Origin: Clostridia bacterium
GTDB taxonomy: Bacteria; Bacillota; Clostridia; Peptostreptococcales; JAAYPU01
Assembly: GCA_016278615.1 (NCBI GenBank)
Contig: JADQBM010000078.1
Span: 1 to 46,282 of the forward strand
DNA length: 46,282 nt
Direction: 5' to 3'
Within the stretch, counting starts at the first letter, position 1. Each line of letters starts with the position of its first letter. A program made the position numbers and the translations under genes. Positions 1 to 46,282 of the stretch are shown here, in pieces. The notes beneath the pieces are model-generated. The model saw only the letters and a program-made list of their open reading frames with translations. It was not told the origin of the DNA and did not search any database.

Positions 1-238
1 TTTGGGTATAGCAAACAAGCCAATTAAAAAGACGAACAATTGCTGATTTTAATAGTATAAAAGCTTATGCTGCGATTTTGGAATGTTTCATATATTCTAT
101 CTGATGTTCTTCTGGAAGATAAAAGGGGGTCAGGCTTTCATAATTCATTTATAATACACATTAACAAGTTCCTAAGCAGTTGCAGAGTTTATAATAGATT
201 AATAGAGATATTACATTATATAACAAGGAGATGTAATA
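1..238. other. Left-edge intergenic DNA
   Basis: No gene is supported here. A 66-codon open frame from position 67 has no ribosome binding site and overlaps the start of the transposase, so it is not called. Positions 125-135 hold GGGGGTCAGGC, and a close relative (GGGTCAGAC) recurs at 3922-3930; both are on the + strand. The region otherwise is plain A/T-rich DNA leading to the AAGGAG site at 225-230. Confidence 0.5.
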
Positions 239-1138
239 ATGGCGAGAAAAGAAAGAATCCATTATGAAGGGGCGCTATATCATGTGATCTGTCGTGGGAA
301 TAATAGAGAATATATTTTTGAAAAGAATTATGAGAAAGAAAAGTATGTAGAATTGCTCATCCATTATAAAAAAAGATATCAATTCAAAATATATGCTTAT
401 TGCATCATGGGAAATCATGCACATATTTTGATAGAGGTCGGTAAGGTTCCGCTATCTAAAATAATGCAGGGAATTCAGCAAGTTTATACATATTATTATA
501 ATAAGCAAAACAACAGAAGCGGGCATGTTTTTGAACAAAGGTATAAAGCAATATTATGCAACAAAGATTACTATTTACTGTCATTAATCCGATACATACA
601 CCAAAACCCTGTAAGAGCTGGTTTAAAGGGGGGACTAAGTTATCCATACAGCAGCCATAAAAACTATATTCTGGATAATCCGAATAATTTAGTAGACAGG
701 CAATTTCCTTTGAGTGTATTCGGTAAAAGCTTAAAACATCAATTAGAAGGATATAATGAATTTGTTGGCGTGAAAGAAAATGTAATACAAGATCTGAAAG
801 ATGACGAATTGGCAGAAGAAATAGAGGCTTATTGGGCAGAAGAACAGAGAATAGATAAATTCTTATTTGTTGACATATTGGAGGCAGTATGTGGCTATTA
901 TGATATAAAAACAGAAGAGATAAGTTTAAAAGTAAGGACGAACAGGCTGGTAAAAGCAAGGAAAATAATTATCATTCTTGCTAAGAGTTATTGTGACTTA
1001 TCAAACAAAGAACTAGCTGAAGGATTGAATATGTCACAGCCAGCGATATCAAACATAATAGCTGATATAGCAGCAAAAGAAGATTATGAAGAAGATATAA
1101 TGGATATTTCTAATCTTAATTTAAATATTTCAAAATGA
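239..1138 (+). CDS. REP-associated tyrosine transposase (RAYT, Y1_Tnp / IS200-like HUH nuclease)
   Basis: A single-strand DNA nuclease of the Y1 transposase superfamily. The N-terminal half carries the family pattern: YHVICRGNNRE near residues 14-24, the metal-binding HUH motif HAHIL at about residues 60-64, the helix with the nucleophilic tyrosine (VYTYYYNK, about 82-89), and the trailing GHVFEQRYKA and IHQNPVRAGL blocks typical of RAYTs. The C-terminal 60 residues (NKELAEGLNMSQPAISNII) look like a helix-turn-helix of the DnaA/Trp-repressor type, an extension common in this subfamily. At 299 aa it is full length. No flanking transposon ends or TnpB are visible, which fits a domesticated RAYT rather than an autonomous IS. 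Known RAYTs act on GTAG-plus-hairpin REP sequences; several such hairpins occur in this window (see repeats). Start chosen from AAGGAG at 225-230. Confidence 0.9.
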   Translation: MARKERIHYEGALYHVICRGNNREYIFEKNYEKEKYVELLIHYKKRYQFKIYAYCIMGNHAHILIEVGKVPLSKIMQGIQQVYTYYYNKQNNRSGHVFEQRYKAILCNKDYYLLSLIRYIHQNPVRAGLKGGLSYPYSSHKNYILDNPNNLVDRQFPLSVFGKSLKHQLEGYNEFVGVKENVIQDLKDDELAEEIEAYWAEEQRIDKFLFVDILEAVCGYYDIKTEEISLKVRTNRLVKARKIIIILAKSYCDLSNKELAEGLNMSQPAISNIIADIAAKEDYEEDIMDISNLNLNISK

Positions 1139-1249
1139 GTTTGTTATGAAGAATATCGGCATGCTATACTATATTTATTATTATGTAGTCATTTGTGACG
1201 TAAAGGAAAAATTATATTTCATAAAACATGAACTGAAATAGGAGAAACC

Positions 1250-2209
1250 ATGGTCTCAATAATCATTCCTAACTACAATGGTAAACACTTCTTAAAAAAT
1301 TGCATAGAATCTTTAAAAAAACAAACGTATAAGGATATTGAAATAATAGTCATTGATAATCATTCTTCAGATGGAAGCGTTCAATGTATAGATGAGTGCT
1401 ATCCTGAAGTTGAAGTAATTGAGCTTGATACAAATACTGGCTTTTCGAATGCAGTCAATGTAGGGATTAAAAATGCTCTAGGAGAATTTGTTTTTCTTCT
1501 AAATAATGATACCCAAGTCGATGAAAGATGTATTGAATATCTTGTTGAATCTATCAACTCTTCAGAGGATATATTTGCTGTTAACTCTAAGATGATTCAG
1601 TATTATAATAGAGAGCTGATAGATGATGCTGGCGATGAATACAATGCTTTTGGATGGGCTTTTAAAAGGGGATACAATAGAAAAGTTGCATCAAAGACAA
1701 AACCTGCCAGAGTATTGACAACTTGCGCAGGGGCTTCATTATATAGAAGATCAGTATTTGATGAAATAGGATATTTTGATAATGAATTTTTTGCCTATCT
1801 AGAAGATGTAGATATAGGATATAGAGCGAACCTTCTCGGGAATAAGAATATATATAATCCAAATGCCTTGGTATACCATATTATAAGTGGAACCACTGGC
1901 AATAAAAAGACAGAATTCAAGACAAAGCTTTCTGCACGAAACAACATTTATGTAATTTACAAGAACATGCCTTTTCTCCAAATTTTAATAAATCTTCCCT
2001 TTCTACTTCTTGGAACCATCATTAAGGCCATGTTTTTTTCCAGGCATGGGTTTGGAAGAGTCTATATTAAAGAAACTTTAGCGGCAATAAAAAATATTAG
2101 CAAGGTTTCAAAGGTTCCATTTAAGATAAAAAACCTCCATAATTATATATGGATACAAGTAAGGCTTTGGTGGAATTGCGTATATTTTATATATAACAGA
2201 ATTAAATAA
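1250..2209 (+). CDS. Glycosyltransferase family 2 (rhamnosyltransferase-like)
   Basis: GT-A fold transferase that would add a sugar from a nucleotide-sugar donor to a lipid-linked glycan at the cytoplasmic face. The N-terminus VSIIIPNYNG with IDN at residues 36-38 binds the nucleotide; NND at 85-87 is the DxD-type metal site; E185-D186 in EDVDIGYR is the usual ED acceptor/base motif of WbbL-like enzymes. A hydrophobic stretch near residues 245-262 suggests membrane association. Length 319 aa is normal. The ATG follows AGGAGAAACC. It belongs to the surface-polysaccharide block with the second GT2 gene and the priming transferase; the actual sugar cannot be deduced. Confidence 0.88.
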   Translation: MVSIIIPNYNGKHFLKNCIESLKKQTYKDIEIIVIDNHSSDGSVQCIDECYPEVEVIELDTNTGFSNAVNVGIKNALGEFVFLLNNDTQVDERCIEYLVESINSSEDIFAVNSKMIQYYNRELIDDAGDEYNAFGWAFKRGYNRKVASKTKPARVLTTCAGASLYRRSVFDEIGYFDNEFFAYLEDVDIGYRANLLGNKNIYNPNALVYHIISGTTGNKKTEFKTKLSARNNIYVIYKNMPFLQILINLPFLLLGTIIKAMFFSRHGFGRVYIKETLAAIKNISKVSKVPFKIKNLHNYIWIQVRLWWNCVYFIYNRIK

Positions 2210-2250
2210 TTTTGTTATATAGTGTATGGTTTATAGATTATGGAGACGAA

Positions 2251-2284
2251 GTATAGAGTATGGAGTATAGAGTAGGGAGTATAC
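2251..2284. repeat. Heptamer array (GTATAGA/GTATGGA), left arm
   Basis: Units of 7 bp run GTATAGA-GTATGGA-GTATAGA-GTAGGGA-GTATACC. An inverted partner (CCATACTCTATACACC, about 2980-2995) lies on the far side of the coiled-coil gene at 2480-2887, so the pair flanks that gene. Between the array and the gene, AAATTTTT and AAAAATTT (about 2318-2338) form a small hairpin as in the other elements of the window. Confidence 0.65.
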
Positions 2285-2479
2285 CAATTTATAATTCACA
2301 ATTGAGAATGAATGATAAATTTTTCAAGTAAAAATTTCATTATTATGGATTCGTAGTTTCTTGTTAGAGTGAGTATAAGATGCTATACTATAATTATTAA
2401 TATAATTCCATAGATATACATGATTGATAATAAATGGAAATTTAATAAAATAGGTTAGGGATAAAGGGGAGTGTTAAAT

Positions 2480-2887
2480 ATGACGGATAGGGAATTACTG
2501 GAACTTATTGTAGAGAAAGTAGGAGGCTTGGATTCTAAAGTGGGAAGCTTAGATTTCAATGTAGGGAACTTGGATTCTAAAGTGGGAAGCCTGGATACTA
2601 AATTGGGAGCATTGGATTTAAAATTTAATAACCTTGAAGACAAAGTAGGAAGCTTGGACTCAAAATTTGATAACCTTAAAGACAAAGTAGGAAGCCTTGA
2701 TGAAAGTTTAGAAAGAGTTGAAATAAAAGTTAATAAAATTGATAATACAGTTGTACGAATTGAAAATAAGCATGGGGAAAAATTGCAGGTTCTATTTGAT
2801 GGATATATACAAAATACTGATAAGCTTGATCGTATAGAAAAAGAAGTAACACGTCAGGAAGAAATTATTTTAAGAAAGATAAAGTAA
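2480..2887 (+). CDS. Heptad-repeat coiled-coil protein
   Basis: Not assignable to a known function. After a short N-terminus (MTDRELLELIVEK) about twelve consecutive 7-residue repeats of the type KVGSLDS run to roughly residue 100, followed by a charged helix. The pattern predicts a long amphipathic coiled coil, probably an oligomer. The DNA under the repeats is itself repetitive with 21- and 42-bp periods, which suggests growth by duplication. No membrane segment or signal is seen. The ATG at 2480 was preferred over the upstream GTG at 2471 because AAGGGGAG ends at 2471, eight bases before it. The gene sits between inverted heptamer arms (2251-2284 and 2980-2995) and splits the two GT2 genes, so it may be cargo of a repeat element. 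A related coiled-coil gene follows at 4012. Confidence 0.7.
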   Translation: MTDRELLELIVEKVGGLDSKVGSLDFNVGNLDSKVGSLDTKLGALDLKFNNLEDKVGSLDSKFDNLKDKVGSLDESLERVEIKVNKIDNTVVRIENKHGEKLQVLFDGYIQNTDKLDRIEKEVTRQEEIILRKIK

Positions 2888-2892
2888 GGCGA

Positions 2893-2937
2893 CTTCGAAT
2901 TTCAAACTTCAAACCTCGAACCTCGAACCTCGAACTG
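2893..2937. repeat. Heptamer array (AACCTCG)
   Basis: Immediately after the coiled-coil gene a short array reads CTTCGAA-TTTCAAA-CTTCAAA followed by AACCTCG repeated three times. It keeps a 7-bp period although the unit differs from the array on the left side of the gene. Confidence 0.6.
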
Positions 2938-3020
2938 ATAACTAAATATTTCCCCTGTAACCTGGTCCAATTCTATAATCCATACTCTATACACCATAAA
3001 CCAATAACGAGGTATTAGCC

Positions 3021-3893
3021 ATGGAACTTTCAATTATTATAATCAACTATATGACTTTTGAAAAAACTGTTCATTCAATTGAATCTATTCTTCGATATAC
3101 TGAGGGTTTAAAATATGAGATTATTTTAGTGGATAATGCTTCTTTAAATAATGATGCGAAGAAGCTTGATAAATATATAAATAATAATAATTTAGATATA
3201 AAGCTCATAAAAAATAGTGAGAATGTTGGGTTTTCTATAGGCAACAATATGGGAATAAAAGAAGCAAATGGCGATTATATTGCTTTTTTAAATTCTGATA
3301 TTGAACTAACAGAGAATTCGTTATTAAAAGCTTTATCTTATATAAAAGGCAATTCAGATGTTGGCGCAATAGGTTGTAGGCTAATTACTCCGGATGGAAA
3401 ACTGGATCATGGATGTAAGAGAGGATTTCCTACTCTTAAAGCCTCGTTGCATTATTTCCTTAAGTTGGACAAGGTTTTTAATGACATTAAGTATGATAAT
3501 TACAAATTAAGTCATTTGAATGAGCATGAAATAAATACGGTAGATGTGATATCAGGTGCTTTTTTCGTAACTTCTAAAAGGGTTTTGGATGAAGTTGGCG
3601 TGTTCGATGATAGATTTTTTATGTATGGAGAAGATATTGACCTTTGCTATAGAATAAAAGAAAAAGGTTATCGTGTTGTCTATAATCCCGAAGTTGGCAC
3701 AGTGGTTCACTATAAAGGTTCAAGTGGTAAAAAAAGAAAATATAAAACTCTGTATCATTTTTATGAATCAATGATATTGTTTTACAATAAACACTATAGA
3801 AAGAAATACAATTTTTTAGTGACTATCATGGTATATTTAGCAGTTTGCGTTTTGTTTATAATAAAGTTAGTGAGTAATTCTTTTAAATCATGA
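3021..3893 (+). CDS. Glycosyltransferase family 2
   Basis: Second GT2 enzyme of the polysaccharide block. MELSIIIINYMT begins the GT-A fold; VDN at 37-39 and NSD at 91-93 are the nucleotide and metal sites; FMYGEDIDLCYRIKEKGY carries the ED motif; a C-terminal hydrophobic helix (about 266-285) anchors it in the membrane. It resembles rhamnosyltransferase/WbbL-like proteins. At 290 aa it is full length. ATG at 3021 follows a weak purine stretch (ACGAGGTATTAGCC). It is distinct in sequence from the first GT2, so the two probably add different residues of one repeat unit. Confidence 0.87.
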   Translation: MELSIIIINYMTFEKTVHSIESILRYTEGLKYEIILVDNASLNNDAKKLDKYINNNNLDIKLIKNSENVGFSIGNNMGIKEANGDYIAFLNSDIELTENSLLKALSYIKGNSDVGAIGCRLITPDGKLDHGCKRGFPTLKASLHYFLKLDKVFNDIKYDNYKLSHLNEHEINTVDVISGAFFVTSKRVLDEVGVFDDRFFMYGEDIDLCYRIKEKGYRVVYNPEVGTVVHYKGSSGKKRKYKTLYHFYESMILFYNKHYRKKYNFLVTIMVYLAVCVLFIIKLVSNSFKS

Positions 3894-3978
3894 ATGAAAG
3901 CGAAAGTTTATAGGGGGAAAAGGGTCAGACTGTTGTAATTATATATAACGATTCTTGGATGGCGCGTAGTTCATTATT

Positions 3979-3990
3979 TGTGATATAATA
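3979..3990 (+). promoter_or_regulatory. Extended -10 promoter candidate
   Basis: TGATATAAT at 3981-3989 is an extended -10 element lying about 20 bases before the coiled-coil gene at 4012. No convincing -35 hexamer is seen. The same TGATATAAT occurs before the priming transferase (4776-4784) and the sensor kinase. Confidence 0.45.
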
Positions 3991-4011
3991 ACAAATAAAA
4001 GGGTGGGGACT

Positions 4012-4320
4012 GTGGAAGATAAAACTTTTGATCTTATAGAAAAAATGTATAGTGAGTTTACAAACAGGTTTGATGGGCTGCAAAAGAGCTTAACGGAATT
4101 TAAAACTGAAACAGCTGAAGGATTTGCAGGTATAGAAAGTCGGCTTACTAAGATAGAAACAAGTATAGAAAATGAAATAAAACCAAATATAAAAACTTCT
4201 TTAGAAGGTTACCAAACGGTATATGAAAAACTTCAGGAGCATGACAAAAGATTCGATGAACTATCAGAAAAAATAGAAAAACAAGACTTAGAGATCAGAG
4301 TAATTAAAGCGGTTAAATAA
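4012..4320 (+). CDS. Small coiled-coil protein
   Basis: About 102 residues, strongly charged and helical (FTNRFDGLQKSLTEFKTE; IESRLTKIETSIENEIKP; LQEHDKRFDELSEKIEKQ). It is predicted to form coiled coils, without a signal peptide or membrane helix. The layout resembles the protein at 2480 but without its regular VGSLDSK units. The function is unknown. Start: GTG at 4012 is preceded by GGTGGGG at 4002-4008; an in-frame GTG at 4003 lies inside that site and is less likely. The next gene starts 22 bases after its stop, so the two are probably co-transcribed. Confidence 0.65.
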   Translation: MEDKTFDLIEKMYSEFTNRFDGLQKSLTEFKTETAEGFAGIESRLTKIETSIENEIKPNIKTSLEGYQTVYEKLQEHDKRFDELSEKIEKQDLEIRVIKAVK

Positions 4321-4342
4321 AACGAGAGAGGCGGTAGGCTTT

Positions 4343-4663
4343 ATGAAAAGAAAAACATATAAACTTACTGACTTCTTTGAAAACTACAGCAAGGAGATAG
4401 ATAAGTATATTATATTCATTAAAATCAATTCTCTGGGTAGAGATGCAAAAGATATATTGACGACTTTGAAAAAGCTCCAAATGTCGTTAGAGGAATTGGA
4501 AAATGAAGTTGAGTTTGTTATTGAAGAATTTAACGTAAAGCAGGAGGCATGGGAAAGATATAATGTAGTGAAAGATTTAAGGTTTCAAGCAGATGTATGG
4601 TTATATCATCATGGAGAAATAGTCACCAATGATTCATTTATGACAGCAATTTACGGGAACTGA
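4343..4663 (+). CDS. Hypothetical protein, 106 aa
   Basis: Not recognised. A soluble, mostly helical protein (KDILTTLKKLQMSLEELENEVEFVIEEF) with an aromatic C-terminal half (WERYNVVKDLRFQADVWLYHHGE). It has no signal peptide or cysteine motif. A GAGAGGCGG site precedes the ATG, and it follows the coiled-coil gene by 22 bases. An intrinsic terminator at 4691-4714 closes the pair. Confidence 0.6.
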   Translation: MKRKTYKLTDFFENYSKEIDKYIIFIKINSLGRDAKDILTTLKKLQMSLEELENEVEFVIEEFNVKQEAWERYNVVKDLRFQADVWLYHHGEIVTNDSFMTAIYGN

Positions 4664-4690
4664 TTAGTGGAAAGTTCTGGACATGGGTAG

Positions 4691-4714
4691 AAGCGCGAAA
4701 TTTTGCGCTTTTCT
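4691..4714 (+). terminator. Intrinsic terminator after the 106-aa gene
   Basis: AAGCGCGAAA pairs with TTTTGCGCTT (one G-T wobble) and is followed by TTCTTT. It ends the 4012-4663 gene pair. Confidence 0.7.
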
Positions 4715-4775
4715 TTATTTTACAAATTAACAGAAAAATGTAATGAAAAGTTAATTTTTTGAAAATGAATTTATT

Positions 4776-4784
4776 TGATATAAT
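4776..4784 (+). promoter_or_regulatory. Extended -10 promoter of the priming transferase
   Basis: TGATATAAT at 4776-4784, with T-rich DNA and TTGAAA upstream (spacing shorter than ideal), about 70 bases before the coding start. Confidence 0.45.
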
Positions 4785-4855
4785 AGATTATGACTCTTCA
4801 ATATTAGTTTAATAATGTTTTCTGTAAGTGATGATATAGAAATGTGGTGATCCAT

Positions 4856-6304
4856 ATGATAAGGCAAAAGAAAGATGGAACTTTCCTAAAGATATTTGAA
4901 TGTTTGCTATATGTTTTATTGGTGAACATCAGCTACTATAGTGCATTGGTTATCAATATAACGGCTCTTTATGATGCCAGAAATTTTGGTGCCTATTATA
5001 ATTCGGCGCTCTTGATATCTTTTTCAGCAGTGGTGGTGCTTTTATTAAATGGCACTTTTAATACGGCTGACAAGACATGGACAGAAAATATTATTATTAT
5101 GAGTATTGCTGCTATGATGATAGGCATCATCACCATGGCTGTGGCATTTTTTAATCGTGAGTTTGCATTGCCAAGGACTGTCATACTCATTGCCTTCATA
5201 ATCCAGGTCGGTAGTTTTTCATTAGTCAAATTAATGGTGATATCTTATATAAAAAAGACTGAGAGAAAAAAAGACATCTTATTGATTGGAAATAAGGATG
5301 AAAAAGAATTAATGATAGCAAAGATCTTATCTATTCCTAAGTTTAAAGATACCATTAAATTATTTATTGTGCCGGATTCAAAGTTGATCTCCAGTCATCT
5401 AACCAATGTAGATAAAGTTTACATTAGTGATTCAGTTGAAAGAAGCCTCTTGGATAGAATCATGAATCTTTGCATATCCAATCATATACCAGTATATATC
5501 GTGCCTAAAACCTATGAAATTGCCATTTTTCATTCGGAACTAATGTTTATGTCAGATGTGCCTTTTTTTAAGGTGGACAACATTGTTTTATCTTGGGAAA
5601 AAATGATAATAAAAAGATTATTCGACATTTTCTTTAGTCTCCTTGCACTTATGATGCTTTCTCCAATTATATTAATGGTTGCTTTAGCAATCTTTGTTTC
5701 TGATGGAAGGCCCATTACTTATTCTCAAGAGAGGGTTACAAGAAATAACAGGGTGTTTAGGTTATACAAATTTAGGTCCATGATCAACGATGCAGAAAGA
5801 TCAACAGGGGCTGTTTTAGCAAGTGAGAATGACCCACGGATTACAAGGGTAGGAAGAATTTTGAGACGTTTTTGGTTGGACGAGCTGCCTCAGTTATTTA
5901 ATGTCTTAAAGGGAGACATGTCTCTGGTAGGCCCAAGACCGGAAAGGGCATACTTTATTGAACAGTTCTCTAAAGAAATACCAGATTTCAAATATCGTTT
6001 GGCAGTAAAAGCAGGCGTGACAGGATATGCCCAGGTCATGGGCAAATACACCACAAGTGCAGATCATAAGATCAAATTCGATCTACTCTACATCCAAAAT
6101 CACAGCATTGTATTTGACTTTAAAATCATATTAGAAACCATAAAGAAAATCATCTTAGGAACCTTAAAGAGAGGCGAGAATAGAGAATATTCATATAAGG
6201 ATCTGCTAATTAAACACAATATAAGAGAAAGAGACAGAGGAGAAGTTGTTGAGTTTTATTATAAAACAAGGAAAGTGAAATTGCGGAAGCAAAGTATTGC
6301 ATAA
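4856..6304 (+). CDS. Exopolysaccharide polyprenyl glycosylphosphotransferase (priming sugar transferase)
   Basis: Starts glycan assembly by moving a sugar-1-phosphate from a UDP-sugar to undecaprenyl phosphate in the membrane. The N-terminal half has about five hydrophobic segments, a middle CoA-binding-like domain (KKDILLIGNKDEKELMI), then another membrane helix and the catalytic bacterial sugar transferase domain from about residue 250: KRLFDIFFS, YKFRSM, DPRITRVGRILRR, LDELPQL, GDMSLVGPRPER and KAGVTGYAQV, all family hallmarks. WbaP/WcaJ topology; 482 aa is normal. The start is the ATG at 4856, five bases after GTGGTGA; the in-frame GTG at 4844 is part of that site. The sugar (Gal, Glc or a GlcNAc derivative) is not readable from sequence. 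The C-terminal tail (REYSYKDLLIKHNIRERDRG) is basic. Confidence 0.9.
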   Translation: MIRQKKDGTFLKIFECLLYVLLVNISYYSALVINITALYDARNFGAYYNSALLISFSAVVVLLLNGTFNTADKTWTENIIIMSIAAMMIGIITMAVAFFNREFALPRTVILIAFIIQVGSFSLVKLMVISYIKKTERKKDILLIGNKDEKELMIAKILSIPKFKDTIKLFIVPDSKLISSHLTNVDKVYISDSVERSLLDRIMNLCISNHIPVYIVPKTYEIAIFHSELMFMSDVPFFKVDNIVLSWEKMIIKRLFDIFFSLLALMMLSPIILMVALAIFVSDGRPITYSQERVTRNNRVFRLYKFRSMINDAERSTGAVLASENDPRITRVGRILRRFWLDELPQLFNVLKGDMSLVGPRPERAYFIEQFSKEIPDFKYRLAVKAGVTGYAQVMGKYTTSADHKIKFDLLYIQNHSIVFDFKIILETIKKIILGTLKRGENREYSYKDLLIKHNIRERDRGEVVEFYYKTRKVKLRKQSIA

Positions 6305-6382
6305 TTATTTAAGATTTAAGATTTAGGATTTAAGATTTAAGGTAGATTTTGCTTGTTAACAAAATCCATATTAATAAAGAAG

Positions 6383-6423
6383 GAGTGTGCTTCTATATGT
6401 AGAATTGCATGCTCTCTTTTTTT
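6383..6423 (+). terminator. Intrinsic terminator after the priming transferase
   Basis: GAGTGTGC (6383-6390) pairs with GCATGCTC (6407-6414, two wobbles); the inner TTCTA/TAGAA continues the stem around a TATG loop. A T-tract follows (to 6423). Confidence 0.7.
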
Positions 6424-6492
6424 ACATATGGAGACACACTTATTATACATAAATGTTATAATAAGGAAAAAGGAAAAAGGATAATAGGAGAA

Positions 6493-6858
6493 ATGGAAAT
6501 AAACATTTATGATTATTCGTATAGTTTTGCTTTAAAAATAATTAGAGTCTGTACGCAACTAAATGATCGAAAAGAATTCATTCTTTCAAAGCAATTATTA
6601 CGGTCAGGTACAAGCATTGGTGCGAATTTACGGGAAGCTAAATATGCTCAGAGTAAAAAGGATTTTCTGAACAAAATGAATATTGCATTAAAAGAAGAAT
6701 ATGAAACAGAATATTGGATTGAATTACTTAAAGAATCAAACATATTAGATGAAAGTGATGCAAGAAAATTACTTTCTGATTGCGAGGTAATGCGTAAAAT
6801 ATTGGCTTCAATTGTTAAAACCACAAGAGATAACTTAAATAGTAAAAGTTCTGGGTGA
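6493..6858 (+). CDS. Four-helix bundle protein (23S rRNA intervening-sequence / S23 family)
   Basis: 121 residues matching the small four-helix-bundle family found in 23S rRNA intervening sequences and as free-standing genes. Diagnostic pieces: SFALKIIRVC, SKQLLRSGTSIGANLREAKY, SKKDFLNKMNIALKEEYETEYWIELL and a final helix LLSDCEVMRKILASIVKTT. Such proteins are basic pentamer-forming bundles related in fold to Avd of diversity-generating retroelements; the free-standing members have no settled function. Start set at ATG 6493 behind AGGAG; upstream in-frame codons overlap the terminator of the preceding gene. It lies inside inverted heptamer arms, which suggests it moves with that element. No reverse transcriptase is near. 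Confidence 0.85.
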   Translation: MEINIYDYSYSFALKIIRVCTQLNDRKEFILSKQLLRSGTSIGANLREAKYAQSKKDFLNKMNIALKEEYETEYWIELLKESNILDESDARKLLSDCEVMRKILASIVKTTRDNLNSKSSG

Positions 6859-6873
6859 TCCCAGAACTTTTTT
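6845..6873 (+). terminator. Intrinsic terminator of the four-helix-bundle gene
   Basis: AAAGTTCTGGG (6845-6855) and CCCAGAACTTT (6860-6870) form a perfect 11-bp stem with a TGAT loop and a T-tract. It includes the stop codon of the gene. Confidence 0.85.
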
Positions 6874-6913
6874 CCTTAAATCTTAAATCCTAAATCTTAA
6901 ATCTTAAATAATC

Positions 6914-8785
6914 TTATGCTTGAGAAGAAAGTTTCATATTAATAGCAATCCCTACCCCTAACAGTCCATAAAACAAAGGCATGACTGAGACGGAGCTGTC
7001 GTTTACTAGGGCGGCGGTTAGGAAGCCGCAGATGCCGATGAAGATGCCTACGCCAACTATGGATATAAAGTCCTCGTATTGATTTCTCCAATATATTTTT
7101 ATGCTCCAAACGATATAAGCGCCAAAAAGAATTAGTAACGATATTAAGGAGATTAGGCCGGTATTAACAGCAATCCCCAGGTAGAGATTATGGGGCTTGT
7201 CTACGATATTGTATATTGGCCAGTCGGCATTATATTTTGCAGCGTAATCATTTTGAGGGAATTCAAAGACATAGGTGTCAGCTCCAGAGCCAATAAAAAC
7301 ATGCTCTTTGACGAGAGGTAAGCTTCTGGACCAAATGAGCCCCCTACCACTTCCAAAAGTTAATTGGTCTTCAAAACCTATACCTGGAACAGGATCTAAG
7401 TCCACAAGTTTATTGAGGTTATTGTAAAAAAGGATACCTTCTTTGGTAACCATAAAGCGCCATTTCGAGTCTTCAATATTAACCACAATATAATTGGTGT
7501 TATCTTCCTTAATAAAATTAAAGGAATACATGCTAAATCTTTGGTCATCTGCAATGATGTAACCATCATCTTCTTTTGTAAAAAAAAGTTTGGCGCCTTC
7601 TTTATCTGTGATAGATACCTCTGAGTTTTGAGCCTCCATATCAACTTGGATGGTAAGAGGTTCATTGTTGCAGCTGATGGTCAATTTATCATAATCCGTA
7701 TCAAAATAATCAATGAATTGTTTTTGATTGGCATCGGCATCACGTTCAAAAGATCCCTTGATTGCATTTGTTATTTCAGGCATAAGAATGTTAAATGTCA
7801 ATGCAAACACGGTAGCAACGGAAACTAACAAAAAGGCAATAGATTTCCACCATTTCATAAGTTTCTTATTTAGTATAATCAATGCAACAATAAAAGCGAT
7901 TCCAATACCTAAAATACCCCCACTAGATTTGGACCCCACAAGGTTAAATATGAGAAGTGCAGAGACAGCACCAAAGATTAATTTTTTCTTAATGTTTTTT
8001 TCTGTTATAAAAAGCAGACCAAAGATGGGAATTAACAGGGTTAAATAAAAGGATACATAGTTGATGTTATAAACAGTTTGATAGATTTCTCTATTGGTAA
8101 AACTAAATTTTAACTTGTCTATATTGTCTATATAAGATTTTGGGGTAATTAGTTTTTTCCCAATATCTGTTTGGAAAAAGTCATGATTTAGAAACTGCGA
8201 CATACCAAGGATGCCCAAAATAGAGGATGTAACACCTGTGGCATAAATGATTCGTTTGATACTTTTTTCAGTATTGACAGTATTAATAACATAGAACACC
8301 ATAAATATATACGAGATTAAAACCAATGACCCTTCAAACCGATCATTAAAGCCATGAAAGGCAAAATAGGGATACTCAGAAAATACCCAAGATAGTATTA
8401 CAAAGCAAGCGTAAATTGCCATAGGAATGTAGAGTTTGGTTTTTTTGATGTATAAGGATTGGGTCATAATTCTATAAAGAATTGTCAAGGCGGATAGTGT
8501 ACCCATCAACATGATAAAAACACTTTTATAGTAACTAAAAAAATCGGCAAAAACAGTTTTGTCGGAATGCCAATAATATCCTTCCATTGGAGAAGAATAA
8601 GTTTTCATGAATGTAATCATGATAATCACTGCAGTAAAAATAATAATAGGAACATCCTGTGTCCAATGGTAGCCGGTGTCCAAGGTTGGAGCATGGCTCA
8701 TATGCCAGACAGGTTTTGATGGAGCTGAAGACTTGGTTTTATGTGACTTTTTATCTTTTAACTCATGATTTTTATTTTTTCCCAT
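6914..8785 (-). CDS. O-antigen ligase / Wzy-type polysaccharide polymerase-like membrane protein
   Basis: A 623-aa polytopic membrane protein of the O-antigen ligase (Wzy_C) superfamily, expected to join or polymerise lipid-linked glycans on the outer face of the membrane. About ten or more hydrophobic helices are interrupted by a long extracytoplasmic domain (roughly residues 345-480, rich in Asp/Glu and beta-like). After it comes the family signature: LVKEHVFIGSGADTYVFEFP, then KPHNLYLGIAVNTGLISLI. The cytoplasmic N-terminus is a lysine-rich tail (KNKNHELKDKKSHKTK). The start is the ATG at 8785, seven bases after TTAGGGGG; an upstream in-frame ATG at 8824 lacks a site. It is the only - strand gene of the polysaccharide block and so has its own promoter. 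Confidence 0.82.
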   Translation of the reverse strand: MGKNKNHELKDKKSHKTKSSAPSKPVWHMSHAPTLDTGYHWTQDVPIIIFTAVIIMITFMKTYSSPMEGYYWHSDKTVFADFFSYYKSVFIMLMGTLSALTILYRIMTQSLYIKKTKLYIPMAIYACFVILSWVFSEYPYFAFHGFNDRFEGSLVLISYIFMVFYVINTVNTEKSIKRIIYATGVTSSILGILGMSQFLNHDFFQTDIGKKLITPKSYIDNIDKLKFSFTNREIYQTVYNINYVSFYLTLLIPIFGLLFITEKNIKKKLIFGAVSALLIFNLVGSKSSGGILGIGIAFIVALIILNKKLMKWWKSIAFLLVSVATVFALTFNILMPEITNAIKGSFERDADANQKQFIDYFDTDYDKLTISCNNEPLTIQVDMEAQNSEVSITDKEGAKLFFTKEDDGYIIADDQRFSMYSFNFIKEDNTNYIVVNIEDSKWRFMVTKEGILFYNNLNKLVDLDPVPGIGFEDQLTFGSGRGLIWSRSLPLVKEHVFIGSGADTYVFEFPQNDYAAKYNADWPIYNIVDKPHNLYLGIAVNTGLISLISLLILFGAYIVWSIKIYWRNQYEDFISIVGVGIFIGICGFLTAALVNDSSVSVMPLFYGLLGVGIAINMKLSSQA

Positions 8786-8948
8786 AAGAAAACCCCCTAA
8801 GAGCAATAATATACTATTATACATGATTTAATTGGAAAGAAAAAGCAGAAAATAGTAACATTTAGTTTATTGTTTTAGTTATCCGATACATTATCTTGCA
8901 GAATAATCGGAATATGATAGAATAAAGCAGATGACAGGAGTTAAAGAA

Positions 8949-9128
8949 AGATAACATATAAGAGATAACAGATAACAGATAACAGATAATAATTGAGGAT
9001 GGGTTTTTTCGGGCAGGCACAGGGACCAGCCCCTACGTTTTTTTCGGGCAGGTGCGAGACCAGCCCCTACAGATTTATACTTATACCTAATACTTATCCT
9101 TAAACTTAAACTCAAACTTATACTTATT
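8949..9128. repeat. Mosaic intergenic repeat: heptamer arm, two GTAG hairpins, hexamer array
   Basis: The 358-base gap before the dehydratase gene holds an AGATAAC-type heptamer array (about 8949-8990) ending in AATTGAGG. Two GTAG-type GC-rich hairpins in minus orientation follow (9010-9036 and 9045-9070), and then a 6-bp array AAACTT/ATACTT (about 9077-9128). An open frame on the - strand across this region (8891-9277) is made of repeat and is not called as a gene. Confidence 0.7.
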
Positions 9129-9143
9129 CTACGGGGTGGTAAA

Positions 9144-10988
9144 ATGGTTAAAATGACAAGGATGTTTTTCCTTTTATTTTTAGATGTTGTATTTATAAAT
9201 GCATCATATGTTGCTGCGTTTTTAATTCGGTTTGAATTTAATGTGAGCACACCGGTTTTTGATGCTTTTTTTAGCATATACTTAAATTATTTCTTGGTGA
9301 TTACCTTTATTAAGGTCATTGTCCTTTACCTTTTCGGTATGTATAACAGCTTATGGAAGTATGCAGGAATTGAAGAACTGTTGAAAACCGTTGCCGCTTC
9401 TTTTGTTTCGGTAGCTGCAGTTATATTATATTTGGTTTTTATTCAAGAGTATCTACCACGAAGTGTTCATATTATCACCTTTGCCCTTGATATTTTTACC
9501 ATTGGCGGATTGCGATTGAGCTATAGGTTCTTTAGAGGGATTAAGAGCTTTCCTGGCGTTACAGGCATACGAAAAAACATTCGTAAAGTGATGGTAGTGG
9601 GAGCAGGGGATGCAGGAGCAGTCATTATAAAAGAGCTAAGAAATCATGGTGAGCTCAATAGTGTACCTGTCGTTGCAATAGACGATAATAATGCCAAATT
9701 AAAACGACGTATTGTGGGAGTTCCTATTTTAGGGAACCGTTTTGATATTCCTCATTTAGCAAAAAAATATAGAGTCGACGAAATTATCATTGCTGTTCCC
9801 TCTGCAAACAAAAAAGATATAAAAGAAATTGTGGAACAGTGTAACAAGACACATTGCATACTAAAAATTTTACCGGGATTATATGAATTGATTAATGAAG
9901 AAGTTAGCATTAGTAAATTAAGAGATGTAGATATTGAGGATTTGTTGGGAAGAGAATCTGTACAAGTAGACCTTGAAGAGATTAGTGGATACCTGAGTAA
10001 TAGAATTGTTTTGGTAACAGGTGGCGGAGGTTCTATTGGGTCAGAATTATGCAGGCAAATTGCTAAGTTTAACCCTAAGAAACTCATTGCTTTAGATATT
10101 TATGAAAATAATTTGTTTGAAATACAAAACGAAATATTAAGAAAACACCCCGATTTGGATTTTAAACCAGTAATAGCATCTATTAGAGATGGTTTAAGAA
10201 TGAGAGAAGTTTTTAAAAGACATATGCCTCATGTTGTCTTTCATGCTGCAGCACATAAGCATGTGCCTTTGATGGAGTTGGACCCTAAAGAAGCTGTTAA
10301 AAACAACATGTTAGGAACGAATATATTAGTAGATTTAGCAGATGATTTTGGAATAGAGAAGTTTGTTCTTATTTCCACCGACAAAGCCGTTAATCCATGT
10401 AATGTGATGGGTGCGACAAAGCGAGGAGCCGAAATGATATTGCAGGCAAAAAGCATGGAATCCAAAACACAATTTTCTGCTGTGCGTTTTGGGAATGTAC
10501 TTGGCAGCAATGGAAGTGTTATACCGATTTTCAGACAACAGATTGAATCTGGTGGTCCGGTTACGGTGACCCATCCGGATATAACAAGGTATTTTATGAC
10601 CATCCCTGAAGCGGTACAACTTGTTATTCAGGCAGGCGCCATGGCAGATGGAGGGGAAGTTTTTATATTAGATATGGGACAACCCGTAAAAATTATTGAA
10701 TTAGCAGAGAATATTATTAAACTCTCAGGCTATAAGCCTTATGAGGAAATTGATATAAAAATTATTGGTTTAAGACCGGGTGAAAAATTATATGAGGAAT
10801 TGATGTTAAAAGAAGAAAGTATACAAAAAACAGTTCATGAAAAGATCTATATAGGAAAACCGTTATATATTAATGGTAAAGAACTTTTTGAGCAGCTTGA
10901 AGCATTGGCCGATATGATGGATGAAGAGGATCATATCATAAAAGAATATTTGAAAAAAATGATACCCACATACGAAGCTACAAAGTAA
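9144..10988 (+). CDS. FlaA1/WbpM-type membrane nucleotide-sugar 4,6-dehydratase
   Basis: Large-type UDP-sugar dehydratase/epimerase, probably acting on UDP-GlcNAc to make the first intermediate of a 6-deoxy amino sugar. Order: about four N-terminal membrane helices (residues 1-130), a CoA-binding-like Rossmann domain beginning KVMVVGAGDAG (about 150), and the catalytic SDR domain with TGGGGSIGS at 292-300 for NAD. In STDKAVNPCNVMGATK the usual YxxxK is MxxxK (M422, K426), as in WbpM/FlaA1-type enzymes. GLRPGEKLYEELM near residue 540 is another family mark. 614 aa is the normal length. The ATG follows GGGGTGG. It completes the polysaccharide set with the priming transferase and two GT2 enzymes. 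Confidence 0.92.
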   Translation: MVKMTRMFFLLFLDVVFINASYVAAFLIRFEFNVSTPVFDAFFSIYLNYFLVITFIKVIVLYLFGMYNSLWKYAGIEELLKTVAASFVSVAAVILYLVFIQEYLPRSVHIITFALDIFTIGGLRLSYRFFRGIKSFPGVTGIRKNIRKVMVVGAGDAGAVIIKELRNHGELNSVPVVAIDDNNAKLKRRIVGVPILGNRFDIPHLAKKYRVDEIIIAVPSANKKDIKEIVEQCNKTHCILKILPGLYELINEEVSISKLRDVDIEDLLGRESVQVDLEEISGYLSNRIVLVTGGGGSIGSELCRQIAKFNPKKLIALDIYENNLFEIQNEILRKHPDLDFKPVIASIRDGLRMREVFKRHMPHVVFHAAAHKHVPLMELDPKEAVKNNMLGTNILVDLADDFGIEKFVLISTDKAVNPCNVMGATKRGAEMILQAKSMESKTQFSAVRFGNVLGSNGSVIPIFRQQIESGGPVTVTHPDITRYFMTIPEAVQLVIQAGAMADGGEVFILDMGQPVKIIELAENIIKLSGYKPYEEIDIKIIGLRPGEKLYEELMLKEESIQKTVHEKIYIGKPLYINGKELFEQLEALADMMDEEDHIIKEYLKKMIPTYEATK

Positions 10989-11051
10989 GTAAATAATTAA
11001 GCCATTCATTCATATACTAATGAATGATAAAGATAAAAGGAGCGTGTTTTG

Positions 11052-12314
11052 ATGAAACCCATCAATATTAGCGCAAATAGTTCTTTAATAAGTGAAGAAG
11101 AATTATTTGTGTATGAGGACAGGTTAAAGACAGCACATCAGAGGCTTCATTCAGGGGCAGATGATTATTTAGGTTGGGTAAACCATCCTATGGAATATGA
11201 CCCAAAAGAATTGGAACGAATTATTCAGACAGCTAAAAAGATACGAAGTCAATGCCAGGTTTTTATTATAATTGGTATTGGAGGCTCTTACATAGGCGCT
11301 CGTGCAGCAATAGAAATGTTGAATCACAGTTACTATAATCTATTAGATCAAAACCAACGAAAAGGACCCCAGATTTTTTTCGCGGGAAACAATCTCAGTG
11401 GTACGTATCATAAGGAACTTGTAGACATGGTAAAAGATAAAGAAATATGTGTTTGCGTCATATCAAAATCAGGGACCACGACAGAATCAAATATTGCATT
11501 TTCAATTTTTAAAAAGCTACTGCAAGACAAATATGGGGAAGCAGCTTCTGAAAGGATTTATGTTATTACCGATAAAGAGAAGGGAATTCTAAGAGAAGAA
11601 GTCAATCAGAAAGGTTATACTAATTTTCAAGTACCAGAGGATATTGGTGGGCGGTATTCTGTGCTCACACCTGTTGGCTTATTACCTATTGCTGTATCTG
11701 GAATAGATGTTTTGGAAATGATGAAAGGTGCAGCGGGTGCTTACTCTCAATTTAATCATCCCGATTTAAGAAATCCCTGTTATGAATATGCTGTTATTAG
11801 AAATATTTTATATAATAAAGGAAAAATAATAGAAGTTTTTGAAGTTTACGAGCCTAAACTACAATACTTCGCTGAGTGGCTCAAACAACTCTTTGGAGAA
11901 AGTGAGGGAAAAGAAGGAAAAGGAATATTCCCTACTTATCTTCAGTTCAGTGCAGACTTGCATTCCATGGGGCAGTTTCTGCAGGAAGGCAATCAATGTT
12001 TTTTTGAAACAGTCCTAAATGTTCAAAGTTTCGAAAGTGATATAATTGTTCCAGAGGGTTCTTTGGATACATTTAAGGGCAAAAAAATGAGTTATATTAA
12101 TTCTAAGGCTATGGAGGGAGTTCTCCTTGCACATATGGAAGATGATATCCCAAATATTCGCATCAACATTCCTGAACTATCGCCTTATTACTTTGGACAG
12201 ATGGTCTATTTTTTCGAAAAATCCTGCGCTATAAGCGCATACCTCCTAGACGTCAACCCCTTCAACCAACCTGGAGTGGAGAAGTATAAGAGGAATATGA
12301 GGAAACTAATATAA
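11052..12314 (+). CDS. pgi: Glucose-6-phosphate isomerase
   Basis: Interconverts glucose-6-phosphate and fructose-6-phosphate in the cytosol. Motifs: IIGIGGSYIGARA (SIS fold), VISKSGTTTES for phosphate binding, EDIGGRYSVLTPVGLLP (PGI signature), GQFLQEGNQCFFETV with the catalytic glutamate, and PFNQPGVEKYKRNM with the catalytic lysine. At 420 aa it is slightly shorter than the usual ~450 of Firmicutes enzymes, mainly at the N-terminus, but all catalytic blocks are present. ATG at 11052 lies nine bases after AAAGGAG; the TTG just before it is not needed. Its place next to the nucleotide-sugar genes fits supply of hexose phosphates for glycan synthesis. Confidence 0.95.
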   Translation: MKPINISANSSLISEEELFVYEDRLKTAHQRLHSGADDYLGWVNHPMEYDPKELERIIQTAKKIRSQCQVFIIIGIGGSYIGARAAIEMLNHSYYNLLDQNQRKGPQIFFAGNNLSGTYHKELVDMVKDKEICVCVISKSGTTTESNIAFSIFKKLLQDKYGEAASERIYVITDKEKGILREEVNQKGYTNFQVPEDIGGRYSVLTPVGLLPIAVSGIDVLEMMKGAAGAYSQFNHPDLRNPCYEYAVIRNILYNKGKIIEVFEVYEPKLQYFAEWLKQLFGESEGKEGKGIFPTYLQFSADLHSMGQFLQEGNQCFFETVLNVQSFESDIIVPEGSLDTFKGKKMSYINSKAMEGVLLAHMEDDIPNIRINIPELSPYYFGQMVYFFEKSCAISAYLLDVNPFNQPGVEKYKRNMRKLI

Positions 12315-12316
12315 TA

Positions 12317-12487
12317 AGAGACAGATAACAGATAACAGATAATAGATAACAGTTAAGGTAGATTTTACTACATAAAATCAATAATTATGTTTGAAAGTCA
12401 TCTTTATAGAAAACAGAAAAATAGCTTGACATTACAAGCTGTTTTTTACCTTAACTATTATCTATTATCTGTTATCTATTATCTTTA
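12317..12487. repeat. Heptamer inverted-repeat element (AGATAAC type)
   Basis: The left arm (12317-12350) is AGATAAC/AGATAAT in tandem, then AGTTAAGG (12351-12358) and the hairpin GATTTTA/TAAAATC (12361-12379). The right half mirrors it: CCTTAACT (12449-12456) then TATTATC/TGTTATC units to 12487. The interior contains the terminator of pgi. No coding sequence lies inside. Confidence 0.8.
12423..12447 (+). terminator. Intrinsic terminator after pgi
   Basis: AGCTTG (12423-12428) and CAAGCT (12435-12440) with loop ACATTA, then GTTTTTT. It lies inside the repeat element, so the element appears to supply the terminator. Confidence 0.65.
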
Positions 12488-12594
12488 TAATTTTATAGCC
12501 TAAGCGTTTTCAAGTATTCCCGAAACTATATCATTAATAAGTACTTGTATTTTCACTCATTTATTGTAAAAATTATTAGAAGGAATAAAAGGAC

Positions 12595-13770
12595 ATGAGG
12601 TTAATGATGGACAAAAAAAAGTTTAAAATTATCAAAGGCAATAATAATGATAGTGACGATCGTATATCAAGAAAATTTATATCTTCTTATGTTACCGATA
12701 CGCGGCTTATGGGTGTTATTGGTATGTATATTCACTGGAAGGTTAATGATGAAGACTATTATCAATTATTCCATTTTGATGCAGAAGAATATGGGTTTGA
12801 CAACTATATAAGCATTCTTGGGAACAATAAAGAACGGCTTGCCATAGAGAAAGAGGCTATGATGGGTGGTTTAGGAGGTCGGTTTGTTAGCTTAAGAGAA
12901 AACGAAGCCAAGTATCTTTTCCAGAGATTTATGATAATGAATATAAAAAACAATCTACCTTTGCCTGAACCAAGAAGCGAGTATTTATTTCTATATAAAA
13001 ATAAAATAGAGCTCACTGATGAAGAAAAGCAATTTGTTATGAATAAAGTTTGTGAAGGAATTGTATCAGAATACCAAATTATTAATTATTTTTTAATGAG
13101 ATCATTTGCTAAAGATGAAGAGGGAGCCGCCTATTTATCAGACGAGAATGATAGGGTTCTCTATGATGGAAAATATCCCGCAACACTATTAAAAAATATT
13201 ATTGAAGAAAATGAAGATGGTCTTTCTTATGTGTGTGAGTCTCTTATTGAAGAAAAATTGAAATATCGGTTGGAGATATCCGAAATAACATTGAAGAATG
13301 AAAATGGAAAATTTTCGATTGCAGATGCGCAAAAAAGGTCAACATTGAATGTTTCTCCTTCAGAGGCAGCCTTGATGTTGAATCGCTCAGAATATATTAA
13401 TATTTATAGCATTGATGAGGGTTCTGATTTCATAGAAATGTTCAAGCAAAAAAAACCCAATGCATTGTATAACATACATGCTTCTGTCTATCTGTTTACA
13501 GAGTTTAATTTAAACAACCGACATGTTAAAGAAAAGGTTTACATGTTGAACGGTGATATATATGGCGTGTACTGCATCTCAGAAGCAAATCAATTCATAG
13601 TAGCTGGCTATGATTTGGATAAAATGAATCGGATAGAAAAGTACTTCTCTAAAGGAGACTTTAACGACTATATTTCACTCATTGAAAAATTAGAGTTCAA
13701 AGAATCAATTTTATACGAATTCGTTAATAGTGGATACGAAGACTTTTTCGATTTCCTTTCTGACTACTAA
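12595..13770 (+). CDS. Hypothetical protein, 391 aa
   Basis: I do not recognise a family. The protein is soluble, acidic and has no signal peptide or membrane helix. The N-terminal third contains YYQLFHFDAEEYGFDNY and a glycine-rich MMGGLGGRF (about residues 87-95); the middle (SRSEYLFLYKNKIELTDEEKQFV) and C-terminal half (YNIHASVYLFTEFNLNNRHVKEKVYMLNGDIYGVYCISEANQFIVAGYD) look like mixed alpha/beta domains. Start uncertain: ATG 12595 is ten bases after AGAAGGA, but ATG 12604 or 12607 are also possible. It stands alone between two repeat elements, with convergent neighbours downstream. Confidence 0.7.
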   Translation: MRLMMDKKKFKIIKGNNNDSDDRISRKFISSYVTDTRLMGVIGMYIHWKVNDEDYYQLFHFDAEEYGFDNYISILGNNKERLAIEKEAMMGGLGGRFVSLRENEAKYLFQRFMIMNIKNNLPLPEPRSEYLFLYKNKIELTDEEKQFVMNKVCEGIVSEYQIINYFLMRSFAKDEEGAAYLSDENDRVLYDGKYPATLLKNIIEENEDGLSYVCESLIEEKLKYRLEISEITLKNENGKFSIADAQKRSTLNVSPSEAALMLNRSEYINIYSIDEGSDFIEMFKQKKPNALYNIHASVYLFTEFNLNNRHVKEKVYMLNGDIYGVYCISEANQFIVAGYDLDKMNRIEKYFSKGDFNDYISLIEKLEFKESILYEFVNSGYEDFFDFLSDY

Positions 13771-13773
13771 TTA

Positions 13774-13948
13774 GAGATAAAAAAAAGATAATAGATAGGA
13801 AAAGATAGATAAAAGATAAGAGATAACAGATAAGAGTTAAGGTAGAAAAAATCCTATATAGGATTTTTTCCTGTTTACTAAAATATTCAGTTTTGCATGC
13901 AAAACTCTCCATAACTATTATCTATTATCTATTATCTCTTATCTTTCT
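13774..13948. repeat. Heptamer inverted-repeat element between convergent genes
   Basis: The left module is AGATAAN units ending in AGTTAAGG (13835-13842), followed by the strong hairpin AAAAAATCC/GGATTTTTT (about 13846-13869). The right module is hairpin GTTTTGC/GCAAAAC (13890-13905), then CCATAACT (13909-13916), then TATTATC units to about 13948. The two hairpins can act as terminators for the convergent genes on either side. Confidence 0.8.
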
Positions 13949-13978
13949 TTACTCTTATCCTTAAACTCTTCACATTTC

Positions 13979-14362
13979 TCAATTTAGGTATTGTTTCATC
14001 AAAGTCTTCTCTTCCCACATGAAATTGTTTTCTGTAAAAGCTTTAACGGCGTTTGAAATATCTTGGGGGGTGCCTTGGAATATGGATTCTTTTAGGATCT
14101 GAAGATTGATTTCACCCATGGAAGAAAGCAATCTTCGTATGGCTTCCCTATTTTCAGAGGTCATTTTATAATGGCTGTCATTCAAAATTTCAGTTGCATA
14201 GACTCTAATAAAAGTATCTAAGGTAATATCATCTACATAGGAGGTATCTTCAGCGCTGGTCTGTGGTGTGTTAATGGTATCATCCGTGCCACTAAAAAAA
14301 ATCCATCCCGTGGTAAACAAGGTCAGTAGCAGTATTGTCATCAAATAAAATCTTTTCTTCAT
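13979..14362 (-). CDS. Small membrane-anchored extracytoplasmic protein
   Basis: About 127 aa. The N-terminus (MKKRFYLMTILLLTLFTTGWIFF) is a signal anchor with basic residues before a hydrophobic helix; no lipobox cysteine is present. The rest is a soluble acidic helical domain (TLDTFIRVYATEILNDSHYKM; REAIRRLLSSMGEINLQIL). Family unknown. ATG at 14362 follows GGAG; the in-frame ATG at 14371 directly abuts its putative site and is less likely. It lies 54 bases downstream of the TtcA-like gene on the same strand, so the two may be co-transcribed. Confidence 0.65.
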   Translation of the reverse strand: MKKRFYLMTILLLTLFTTGWIFFSGTDDTINTPQTSAEDTSYVDDITLDTFIRVYATEILNDSHYKMTSENREAIRRLLSSMGEINLQILKESIFQGTPQDISNAVKAFTENNFMWEEKTLMKQYLN

Positions 14363-14416
14363 TTTCTCCATCCTTTCATATATTTGTAGTATGAAGAAAA
14401 ATATAGAAAAATATAC

Positions 14417-15127
14417 TTATTTCCAAATCTCCAGTTGCTTTTTATTTTCTAATGAATGAAGCAGTCGTTCCTTAATATGGGGGTTGTCCTCAGCTAAGTT
14501 GTTTAGGAGCCTTTTGACGTACTCTCGTTTGGTGTGTTTATCAACATGGCAAGGGTTTTTCACAATGGGTAAGTTAACTTGAGTAAGGGCATGTGTAACA
14601 TCTGATTCAAAAGCATATATCAAGGGACGAATAACCGTAATAGACGAACGATCCATAAAAGAGACTGGCTTAAAAGTTCGGATTCTGCTTTCATAAAACA
14701 TACTCATCAATAAAGATTCAATAGCATCATCCCCATGATGGCCTAAAGCCAATTTATCTATATCGTGGGAAGCACAAACTTTGCTGAGGCGGCCCCGTTT
14801 CATCCTGGAGCACATTCCGCAAGGGTGTTTTTCCTTTCTTTCATCAAAAACAACTTTTCCAATATTGGTTTCTTCAATAATATGTTCGATACCCTGAGCA
14901 CGACAATAATCAGCAACAGGAGACAAGTCAAAATCATCGAAGCCCATGGTTAGAGAAAGTGCCTTAATCTGGTATTTTACAGGAGAAAAATTCTGATATA
15001 ACGTTAAAGCATGGAGCAATATCATACTATCCTTCCCACCCGAAAGCCCAACCCCAATAACATCTCCCTCTTCAATCATGGAATACGATTCAACAGCCTT
15101 TTTCAAGCAACCCATTATTTTTTTCAT
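14417..15127 (-). CDS. TtcA-like tRNA 2-thiocytidine biosynthesis protein (PP-loop ATPase)
   Basis: Adenylates and thiolates a tRNA base, most likely C32 by analogy with TtcA. The PP-loop SGGKDS is at residues 29-34. Two cysteines of a CxxC (PCGMCSRMKRGRL) and a third in NPCHVD are the ligands that hold a [4Fe-4S] cluster in the family. LGHHGDDAIESLLMSMFY is a further TtcA/TtuA mark. 236 aa is on the short side of TtcA but typical of Clostridia homologues. The ATG follows GGAAGG at a longish distance. The cluster requirement fits an anaerobe. The exact substrate position is inferred. Confidence 0.82.
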   Translation of the reverse strand: MKKIMGCLKKAVESYSMIEEGDVIGVGLSGGKDSMILLHALTLYQNFSPVKYQIKALSLTMGFDDFDLSPVADYCRAQGIEHIIEETNIGKVVFDERKEKHPCGMCSRMKRGRLSKVCASHDIDKLALGHHGDDAIESLLMSMFYESRIRTFKPVSFMDRSSITVIRPLIYAFESDVTHALTQVNLPIVKNPCHVDKHTKREYVKRLLNNLAEDNPHIKERLLHSLENKKQLEIWK

Positions 15128-15159
15128 ACTTTCTTAAACCTTCCTGACCTTTATACTTT

Positions 15160-15380
15160 ACCTTCTGCTTCTACCTCTACTCTTACTTACCCTTAATCTT
15201 CAACTTCTACTTACACTTTTCGGGCAGGCACAGGACCAGCCCCTACAGAGGACAACCGCAAGGGTCGTCCCTACATATCTCTAATCTCTAATCCCTAATC
15301 TCTATTCCCTAATCTCCAATCTCCAATCTCTAATCCCTAATCCCATATCTTTTATCTGTTATCTGTTATCTCTTATCTAT
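15160..15380. repeat. Mosaic repeat region before the COG2426 gene
   Basis: The 343-base gap holds, in order: a degenerate 6-bp array CTTCTA/CTTACT (about 15160-15218); two GTAG-type hairpins in minus orientation (15221-15246 and 15250-15274, two different sequence families); then a heptamer array TAATCTC/TAATCCC/CAATCTC (about 15277-15345) passing into TTTATCT/GTTATCT units to about 15380. Confidence 0.7.
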
Positions 15381-15402
15381 CTTTTCCGTCACCTGTTCCC
15401 TA

Positions 15403-15431
15403 TTGTAACCTTTCTACTAATAGAATATAAT
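15403..15431 (+). promoter_or_regulatory. Sigma-A promoter of the COG2426 gene
   Basis: TTGTAA (15403-15408) and TATAAT (15426-15431) are separated by exactly 17 bases, about 40 bases before the start codon. Confidence 0.7.
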
Positions 15432-15470
15432 CTTTATGAAACAATTTGTAAATAGAGATGAGGAATCCCT

Positions 15471-15959
15471 ATGCCGGATATAATTGTATCTTTTTTTGAT
15501 GTTTTATCAAGGGAAATGGCTGTGTTTTTGATTGCAATGTTACCATTGGCAGAGTTGAAAGTTGCGATTCCCTATGGTGTCTCAATGGGAATGAGCCCAT
15601 ACCATGCCGCTGCCATTGGTATTGTTGGAAGCATGATCCCTGTTCCTTGTATACTATTTTTATTAAGACCCGTGATTGCTTGGTTTCGAAAGACTGCTGT
15701 GGGGACCATCATAGCAGATAAAATCACCAAAAGGGTCATGGGAAAAAGCAGTACAATAAAAAAGTATAGAATTTTTGGGTTGTTTATTTTTGTTGCCATT
15801 CCGCTACCCACTACAGGGGTTTGGACAGGTTCTGCAGTGGCAGCACTTTTAAATATGAGAATCCGTAATGCGCTTATATCTATATTTTTAGGAAATTGTT
15901 GTGCAGCGGCCATTATGATGCTCTTAAGCCATACGGCAATGTCAGCGTTTAATTGGTAA
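15471..15959 (+). CDS. COG2426 small membrane protein (putative small multidrug export family)
   Basis: 162 aa with four to five hydrophobic helices. Family pattern: LIAMLPLAELKVAIPYGVSMGMSP near residues 20-45, GSMIPVPCILFLLRPV, a basic loop with KYRIFGLFIFVAIPLPTTGVWTGS, and a final helix. This is the PF06695/COG2426 family; the name suggests drug export but transport has not been shown for most members. It stands alone with its own promoter. The ATG follows GAGGAAT. Confidence 0.85.
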   Translation: MPDIIVSFFDVLSREMAVFLIAMLPLAELKVAIPYGVSMGMSPYHAAAIGIVGSMIPVPCILFLLRPVIAWFRKTAVGTIIADKITKRVMGKSSTIKKYRIFGLFIFVAIPLPTTGVWTGSAVAALLNMRIRNALISIFLGNCCAAAIMMLLSHTAMSAFNW

Positions 15960-15964
15960 GGATG

Positions 15965-16215
15965 AAAGGATAAGTGGAAGTTTAAGTTTAAGTGTAAGTA
16001 GATGTTTAAGTGTAAGTGTAAGTAAAAGTGGAAGTATAAGTGGAAGAGTAAATCCGTAGGGGCTGGCCTCGCGCCTGCCCGTAAAAGGTAAGAAATAAGT
16101 GTAAGTACATGATTTATTTAAGATTTTGGATTTAGGATTTAGGATTGAATGAAGAAATTTGATTTTTTTTCAAATTTCCTCGATAATTCTTCATTCTTCA
16201 TTATTAATTCTTAAT
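15965..16215. repeat. Mosaic repeat region between the COG2426 gene and the lipoprotein gene
   Basis: The 327-base gap contains a 6-bp array AAGTGT/AAGTTT/AAGTGG (about 15972-16050) and a GTAG hairpin (16056-16081, + orientation). Next comes a heptamer array GGATTTA (about 16120-16146) leading to the hairpin GAAATTTGA/TCAAATTTC, and a right arm of ATTCTTC units (about 16187-16215). Left and right arms use different heptamers here. Confidence 0.65.
16056..16081 (+). repeat. GTAG-type REP hairpin
   Basis: GTAG followed by the imperfect GC-rich palindrome GGGCTGGC...GCCTGCCC. The same sequence with small changes occurs at 9010, 9045 and 15221 (minus) and at 40092, 40232, 40302 and 43181 (plus). 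GTAG at the foot of a hairpin is the hallmark of REP sequences processed by RAYT enzymes. Confidence 0.75.
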
Positions 16216-16286
16216 TAAAACAATGGAACCTTTTTATCATTTGTGGGGTCTAATAGTAAAATGTTTACTTAATGGAGGGACGAAAA

Positions 16287-17201
16287 ATGATAAAAGGAAG
16301 AAGAAAAGGTATTCTGCTCCTTGTTTTAATCATATTTATTACAATGTTTTATGGCTGCGGAAGCGCAAGTAGTGATATGGCTGAGTCTGCTTCAGCTCCA
16401 AAAGATATGGACTACGGTGGCGGGCGGGATGATTCTGTTCAGGAAGAAGATGCCATTCAGCCCACTGCCAATGAGGCTGTTTATACAAGTGCAAACAAGA
16501 TGATTTATAGAGCAGAGATAACTTTACAAACAAAAGAATTTGACAAAACCACTAAAAGCATCGAAAACAAAGTGAATGAAGTAGGCGGATATATAGAGAG
16601 TTCTTCCATCAATGGTAAAGGCATTGATGAAAATGATCCCAAATATGCTTATTATACCCTTAGGATTCCCAAAGAGAAGTTTGAATATATCAAAAAGACC
16701 TCTGAGAACTGGGGGAACATTCGATCTATAAATACCAATAGCGAGGATATTTCAGAACAGTATTACGACACGGAAACCATGCTTGAAACGAAAAAAATTC
16801 AAGAAGAAAGATTAATGGAGCTACTAAAAAAGGCAGAAAAGTTGGAAGACATCATTGCTCTGGAGAGAGAACTTCAAGAGGTCAGGTATCAAATCCAAAA
16901 CAATACAGTAACCATTCGAAAAATGGATTCACTGATAGATTATGCCACTATTACAGTCAATGTTTATGAAGTAGATGAAATGACAATTGTACCCAAGACT
17001 TTTCCTCAGGAAATGAAAGAAGCGTTTAAGGATTCAGGTGCTTTATTTATAGATTTTATACAAAATGCCACCATAACGATTATTTACCTTCTACCGTTCT
17101 TAATCATATTGATCATGTTTATCATAATATTTAGAAAGAGAGCTTTTAAACTTATAAATACTCCTTTTAAAATGATTAGGAAGAGAAAAGATAGAGAATA
17201 G
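16287..17201 (+). CDS. DUF4349-domain lipoprotein
   Basis: Exported lipoprotein: a basic N-terminus, a hydrophobic helix and the lipobox ITMFYGC, with the acylated cysteine near residue 24. A Ser/Asp-rich linker follows, then the DUF4349 domain (MIYRAEITLQTKEFDKTTKSI; NEVGGYIESSS; YYTLRIPKEKFEYIKK; DISEQYYDTETML) with a long helical hairpin (LMELLKKAEKLEDIIALERELQEVRYQI). A C-terminal membrane helix (ITIIYLLPFLIILIMFIIIF) and basic tail end the protein. The protein is thus anchored at both ends, as usual for the family, whose function is not established. Start at ATG 16287, six bases after GGAGGGA; the earlier ATG at 16272 overlaps that site. Confidence 0.85.
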   Translation: MIKGRRKGILLLVLIIFITMFYGCGSASSDMAESASAPKDMDYGGGRDDSVQEEDAIQPTANEAVYTSANKMIYRAEITLQTKEFDKTTKSIENKVNEVGGYIESSSINGKGIDENDPKYAYYTLRIPKEKFEYIKKTSENWGNIRSINTNSEDISEQYYDTETMLETKKIQEERLMELLKKAEKLEDIIALERELQEVRYQIQNNTVTIRKMDSLIDYATITVNVYEVDEMTIVPKTFPQEMKEAFKDSGALFIDFIQNATITIIYLLPFLIILIMFIIIFRKRAFKLINTPFKMIRKRKDRE

Positions 17202-17218
17202 AGATTAACAAAGCTTCT

Positions 17219-17280
17219 GTAGGGTCGGGTCCCGTGCCCGACCGAAACACTCTTTGTAGGGTCGGGTCCTGTACCCGACC
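17219..17280. repeat. Two tandem GTAG-type REP hairpins (second family)
   Basis: GTAG followed by GGTCGGG...CCCGACC, copies at 17219-17243 and 17256-17280, each trailed by GAAACAC. The stem is a perfect 7 bp. This family shares only the GTAG foot and hairpin layout with the GGGCTGG family. The pair lies directly after the lipoprotein gene and could end its transcript. Confidence 0.75.
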
Positions 17281-17299
17281 GAAACACCAATCAAGCTTG

Positions 17300-17327
17300 T
17301 TGACATTTTGGCATACTATGATAGAAT
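17300..17327 (+). promoter_or_regulatory. Sigma-A promoter of metK
   Basis: TTGACA (17300-17305) and TAGAAT (17322-17327), 16-base spacer, placing the transcript start just before the SAM riboswitch. Confidence 0.75.
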
Positions 17328-17351
17328 AATTTTGAATTGAATATGGTATTA

Positions 17352-17490
17352 CCTTATCAAGAGTGGCAGAGGGATAGGCCCGATGAAGCCCGGCAACCTG
17401 ACTTAGAGTCAAGGTGCCAATTCCTACAGAAAGAAAATTTCTGGTAGATGAGGGTAGTTTTCTACCTCTTCTAAGAAAGAGGTTTTTTTA
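17352..17490 (+). ncRNA. SAM-I (S-box) riboswitch with terminator
   Basis: S-box leader that senses S-adenosylmethionine and turns off metK. The conserved core is visible: CTTATCAAGAGTGGCAGAGG (P1/P2 start), then GGCCCGATGAAGCCCGGCAAC, then AAGGTGCCAATTCCTACAG (P3) and the GATGAG closing strand. The expression platform is the terminator CCTCTT/AAGAGG (17465-17470 with 17477-17482) followed by a T-tract; sequence upstream (AGAGG, GGTAG) can form the competing antiterminator. Confidence 0.95.
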
Positions 17491-17554
17491 TTTGTTTTTT
17501 TAATTATCAAATAGTATATTAATGATTACGACAATCGTAATAGGAGGTAAAACA

Positions 17555-18748
17555 ATGAGTAAAAGGCTATTCACTTCAGAATCTGTAACGGAGGGACATC
17601 CAGATAAAATTTGTGACCAGATCTCAGATGCCATATTAGATGAAATCTTTAAAAAAGATCCTTATGCTAGGGTTGCTGCTGAAACTGCTGTATCAACAGG
17701 GTTGGTGTTGGTGGTAGGAGAGATTACGACCAATTGTTATGTGGACATTCAAAAATTAATTCGAAGCGTCATCAGTGATATTGGTTATACCAGAGGCAAG
17801 TATGGATTTGATGCAGAAAACTGTGCGGTGCTTACTTCCATTGATGAACAATCGTCAGATATTGCTTTGGGTGTTGATTCAGCTTTGGAATATAAAACAG
17901 GTGAATTTGAAAATAGTGTTGATTTAGATAGCATTGGTGCTGGAGATCAGGGGATTATGTTTGGATTTGCTTGCAATGATACACCGGAACTCATGCCTAT
18001 GCCCATTTCCTTAGCCCATAAACTAGCAAGGAGATTGACTGAAGTGAGAAAAAATAAAACCTTTCCTTATCTTAGACCCGATGGAAAGACACAAGTTACC
18101 GTTGAATATGAAGATGGAAAACCTGTTCGGGTAGACACGGTGCTGATTTCAACACAGCATAGCCCAAAGGTGCAGCAAAGTAGAATCAAGAAAGATTTGA
18201 TTGAAGAGGTCATAAAAAAGGTCATCCCTGCTGAGCTTTTGGATGAAAATACAAAGTATTATGTGAACCCTACAGGTAGATTTGTTATAGGAGGCCCCCA
18301 AGGGGATGCAGGGTTAACGGGAAGAAAAATTATTGTAGACACCTATGGTGGCTATTCAAGACATGGTGGCGGCGCTTTTTCAGGTAAAGATCCAACAAAG
18401 GTAGACCGTTCGGCAGCCTATGCTGCCCGATATGTAGCAAAAAATATTGTAGCAGCCGGTTTAGCCGATAAATGTGAATTAGAATTGGCCTATGCCATAG
18501 GGGTTGCTAAACCAGTTTCTATCTTTGTGGAAACTTTTGGAACTGGAAAAGTAGATGATGAAAAATTGTCCCAACTTATAAGCAAACACTTTGATCTAAG
18601 ACCTGCAGCTATTATTAGAGATTTAAATTTGAGGCAACCCATTTACAAACAAGTAGCCGCTTACGGTCATTTTGGTAGAACGGATATCGATTTGCCTTGG
18701 GAAAAAACAGATAAAGCTGAAATATTAAGAAAAGAAGCAGGACTTTAA
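17555..18748 (+). CDS. metK: S-adenosylmethionine synthetase
   Basis: Makes S-adenosylmethionine from methionine and ATP in the cytosol. Characteristic motifs: [21 protein letters not shown] with the catalytic histidine near residue 15, [13 protein letters not shown] (first signature) and [19 protein letters not shown] (second signature), all intact. 397 aa is the family norm. The start is ATG 17555 behind AGGAGGT; an upstream ATG at 17522 precedes the binding site and would add an unusual 11-residue tail. Expression is controlled by the S-box riboswitch directly upstream. Confidence 0.97.
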
Positions 18749-18763
18749 AGGATAACTTTATAA

Positions 18764-18824
18764 AGATAATAGATAACAGATAATAGATAATAATTTAGGA
18801 AGGTTTTGTAGAGGCAAAACCTTC
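18764..18824. repeat. Half heptamer element serving as metK terminator
   Basis: A single module: AGATAAT/AGATAAC units (18764-18792), AATTTAGG box, then GAAGGTTTTG (18799-18808) pairing perfectly with CAAAACCTTC (18815-18824) and followed by TTTTG. The module therefore doubles as an intrinsic terminator of metK. Confidence 0.75.
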
Positions 18825-18886
18825 TTTTGTTGTGATATAATAGAATGGCTTAAATGTTTATTTGCTAGAAAAGAGGGTCTTCTGCC

Positions 18887-20905
18887 ATGAGAAATAGAAT
18901 CATTTTTTTGTCTTTTCTTTTAATTACAGTTGCCATTATGGTTTTATATCAACAATCCCAAGAGCATAAAGGATATGGGGACTACTTTAAGCCCGAAAAA
19001 CAGTTAACAGAGCATGAGAAAGAATGGCTTAAAGGACAAGAAAGATTGATTTTTGGTGCCAATCCTTATTTTGCACCTTTAGGATATCAAGATAAAAATG
19101 GATATAGGGGTTTTTTCGCTGACTTCATTAATAAGATATCCAAAGAATTGGGAAAGGAAATTGAAATACGATTTTTAGACAATGAAAAAGAAATAGAAGA
19201 CAGCCTCATTGAGGGAGAAATTGATTTTGCATTAATGACATATTCCTTAAAGAGAGCGGAGCATACGGAGTTCACATTTCCCATTATAAAAGCAAGAGGT
19301 GTCCTGTGTTCGAAAAAAGAAAACAGTTTTGAACGTATCCATAGCCTTGATAAAAAAAGAATTGTTATTGTGCAGGATAAAGATAATATCTTGGAGTCAA
19401 GTGGCAAAATATCTCCTGAGTATCTCGTAGCAGATAATTATATTGAGGCCATAGATCGGGTTCAAAAGGATGAAGCAGATGCCATAATAGGGGAAGAGAC
19501 AGTTATTGCCCACTATCTAAAGGAAGAAGGTATTTTTGATTCTTATTATTTTTCTCATGTGCCCATATATGAAAAAAATTATATATTTGGAATTGAAGAA
19601 GAAAATAAAATGTTGTGGAGCATTTTAAATAAAACGGTTCAAAATATCGCCGGAAAGGGTGATATAGGCACATTGCAGTTAAAATGGTTTGGATTTTCAT
19701 CTTCTTTGGTGCATGAAAATATCTCAGATAGAATCGGCATTATGATGTTGATTATTTTTTCAGCTGCCGCCATATTGTTCTACTTATTTTACGAAGCAAA
19801 TAAAAATCTTTATTCTGAGTTGGGAAAGAGGATGGAACAGCTCACCATAAGTAAAAATGACCTACAAACCACTTTTGATGGTGTGTCTTACTTTATGATC
19901 GAGATTGATAAAGCCTATCATATATTAAACATAAATAAAGCCTTTAGCCAGAAAATAGCGGTTCATAAAAGGGATGCCATGGGGAGGAAGCTCTTTGATG
20001 TTTTCAAGATAAATAATAATATGAAAATAGGCGTTAGTAGTGCTATTAAAGCAACTTTTGATTTTGGAAAAGAAGGAAAATCAGAAATCAATTACGATGG
20101 TAGAATATATGAATTATCCACCTTTGCCTTACGAGATGCCAGGGACAGGATTACAAAAGTCTTAATCATGCTAAATGATGTAAGCCGTGCCAGAGCTGCA
20201 GAAAGACAAATGTTACAAGATAATAAAATGATTGCTGTTGGGCAACTGGCTGCAGGGGTAGCTCATGAGATTAGGAATCCTTTAGGACTTATACGCAATT
20301 ATGCCTATGTCTTAAAAAATGAAGGCATCCATGATGAAGAAATTAGAAACAAGGCTTTAAACGTCATTGAAAGGGCAGTTGATAAATCAGGAAATATTAT
20401 TAACAACTTGCTGAACTTTTCCAGAATTTCTAACAATAGATGGGGAGAAGTGAAACTATATGACTTTCTAAATTCCATTATATCTCTTGAAAATGATTTG
20501 TTGAGACGATCCAATACGCATGTTCATTTAGAATGCGATAAAGATATAAGCTTATATACCATTGCAGAATCTCTCGAAATTATTATTGTTAATCTTATTT
20601 CCAATGCCGTGGATGCGATTAAAACAGGGGGAGAAATAAGAGTGCTATGCCAAACGGGAAAAGACACCATTGTCTTTAAATTTTGTGACACAGGAGAAGG
20701 CATCTCATCCTTAATAATAGAAAACATATTTAACCCCTTTTTCACCACAAAAGAAAGTGGAAAAGGCACTGGACTAGGACTATATGTGGTATATAATGAA
20801 GTTCAGAAGCTTGGAGGAGATATTCAAGTTGAAAGCACAACTAGTAAAGGGACTTGCTTTACTATGACCCTTCCCAACCAGAAAGGAGACGAAAATGACA
20901 AATAG
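18887..20905 (+). CDS. Sensor histidine kinase with extracellular solute-binding domain and PAS domain
   Basis: Membrane two-component sensor. A signal/membrane segment (residues 1-22) leads into an extracellular periplasmic-binding-protein type 3 domain (about 45-265; LIFGANPYFAPLGYQDKNGYRG, EIDFALMTYSLKRAEHTEFTFP), the fold that binds amino acids in ABC receptors. A second membrane helix (about 282-300) is followed by a PAS domain (about 320-430), the HisKA box AAGVAHEIRNPLG with phospho-acceptor H460, and a HATPase domain (LISNAVDAI; FCDTGEGI; GKGTGLGLYVV). At 672 aa all domains are intact. The ATG follows GAGGGT. It overlaps the response-regulator gene by 11 bases and is followed by a permease gene, so the ligand is probably the permease substrate (inference). 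Confidence 0.93.
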   Translation: MRNRIIFLSFLLITVAIMVLYQQSQEHKGYGDYFKPEKQLTEHEKEWLKGQERLIFGANPYFAPLGYQDKNGYRGFFADFINKISKELGKEIEIRFLDNEKEIEDSLIEGEIDFALMTYSLKRAEHTEFTFPIIKARGVLCSKKENSFERIHSLDKKRIVIVQDKDNILESSGKISPEYLVADNYIEAIDRVQKDEADAIIGEETVIAHYLKEEGIFDSYYFSHVPIYEKNYIFGIEEENKMLWSILNKTVQNIAGKGDIGTLQLKWFGFSSSLVHENISDRIGIMMLIIFSAAAILFYLFYEANKNLYSELGKRMEQLTISKNDLQTTFDGVSYFMIEIDKAYHILNINKAFSQKIAVHKRDAMGRKLFDVFKINNNMKIGVSSAIKATFDFGKEGKSEINYDGRIYELSTFALRDARDRITKVLIMLNDVSRARAAERQMLQDNKMIAVGQLAAGVAHEIRNPLGLIRNYAYVLKNEGIHDEEIRNKALNVIERAVDKSGNIINNLLNFSRISNNRWGEVKLYDFLNSIISLENDLLRRSNTHVHLECDKDISLYTIAESLEIIIVNLISNAVDAIKTGGEIRVLCQTGKDTIVFKFCDTGEGISSLIIENIFNPFFTTKESGKGTGLGLYVVYNEVQKLGGDIQVESTTSKGTCFTMTLPNQKGDENDK

Positions 20906-22247
20906 CCTTAGAGTTCTTGTAATCGATGATGAGAAGGATTATTGCGATGTTTTAGAAATGATTTTAAGTGCAAAAGGGTATCATGTCACCACCCGATTAA
21001 GTGCTATAGAGGCTTTAATTGTTCTTGAAAAACAAACTTTTGATATTGTTATTTCCGACTTGTTTATGCCAGAAATGGATGGGGTTGAATTCCTTGAAAT
21101 CGTTAAAAATAAATATGAAGGCCTATATGTTATTATAACGACTGCTTTTGGGACCATTGAAAATGCCGTAGATGCCATGCAAAAAGGTGCTTTCACTTAT
21201 TTTATTAAGGGAAATAAGCCGGAAGAATTACTAATTGAAATAGAGAAAATTAGTCAATTAAAAACGGTCATATCGGAAAATAAATACATGAAGGAAAAGT
21301 TTTCAAATAAATTTATGTTGCATAGTAAGAATCCTGTCTATAATCAGTTATTAAGAGTTGCAGAGAAAGCCGCCAATAGTGATGTGAACATTTTGATTTT
21401 AGGAGAATCTGGCGCAGGCAAGGAGATTATTGCACGCCACATCCATGCCAGTAGCCCCAGAAATGATCACATGTTTATGGATATCAATTGTCATGCGTTT
21501 TCAGATAATTTATTGGAGTCAGAACTTTTCGGACATGAAAAAGGCGCTTTTACAGGGGCCATTAATAAAAGAATAGGAAGATTTGAAGCAGCAAATGGTG
21601 GATCGCTATTCCTTGATGAAATTGGGGACATTTCACTCGAGACCCAGGCCAAGCTCCTTAAATCTATTGAGACGAAACAAATTTATAGAATAGGAAAAAA
21701 TGAGCCCATTGATGTGGATTTCAGGTTAATCTCAGCAACTAACAAGAACATTGAAGAAGAAATAAAAGCAGGTCACTTTCGTGAGGACTTATTTTATAGA
21801 ATTAGTACCATTGTACTTGAAGTGCCTCCTTTACGAAAAAGAAGAGAGGATATTCCTTTGTTGGTGAACTACTTCTTTGAAAAATGCCAAAGTGAAATGA
21901 AGAAGAGTATCAAAGAAGTAGAACCTTCGGTTATGGATTTCCTTGAACATTATGATTATCCCGGAAATATCCGTGAGCTAAAAAACATTATTGAAAGACT
22001 GGTGGTACTATCGGAAAATGGGATCATCAGAAGCAATTGTTTGCCTACCCAAAAGGCAAGATGTGAGGATGTTGAAGTGAACCTGGATGAAGACCGCTCT
22101 TTAAAGGATGTGCGAAGAGAAATAGAGATTAAGCACATTAAGAATACGCTAACAAGCTGCGATAATAATTACGGTAAAACAGCAGAAAGATTAGGAATCA
22201 GTAGACGCCAACTTTTTAATAAAATGACAGAATATGAGTTGAAGTAA
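20895..22247 (+). CDS. NtrC-family sigma-54 response regulator
   Basis: Partner of the upstream kinase. The receiver domain (1-120) has the acidic pair D11-D12, phospho-acceptor D55 in ISDLFMPEMDG, T83 and K105. The AAA+ domain has Walker A GESGAGKE, the sigma-54 contact loop GAFTGA at 217-222, Walker B LFLDEIGD and the arginine region FREDLFYRIS. The C-terminus ends in a Fis-type helix-turn-helix (NYGKTAERLGISRRQLFNKM). All parts needed to open a sigma-54 promoter are present. AAGGAG lies just before the ATG, inside the kinase gene. I found no sigma-54 promoter in the short gap before the permease or before the kinase, so its target is probably elsewhere or uses an imperfect site. Confidence 0.94.
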   Translation: MTNSLRVLVIDDEKDYCDVLEMILSAKGYHVTTRLSAIEALIVLEKQTFDIVISDLFMPEMDGVEFLEIVKNKYEGLYVIITTAFGTIENAVDAMQKGAFTYFIKGNKPEELLIEIEKISQLKTVISENKYMKEKFSNKFMLHSKNPVYNQLLRVAEKAANSDVNILILGESGAGKEIIARHIHASSPRNDHMFMDINCHAFSDNLLESELFGHEKGAFTGAINKRIGRFEAANGGSLFLDEIGDISLETQAKLLKSIETKQIYRIGKNEPIDVDFRLISATNKNIEEEIKAGHFREDLFYRISTIVLEVPPLRKRREDIPLLVNYFFEKCQSEMKKSIKEVEPSVMDFLEHYDYPGNIRELKNIIERLVVLSENGIIRSNCLPTQKARCEDVEVNLDEDRSLKDVRREIEIKHIKNTLTSCDNNYGKTAERLGISRRQLFNKMTEYELK

Positions 22248-22264
22248 AAGGAAAGGCTAAATTT

Positions 22265-23701
22265 ATGAGCAGTGAAAGACATGAATTAAGAAAAGTAATG
22301 GGCCGTACAGATATAATCGCTCTTGCTTTTGGTTCAATGGTCGGCTGGGGTTGGGTCATGTTAGCTGGCTTTTGGGTGAAAGAAGCAGGTGTGTTGGGAG
22401 CCATAAGCGCCTTTATCATAGGGGCCATCATGTGCATATTTGTAGGGCTTACTTATGCTGAGCTAACACCAGCGTTGCCATTAGCAGGGGGGGAATTGAT
22501 TTTTGCTTACAGAGGATCAGGCTATTTCTGGGCTTGGTTAACGGGCTGGGCCATCGCATTTGCATACGTTTCAGTTGCAGCGTGGGAGTCCATAGCAGTA
22601 TCAACGGCGATCAATTATGCTTTCCCTATTCCTAATATCGGTTATCTATGGGATATAGCAGGATATCCTGTATATTTTTCATGGGCTGTTATTGGGATGA
22701 TAGGAGCCATTGTATTAACTGTGTTAAACCATTTTGGAGCAAAGCCTGCAGCCATATTTCAGGTTATGGCAACAGTAGGTTTAGCAGTAGCGGGCATTAT
22801 CTTTATTTTTGGAGGTATTGCATTTGGAAGTGTTTCAAACATGGTCCCAACTTTTACCAGTGGGGCAGGAATGGTTGCTGTATTGATGATGGCGCCATCT
22901 ATGTTTGTTGGATTTGATGTTCTTCCCCAATCGGCAGAAGAAATGAATATCCCTTTGAGGCAAATCGCAAATGTCTTGATTATCTCAATTATTATGGCAG
23001 CTTCCTGGTATATACTGATGATTATAGGGATTGCTCTATGTGCCCCTCCAGAAGTCAGAGATGCAGGTGCAGTGCCAGTAGCAGATTCCTTAGCTTATGC
23101 TTTTAATTCACCGACTTTTGGTAAAATTATGATTGCAGGTGGGCTATGTGGTATTTTAACAAGTTGGAATGGATTTATTGTCGGGGGGTCACGTGTTTTA
23201 TTTGCAATGGGACGTGCTAAAATGTTGCCCCCTATATTTGGCAAAATTCATCCTAAGCATCAAACACCAACAGCCGCTATTATTTTAATTGGTATCTTTT
23301 GTGTCCTATCTCCATTATTAGGAAAAAATGCATTGGTTTGGTTTGTTAATGCAGGGGCTTTTGGAACGGTGGTTGCTTACTTGATGGTATCGGCTTCCTT
23401 CCTAATGATAAGAAAGAAAGAGCCTAATTTAGCAAGACCCTTTAAAGTTAGAAAAGGAAATGTTGTGGGTGTCATCTCAGTGCTTATTGGCTTGTTCTTC
23501 TTATACTTATATTTGCCATTGGGCCACTCAGGTCTTATATGGCCATATGAATGGGGCTTAGTGTTTGTCTGGTTTGCTATTGGGGCAATCCTTTCTATAG
23601 TTGCTAAAGGCTCATATGCAAACATTCCTGATTCAGAAAGAGAATTGTTAATGTTTGGAGAAGAATATGCAAGACAAGAAATCGTAAAAGCAGGAAAGTA
23701 A
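22265..23701 (+). CDS. APC-superfamily amino acid permease
   Basis: Inner-membrane amino acid/amine transporter of the APC superfamily, with about twelve hydrophobic helices. The first helix begins TDIIALAFGSMVGWGWVMLAG with the unwound glycine motif G-S-M-V-G-W-G that binds the substrate amino and carboxyl groups. FSEAE-like NIPLRQIANVL and the GSRVLFAMGRAKMLPP loop are also typical. 478 aa is full length. It starts 17 bases after the response regulator and so is the last gene of that unit. The substrate is not readable; an amino acid sensed by the kinase is the reasonable guess. Its transcript ends near the hairpin at 23725. Confidence 0.92.
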   Translation: MSSERHELRKVMGRTDIIALAFGSMVGWGWVMLAGFWVKEAGVLGAISAFIIGAIMCIFVGLTYAELTPALPLAGGELIFAYRGSGYFWAWLTGWAIAFAYVSVAAWESIAVSTAINYAFPIPNIGYLWDIAGYPVYFSWAVIGMIGAIVLTVLNHFGAKPAAIFQVMATVGLAVAGIIFIFGGIAFGSVSNMVPTFTSGAGMVAVLMMAPSMFVGFDVLPQSAEEMNIPLRQIANVLIISIIMAASWYILMIIGIALCAPPEVRDAGAVPVADSLAYAFNSPTFGKIMIAGGLCGILTSWNGFIVGGSRVLFAMGRAKMLPPIFGKIHPKHQTPTAAIILIGIFCVLSPLLGKNALVWFVNAGAFGTVVAYLMVSASFLMIRKKEPNLARPFKVRKGNVVGVISVLIGLFFLYLYLPLGHSGLIWPYEWGLVFVWFAIGAILSIVAKGSYANIPDSERELLMFGEEYARQEIVKAGK

Positions 23702-23724
23702 AAGAAGATTCAAGTAAAAAAAAG

Positions 23725-23747
23725 AGGAGGCATATGATATGCCTCCT
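23725..23747. terminator. Hairpin between convergent permease and mrp operons
   Basis: AGGAGGCATAT (23725-23735) and ATATGCCTCCT (23737-23747) form a near-perfect palindrome. Read on the - strand it is followed by CTTTTTTTT, so it is a strong terminator for the mrp operon. On the + strand the following bases (TAATAATGG) are less typical. Confidence 0.75.
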
Positions 23748-23860
23748 TAATAATGGAAAAAAAGATGATATATATCTTGAAATAGCTGATTGGGATAGTT
23801 GCTAAAGCAAGGGACCCATCAGTTATTATAAGATAACAAATTAAAATTATGGACTTATCC

Positions 23861-25978
23861 TTATATCATTAACATTAAAACCAGTAGGATCGAAAGGATC
23901 AAAGCAAATAGGATGATGGAGTATGTGATACTGGATAAGTTGAAACTCATATCGCCAATTTTCTGTTTCAAATTGGTTTTCGGATCATCACTTATTTTAT
24001 GTTCATAGTTGATGATGCTTTCTAAGCCATCCTTACCGCTTTGAACCATATCCTCTAAATTGTCTTTGTTATTGTGAACATAGCTTTCTATATTGCCTTT
24101 GCTATTTTGAACCAAGCTTTCGATATTTCTCTTATGATGTAATCTTCGTGTTTTCATTGTAAAAAATAGGTTCACAAGTCTATTGTAGTAGGAAATATCC
24201 TTATAAAAATCTATGGAAAACAGATATTTACCAAAGGAAGACAAGCTTGAAGCAACAAACACCAAAGCATTATCAATTCCGTATAAAACGAGAGATATAT
24301 ATTTAAAGCAAAAAGATATCACCGGAATATATAGGTTTCTTTCTAAATCGAACCAGTGGTAGGTTGGATTGATATAGTAATAATCAGAGCCTTCATAAAC
24401 TTTTAATCGTTTATTAATATAGTAATAATAAATGCCTAAACCACTTGTAGAGATGAGCAGAGCATTTACAATATTTTTAGTAGTAAAAAGATGAAGGTTA
24501 TAAGCTTCTGAATAGCCTATGGCATTGAGAAGAAAACCAGGTTTTATACCAATAAATATAACAATGCCAGATAATAATAGCATGGGAATAATGGCGTATT
24601 CATGGGGAAAATCCTTATAAACTTCGGCATAGTCCTTGTTATCTTCATGAAAAAGAGTTGTATATATTTTCAGTAGATAAGCAGCTGTAAAGGCACTGCT
24701 TATAAAAAATATGACTTCAATAAAACCCACAATGTAACCATTGAAGATCACAGTGCTTTCATAAATAGCATGATGAAGCATGGTTTTACTGGCAAATCCA
24801 CTAAATCCGGGTAAACCTACAGTCCCTAGAAAGCCCACCGCTAAAGCAAATCTAAAAAGAGGCATATGTTTTCCGAAGCCTTTCATTTCATTAAGGCTTA
24901 ATTTTTGTAGGACCATAAAGACAACACCACTGCCAAAGAATAGGAGGGTTTTTAATAAAGCGTGATTAATCATATGAAAAACGCTTGCGTAATATATGTG
25001 ATAGGAATGATCTTGTAAAAGTCCTATCAAACCAATGCCCATCAAAATATAGCCCAACTGACTCATGCTGCTATAGGCAAAAATCTTCTTAATATTTCGA
25101 TGATGAAGGGCCAAAAGACCGCCTAAAAACATATTGATTAAACCGATACATAAGACCATGAAGGATAGGGACTTATCATAGTTCATAAGTTGTAGGGTAA
25201 TAAATATTCCAAATATACCTGTTTTAGTGAGGACTCCTGAAAAAAGAGCTGTAGCGGGAGAGGGTATAGGAGGATACACCTTAGGAAGCCATATATGAAG
25301 TGGAAACATGCAAGCTTTCACCCCAAAACCAGACATAATTAGCAATGCAATTAAATATTTTATATTTCCTAATTCCGCAATTTCTATAGGAAGCTGGGTA
25401 ATAAGTAAAGTTGAGGTATAGTTATACAATAAAAATATTCCCATTAGCTGAACCAATCCTCCGCCAATGGACATGGTGATATAAATATTTCCTGCTTTAT
25501 GTGTAAATTCATCTTCATCATGAATGACTAAGAAATAAGAAGTTACGGTCATGAGTTCGAAGAATGTAAACAAATTCAAAATATGTTCTGATAGAAAAAC
25601 ACCAAGGGTACTGGAAAAAGTCAATATAAAAAACATGTAATATCTATTTCGGTGTTTGTATTTTAATAAATAATGAGTAGAAAAAATATGTGCCAGCAAC
25701 CATAAGAAAGAAGTTAAAAACACCAGGACATATCTCAACATGTCTAACTTTAAAAAGAGACCTGTTCCCATTATTCCGGGTAAACTGTAGCGGATAGAGC
25801 CGCCTTCTCGGATATGGGGGTATAGAGTGCATACCAAAGCAAAAACAACAAGGATAACCCCTGTATAGAAAGCATTTCTGGCAGGCTCACTTTTTATGCC
25901 GATATATAAACCAATAAATGCAGAAACTGCAGGAATCAGAATGATTGCTATTAAAATATATTCTGCTGATAAAAACAT
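23861..25978 (-). CDS. Large antiporter-like (NuoL/MrpA-type) subunit with C-terminal helical extension
   Basis: Proton-pumping antiporter-like membrane subunit, last gene of the mrp operon. The conserved core carries the TM5 glutamate in NLFTFFELMTVTSYFLVIHDEDE and the TM7 lysine in FGVKACMFPLHIWLPKVYPPIPSPATALFSGVLTKTG, then the TM8 region HHRNIKKIFAYSSMSQLGYILMGIGL. After the roughly 14-helix core comes a soluble segment (about 620-660) made of three 11-residue repeats (units such as YVHNNKDNLED and MVQSGKDGLES), and a final membrane helix (about 683-703). Unlike classical MrpA it lacks fused MbhD/MbhE-type domains, which are separate genes here. 705 aa; ATG follows GGGGGAG. Confidence 0.85.
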   Translation of the reverse strand: MFLSAEYILIAIILIPAVSAFIGLYIGIKSEPARNAFYTGVILVVFALVCTLYPHIREGGSIRYSLPGIMGTGLFLKLDMLRYVLVFLTSFLWLLAHIFSTHYLLKYKHRNRYYMFFILTFSSTLGVFLSEHILNLFTFFELMTVTSYFLVIHDEDEFTHKAGNIYITMSIGGGLVQLMGIFLLYNYTSTLLITQLPIEIAELGNIKYLIALLIMSGFGVKACMFPLHIWLPKVYPPIPSPATALFSGVLTKTGIFGIFITLQLMNYDKSLSFMVLCIGLINMFLGGLLALHHRNIKKIFAYSSMSQLGYILMGIGLIGLLQDHSYHIYYASVFHMINHALLKTLLFFGSGVVFMVLQKLSLNEMKGFGKHMPLFRFALAVGFLGTVGLPGFSGFASKTMLHHAIYESTVIFNGYIVGFIEVIFFISSAFTAAYLLKIYTTLFHEDNKDYAEVYKDFPHEYAIIPMLLLSGIVIFIGIKPGFLLNAIGYSEAYNLHLFTTKNIVNALLISTSGLGIYYYYINKRLKVYEGSDYYYINPTYHWFDLERNLYIPVISFCFKYISLVLYGIDNALVFVASSLSSFGKYLFSIDFYKDISYYNRLVNLFFTMKTRRLHHKRNIESLVQNSKGNIESYVHNNKDNLEDMVQSGKDGLESIINYEHKISDDPKTNLKQKIGDMSFNLSSITYSIILFALILSILLVLMLMI

Positions 25979-26008
25979 ATTCTCCCCCTTCTTTCTTAGA
26001 CCACTTCA

Positions 26009-27460
26009 TTAAATAACTGTATTTGCAATGGTCTCCAGCACATTAATAATGGGATTAGGGAAAAGCCCTATTAATAATACGATGCCTGTTAAAATCATAA
26101 TGGGAATTAGCATAAAAGGAAGAGGCTCCTGATAAACGGGTTCTCCATTGGGTATGGGTTTAAAAAAAGCGATTGTAATAATAGGAAGAAGGTATCCAGC
26201 GGTCAAAAGTGCACTTAAAAGCAATACCACCGGAATAATAAAACTACCGCTTTGTAAGCCTCCTGTAGCTAAGTACCATTTGCTGACAAATCCGCTTGTT
26301 GGTGGAATGCCAATAAGTGCTACGGCTGAAAGAGAAAAGCACCACATAAGCTTGGGTAACTGTTTCCCTAAACCTTGAATTTCGTGGATCTCAGTTTTGC
26401 CTGTAATATGCATGATAGCACCTACACAGAAAAAGAGCGTAATTTTAATAAGGGCATGAAAAATCATATGAAGCATTCCACCTGTAAAGGAGTTAGGATT
26501 AAAAACCACTAAGCCAAGCATGATATACCCCAATTGGCTTATGGTGGAATAAGCCAGCCGTTTTTTAAGATTAGTCTGATGTATGGCTAAGAAGGACCCT
26601 GTTAGTATGGTGATTAAGATGAGGGCTAAAGCAAAATGATTTCCTTTTATCATCAAAATGAGTGCGGGTCCAAATATATAATAAGTGATTCTTACCAAGG
26701 CAAATATGCCTGATTTTACCACTGCGACGGCATGAAGCAATGCACTGACTGGTGTAGGAGCAATCATCGCAGAAGGAAGCCAAGAATGAAAAGGCACCAA
26801 TCCTGCCTTTACGCCAAACCCACAAAATGTAAGGGCGTAAGCAGTAAAATAATAAAATATTTCATTTTCATTAATGACGTTCAAGATACCTCCTGGCATA
26901 AAATCCAAGTTTTGTGTTTGGCTATAAATCATGAACATTCCAAATAAAGAAAGTGTAGCACCTGTGAAAGAATAAATGAGATACTTATAGCCTGCTTTAA
27001 GGGCAGTTTCATTACCTGCGTGAATCACTAAGGGGAAAGTAAACAAAGTGAGTAGTTCATAAAACAAGTATAGTGTAACAAGATTCCCCGCCAAAGCGAT
27101 TCCAATGGTTACACCTAAAGTAGCTGTAAAAAAGATAAAAAATCTGTTTGGTTTTCTTTCGTGTGCCATATATCCTATTGAATAAAATGCTGTTAATATC
27201 CATAAAAAAGAAACGAGTAAAGAAAAAACAATTCCAATCATATCTATCTTAAAGTATATATCTACGAATTCATTGAACTTTAAAATATGGATTCGATTGA
27301 CTTCCAATACAGAAAAATTGAAAATTAGAATGAAGAAATTTAAGATGATTCCCCATAAGATCCATCGGTTCCTTGTTTTTTCTTCCCAATCATTTAAAAA
27401 AAGCAAGGCGGATAAAATGAAGGGGAACAGTATGGGAGCTACTATTAGTATATTAGGCAT
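26009..27460 (-). CDS. MrpD-type antiporter-like subunit (second copy)
   Basis: Multi-spanning antiporter-like subunit of the Mrp/NuoM-N family. TM5 glutamate in LVTLYLFYELLTLFTFPLV, TM7 lysine in GFGVKAGLVPFHSWLPSAMIAPTPVSALLHAVAVVKSG, TM8 block HQTNLKKRLAYSTISQLGYIMLGL, and GIPPTSGFVSKWYLATGG. About 14 membrane helices; 483 aa. The ATG at 27460 is nine bases after AAGGAG; the longer open frame to 27499 runs into repeat DNA and is rejected. Position: between another MrpD-type gene and the large subunit, separated from the former by a heptamer module. Confidence 0.88.
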   Translation of the reverse strand: MPNILIVAPILFPFILSALLFLNDWEEKTRNRWILWGIILNFFILIFNFSVLEVNRIHILKFNEFVDIYFKIDMIGIVFSLLVSFLWILTAFYSIGYMAHERKPNRFFIFFTATLGVTIGIALAGNLVTLYLFYELLTLFTFPLVIHAGNETALKAGYKYLIYSFTGATLSLFGMFMIYSQTQNLDFMPGGILNVINENEIFYYFTAYALTFCGFGVKAGLVPFHSWLPSAMIAPTPVSALLHAVAVVKSGIFALVRITYYIFGPALILMIKGNHFALALILITILTGSFLAIHQTNLKKRLAYSTISQLGYIMLGLVVFNPNSFTGGMLHMIFHALIKITLFFCVGAIMHITGKTEIHEIQGLGKQLPKLMWCFSLSAVALIGIPPTSGFVSKWYLATGGLQSGSFIIPVVLLLSALLTAGYLLPIITIAFFKPIPNGEPVYQEPLPFMLIPIMILTGIVLLIGLFPNPIINVLETIANTVI

Positions 27461-27481
27461 GAGAACATACTCCTTATTAAG

Positions 27482-27547
27482 TAAATGAATAATGAACAAT
27501 GAACAATGAATAATTAAGGTGGAAATTTTGCGAGGAGCAAAATTTCT
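27482..27547. repeat. Half heptamer element inside the mrp operon (AATGAAC type)
   Basis: Units AATGAAT/AATGAAC (about 27485-27512), box AATTAAGG (27512-27519), then a perfect 10-bp stem GAAATTTTGC/GCAAAATTTC (27522-27531 with 27537-27546). It lies between two mrp genes. In the operon direction no T-tract follows the stem, so it should not terminate the mrp transcript; on the + strand TTTATTT follows. Confidence 0.75.
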
Positions 27548-27551
27548 TTAT

Positions 27552-29027
27552 TTACAGACCAAATTCCGGAGAGATAAAGTCTAAAATATTTTTTGAAAGT
27601 GCACCAATTAAGATCATTGCTAATATAAGTATGGCAATGGGGATTGTCTTTTTTACAGGAACTTTTTTTGACCGATACTCTTTATCTTGCAAATTTTCTA
27701 TTCCAAAGAAACCGTTGATTAAAATTGGAAAATAGTAAACCGCATTTAGGAGACTGCTGGATAAAACCACAAAAATCAGTAGCAATTTATCTAAATGAAT
27801 GCATTCCAGAGATAAATACCACTTGCTGATAAAGCCCGGAAGGATGGGAATGCCAATCATCGAAAAAGCACCCAATGTAAATAAAGCAAAGGTAATGGGC
27901 ATTTCATGCCCTAATCCCTTGTAGCGATCGATGGTCTTATGACCTGTTTCTTCAATCATAAGGCCAGAACACATAAATAAGGCCGATTTTGTAACGGCGT
28001 GCCCTACCATATGATAAACAGCAATAGCGGCTCCAAAAGGACTTCCTAAACCAATGCCAAAGAAGACATATCCCATTTGAGCGATGCTGGAATAAGCAAT
28101 AAGTCTTTTTATATTTTTCTGAAAGATAGCGGATAATGAACCAAAAATCATGCCACAGCATCCAAGAATTAATATAATAGTAAGAATGCTAAATTGATTT
28201 ACAAGATCGAAGCCAATCATCCGATACAAGATTTTTATTAGGAAAAAAGCAAAGGCTTTTAAAACAATTGCAGAAAGTAGCGCACTGGATGCAGTAGGGG
28301 CAGAGGAATGTGCGTCTGGTAGCCAGGTATGCAACGGAAACATGGCGCTCTTTACACCTAAACCAGCAGTAAAGAGGGCGACGGTAATAAGCAGAGACTT
28401 TTGAAAAGTCTCGTGGTCTTCTAAAACCACTTGATGAATCAATTCAATATTTAGGTGTCCCGTAAACGCATAAATAAAGGCAATACCCATGAGGATCAAT
28501 CCTGAACCAATGGTACTCATAATCAGATATTTCAGTGCGGCTTTGATATTTTCTTGTGTTTCTTTTACCACCACGATGCCGCATGAGGTCAGAGCAGCCA
28601 CTTCTATAAAAACATAACCATTGAAAATATCATTGGTAAAAATAATGCCTAGAATCGAAGCGGCCAGTAGATTAACCATGATATAAAAAAGCTTTATGCG
28701 ATTTTCTTGTATTTCTGCATCAATGGTAGAGAAAGAAAACCACACAACCAAAATAAAAACAAAAAGGAATACAAAACTAAGCAGAGCCTCCACTGGCCCG
28801 ATATATAATTGAATACCTAAAATCGTATCTATATGACCCGCGGCATAATAAAAGGGACCATTTTGAAAGACAAACATTAAAGTGAATACTGATAATATAA
28901 AGGCAATTAACAAAAAACTTATGGAGATTATTTTAATATGTTTATCCTTTTTGAAAAACGGCATTAAGAAAGCAGAAATAAACAAAATAAAAATTTCAGC
29001 TAAAGGGAAGCTTGTTATTAACTCCAT
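27552..29027 (-). CDS. mrpD: MrpD-type Na+(K+)/H+ antiporter subunit
   Basis: Antiporter-like channel subunit. TM5 glutamate in IFNGYVFIEVAALTSCGIVVV, TM7 lysine in GLGVKSAMFPLHTWLPDAHSSAPTASSALLSAIVLKA, then FQKNIKRLIAYSSIAQMGYVFFGIG and GIPILPGFISKWYLS. About 14 helices, 491 aa, standard for MrpD. ATG 29027 is six bases after AAAGGAG. Its start overlaps the end of the MrpC gene by 32 bases, indicating translational coupling. Gene symbol by position next to mrpC and by sequence; the second copy at 26009 could equally be called MrpD-like. Confidence 0.88.
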   Translation of the reverse strand: MELITSFPLAEIFILFISAFLMPFFKKDKHIKIISISFLLIAFILSVFTLMFVFQNGPFYYAAGHIDTILGIQLYIGPVEALLSFVFLFVFILVVWFSFSTIDAEIQENRIKLFYIMVNLLAASILGIIFTNDIFNGYVFIEVAALTSCGIVVVKETQENIKAALKYLIMSTIGSGLILMGIAFIYAFTGHLNIELIHQVVLEDHETFQKSLLITVALFTAGLGVKSAMFPLHTWLPDAHSSAPTASSALLSAIVLKAFAFFLIKILYRMIGFDLVNQFSILTIILILGCCGMIFGSLSAIFQKNIKRLIAYSSIAQMGYVFFGIGLGSPFGAAIAVYHMVGHAVTKSALFMCSGLMIEETGHKTIDRYKGLGHEMPITFALFTLGAFSMIGIPILPGFISKWYLSLECIHLDKLLLIFVVLSSSLLNAVYYFPILINGFFGIENLQDKEYRSKKVPVKKTIPIAILILAMILIGALSKNILDFISPEFGL

Positions 29028-29388
29028 GGTCATCTCCTTTCATTTTCAGTATTTCTTCTAAATCAACGGTTCCATAGCTTTCATATAGCTTTATGGTAAG
29101 GGCCAACAAAAAAGCTGTCACACTGACGGCAACCACAATTCCCGTTAAAATAAGTGCAGATGGAATTGGATTTACATAGGCATTTACGCCCTGATAATTT
29201 TCAGTGATAATAGGGGCACTTCGTCCTGCAATATATCCTTTAGAGACTAAAAACAGAAATATGGAAGTATCCATAATATTCATACCTATTATTTTCTTTA
29301 TTAAATTTTGATTCAGCATTAATGTGCAGAGGCCGATTCCAAATAATATGATGGAAGCAGATTCATAATAGTTATGAAGCAAGGTCAT
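28996..29388 (-). CDS. mrpC: Mrp antiporter subunit C (NuoK-like)
   Basis: Three-helix subunit homologous to NuoK. Typical block near residues 70-95: NAYVNPIPSALILTGIVVAVSVTAFLLAL. 130 aa with an acidic tail extending past the third helix (YGTVDLEEILKMKGDD). It follows the MnhB-domain gene by 11 bases and overlaps the next gene. AAGGAG precedes the ATG. Confidence 0.9.
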   Translation of the reverse strand: MTLLHNYYESASIILFGIGLCTLMLNQNLIKKIIGMNIMDTSIFLFLVSKGYIAGRSAPIITENYQGVNAYVNPIPSALILTGIVVAVSVTAFLLALTIKLYESYGTVDLEEILKMKGDDHGVNNKLPFS

Positions 29389-29399
29389 TGCAATCTCCT

Positions 29400-29807
29400 T
29401 TACTCATTTGAGAATAATGTAAAAATAATATAAAAAGTGGAGGATACAGTAAGTCCAATTAGGATATTAAGAGGCAAAATAAAACCACCGCTTAAAAGAT
29501 TCCCAGGTACGCCCACGGGGGGGTGTGGAAGGTGAAATTGGCCCCCAAAAAAACTATAACCTTTTATTAAACTGTATAAGATCAGAGAAAAACTTATTAG
29601 CTTCAAAGCCATTTCTTTTCTAAAAATAAAGTGCATATCATTTTTACCAAAAGTAATATGTTGCAATACCAAGCTGGATGCTATTATAGTGCCTCCGGCA
29701 AAACCACCTCCTGGAGAAATATGACCATACATAATGATATAAATTCCAAAGAGTTGAATACAAGGGGTTATAAATTTTACGACTTTTTTGAGGATAAGAT
29801 CATCCAT
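29400..29807 (-). CDS. mrpB: Mrp antiporter subunit B (MnhB domain)
   Basis: Four-helix membrane subunit with the MnhB-domain signature YGHISPGGGFAGGTIIASSLVLQ (about residues 25-47). ATG 29807 is preceded by GGAG at a 6-base distance; an upstream in-frame ATG (29846) would overlap the preceding gene and has no site. About 135 aa, normal for MrpB without extra domains. Confidence 0.88.
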   Translation of the reverse strand: MDDLILKKVVKFITPCIQLFGIYIIMYGHISPGGGFAGGTIIASSLVLQHITFGKNDMHFIFRKEMALKLISFSLILYSLIKGYSFFGGQFHLPHPPVGVPGNLLSGGFILPLNILIGLTVSSTFYIIFTLFSNE

Positions 29808-29829
29808 AAAATTCTCCATTGTTCGTATT

Positions 29830-30111
29830 TTATTTATTTTTAGCATTCAGCACAGTCATAACAGCAATAGCGCCTGAAAATAGTACAGTTGCTTCAATAA
29901 AAGTATCCAATGCTCTGTAATCCAATATAACGGCAGAAACAATATTTTTAGCACCCGTATCCATCATTGCATTGTGGATATAGCCCTTGCTTAATTCATT
30001 ATGTTCAGGATTATTGGGATTCCCGAATTCAGGAAGCTCTGACACCCCAACAAGTAATACACCAATAATTAAGACGGTTATAATAACACATAAGAGATTC
30101 TTCATTTTCAC
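29830..30111 (-). CDS. MbhE-like small membrane subunit (equivalent to the MrpA C-terminus)
   Basis: Two-helix protein of 93 aa with the motif TGAKNIVSAVILDYRALDTFIEATVLF, characteristic of the MbhE/MrpA-C-terminal domain that binds MrpB. In classical Mrp this segment is the end of MrpA; here it is a separate gene, as in Mbh/Mbs-type complexes. Overlaps the upstream gene by four bases (ATGA). Confidence 0.85.
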   Translation of the reverse strand: MKMKNLLCVIITVLIIGVLLVGVSELPEFGNPNNPEHNELSKGYIHNAMMDTGAKNIVSAVILDYRALDTFIEATVLFSGAIAVMTVLNAKNK

Positions 30112-30368
30112 TCCTTATTATCTGAATGATTTGAATGGTCGGGACGCATTCTTTTTAAAGTAAATATAAATAGAATCGTTGTAATCCCTGCACCAACAGC
30201 AGCTTCTGTAATGGCAAGATCAGGAGCATTGAGTTGCTGCCAGAGTATGGCCATAACCAAGCTATAAACCGTAAAGACGATAATACTACCTAAGAGGCTC
30301 TTAATAAGCGAAATAGATATTGAAAAAATCATCAAAGAAATAAGCATCATGATACTGAAAATTTCCAT
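30108..30368 (-). CDS. MbhD-like (DUF4040) membrane subunit
   Basis: 86 aa, three helices, with the DUF4040 signature LNAPDLAITEAAVGAGITT near residues 46-64. In classical Mrp this is also part of MrpA (NuoJ-like region). It is separated from mrpG by an inserted heptamer element (30389-30580), so ribosomes cannot couple from mrpG here. No AGGAGG-type site is obvious, but GGGGTG lies before the ATG. Confidence 0.85.
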   Translation of the reverse strand: MEIFSIMMLISLMIFSISISLIKSLLGSIIVFTVYSLVMAILWQQLNAPDLAITEAAVGAGITTILFIFTLKRMRPDHSNHSDNKE

Positions 30369-30388
30369 TTATTACACCCCATATTTTT

Positions 30389-30580
30389 GAGATAAGAGAT
30401 AAGAGATAATAGTTATGGTTGTAAATTTGCTTAGCAAAGCAAATTTCCTTCAATTTTTATATACTTAATGAAGATTTTGTTCCAAAATCATTCCTAAACT
30501 GTTATCTCTTATCTATTATCTTTTATCTTTCTTTTATCTTTCTTTTATCTTTCTTTTATCTTTCTTTCTTTTATCTTTCC
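30389..30580. repeat. Heptamer inverted-repeat element inserted in the mrp operon
   Basis: The left arm is AGATAAG units (30389-30410), box AGTTATGG (30411-30418), hairpin around AAATTTGC/GCAAATTT. The right half contains GATTTTG/CAAAATC, CCTAAACT (30493-30500) and TTATCT units that drift into a CTTTTATCTTT array to about 30580. The right arm covers the last codons and stop of mrpG. Confidence 0.78.
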
Positions 30581-30850
30581 TTTTTTCACGTATGCGTCTG
30601 CAATTAAATGGGTTGCAGTTGGGCTGGTGATCCAGATAAATATGATTATGGCAAGAATTTTTATACTGGTTAAGGTGAGGCCCCCCATTATGATCAAAGC
30701 AGTTAGAGACAGTACGGCGCCTAAGGTATCACATTTAGCAGCACTGTGAGCACGTGTAAGGACATCCGGTAAACGAAGGATACCAACTGTACCTACAAGG
30801 AAAAAAAACAATCCTGAACTAAGCAAAATCATACCTAAAATATCTCTCAT
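30545..30850 (-). CDS. mrpG: Mrp antiporter subunit G, with repeat-derived C-terminus
   Basis: Three-helix subunit: FFFLVGTVGILRLPDVLTRAHSAAKCDTLGAVLSL is the MrpG signature, followed by two further helices and SPTATHLIADAYVKKG. The last residues, KIKERKIKER, are translated from the CTTTTATCTTT repeat of the inserted element. The stop codon therefore comes from repeat DNA. 101 aa. Start overlaps the mrpF stop (ATGA). Confidence 0.9.
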   Translation of the reverse strand: MRDILGMILLSSGLFFFLVGTVGILRLPDVLTRAHSAAKCDTLGAVLSLTALIIMGGLTLTSIKILAIIIFIWITSPTATHLIADAYVKKGKIKERKIKER

Positions 30851-31110
30851 TCTTCTTCTCCTGCTCCAATTGTTTTTGAAATAACGATGGAAGCAATAAA
30901 GCTTATCATGGCATATGTAAGAGCTACATCAATAAAATAGGATTCCTTTAATAAAAAGGACGCCAAAGTAATGATAATGATGATCTTCGTACAAACCACA
31001 TTGACAGCAATAATTCTGTCAGCAGTTTCAGGTCCTTTAATAGCTCTGAACATGCATAGAAAAGCAGTAATAGAAAGAAAGATTATTGCTATTTTAATAA
31101 ACGTCAGCAT
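30847..31110 (-). CDS. mrpF: Mrp antiporter subunit F
   Basis: Three-helix subunit of 87 aa with the MrpF motif FRAIKGPETADRIIAVNVVCTKIIIII (about residues 22-48) and LTYAMISFIASIVISK. Start overlaps the preceding mrpE fragment (ATGCTGA) and the stop overlaps mrpG. No anomalies. Confidence 0.9.
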   Translation of the reverse strand: MLTFIKIAIIFLSITAFLCMFRAIKGPETADRIIAVNVVCTKIIIIITLASFLLKESYFIDVALTYAMISFIASIVISKTIGAGEEE

Positions 31111-31439
31111 GTCATCACATCCTCAATTTTTCTAAGGATTTTTTCAAAAATGAAATCATCAGGTGCTATAATAAACCTTTGATCAAGGCAATGAATTTGC
31201 AACTTGTTATTTACCATAGAAACAGTCAATGTTCCTGGGGTAAGGGTTATGGAGTTCGCTAAAACAACTTTTAAAGTATCCGACTTGATCTTTGTTTCAT
31301 AATAAATTGTGACAGGGACAATATGAATTTTTTTTGACAAAACAATGGTCGCAACATGAATGTTAGCTGAGATAATATCCAGAAGGAGCTTAAAAAAGTA
31401 CCATAAAAAATAGGCGATGACTACAAAGTACTTAATCAT
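31104..31439 (-). CDS. MrpE, C-terminal part (split gene)
   Basis: 111 aa corresponding to residues ~50-160 of an ordinary MrpE: a membrane helix region (IKYFVVIAYFLWYFFKLLLDIISANIHVATIVLS), then the cytoplasmic domain KKIHIVPVTIYYETKIKSDT, LANSITLTPGTLTVSM and LQIHCLDQRF. Normal MrpE begins with two more helices, which here are encoded by the 59-codon frame just upstream in another reading frame. ATG 31439 overlaps the upstream stop within ATGATTAA; AAAGAAG lies at a suitable distance. ATG 31445 is an alternative. Confidence 0.8.
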   Translation of the reverse strand: MIKYFVVIAYFLWYFFKLLLDIISANIHVATIVLSKKIHIVPVTIYYETKIKSDTLKVVLANSITLTPGTLTVSMVNNKLQIHCLDQRFIIAPDDFIFEKILRKIEDVMTC

Positions 31440-31611
31440 TTGCATGCTTCTTTATATATTCGGAATAATATTTTTTTTTGCCTATGAAAGAAGGGATGTT
31501 AGTGCCCATTAAGCAGGTACTGACTAAAATACCACAAATAAGGGTGTTCGCAGATAAATCTCCAATAAAAACAATCCATAAAAAAACAAGTAAGCCTATT
31601 TTTATAAACAT
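31432..31611 (-). CDS. MrpE, N-terminal part (59-aa small ORF)
   Basis: Small gene: MFIKIGLLVFLWIVFIGDLS, then ANTLICGILVSTCLMG and a lysine-rich end (IGKKKYYSEYIKKHAND). AAAGGTGAG sits at the right distance before the ATG. The two hydrophobic stretches match the first two helices of MrpE (compare WMFLSNSPSAAGFITGYILG in Bacillus, from memory). It overlaps the C-terminal part by a few bases in a +1 frame. It may be a genuine split subunit with translational coupling, a recoding site, or a mutation/sequencing slip. It is the first gene after the sigma-54 promoter. Confidence 0.72.
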   Translation of the reverse strand: MFIKIGLLVFLWIVFIGDLSANTLICGILVSTCLMGTNIPSFIGKKKYYSEYIKKHAND

Positions 31612-31703
31612 AAATTCTCACCTTTCCTTATAAATCCATTTAGTTTAAACTCATATAGAGATGGAGCAGAATTATGAGATTTCATGGTCTCATTTTATTA
31701 AGT

Positions 31704-31719
31704 AGCAAAAATTATGCCA
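31704..31719 (-). promoter_or_regulatory. Sigma-54 promoter of the mrp operon
   Basis: On the - strand the sequence reads TGGCAT-AATTT-TTGCT, i.e. GG and GC separated by exactly ten bases, against the consensus TGGCAC-N5-TTGCA/T. It lies about 92 bases before the first mrp start codon and downstream of a gene for a sigma-54 activator. No competing sigma-A promoter is obvious in the gap. Confidence 0.75.
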
Positions 31720-31840
31720 AAACAAGAAAGAAGACCTTTGCAGGCTTGAATCGTTGGAAAATAGGGATTCTTAAAATTTAAAGAAACCAGAAAGAGGCAA
31801 GAAATGAAGTGAAAGGATGCTATAATAGAAAAGAAACCGT

Positions 31841-31867
31841 GTTTTTGTTTCAGTTTGAAACAAAAAC
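31841..31867. promoter_or_regulatory. Candidate activator binding site (palindrome)
   Basis: GTTTTTGTTTCA and TGAAACAAAAAC are perfect 12-base inverted repeats around GTT. A long interrupted palindrome about 150 bases upstream of the sigma-54 promoter is where an enhancer-binding protein would sit. It could instead be a weak terminator of the activator gene, but only a poor T-tract follows on the - strand. Confidence 0.55.
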
Positions 31868-31875
31868 AGATTTAT

Positions 31876-31914
31876 AGCATTTAACATGTATCATAATGAT
31901 ACATGTTAAATGCT
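31876..31914. terminator. 18-bp perfect hairpin at the end of the activator gene
   Basis: AGCATTTAACATGTATCA (31876-31893) pairs perfectly with 31897-31914 around a TAA loop and overlaps the activator stop codon. It is probably a transcript-ending or stabilising hairpin; because no T-run follows directly it may also be a second regulator site. Confidence 0.5.
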
Positions 31915-33882
31915 TATATCATATTTGCTTATTTTTCTATATAAGGTACTTCTTCCAATTTTTAAAATCTCAGCTGTTTTAGAAAGGTTGTACTGGGATA
32001 GCTCCAGGGTATCCATGATCGCCTTTTTCTCAATATCCTCAAGAGAAGGAAGCACTTCAGGTAATTTTTGAGATATAATTGATTTATCCTTCATGTGCCC
32101 TGGCAAGTGACTGAGAGATAGAACAGTATCTTCTTTCACAATATTTAATATCATTTGCATTGTATTTTGGAGTTCTCTGACATTGCCAGGCCAAGGATAC
32201 AGTTCGAAAGCTTTATAAAAACCTGAATCAATACCGGAAATGTTTTTGTGAACGGTTGTAGAATATTTGTTTATAAAATAGTCAATAAAAATACGAATGT
32301 CTTCTTTTCTTTCTCTTAAAGTAGGAATATAGATAGGAAATACGTTTAGGCGGTAATAAAGGTCTTCTCTAAAATTTCCTAAAACCGTTTCATTTTGCAA
32401 ATCCTTGTTAGTAGCTGCAATAACGCGTACATCTACTGGAATCACTTCATTTCCACCAACACGTACAATCCGTTTTGTCTCCAAAACTCTTAAGAGACTT
32501 ACCTGAGCATCAAAAGGCATGTCACCAATTTCGTCTAAAAAGAGTGTTCCGCCATCAGCAAGCTCAAACTTTCCGGCATGACCACCTAAACGTGCGCCTG
32601 TAAAAGCACCTTCTTCATATCCAAAAAGCTCACTTGCAACCAACTCTCTGGGAATAGCGCCACAATTTAAAAAAACAAAGGGCTTGTTTTTTCTGTTGCT
32701 TCCATTGTGTATGGCCTGTGCAAACATTTCTTTTCCAGTACCGCTTTCTCCCTGCAATAAAATGGTTGAATCAATCCCTGAAGAAATTTTTGCTAACTTA
32801 AGAGTTGTTTGCAATTTTTCTGACTTCCCTACGATATCGTCAAAGGTAAAAATCGCAGAAGCCCCTACAATTTTATTAACCATTTTATGAATGACCTTTG
32901 CCTCATTAATGATGAATACAATTAATTTTAGAGAAGCGTCAGTTTTCAGATAACTCACATCTACAATAAATTTCTTTCTTTGTCCTTTATAAGTTACAAA
33001 TTCCAGCTCTTCCTCAAATATTGTATCGTTTAGAGTAAATATTCTATCATAAGTCTTTTTGCGTTTTAAATATTTATTTAGGTTGGAGCCTTCAATTTTT
33101 TGTTTATTGGCTTCCAATAATTTTAGAGCTAGAGCATTGGCGTTTAAAATATTTCCTTTCCCATCAACAGCAATAATCCCTTCAGATATGGTTTCCATGA
33201 TTTCATAAAAGTTTCTATTCATTGATTGGAGATGATGATTGACTTCTTGCAGTCGAAGTTCTCTCTTTATGGCTTCAGCAGCAGCCGTGGTCATTCCCAA
33301 GGTATGAGGATGCACCATAGAATAATTTCCAGTAATGCTTAGAATTCCGATTATTTCATTATATTTATCTTTGATAGGACTTGCTGAAGTGGTGAGGTCA
33401 TGGAATTTAGACATATAATGCTCACTTCCCATGATCTGTACAGGTTTTTTTAAAAAGAGGGATAGCCCAATGGCGTTAGTTCCTGCATTTTCTTCTTTCA
33501 GATTATATCCGTTTTGAAGATAGGTTCTTCCGAACCTTGCAATAAATCCTTTCTCGCCGATATGATCCAAGATATAACCATCTTTATCCGTGAGACGAAT
33601 AATAAAATCTGTATTTCCAACAATGCTGTAGATGCTGCTCATAAAAGGTTTTGCAACATCCAGCAAATATTTGTTTTCATTTTGTCTTTTTAATAATTCC
33701 TTCTCTGGAAGATGAGAGGTTGGAATCCTACTGTGGGCATCTATTCCATTGGCTTTACTTCTTTTCCATGATTCTAAAACATAAGGCTTTAACTTATTGG
33801 TTTCAATGGGTGATCCGTCTATAAATTTCTTCCAAGAGTCATGGATGATGGTATTGCTTAAAAAGGGATTCTTAAATGGCAT
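31906..33882 (-). CDS. AcoR-like sigma-54-dependent transcriptional activator
   Basis: Enhancer-binding protein of the AcoR/GAF type. An N-terminal region starting HDSWKKFIDGSP with VLESWKRSKANGID is typical of AcoR-like regulators. A GAF domain (about 60-200) and a PAS domain (about 225-330; FYEIMETISEGIIAVDGKGNILNANA) follow as signal inputs. The AAA+ domain has LLQGESGTGKE, GAFTGA at 425-430, LFLDEIGDMP and FREDLYYRLNVFP. The C-terminus is a Fis-type helix-turn-helix (NLSKTAEILKIGRSTLYRKI). 658 aa, all sites intact. No kinase partner: the signal is probably a small molecule or redox/energy cue. It lies on the same strand directly upstream of the mrp operon, whose promoter is sigma-54-like, so mrp is its likely target. 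Confidence 0.92.
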   Translation of the reverse strand: MPFKNPFLSNTIIHDSWKKFIDGSPIETNKLKPYVLESWKRSKANGIDAHSRIPTSHLPEKELLKRQNENKYLLDVAKPFMSSIYSIVGNTDFIIRLTDKDGYILDHIGEKGFIARFGRTYLQNGYNLKEENAGTNAIGLSLFLKKPVQIMGSEHYMSKFHDLTTSASPIKDKYNEIIGILSITGNYSMVHPHTLGMTTAAAEAIKRELRLQEVNHHLQSMNRNFYEIMETISEGIIAVDGKGNILNANALALKLLEANKQKIEGSNLNKYLKRKKTYDRIFTLNDTIFEEELEFVTYKGQRKKFIVDVSYLKTDASLKLIVFIINEAKVIHKMVNKIVGASAIFTFDDIVGKSEKLQTTLKLAKISSGIDSTILLQGESGTGKEMFAQAIHNGSNRKNKPFVFLNCGAIPRELVASELFGYEEGAFTGARLGGHAGKFELADGGTLFLDEIGDMPFDAQVSLLRVLETKRIVRVGGNEVIPVDVRVIAATNKDLQNETVLGNFREDLYYRLNVFPIYIPTLRERKEDIRIFIDYFINKYSTTVHKNISGIDSGFYKAFELYPWPGNVRELQNTMQMILNIVKEDTVLSLSHLPGHMKDKSIISQKLPEVLPSLEDIEKKAIMDTLELSQYNLSKTAEILKIGRSTLYRKISKYDISI

Positions 33883-33952
33883 TCAATCACTTCCTTATCT
33901 ATAGGGAAATTGTATCATAATGAGACAGGGGAGGGAAGAATAAATGAAGAGA

Positions 33953-34170
33953 TATTTAAGATTTAAGATTTAGGATTTAAGATTTAGGATTAGGATCTAA
34001 AATCGGAAGATTTAAGATGTAAGATCTAGGGTCTAAGATATTGAAATCAAAGATAGATTTAACATTACGAAAATCTCTATTAATAATGTGAATCACTGAT
34101 ATTGCTTAACTTTTTCTAGTATTATTCTTTTCTCCATCAATTTTAAATCTTAAATCTTAAATCTTAAATA
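33953..34170. repeat. Heptamer inverted-repeat element before lysC (TTTAAGA type)
   Basis: The 430-base gap between the divergent activator and aspartokinase genes holds TTTAAGA/TTTAGGA/TCTAAGA units (33953-34044) with some irregular ones, an inner GATTT/AAATC pair (about 34053-34075), and an inverted right arm TCTTAAA (34141-34170). The remaining DNA to 34314 carries the lysC promoter region. Confidence 0.7.
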
Positions 34171-34248
34171 TAAATGCCTACTTATTCTATTGCTTTACAA
34201 AATAAAAGGATGTGATAAAATAGTTTCAATGTGATAAAGTACGCATAC

Positions 34249-34292
34249 TATAATAGTAATAGCCTTAAATTAGCTTTTGCTATTATTTAATA
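34249..34292 (+). promoter_or_regulatory. lysC promoter -10 and leader hairpin (weak)
   Basis: TATAAT at 34249-34254 without a clear -35. The short leader can fold AATAGC (34259-34264) with GCTATT (about 34280-34285). The leader is far too short for a lysine riboswitch. Confidence 0.35.
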
Positions 34293-34314
34293 ATAAACTT
34301 AGGTGGGTGGTTAT

Positions 34315-35640
34315 ATGGGCTTAATTGTAGCTAAATTTGGTGGAACTTCTCTTTCTGACTCTTTTCAATTTGAAAAAGCAAAAAAAATAATAGAATCCAA
34401 TCCTGAAAGAAGATATATTGTGCCTTCTGCTCCTGGAAAGCGATTTGCAGAAGACAATAAAGTAACAGATTTACTCTATCTGTGCAAAACACATATGGTG
34501 CATAATGTTCCTTTTGATCAGGTGTTTCAGGTGATTTGTGATCGATATATTTCTATTGCTTACAATCTGAAATTAAAGATTGATTTACAACCCTATTTTA
34601 ATGAAATAAAAGAAAATATGATCAATGGAGCAGAAGTAGACTATATCGCCAGTAGAGGCGAATTTTTAAACGGTTTATTACTCTCAGAGTATTTTGGTTT
34701 TAAATTTATTGATGCAAAGGATGTCATACTTTTTGACGATAGAGGTCGTTTCTTAGAGGAAGAAACAAATCATGCCCTTAAGGAAGCAATCCTTAAGCAT
34801 GAAAAAGCAGTGATTCCTGGCTTTTACGGGTCTTTTCCTGATGGGAGAATAAAAACTTTTTCGCGAGGTGGATCAGACATAACGGGTGCCCTTGTAGCAA
34901 AAGCTGCAAGAGCAGATGTATATGAAAATTGGACCGATGTATCTGGATTTTTAATGGCGGACCCTAGAATTGTTCGTGATCCGAAACCCATTAAAGTCAT
35001 TACGTATAAAGAACTTCGAGAACTTTCTTATATGGGAGCCTCGGTATTGCACGAGGACGCTGTATTCCCCGTAAGGCAAGTAGATATTCCTATTAATATC
35101 AGAAACACCAATGAGCCAGAGCACCCGGGCACCATTATCGTATCAGATGCAAATGAAAGCCATGACGAATATGTCATTACAGGGATTGCTGGGAAGAAGG
35201 GCTTTACGGTTATAGCTATTTATAAAAACAGAATGAATTCTGAGGTTGGCTTTATAAAAAGAATTCTTTCCATATTGGAAGATTATAAGATCTCTATTGA
35301 GCATATACCTTCTGGAATTGATACAGTATCTGTGGTTATCTCTAACAATAATATTGAAGGAGTCATAGAAGATATTATTGATGAAATAAACAAAAAACTT
35401 CAACCAGATACCATTGACGTATACTCAGATATGGCTCTTGTTGCCACAGTGGGTTACGGCATGTCCAGAAGACGAGGTGTCGCGGCTAAGCTATTTGCAG
35501 CCTTGTCTGAAGCCGGTGTCAATATAAGAATGATTGACCAGGGGTCAAGTGAGATTAACATTATTACAGGCGTTGAAAATACTGACTTTGAAAAGGCCAT
35601 TCAAGCAATATACAATGCATTTGTCGATCATCCTTTATAG
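34315..35640 (+). CDS. Aspartate kinase
   Basis: First step of the aspartate-family pathway (Lys, Thr, Met): aspartate to aspartyl phosphate. N-terminal LIVAKFGGTSLSD carries the KFGGTS catalytic/ATP motif; GFYGSFPDGRIKTFSRGGSDITGALVAKAARAD holds the RGGSD aspartate/nucleotide region; WTDVSGFLMADPRIV is the ADPR signature. Two C-terminal ACT domains (from about 290; GFTVIAIYKNRMNS, VATVGYGMSRRRGVAAKLFAALSEAGVNIRMIDQGSSEINI) imply feedback control. 441 aa. ATG 34315 is four bases after GGTGGGTGG; the GTG within that site is rejected. Which amino acid inhibits it cannot be read, so I give no isoform symbol. Confidence 0.94.
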   Translation: MGLIVAKFGGTSLSDSFQFEKAKKIIESNPERRYIVPSAPGKRFAEDNKVTDLLYLCKTHMVHNVPFDQVFQVICDRYISIAYNLKLKIDLQPYFNEIKENMINGAEVDYIASRGEFLNGLLLSEYFGFKFIDAKDVILFDDRGRFLEEETNHALKEAILKHEKAVIPGFYGSFPDGRIKTFSRGGSDITGALVAKAARADVYENWTDVSGFLMADPRIVRDPKPIKVITYKELRELSYMGASVLHEDAVFPVRQVDIPINIRNTNEPEHPGTIIVSDANESHDEYVITGIAGKKGFTVIAIYKNRMNSEVGFIKRILSILEDYKISIEHIPSGIDTVSVVISNNNIEGVIEDIIDEINKKLQPDTIDVYSDMALVATVGYGMSRRRGVAAKLFAALSEAGVNIRMIDQGSSEINIITGVENTDFEKAIQAIYNAFVDHPL

Positions 35641-35666
35641 AGGAAAGAAAAAGAAGAGGTAAGCAA

Positions 35667-35774
35667 ATGAAACTCACGGCGAAGCAAATAAAAATACTAA
35701 AATGGACCTATGGACTTTTATTAGCGATTATACTTCAACAAGTCCTGACCAGATGTGGATTCAATTTCTGGTAG
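35667..35774 (+). CDS. 35-aa single-helix membrane peptide (small ORF)
   Basis: A short frame with a good ribosome binding site (AGAGGT, six bases before ATG). It encodes a basic N-terminus (MKLTAKQIKILKW), a hydrophobic stretch (TYGLLLAIILQQVL) and the end TRCGFNFW. It follows aspartokinase by 26 bases and precedes a hairpin repeat. It looks like a real membrane miniprotein but has no homologue that I recognise; coding status is uncertain. Confidence 0.4.
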   Translation: MKLTAKQIKILKWTYGLLLAIILQQVLTRCGFNFW

Positions 35775-35789
35775 ATCCAAAGAAAAAAA

Positions 35790-35870
35790 CCACTGGGGAC
35801 GGTTCTTTTTGACACAAAGCTTTTGATTAGTGTGTCAAAAAAAACCGTCCCCGATGGTTTCACTCAGTGG
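35790..35870. repeat. GGGGACGG hairpin repeat before secA
   Basis: Arms at 35795-35816 (GGGGACGGTT...TGACACA) and 35831-35852 are inverted 22-mers with one mismatch, framed by CCACTG/CAGTGG (35790-35795 and 35865-35870). Sequences of the GGGGACGGTTCTTTTTG type are a recurrent repeat in Clostridia and other bacteria carrying Y1 transposases (recalled, not searched). The stem would also stop transcription from lysC. Confidence 0.75.
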
Positions 35871-35999
35871 TTTCATGGTTTTAATCTTTAAAATGTGTTA
35901 AAATAAACAGAGTTAGATCAATGGAAAAATTTACTTTATCTTTAAAAGAAGAAAATAAGCAAATAATAAAAAAGAATTATGTTAAAGGAGTTGGGTGTA

Positions 36000-38732
36000 A
36001 TGGGTCTTATGGAAAAGATATTTGGAGACCTGAATGAGAAAGAAATAAAGAAGCTTTCAAAAACAGTAGATTCAGTAGAATCTTTGGATAGTGAAATGCA
36101 AAAATTAAGCGATGAAGACCTTAAGAATAAAACAGTGATATTTAAAGAAAGGCTATGCAAAGGGGAAACCCTTAACGATTTACTTCCAGAGGCTTTTGCA
36201 GTTGTGAGAGAAGCAGCATCAAGAGCATTGGGCATGAAACACTTTAAGGTACAGATTTTAGGAGGCATTGTCCTTCATCAGGGAAGAATTGCCGAAATGA
36301 AAACTGGAGAAGGAAAAACCCTTGTGGCCACATTTCCCGTTTACCTAAATGCTTTGGAAGGAAAAGGGGTACATGTTGTTACCGTTAATGATTACCTTGC
36401 AAAACGTGATATGGAATGGATGGGAAAACTATATTCTTTCTTAGGTCTTAGTGTAGGATGTGTTGTTCATGGTGTGACCAATGAAGAAAGAAGAGCCGCC
36501 TATAATTGTGATATTACTTATGGTACAAATAATGAATTTGGCTTTGACTATCTAAGAGACAATATGGTCATCTATAAAGATGACATGGTTCAAAGAGATC
36601 TCAATTATGCCATCATTGATGAAGTGGATAGCATATTAATTGATGAAGCCAGAACGCCACTTATTATTTCGGGGGCAGGTCAGGAATCAACCAAGCTCTA
36701 TACAGATGCCAATGAATTTGTAAAGAGATTTCAAAATGAAACGGATTTCACTATTGATGAAAAGGCAAAGTCTCTTTCATTGACAGAAGAAGGCGTAGAA
36801 AAGGCAGAAAAGTATTTCAAGGTAGAAAATTTGGCCGATCCAGAAAACATGGAACTCAATCACCACATCACTCAGGCTTTAAAAGCACAGAATTTGATGA
36901 AAAGAGATGTGGATTATGTTATCAATGATGGGCAAATTGTTATAGTAGATGAATTTACAGGTCGTTTGATGTTTGGAAGACGTTATAGTGAAGGGTTGCA
37001 TCAGGCCATTGAGGCAAAAGAGAGACTTCGGGTCAGAAGAGAATCTAAAACCTTAGCGACCATAACCCTACAGAACTATTTCAGAATGTATCAAAAACTT
37101 GCAGGCATGACGGGTACGGCTAAAACTGAAGAAGATGAATTTAAACAAATATATAATATGGATGTTGTTATTGTACCTACAAATCAACCCATAAAACGTG
37201 AGGATTTTCCAGATTCTATTTATGGAACACAAATAGGTAAGTATAAATCCATTGTTAAACAGATTACAGAGAAAAATCAAAGGGGACAGCCGGTACTAGT
37301 AGGGACCATCTCTATTGAAAAATCTGAGTTAATTAGTGAACTCTTGAAAAAGCAAGGGGTAAAACATAATGTCCTCAATGCCAAACAGCATGAAAAAGAA
37401 GCGGAGATTATTGCAGAAGCCGGCAGATTCAATTCCGTTACCATTGCTACCAACATGGCAGGAAGAGGAACGGATATCATTTTAGGAGGTAATCCTGAAT
37501 TTGAAGCAAAGTTGGAGATGAGAAAAAAAGGCTATGATGATGAGGCAATTTCTTTTGCTTCCAGCTTTATGCCTACAGATAATGAAGAGCTCCTGAAGGC
37601 TCGAAGTGACTTTAGGGAACTTCATGAACACTTTAGAAAAGAACGGGCTGACGAGCATGAAAAAGTCATCGCAGCAGGAGGCCTTCATATCATTGGAACT
37701 GAAAGGCATGAATCCAGAAGGATAGACAATCAGCTCAGAGGGCGATCTGGTAGACAAGGAGACCCGGGCTCGTCTCAATTCTTCATTTCATTAGATGATG
37801 AACTCATGAGGCTTTTTGGAGGAGAAAGAATCCAAGGGTTTGTTTCAAAGATGGGGATGGAAGAAGAAGACGCCATAGAGGCAGGTATGTTAACCAAATC
37901 CATTGAAAATGCCCAGAAAAAGGTAGAAGGTCGCAACTTTTCAATACGGAAATATGTTTTGCAATATGATGATGTTATGAATAAACAAAGAGATGTAATC
38001 TATAAGGAAAGAAAGAAAGTTCTTAAAGGAGAAAATCTTAGAGGTCATATTCTTGGAATGTTTGAGTCCATTTTAGGGGAATTTATTGAAACTTATACCG
38101 CTGATACGAAGTACCCTGAAGAATGGAATTTAGAAGGGCTTGAGATAGTTTTGAAACCTTATCTTCCAAATATCGTGTTGCATTTTGACAATCTACCGGA
38201 CATGGATATTTCTGATTTGAAGAGTAGTATAATGGAAAAAGCTGAAGAAGCGTATCTTGCAAAGGAAGAAGAAATCGGAATTGAAAAAATGAGAGAACTT
38301 GAAAGGATGATACTCCTAAGAGTTGTTGATACAAAATGGATGGACCATATTGATGCAATGGATCAGTTGAAACAGGGCATAGGTCTTCGAGCAATTGGGC
38401 ACGAGGATCCAGCCAGGGCATATCAAAATGAAGGTTTTGATATGTTTGAAGAAATGATAAACAGCATTCAAGAAGATACGGTGAAGCATATGTTGAATGT
38501 TACCATTCAAACAGATACTCATAGAAAACAGGTTGTTGAAATAGAAGATGCCCAAAAAGAGATTTTTAAAGGTAATACACCCAATCAGGAAATACCAGAA
38601 AGGCAAGCACCTCACCAACCAGAAGAAAAACAGCAACCCGTAAGAAAAGAAAAAACCGTAGGCAGAAACGATCCTTGTCCATGTGGGAGTGGGAATAAAT
38701 ATAAAAAGTGCTGCGGGAAGAATGAAGAGTAA
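36000..38732 (+). CDS. secA: Preprotein translocase ATPase SecA
   Basis: Motor ATPase that pushes preproteins through SecYEG. Order: N-terminal helicase domain with Walker A GEGKT (103-107) and [33 protein letters not shown]; Walker [22 protein letters not shown]; the preprotein cross-linking domain; the second helicase domain with [13 protein letters not shown] and [12 protein letters not shown]; helical scaffold and wing; C-terminal zinc finger [14 protein letters not shown]. 910 aa, complete. The start is ATG 36000, nine bases after AAAGGAG; an upstream in-frame ATG (35979) lies before that site. Followed by a heptamer element and prfB, the classic secA-prfB order. Confidence 0.97.
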
Positions 38733-38757
38733 GGAACTGAAGAGTAAAAGAAATTAA

Positions 38758-38909
38758 AAGATAGATAACAGATAATAGATAAGAGATAAGAGTTAAGGAT
38801 GATTTTGTTTCACAAAATCCACATTTCATTTATTATTAATAGAGATTGTAGTTTTGCCAATGCAAAACTTTCCTAAACTGTTATCTGTTATCTATTATCT
38901 GTTATCTTA
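38758..38909. repeat. Heptamer inverted-repeat element between secA and prfB
   Basis: A complete, well-formed copy. Left: AGATAAC/AGATAAT units, box AGTTAAGG (38791-38798), stem GATTTTG/CAAAATC (38801-38819). Right: stem GTTTTGC/GCAAAAC (about 38851-38867), box CCTAAACT (38872-38879), TGTTATC/TATTATC units to 38909. The two halves are inverted copies of the same module, like paired REPs in a BIME. Confidence 0.85.
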
Positions 38910-38935
38910 TAAATAATTTTGAGGGATGTGATCAT

Positions 38936-40046
38936 ATGATTCAGCTGGAACAGCTGAGGCATGAGTTTGAGGGGATTGAAAAAGATATAACAGAATTGGG
39001 GGTGTCTCTTTGACATCGCTAACTTAAAAGATAAAATAAGTTTTATTGAAGAAAAGACCATTCAAGAGGACTTTTGGGATGACCATGAGAGTGCCCAGAA
39101 AGTTCTCAAAGAGAAAAAACACATTGAAACAAAAGTTGAGAACTATGAATCTTTACGCCAAGGGTTTGAAGATATTAGTGTTATGATTGATTTGGCCATT
39201 GAGGAATCAGAAGAGTCTTTGGTTGAAGAGATTGAGGCTGATTTTCAATCATTAGTAAATAAGATAGAAGAAATGAAGATCAAAATTCTCTTAAGCGGAG
39301 AGTATGATCAAAATAATGCCATTATTTCTATTCATGCAGGCTCTGGTGGACTTGATGCTCAGGATTGGGCAGAAATTCTTATGAGAATGTATACAAGGTG
39401 GTCTGAAAGAAAAGGTTTTAAAGTAAGAACTTTAGATTATCTGCCAGATAAAGAAGGGGGCATTAAAAGTGCGGCTTTTCTGATTGAGGGAGAAAATGCA
39501 TATGGTTATTTAAAAAATGAAAAAGGTGTTCACAGATTAGTAAGGATTTCGCCCTTTGATTCTTCTGGTAGGCGGCATACTTCTTTTGCATCCTTGGATG
39601 TAATGCCAGAGTTGGATGATAGTATTGTAATAGACATTAATGTCGATGACATCAGAATCGATACTTACCGTGCCAGCGGGGCCGGAGGCCAGCATGTTAA
39701 TAAAACAGATTCTGCTATTAGAATTACCCATTTGCCTACAAATATTGTGGTAACATGTCAAAATGAAAGGTCCCAGCATCAAAATAAAGATATAGCAATG
39801 AAGATGCTAATGGCAAAGCTTTTAGATTTAAAAGAAAGAGAACAGAAAGAAAAAATAGAGGAACTAAAAGGCGACTACGGACAAATATCTTGGGGCAATC
39901 AAATCCGATCTTATGTCTTTCATCCTTATACCATGGTGAAAGATCATAGAACCAATGCAGAATCAGGAAATGTGCAGGGGGTTATGGATGGAGATATTGA
40001 TCTATTTATCAATGAGAAACTCAGCCAAGATGCAGTAAAAGACTAG
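38936..40046 (+). CDS. prfB: Peptide chain release factor 2 with programmed +1 frameshift
   Basis: Terminates translation at UGA/UAA. Encoded as 38936-39010 plus 39012-40046. After 25 codons the frame reaches CTT-TGA-C (TGA at 39011-39013) preceded by a GGGGG run, the known autoregulatory site: slow decoding of UGA by RF2 lets the ribosome shift to GAC. The second part continues DIANLKDKISFIEEK and contains the stop-codon-reading tripeptide SPF (205-207) and the catalytic GGQ (250-252 in SGAGGQHVNKTDSA), at the same positions as in E. coli RF2 (from memory). Total 369 aa. GAGGGATG lies before the ATG. Spacing between the G-run and CTT is five bases rather than the three of E. coli. Confidence 0.96.
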
Positions 40047-40048
40047 TA

Positions 40049-40370
40049 ATAAGTGTAAGTAATAAAGAAGTTGAAGTGTAAGTTTAAGTATGTAGGGGCT
40101 GGCCTCCCGCCTGCCCGCAAGAGGTAAGTATAAGTTGAAGTGTAAGCAATAAAGAAGTTGAAGTGTAAGTAAAAGTGTAAGTTTAAGTTTAAATAATTGA
40201 GAAATTGAAGTGTAAGCATAAGAACAAACCTGTAGGGGCTGGCCTCGCGCCTGCCCGCAAGAGATAAGTATAAGTTGAAGTGTGAGTTCAAGCCTAAGTA
40301 TGTAGGGGCTGGCCTCGCGCCTGCCCGCAAGAGATAAGTATAAATTGAAGTGTGAGTAAAGATACAAGTC
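40049..40370. repeat. Hexamer array with three GTAG hairpins
   Basis: The 580-base gap after prfB begins with 6-bp units AAGTGT/AAGTTT/AAGTAT/AAGTTG. It is interrupted three times by a GTAG hairpin (40092-40117, 40232-40257, 40302-40327), each followed by CAAGAGRTAAGTATAA. The composite unit (hairpin plus about 50 bases of hexamers) is itself duplicated. Open frames on the - strand here are repeat products and are not genes. Confidence 0.75.
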
Positions 40371-40386
40371 TGATTTAACTTAAACC

Positions 40387-40505
40387 ACTCCGCAGGAGTC
40401 CATTTAAACTTAAACTTCAACTAGCTTACCCTACTCCGCAGGAGTCCATTTAAACTTCAACTTCAACTAGCTTACCCCACTCCGCAGGAATCCACTTAAG
40501 CTTCA
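40387..40505. repeat. 46-bp tandem repeat, about 2.5 copies
   Basis: Units start at 40387, 40433 and 40479 (period 46). Each starts with A followed by the palindrome CTCCGCAGGAG (CTCC/GGAG stem), then TCCATTTAAACTT, CAACTAGCTTACCC. The third copy has CTCCGCAGGAA and fades after 40505. Confidence 0.8.
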
Positions 40506-40540
40506 GTTTCTATATTCTTACACTTGTATAATTTTCTCAC

Positions 40541-40569
40541 TTGAATTTTTATATCAATTGTAGTATTAT
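40541..40569 (+). promoter_or_regulatory. Promoter of tRNA-Ser / SRP RNA
   Basis: TTGAAT (40541-40546) and TATTAT (40564-40569) with a 17-base spacer. Two small hairpins, CACG/CGTG and ACACG-AAAAA-CGTGT, follow at 40578-40618 before the tRNA. Confidence 0.55.
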
Positions 40570-40628
40570 GTTCATGCACGCTAAAAATCGTGTAGGTTAG
40601 ATGAACACGAAAAACGTGTAGAGTTTAT

Positions 40629-40716
40629 GGAGAGGTGACCGAGTGGCTAAGGGGCACGCCTGGAAAGCGTGTAAGGTGTAACAGCCCCACGGGTTCGAGT
40701 CCCGTCCTCTCCGCCA
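40629..40716 (+). tRNA. tRNA-Ser (anticodon GGA)
   Basis: Acceptor stem GGAGAGG (40629-40635) with CCTCTCC (40706-40712), discriminator G and encoded CCA (40714-40716). Anticodon stem CACGC/GCGTG around CTGGAAA gives anticodon GGA. A long variable arm (TAAGGTGTAACAGCCCCA region) and GGTTCGAGTCC T-arm confirm a type II serine tRNA. Confidence 0.96.
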
Positions 40717-40718
40717 AT

Positions 40719-40982
40719 GTTGTGCTAGCCGGGGAGACAGCGGTGCCCTGTAACCTGCAATCCGCTATAGCAGGGGTGAATTCCTGTCTGAGGCTTGCTT
40801 CTGTAAGGTCAGCCTTATGTTAAAAGTGTTGAGAATTGGGTCCTGTGCAATAGAAGTCTGTGAATGCGTCAGGTCCGGAAGGAAGCAGCGATAAGTGGAT
40901 TATTCTATGTGCCGCAGTATTGCCTGATTTGAGCTTTTTGCATAAATAGCGCTTGGAGTGGTATGTCGAGGGCAGGTGTACA
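40719..40982 (+). ncRNA. ffs: Signal recognition particle RNA, Bacillus/Clostridium long type
   Basis: About 264 nt. The Alu part begins TGTGCTAGCCGGGGAGACAG and GGTGCCCTGTAACC and is closed by the 3' end GTCGAGGGCAGGTGTAC. The S-domain tip with the conserved GGTCCGGAAGGAAGCAGC asymmetric loop (SRP54/Ffh binding site) is at about 40871-40888. The Alu domain distinguishes it from the short 4.5S RNA of Gram-negatives. It starts a few bases after the tRNA and precedes dnaX, a conserved order in Bacillota. Confidence 0.95.
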
Positions 40983-41001
40983 GCTATAATTTTGATTGAT
41001 C

Positions 41002-41027
41002 ATAAGGCCGTAAGGTCTTATTTTTTT
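41002..41027 (+). terminator. Terminator of SRP RNA
   Basis: ATAAGGCC (41002-41009) pairs with GGTCTTAT (41014-41021, one wobble), followed by seven T. Confidence 0.85.
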
Positions 41028-41061
41028 AGAATAATAGGAAGAGAAGACAAGAAGAATAATA

Positions 41062-41345
41062 TGAGATAAAAAATGACAGATAAAAGATAATAGATAACAG
41101 ATAAGAGTTAAGAGTTAAGGTTGATTTTGTGCCAAAATCTTCATTATATGTAGGTAAAGAGAAATTACTTGTAACCTCTGACCCGTTATCTAAAAATCCT
41201 CTATTGTAATATCAAAATCAAGATTTAATTATGATATAATATATTGTATCTAGTATCTAGTATAAGCAGATTTCAAATAATTGGAGTTTTGCGATAGCAA
41301 AACCACCTTAACTGTTATCTGTTATCTATTATCTTTTATCTATTA
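41062..41345. repeat. Heptamer inverted-repeat element between SRP RNA and dnaX
   Basis: The left arm has AGATAAA/AGATAAT/AGATAAC units, AGTTAAGAGTTAAGG (box doubled), stem GATTTTG/CAAAATC (about 41131-41147). The right part has GTTTTGC/GCAAAAC (about 41286-41302), CCTTAACT (41307-41314) and TTATCT units to 41345. The 135-base middle contains TGATATAAT (41232-41240), a possible extended -10 that could serve dnaX. Confidence 0.78.
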
Positions 41346-41378
41346 ATAGTATCTCTTTATAAAACGGGAGGCGTTTTT

Positions 41379-42986
41379 GTGTCATATAAAGCAATATACA
41401 GACAGTGGCGACCAAAGAATTTTGATGAGATGGTCGGGCAAGAGCATATTACTAAAATATTAATCAATCAAATTCAAATGAATCAAACTGGGCATGCCTA
41501 CCTTTTTTGCGGAACAAGAGGAACGGGGAAAACATCTGCTGCTAAAATTTTAGCAAAAGGTGTGAATTGTCTTTCAACGAATCAGAAGCCTTGTGGAGAA
41601 TGTGATAATTGCAAAAGCATTCAGGATGAAACCTTTATGGATGTCATTGAAATGGATGCTGCTTCCAACAATGGAGTAGATAATATCAGAGACCTAAGAG
41701 AGAGTATCAAATATCCCCCTGCTAAGGGGAAATACAAGGTATATATCATAGACGAGGTTCATATGCTTTCCACAGGTGCCTTTAATGCGCTTCTGAAAAC
41801 TTTAGAAGAACCTCCCTCGTATATAAAATTCATTCTTGCTACCACAGAGGTACATAAACTGCCGGCTACCATTCTTTCAAGATGTCAAAGATTTGATTTT
41901 AGAAGAATTACCGAGCAGGAAATGATGAAAAGAATGAAATACATTTGTACCCATATCCACATTGATATGGAAGAGAGTGCCCTGATGCTCATTGCTAAAA
42001 ACGCGGATGGTTCTGTAAGAGATGCTTTAAGCATATTGGACCAGTGCTTGGCTATCGGGGAAGGGACCATAACCCGGGAGGAAGTTATAAATGTTTTAGG
42101 GACGGCTGATGATGAATTCATGTTAACCCTTACGGATAGAATTGCAGAAAGAGACACTTTAAATGCGATATCTTTAATTCATGAAATCATGACTCAGGGA
42201 AAAGATGTTCAACAATTCATGAAGGACTGGATTTATCACTATAGAAATTTATTAATGAGTAAAATCACTAAAGATTTAGAATCCATTGTCTCTATGTCTC
42301 CAGAAAACATAGAAAGGCTCAAAGCTCAAGGTCAGAAGCTAAGCATGCCTTCAATAAATAATGCAATTATGGAGCTCTCTAAAACTTCTGCTGAAGCTAA
42401 GTGGTCTTCTCAGCCAAAAATACTATTGGAAATGGCAATTGTTAAATTATCTGCACCTGAGATGAATACTTCACTGGATGGATTACTTGAAAGAATTACT
42501 ATATTGGAAGAAACAATTAGAACCGGTCACCAGCTAAAATCCACAATAAGTGATGAAAAAGCATCTGAAAAACCTGTGAAAAAAGAAAAGGGCATAGAAT
42601 ATCCTAAAGTTGAAAATCAGGATACCCATTTTCAATTGAAAGAAAACAATAAAGACTATCAAAAATTATGGGATAAAATTATTGCGGATGCACGAAAGGA
42701 AAGACCTTCTTTAACAATGCTTAATAATGGGATTATTATAAAATCAATAGATGAAAATACCTTCTTGCTCCATGCGGAAAGTGAGTCAAAGAAAGAATAT
42801 CTGAACAGAAATAAAGATTTAATAGAAGAATTATTTGAAAAACATGCTTTGAGAAGATTAAAGCTTCAATGCGTTACTGGGTTTGCGAAGAGTCAGATAA
42901 AAGAGGACAACAACAATGACGATGAAATAAAAAAGGAGTTAGAATCTATTTTTGGAAGGGAAAACATAAGTATAGTTGAAGAGTGA
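41379..42986 (+). CDS. dnaX: DNA polymerase III subunits gamma/tau (clamp loader)
   Basis: ATPase that loads the sliding clamp. MSYKAIYRQWRPKNFDEMVGQEHI is the family start; Walker A GTRGTGKT at 45-52; zinc-binding cysteines in CLSTNQKPCGECDNCKSI; Walker B IIDEVHML; sensor region LSRCQRFDFRR. Domain III ends near residue 370, and a charged linker leads to the tau C-terminal domain (YQKLWDKIIADARKERPSL). 535 aa. GTG start, seven bases after GGGAGG. No A-rich slippery site of the E. coli AAAAAAG type stands out in the linker; frameshift-made gamma cannot be excluded. Confidence 0.95.
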   Translation: MSYKAIYRQWRPKNFDEMVGQEHITKILINQIQMNQTGHAYLFCGTRGTGKTSAAKILAKGVNCLSTNQKPCGECDNCKSIQDETFMDVIEMDAASNNGVDNIRDLRESIKYPPAKGKYKVYIIDEVHMLSTGAFNALLKTLEEPPSYIKFILATTEVHKLPATILSRCQRFDFRRITEQEMMKRMKYICTHIHIDMEESALMLIAKNADGSVRDALSILDQCLAIGEGTITREEVINVLGTADDEFMLTLTDRIAERDTLNAISLIHEIMTQGKDVQQFMKDWIYHYRNLLMSKITKDLESIVSMSPENIERLKAQGQKLSMPSINNAIMELSKTSAEAKWSSQPKILLEMAIVKLSAPEMNTSLDGLLERITILEETIRTGHQLKSTISDEKASEKPVKKEKGIEYPKVENQDTHFQLKENNKDYQKLWDKIIADARKERPSLTMLNNGIIIKSIDENTFLLHAESESKKEYLNRNKDLIEELFEKHALRRLKLQCVTGFAKSQIKEDNNNDDEIKKELESIFGRENISIVEE

Positions 42987-43037
42987 TATCGAGTTGGTTA
43001 TAATTAGGTGACAGGGGACTGGAGTATAGAGATGAGA

Positions 43038-43144
43038 GATAACAGATAACAGATAAAAGATAAAAGATAAAAGATAAAAGATTAGGGATTAGGTGACAGG
43101 TGACCGGTGACAGATTAGAGATTAGGGATTAGAGATTAGGGATG
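43038..43144. repeat. Mosaic heptamer array in constant 7-bp phase
   Basis: From 43038 fifteen consecutive 7-bp units can be read without a slip: GATAACA x2, GATAAAA x4, GATTAGG x2, TGACAGG, TGACCGG, TGACAGA, then TTAGAGA/TTAGGGA alternating x4. Three unrelated-looking repeat types are thus fused in register. Two GTAG hairpins follow at once (43146-43170 and 43181-43206). Confidence 0.88.
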
Positions 43145-43145
43145 T

Positions 43146-43206
43146 GTAGGGACGACCCTTGCGGTTGTCCTTATGAGAATGTAGGGGCTGGTCCTGTGCC
43201 TGCCCG
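43146..43206 (+). repeat. Two GTAG-type REP hairpins (two families)
   Basis: 43146-43170: GTAG then GGACGACC...GGTTGTCC; 43181-43206: GTAG then GGGCTGG...CCTGCCC. The same pair in the opposite order and strand is found at 15221-15274, so the pair behaves as a composite unit. Confidence 0.75.
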
Positions 43207-43257
43207 AACCAAGCTGATAAATGAAAGATAAATTATAAATTATTGGGAGGTAGGAAA

Positions 43258-43599
43258 ATGAGTAAAGGAAAGAATAAAATGCCAGGAATGCCGGGAAACA
43301 TGGGAAATATGATGAAGCAAGTGCAGCAAATGCAAAAACAAATGCAGCAAATGCAGGAAGAGCTTGCAGAGAAAGAAATCGAAGCAACTGCCGGAGGTGG
43401 TGCTGTTTCTGTGAAAGTAAACGGAAAGAAAGAAATTGTAGAGATAAAAATCAGTCCTGATGTTGTGGATCCTGAAGACGTAGAGATGCTCCAGGATTTG
43501 ATCACAGCTGCAGTTAATGAAGCCTTAAGAAAGGTAGAAGAAATGACGTCAGGAGAAATGGGTAAGCTTACAGGAGGGTTAAATATCCCAGGACTTTAA
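43258..43599 (+). CDS. YbaB/EbfC family nucleoid-associated protein
   Basis: Small dimeric DNA-binding protein of the nucleoid. The N-terminal helix is Met/Gln-rich ([29 protein letters not shown]), then the conserved core [43 protein letters not shown] and [24 protein letters not shown]. 113 aa. ATG 43258 follows GGGAGGTAGG; an upstream TTG is part of that site. Lies between dnaX and recR as in most Bacillota. Confidence 0.94.
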
Positions 43600-43635
43600 A
43601 AATCGATGCAAAGAATAAAGACAAGGAATCAGAGA

Positions 43636-43877
43636 ACAAATAAGAGATAAAAGAGATAAGAGATAAGAGATAAGAGATAAAAGAGATAAGAGATAAGAGA
43701 TAAAAGAGATAAGAGATAAGAGATAAGAGATAACAGAGATAAGAGATAAGAGATAAGAGATAACAGAGATAAGAGATAAGAGATAACAGATAAGAGATAA
43801 AAGATAAGAGATAAAAGATAAGAGATAAAAGATAATAGATAATAGTTATGGTCAGAAATTTTGGATTAACCAAAATT
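43636..43877. repeat. Expanded heptamer array with 23-bp higher-order period, single module
   Basis: The 345-base gap holds about 200 bases of AGATAAG/AGATAAA/AGATAAC. In the middle the units are grouped as 9+7+7 bases (AGAGATAAG-AGATAAG-AGATAAC), a 23-bp super-repeat present several times in a row. The array ends with AGATAAT x2, AGTTATGG and the stem AAATTTTGG/CCAAAATTT (about 43857-43879), the same box and hairpin as other modules. No right half is present. Confidence 0.85.
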
Positions 43878-43944
43878 TCTACCTTTTATTTTTTATTAGA
43901 TCATACATCATAAACCATACATCTTATTTAATTGAGGTAATGAA

Positions 43945-44544
43945 ATGAAATATTATGCACGTCCCGTTGTAAAACTAATTGAAGAATTATCTAGACTACC
44001 AGGAATAGGTGGAAAAAGCGCTCAGCGTTTAGCTTTTCATATTCTTAGTATGGATGACAAGGTTGCTTATGACATTGCAGCATCTATAATAGACGCAAAA
44101 AAGAAAATCAAGAAATGTACTGTTTGTGGGAATTTGACAGATGTTGAACCTTGCATGATATGTTCTGATACAAAGAGGAATATATCTGTGATATGTGTTG
44201 TTGAAAACTCCAAAGACATAGCAGCAATGGAGCGAATAAAGGAGTTCAATGGTAAGTACCACGTGCTTCATGGCGCCATTTCTCCCATGGATGGAATCGG
44301 GCCTGAAGATATCAACTTAAAGTCCTTAATTGTTCGCCTTCAGAAAGAAGAAGTCCATGAGGTTATCTTAGCTACAAACCCTACTATAGAGGGAGAGGCA
44401 ACAGCTATGTATCTAGCACGGCTCATAAAGCCTTCTGGAATCAAAGTGTCAAGGATCGCCCATGGCATACCTGTAGGCGGAGATCTTGAGTATGCAGATG
44501 AAGTGACACTTTCAAAGGCTTTGGAGGGAAGACGAGAGCTATAA
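43945..44544 (+). CDS. recR: Recombination protein RecR
   Basis: Works with RecF/RecO to load RecA at gaps. Helix-hairpin-helix at [20 protein letters not shown] (about 15-34), a C4 zinc finger [16 protein letters not shown] (about 57-72), and the Toprim domain from [15 protein letters not shown] with [15 protein letters not shown] and the Walker-B-like [19 protein letters not shown]. 199 aa, the usual length. The ATG follows TTGAGGTAATGA. Confidence 0.96.
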
Positions 44545-44546
44545 AT

Positions 44547-44785
44547 TAATGAATAATGAATAATAACATTAGTAATTAATAATGAACAATGAATAATGAA
44601 TAATGAATAATGAAGGAAAAGACTTTGTACTTGATTGAGGCTGCAAAGTCTTATTATTTTAGATTAGATTAGGAAAATGATGATAGTCATCATTTTTATA
44701 ATAAAATAGAAGATTTTGCATAGCAAAATCCTCCATCATTATTCATTGTTCATTGTTCATTATTCATTATTCATTATTCATTCAT
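44547..44785. repeat. Heptamer inverted-repeat element after recR (AATGAAT/AATGAAC type)
   Basis: Left arm AATGAAT/AATGAAC units to about 44612, right arm TATTCAT/TGTTCAT from about 44738 to 44785, with GATTTTGC/GCAAAATC (about 44713-44730) next to the right arm. The left half contains the recR terminator. Confidence 0.78.
44619..44660 (+). terminator. Intrinsic terminator after recR
   Basis: AAGACTTTG (44619-44627) pairs with CAAAGTCTT (44644-44652), followed by ATTATTTT. It lies inside the heptamer element. Confidence 0.65.
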
Positions 44786-44792
44786 ACGAAGC

Positions 44793-46157
44793 CTATTGCC
44801 TTCGTAATGCCACTACCGGTGGAATGGATGCGGCTGAGAATGCTGGGTATACACCGAAAATCGTACCGGATCCAAGAGCAACAACGGTTGCGATGAATAT
44901 TGCTTTGAAGCTGATGGCGGTATCGAAACCATAATTCTCAAAGATCATTGTTCCTCCAATACCCAGGATGATTCCCACAAAGCTACCGATTAGGCTTATA
45001 AAAAGTGCTTCAAGAAGGAATTGAATTAAAAGGTCATTCTTCTGGGCGCCTAAAGCTCTTCGAAGGCCAATTTCTCCGGTCCGTTCCGTTACAGCGACCA
45101 ACATGATATTCATAATTCCTAAGCCCCCTACAAGCAAGGACACAGCTGCGATACCACCCAATAATAAAGACATAACTCGATTGGCTTCATCAGCTTCTTC
45201 AACCATTTGATTCAAATTTGTAATGGTTATGACATCTTTATTGCCAGATGAAGAAACAGGGGAATTTCCACTTTCCATATACATTTCTTTCTCCATAGCC
45301 ATTGCGCTGCTTTTCATGGCGACCTCATTTACCATGGGCATTTGCCCGTCGGTCATTTGTCCGCCGCTTGGAGGTGCGGTGCCACCACTGGGTGCAGTAT
45401 TATCATCAATATTGAACATTCGTTTGATGATTCTACCCAATTGAACCACTGCTAAGTCCGCTTCTTGCCGTGAGTTGGCTTTGCACCAGATTTCTTCAAC
45501 GGTTCTTTTTTCAGCAATTTTCTGAGCACATGTATAAGGAATGATGATTTTATTGTCGATATCATCAGACTTACCAGAACCTTTTTCCCCTAAAACTCCT
45601 ATTATTTCGTAGCTTTCGCCATTAAGAGAAATATACCTTCCAATGGGAGAGCGACCACCCATAAGGTTTTTCCCTATAGTATACCCTACTACAGCAACAT
45701 TTGAACGTAATTTGATATGATAGGGAGAAATAAATTCTCCCTCAATGATGTCATAATCTCGGATGTCTTTAAATTGTTCATTTACACCCATTACTTGCAC
45801 ATCTGTTCGGTCACGCTTCCATTGAAATTGTGTTTCTACATTTACTACAGGGCTGCTGTAATCCATTCCCTGAACACGGTTGATTAAGTCCACGGTAACG
45901 TCAGGATCAAATTCATAAATTGGGTCATGAACAGCAATTTTTATAACATTTGTTCCAAGGCTTTCAAATTGTTCCATAACTGCAACCCTTGCGCCTTCTC
46001 CAATCCCCATAAGAGATACGACAGAGGCAACACCAATGGTTACACCTAAGACGGTCAACGTGGTTCTAAGAGGATTCATGATTAATCCTTGAAGCGCCAT
46101 TTTTGCTGTAAAAAGGAACTTTATTAAAAAAGATCGATCTATTATTTTATCTGTCAT
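44793..46157 (-). CDS. MacB-type ABC transporter permease
   Basis: Membrane component of a MacB/FtsX-family transporter (type VII ABC; mechanotransmission rather than classical transport). Layout: a first membrane helix at about 35-57 after MALQGLIMNPLRTTLTVLGVTIGVASVVSL, and an extracytoplasmic MacB_PCD domain (about 60-330) with VMGVNEQFKDIRDYDIIEGEF and IGRYISLNGESYEIIGVLGEKGSG. A low-complexity Gly/Ser/Met-rich stretch is inserted at about 245-305. Three C-terminal helices carry MNIMLVAVTERTGEIGLRRALGA and VYPAFSAASIPPVVALRRQ. 454 aa, slightly long because of the insertion. GGAGGT lies six bases before the ATG. The ATPase and adaptor are expected upstream, outside the window. Confidence 0.9.
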   Translation of the reverse strand: MTDKIIDRSFLIKFLFTAKMALQGLIMNPLRTTLTVLGVTIGVASVVSLMGIGEGARVAVMEQFESLGTNVIKIAVHDPIYEFDPDVTVDLINRVQGMDYSSPVVNVETQFQWKRDRTDVQVMGVNEQFKDIRDYDIIEGEFISPYHIKLRSNVAVVGYTIGKNLMGGRSPIGRYISLNGESYEIIGVLGEKGSGKSDDIDNKIIIPYTCAQKIAEKRTVEEIWCKANSRQEADLAVVQLGRIIKRMFNIDDNTAPSGGTAPPSGGQMTDGQMPMVNEVAMKSSAMAMEKEMYMESGNSPVSSSGNKDVITITNLNQMVEEADEANRVMSLLLGGIAAVSLLVGGLGIMNIMLVAVTERTGEIGLRRALGAQKNDLLIQFLLEALFISLIGSFVGIILGIGGTMIFENYGFDTAISFKAIFIATVVALGSGTIFGVYPAFSAASIPPVVALRRQ

Positions 46158-46200
46158 TGTAGTACCTCCAGCCTTTATCTCATTAAATAGCTCTAAAACT

Positions 46201-46280
46201 CCACCTCTATAGGTGGCTAGATCAAGGGCTGCTAAATGGAAAGTTGCCTTTTTGCCCCAAGCTTGCTTGGCAAGGCAAAA
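46201..46280. other. Palindrome and terminator-like hairpin at the right edge
   Basis: CCACCT/AGGTGG (46201-46206 with 46211-46216) forms a 6-bp stem with loop CTAT. Further right TTTTGCC (46250-46256) pairs with GGCAAAA (46274-46280), enclosing CCAAG/CTTGG. Read on the - strand the second could end the transcript of a gene lying beyond the window. The 125-base stretch has no coding frame that I can support. Confidence 0.45.
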
Positions 46281-46282
46281 CG

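Follow-up and report, generated by a model that had tools for sequence, protein, structure and literature searches.

Tandem repeats of 7-nt units are known from cyanobacteria as short heptameric repeats (STRR), and small dispersed repeats (SDR) are reportedly embedded in the heptameric repeats of Nostoc, in work attributed to Elhai and co-workers and said to date from 2008. By this description, the SDR resemble the repeats treated below as small structured elements within heptamer arrays, and STRR resemble them in their tandem 7-nt units. Tandem heptamers, mostly intergenic and often mixed or inverted, are also described in two papers, namely GGGAATC of Xanthomonas and GGGGA(C/T)T of Nostoc (Rehm 2015, PMC4692102) and TAACTGA of Beggiatoaceae, Cyanobacteria and Bacteroidetes (MacGregor 2015, PMC4679880). 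The former says that a detailed literature on heptameric repeats is lacking, and the latter, on the horizontal spread of TAACTGA, that 'no mechanism is evident'. In the text searched, neither PMC4692102 nor PMC4679880 mentions S23 or 'four helix'.

The one paper joining heptamer repeats to S23 that we found in the open PMC literature concerns the 23S rRNA IVS of Coxiella (Warrier et al. 2016, PMC4990558). According to this paper, the IVS carries an S23 gene, its inverted terminal repeats pair into a long stem, and beside the gene stand three copies of GACAGAT plus a degenerate copy, with the copy number varying between strains; the IVS is excised from the transcript by RNase III, and a selfish or mobile origin has been proposed. 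The same paper describes the S23 family as being without known function. Avd of diversity-generating retroelements shares a homologous fold with S23 (PMC10053308); Avd adjoins a reverse transcriptase (RT), whereas S23 elements appear free of RT dependence as judged by co-occurrence. Two further systems invite comparison: REP/BIME elements with RAYT, which likewise combine a short box by a hairpin, inverted pairs, intergenic position and dispersal, and MITEs, which are short and non-coding, have inverted ends, are copied as units and are likely to be mobilised in trans.

Modules of the window and their spread in the genome

An earlier note on the window (the whole stretch of DNA analysed here, 46,282 nt) had claimed that at least ten gaps share one architecture, namely a heptamer array, a box and a hairpin. 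The listed gaps do hold these parts, the inverted pairs and single modules are present with coordinates that we judged good (Table 1), and the family is real. The pairs had been said to lie around 50-150 bases; that at 6305-6909 does not, and encloses a gene. For the inverted pair at 12317-12490, folding gives a long stem of -65.2 kcal/mol (mean of shuffles, -22.6; z = -12.8), and the pair thus has the terminal inverted repeats with a long stem that characterise an IVS. As for the claim that several copies supply intrinsic terminators, seven module hairpins score as terminator-like; the total for the region equalled the shuffled expectation in one terminator scan (8 observed vs 8.0) and was 22 vs 12.5 in the other. 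The window also holds 21-nt repeats at 2516-2695, within a small coiled-coil ORF (2471-2887).

Table 1. Repeat modules, S23 gene and REPs in the window
Feature	Position	Strand	Details
Left terminal module of S23-coding element	6305..6369	+	(ATTTAAG)n array, box ATTTAAGG, hairpin GATTTTG/CAAAATC
S23 gene (PF05635, 23S_rRNA_IVP / S23 four-helix-bundle) between inverted modules	6409..6858	+	149 aa, E 1.6e-27; PDB 2rld, E 5.2e-30
Right terminal module of S23-coding element, inverted	6845..6909	-	hairpin AAAAGTTCTGGG, box ATTTAAGG, ATTTAAG array
AGATAAC array beside GTAG-type REPs	8949..8989	+	no own hairpin found
Short non-coding element	12311..12488	.	inverted AGATAAC arrays, boxes AGTTAAGG at 12351(+) and 12456(-), two hairpins
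Short element	13774..13946	.	inverted AGATAAx arrays, boxes at 13835(+) and 13916(-)
Single module	18760..18826	+	box AATTTAGG, hairpin AAGGTTTTG
Single module	27484..27547	+	AATGAAC array, box AATTAAGG, hairpin GAAATTTTGC
Short element	30389..30578	.	boxes at 30411(+) and 30500(-)
Degenerate element	33954..34169	.	inverted ATTTAAG arrays, no clear box or hairpin
Short element, secA-prfB gap	38758..38907	.	boxes at 38791(+) and 38879(-)
Short element, upstream of ORF 41379-42986	41064..41345	.	boxes at 41113(+) and 41313(-); interior 185 nt
Single module, ybaB-recR gap	43640..43880	+	long array, about 28 units
Short element with AATGAAC arrays	44547..44782	.	boxes AATGAAGG/AATGATGG, read by eye
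GTAG-type REPs, separate from modules	9004-9070, 15217-15275, 16055-16087, 17218-17287, 40091-40333, 43145-43212		TGTAGGGGCTGGCC..., GTAGGGACGACCC...

The earlier note had regarded the box as independent of the heptamer, and had itself weighed the opposite, that the box is only heptamer drift. The latter turned out to be partly so. The box continues the register of the array as its final unit, with GG added, and its spelling follows the heptamer: AGATAAx gives AGTTAAGG, AATTAAG gives AATTAAGG, ATTTAAG gives ATTTAAGG and AATGAAx gives AATGAAGG. Because the box stays in the register of the array, takes its spelling and ends in GG, we treat box and heptamer as one unit.

The modules are no product of chance: the source genome (3.5 Mb, 128 contigs) holds 57 occurrences of the pattern AGTTAAGGN{3,4}TTTTG and two of the reversed pattern. 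A genome scan with a module model, as the earlier note had proposed, was carried out with a covariance model of box and hairpin from 31 modules, heptamers left out. With 150 candidates scored per genome, it matched at least 108 sites (E ≤ 0.01) in the source genome. Two relatives from the same family had at least 18 and at least 26 such sites, and among the candidates scored in 37 other members of the order there was none. Enrichment thus reaches beyond the window, and the outcome that the earlier note held against itself, a family confined to the window, did not occur. In a hold-out set of 40 stretches outside the model, around mostly lower-ranking matches, 58 modules were recognised by pattern (none in two of the stretches). 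A 7-nt periodic array lay directly 5' of the box in 53 of these 58 modules, and arrays with periods of 5, 6, 8 or 9 in none. An inverted pair within 350 nt was seen in 17 hold-out stretches (20 plus/minus combinations, with three elements counted twice). Between paired boxes, 37 of 47 interiors, taken from the window and 89 own-genome stretches with a few overlapping, were 57-98 nt long.

Five elements on four contigs (L015, L199, L223, L248 and L249) are homologous through both hairpins and the interior. Outside the elements, three comparisons of the flanks gave matches of only 14-15 nt, as expected where heptamers run on. As these related interiors lie at unrelated sites, the elements have been copied as units, like MITEs in being short non-coding copies with inverted ends. 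They differ from MITEs in that their terminal repeats are tandem heptamers of differing sequence, and no transposase with matching ends is established. No remnant of S23 was detected in the 89 own-genome stretches around modules (tblastn, E ≤ 1e-3), and descent of the short elements from coding elements therefore rests on their shared ends. All in all, the module family is a palindromic repeat that is spread genome-wide and is probably mobile. In two stretches (L232 and L240), box-and-hairpin modules lack heptamers and are preceded instead by the shared sequence GATTTGAGC(C/T)AGGGCTTCAA.

Comparison of the same gaps in related genera suggests recurrent insertion or replacement of units. In the ybaB-recR gap, the source genome and two family relatives (L158/L161/L166) each carry arrays, with different heptamers; among 29 loci with both genes (30 fetched), only these three have an array, and the other 26 gaps measure about 2-118 nt. 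The same three genomes again carry different elements in the secA-prfB gap (L276/L277/L278). No element was marked there in 10 other genomes with secA adjacent; one gap (L280) shows a degenerate inverted repeat by eye, and one locus of this comparison (L288) has no secA nearby. The three genomes probably belong to Anaerovoracaceae, given that one S23 locus of a family relative is identical in sequence to that of the GTDB MAG Anaerovorax odorimutans BM5_bin.11.

S23 genes between heptamer arrays

The gene enclosed by the modules at 6305-6909 encodes an S23 protein, and the source genome has four such PF05635 genes. All four lie between heptamer arrays on inspection, three of them with arrays on both sides by a strict score, and box and hairpin are clear at three. 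Each gene has a different unit (ATTTAAG, AATGAAC, GAGGTTA or GTTCGAG). The ATTTAAG and AATGAAC ends of short elements match those of the genome's S23 elements; AGATAAC, the commonest heptamer here, flanks none of the four genes. The PF05635 gene, a trait of the IVS, is thus present in the element at 6305-6909 and in three other coding copies, and the short pairs show no trace of S23. In the two family relatives, five of six PF05635 matches were viewed, all five with arrays on both sides. At one locus (L271), an S23 element with ATGAAAG, box and hairpin is nested inside an inverted pair of AACTAAG arrays.

The association extends across phyla. GTDB contigs were scanned with an alignment of two of the genome's own S23 proteins, which gave 166 relatives, and 80 loci were kept from Bacteroidota, Campylobacterota, Clostridia, Ignavibacteria, Gammaproteobacteria, Cloacimonadota and others. 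By a lenient test, period-7 arrays lay within about 300 nt of S23 upstream at 46 loci, downstream at 56, on either side at 62 and on both sides at 40, in a sample that may lean toward heptamers because the query proteins are themselves heptamer-flanked; control gaps of the same loci had such arrays in 23 of 122 cases. Other periods between 4 and 20, 14 excepted, occurred at no more than one of the 80 loci. By the strict score, arrays were found on either side at 48/80 loci and on both sides at 27/80, against 17 of 146 control gaps from the named, class and plasmid loci. Shuffled flanks gave no arrays in either test. Where both arrays were present (46 of 113 loci), the inverted match was the better one at 42, the direct match at two, and two were ties.

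The heptamer also varies with the protein. In 96 loci with an array, among 126, the match between units rose from 3.9 of 7 positions below 25% protein identity to 5.3 above 60% (reversed-orientation control, 3.0 to 3.6). The Mantel correlation was 0.42 (0 of 2000 permutations as high) with kinship and host lineage left in, and common descent and host lineage contribute to it. Read toward the gene, the units are purine-rich and C-poor (A 43%, C 5%, G 28%, T 25%).

The strict score found no array at 32 of the 80 named loci and 24 of 29 class loci. At 21 array-poor Clostridia loci, we counted 4.8 short upstream hairpins per 300 nt, a few of them probably tRNA or terminators, vs 1.5 in shuffled sequence and 2.9 in 16 control gaps (p = 0.008). 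Many S23 genes of gut Clostridia thus have hairpins in place of heptamers, several of them as rows with a constant spacer of 7-9 nt (AGCTAAA, ATATCGA, ATTTCAT), and heptamer-less S23 genes with spaced hairpin rows upstream were noted at L060, L067, L084, L097, L108, L110, L128, L131, L133 and L136. Such rows may represent the box-and-hairpin part without heptamers.

Box and hairpin appeared to be bound to lineage. The earlier note had seen in them the functional part, with the heptamers as an addition; inverted heptamer arrays are what the window family shares with S23 genes across phyla, and the exact box and hairpin were seen only within the family. A hairpin followed the array in 12 of 35 Clostridia arrays (1.4 in shuffled sequence), 3 of 24 cyanobacterial arrays (1.15) and 15 of 106 others (4.1). 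With frequencies differing in this way between lineages, we rejected box and hairpin as a universal part.

Plasmids provided both further S23 loci and empty sites. S23 matches were found in 25 plasmid records, almost all cyanobacterial, and none in phages with the one protein tried. All 14 plasmid loci that were read have 7-nt repeats on both sides by eye, and 10 of 14 have arrays on either side by the strict score. When the two sides were compared, the inverted match was better in 11 and the direct match in three (L142, L145 and L152); in L152 the score of the right array rests on 11 nt, and to the eye this array is a mirror image. S23 occupies the nrdB-nrdA gap and, twice, the cas6-cas4 gap; other copies adjoin conjugation and integrase genes or stand between genes of unknown function. 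One of the two copies in cas6-cas4 gaps (L142) has very long direct arrays, AAAAGCT upstream and AAAAGCC downstream.

In one Nostoc strain, two plasmids share a row of genes, with flanks 91-99% identical, but have S23 in different gaps of it, so that each provides the empty site of the other. We compared these two with six further Nostoc plasmids, several of the same strain; a Halotia plasmid was too different at the gap. In three of the eight, the first gap is filled by the same insert, which measures 420 nt in L152 and L185 and 602 nt in L186, where the annotated S23 is short; in the other five (L146, L187, L188, L189 and L190) this gap measures 3 nt and has no heptamers. The second gap is occupied in L146 by a different S23 with different heptamers, and measures -1 to 3 nt in the other seven. 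Given these filled and heptamer-free empty sites, arrays and gene arrive together. Short target duplications at the Nostoc elements are possible. The cas6-cas4 gap was set aside as a clean empty site; the nearest relative, with flanks 98-99% identical, holds an unrelated 245-nt insert. That insert, in a Dolichospermum plasmid (L192, 1537-1783), has inverted GTTGGGTT-like ends.

On a plasmid of Azospirillum lipoferum 4B (L154), an S23-like frame with inverted heptamers around it lies inside a 23S rRNA gene (Rfam RF02541). The window contains no 23S rRNA match, and its copies are intergenic; we therefore call the window family a relative of the IVS and not an IVS. Unlike the Coxiella IVS, the window elements have arrays on both sides as well as box and hairpin, and most copies in the source genome are gene-less.

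Alternative explanations

The likeness to REP/BIME elements drawn by the earlier note holds for the inverted pairs and the box beside a hairpin, and is weakly supported at best with one of six Y1 genes between heptamer arrays. If RAYT (Y1 transposase) moved the modules, the box would act as a tetranucleotide-like guide, the hairpin as recognition stem and the inverted pair as a BIME. The conserved box directly 5' of a variable hairpin, the inverted pairs and the six Y1_Tnp genes of the source genome fit this proposal. So does the co-occurrence of Y1 genes with S23 (42 of 59 S23 genomes vs 76 of 137 without S23; OR 2.0, p = 0.056, with five genomes having a weak RT-side match dropped and genome size and kinship uncorrected), albeit 17 of the 59 S23 genomes have no Y1 gene. 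One Y1 gene (L026, 1188-1943), together with its GTAG REPs, is enclosed by an AATTAAG array that ends in AATTAAGG and, downstream, by a hairpin with an AATGAAT-type array; this arrangement may reflect the nesting of insertions, or else a real link in the form of a relative that carries RAYT. The other five Y1 genes have no heptamer array within 500 nt, two of them at contig ends (with 223 and 96 nt of upstream sequence for L023 and L024), and L021-L025 gave no match to the module model. L025 and L026 carry beside the gene GTAG-type REPs, a separate family that also occurs in the window. In REPs, a GTAG/GGAG-like tetranucleotide stands at the foot of a GC-rich hairpin, whereas the window modules have the box TTAAGG, then 2-3 nt, then an AT-rich GATTTTG stem. 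REP/BIME elements differ further in the 7-nt arrays found here and in the placement between arrays of four of four S23 genes vs one of six Y1 genes. RAYT as the driver is thereby weakened, L026 being the exception, and we consider it quite unlikely. Some GTAG-type REPs of the window stand in 6-nt arrays (AAGTGT), and similar REPs flank the RAYT genes of L025 and L026. The window itself has a Y1 transposase-like (RAYT) gene fused to a DnaA C-terminal-type helix-turn-helix (PF08299) at 239-1138, with neither REPs nor modules in the available flanks (223 nt upstream).

Alternatively, S23 might spread by retrotransposition with an RT in trans, as its homologue Avd suggests. In structure comparison PF05635 and Avd are homologous (PMC10053308), weak PF05635 matches stand beside RT genes in some class genomes, and the source genome has one RT. 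That only RVT_1 gene lies on contig C63, and the S23 genes lie on C37, C77 and C101. Against an RT partner, RVT_1 was found in 29 of 64 PF05635 genomes and in 56 of 132 without PF05635 (OR 1.12, p = 0.76), or in 24/59 and 61/137 after dropping five genomes with only a weak RT-side match (OR 0.85, p = 0.64). An RT partner was thus rejected for want of co-occurrence in the 196 genomes with or without these five, and this route is unlikely. If the arrays instead arose by polymerase slippage and S23 inserted into them, they would be the target and not the ends of an element. Lone arrays without S23 are indeed common in the same genomes, as in the control gaps of the lenient test, and one cas6-cas4 gap (L194) has just an array at the position that S23 occupies in relatives. 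Had S23 landed in an array, however, the arrays flanking it should be direct, whereas 42 of 46 are inverted; moreover, the Nostoc empty sites are free of arrays, and arrays of other periods are nearly absent, which makes slippage very unlikely. Finally, arrays and hairpins might be immobile regulatory repeats kept as translation or termination signals. Some hairpins do score as terminators, and arrays that are purine-rich and C-poor toward the gene may be ribosome-binding sites. This reading is at odds with elements that are present or absent as units, with the dispersal of whole copies and with the finding that three related genera have different elements in one and the same gap, and we regard it as highly improbable.

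A putative S23 element and its relatives

The window repeats look like stripped-down copies of a tiny S23 mobile element found in many phyla, and the best reading of the family is that of S23-less relatives of IVS-type S23 elements, the heptamer arrays being the element ends. Two points are well supported, namely that S23 is linked to mirror-image heptamers and that, in Nostoc plasmids, both arrive as a unit. We consider it likely, with some reserve, that a compact selfish element of the S23 / 23S-rRNA IVS kind has these modules as its ends and the gene-less pairs as its MITE-like non-coding relatives. The full form would run from a tandem heptamer array through box and hairpin (in Clostridia and Campylobacterota) and the S23 (PF05635) gene to the mirror image of these parts, and the gene-less inverted pairs of the source genome would be MITE-comparable relatives copied as units.

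As a mechanism, we propose that an S23 ring reads the heptamers. The Xanthomonas S23 protein is described as a homopentamer (PMC4990558), and the solved PF05635 homologues 2gsc and 2rld have five chains per entry. S23 might recognise the heptamer arrays of its own element and join the two ends, with roughly one heptamer per subunit, given that arrays have mostly 4-5 units. Array length was 3.5-4.5 units in 53 and 4.5-5.5 in 25 of 104 arrays, which agrees with one unit per subunit but is no proof of it, because the detector cuts at about 3.5-4 units. Cutting and joining would fall to host or trans-acting enzymes, and the gene-less elements could use S23 in trans; the short forms are likely to be mobilised in trans. 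S23 is not known to have catalytic activity, which counts against the S23 element as an explanation, as do the S23 loci with no array, the direct arrays of L142, L145 and L152, the lack of S23 remnants around the modules, the absence of AGATAAC from the flanks of the genome's S23 genes and the Y1 gene of L026 between arrays. Neither RT nor Y1 co-occurrence yielded a partner enzyme (12 of 59 S23 genomes have neither gene). A wider reading, which we put forward tentatively and at somewhat short of even chances, would make S23 rings the recognition factor of bacteria-wide minimal elements with heptamer ends that move without a recognised transposase, so that heptamers in general, 23S IVSs and the window family would be of one kind. 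It is equally tentative that gene-less, rRNA-borne and coding copies are forms of one element, with one unit read per subunit.

The over-representation of heptamers in bacteria has had no agreed cause so far, and the tie to S23, based on mirror-image arrays, presence or absence as a unit and covariation of unit and protein, offers a testable one. This tie would give a widespread protein family a role, and would bring 23S rRNA IVSs and intergenic repeats into a single frame.
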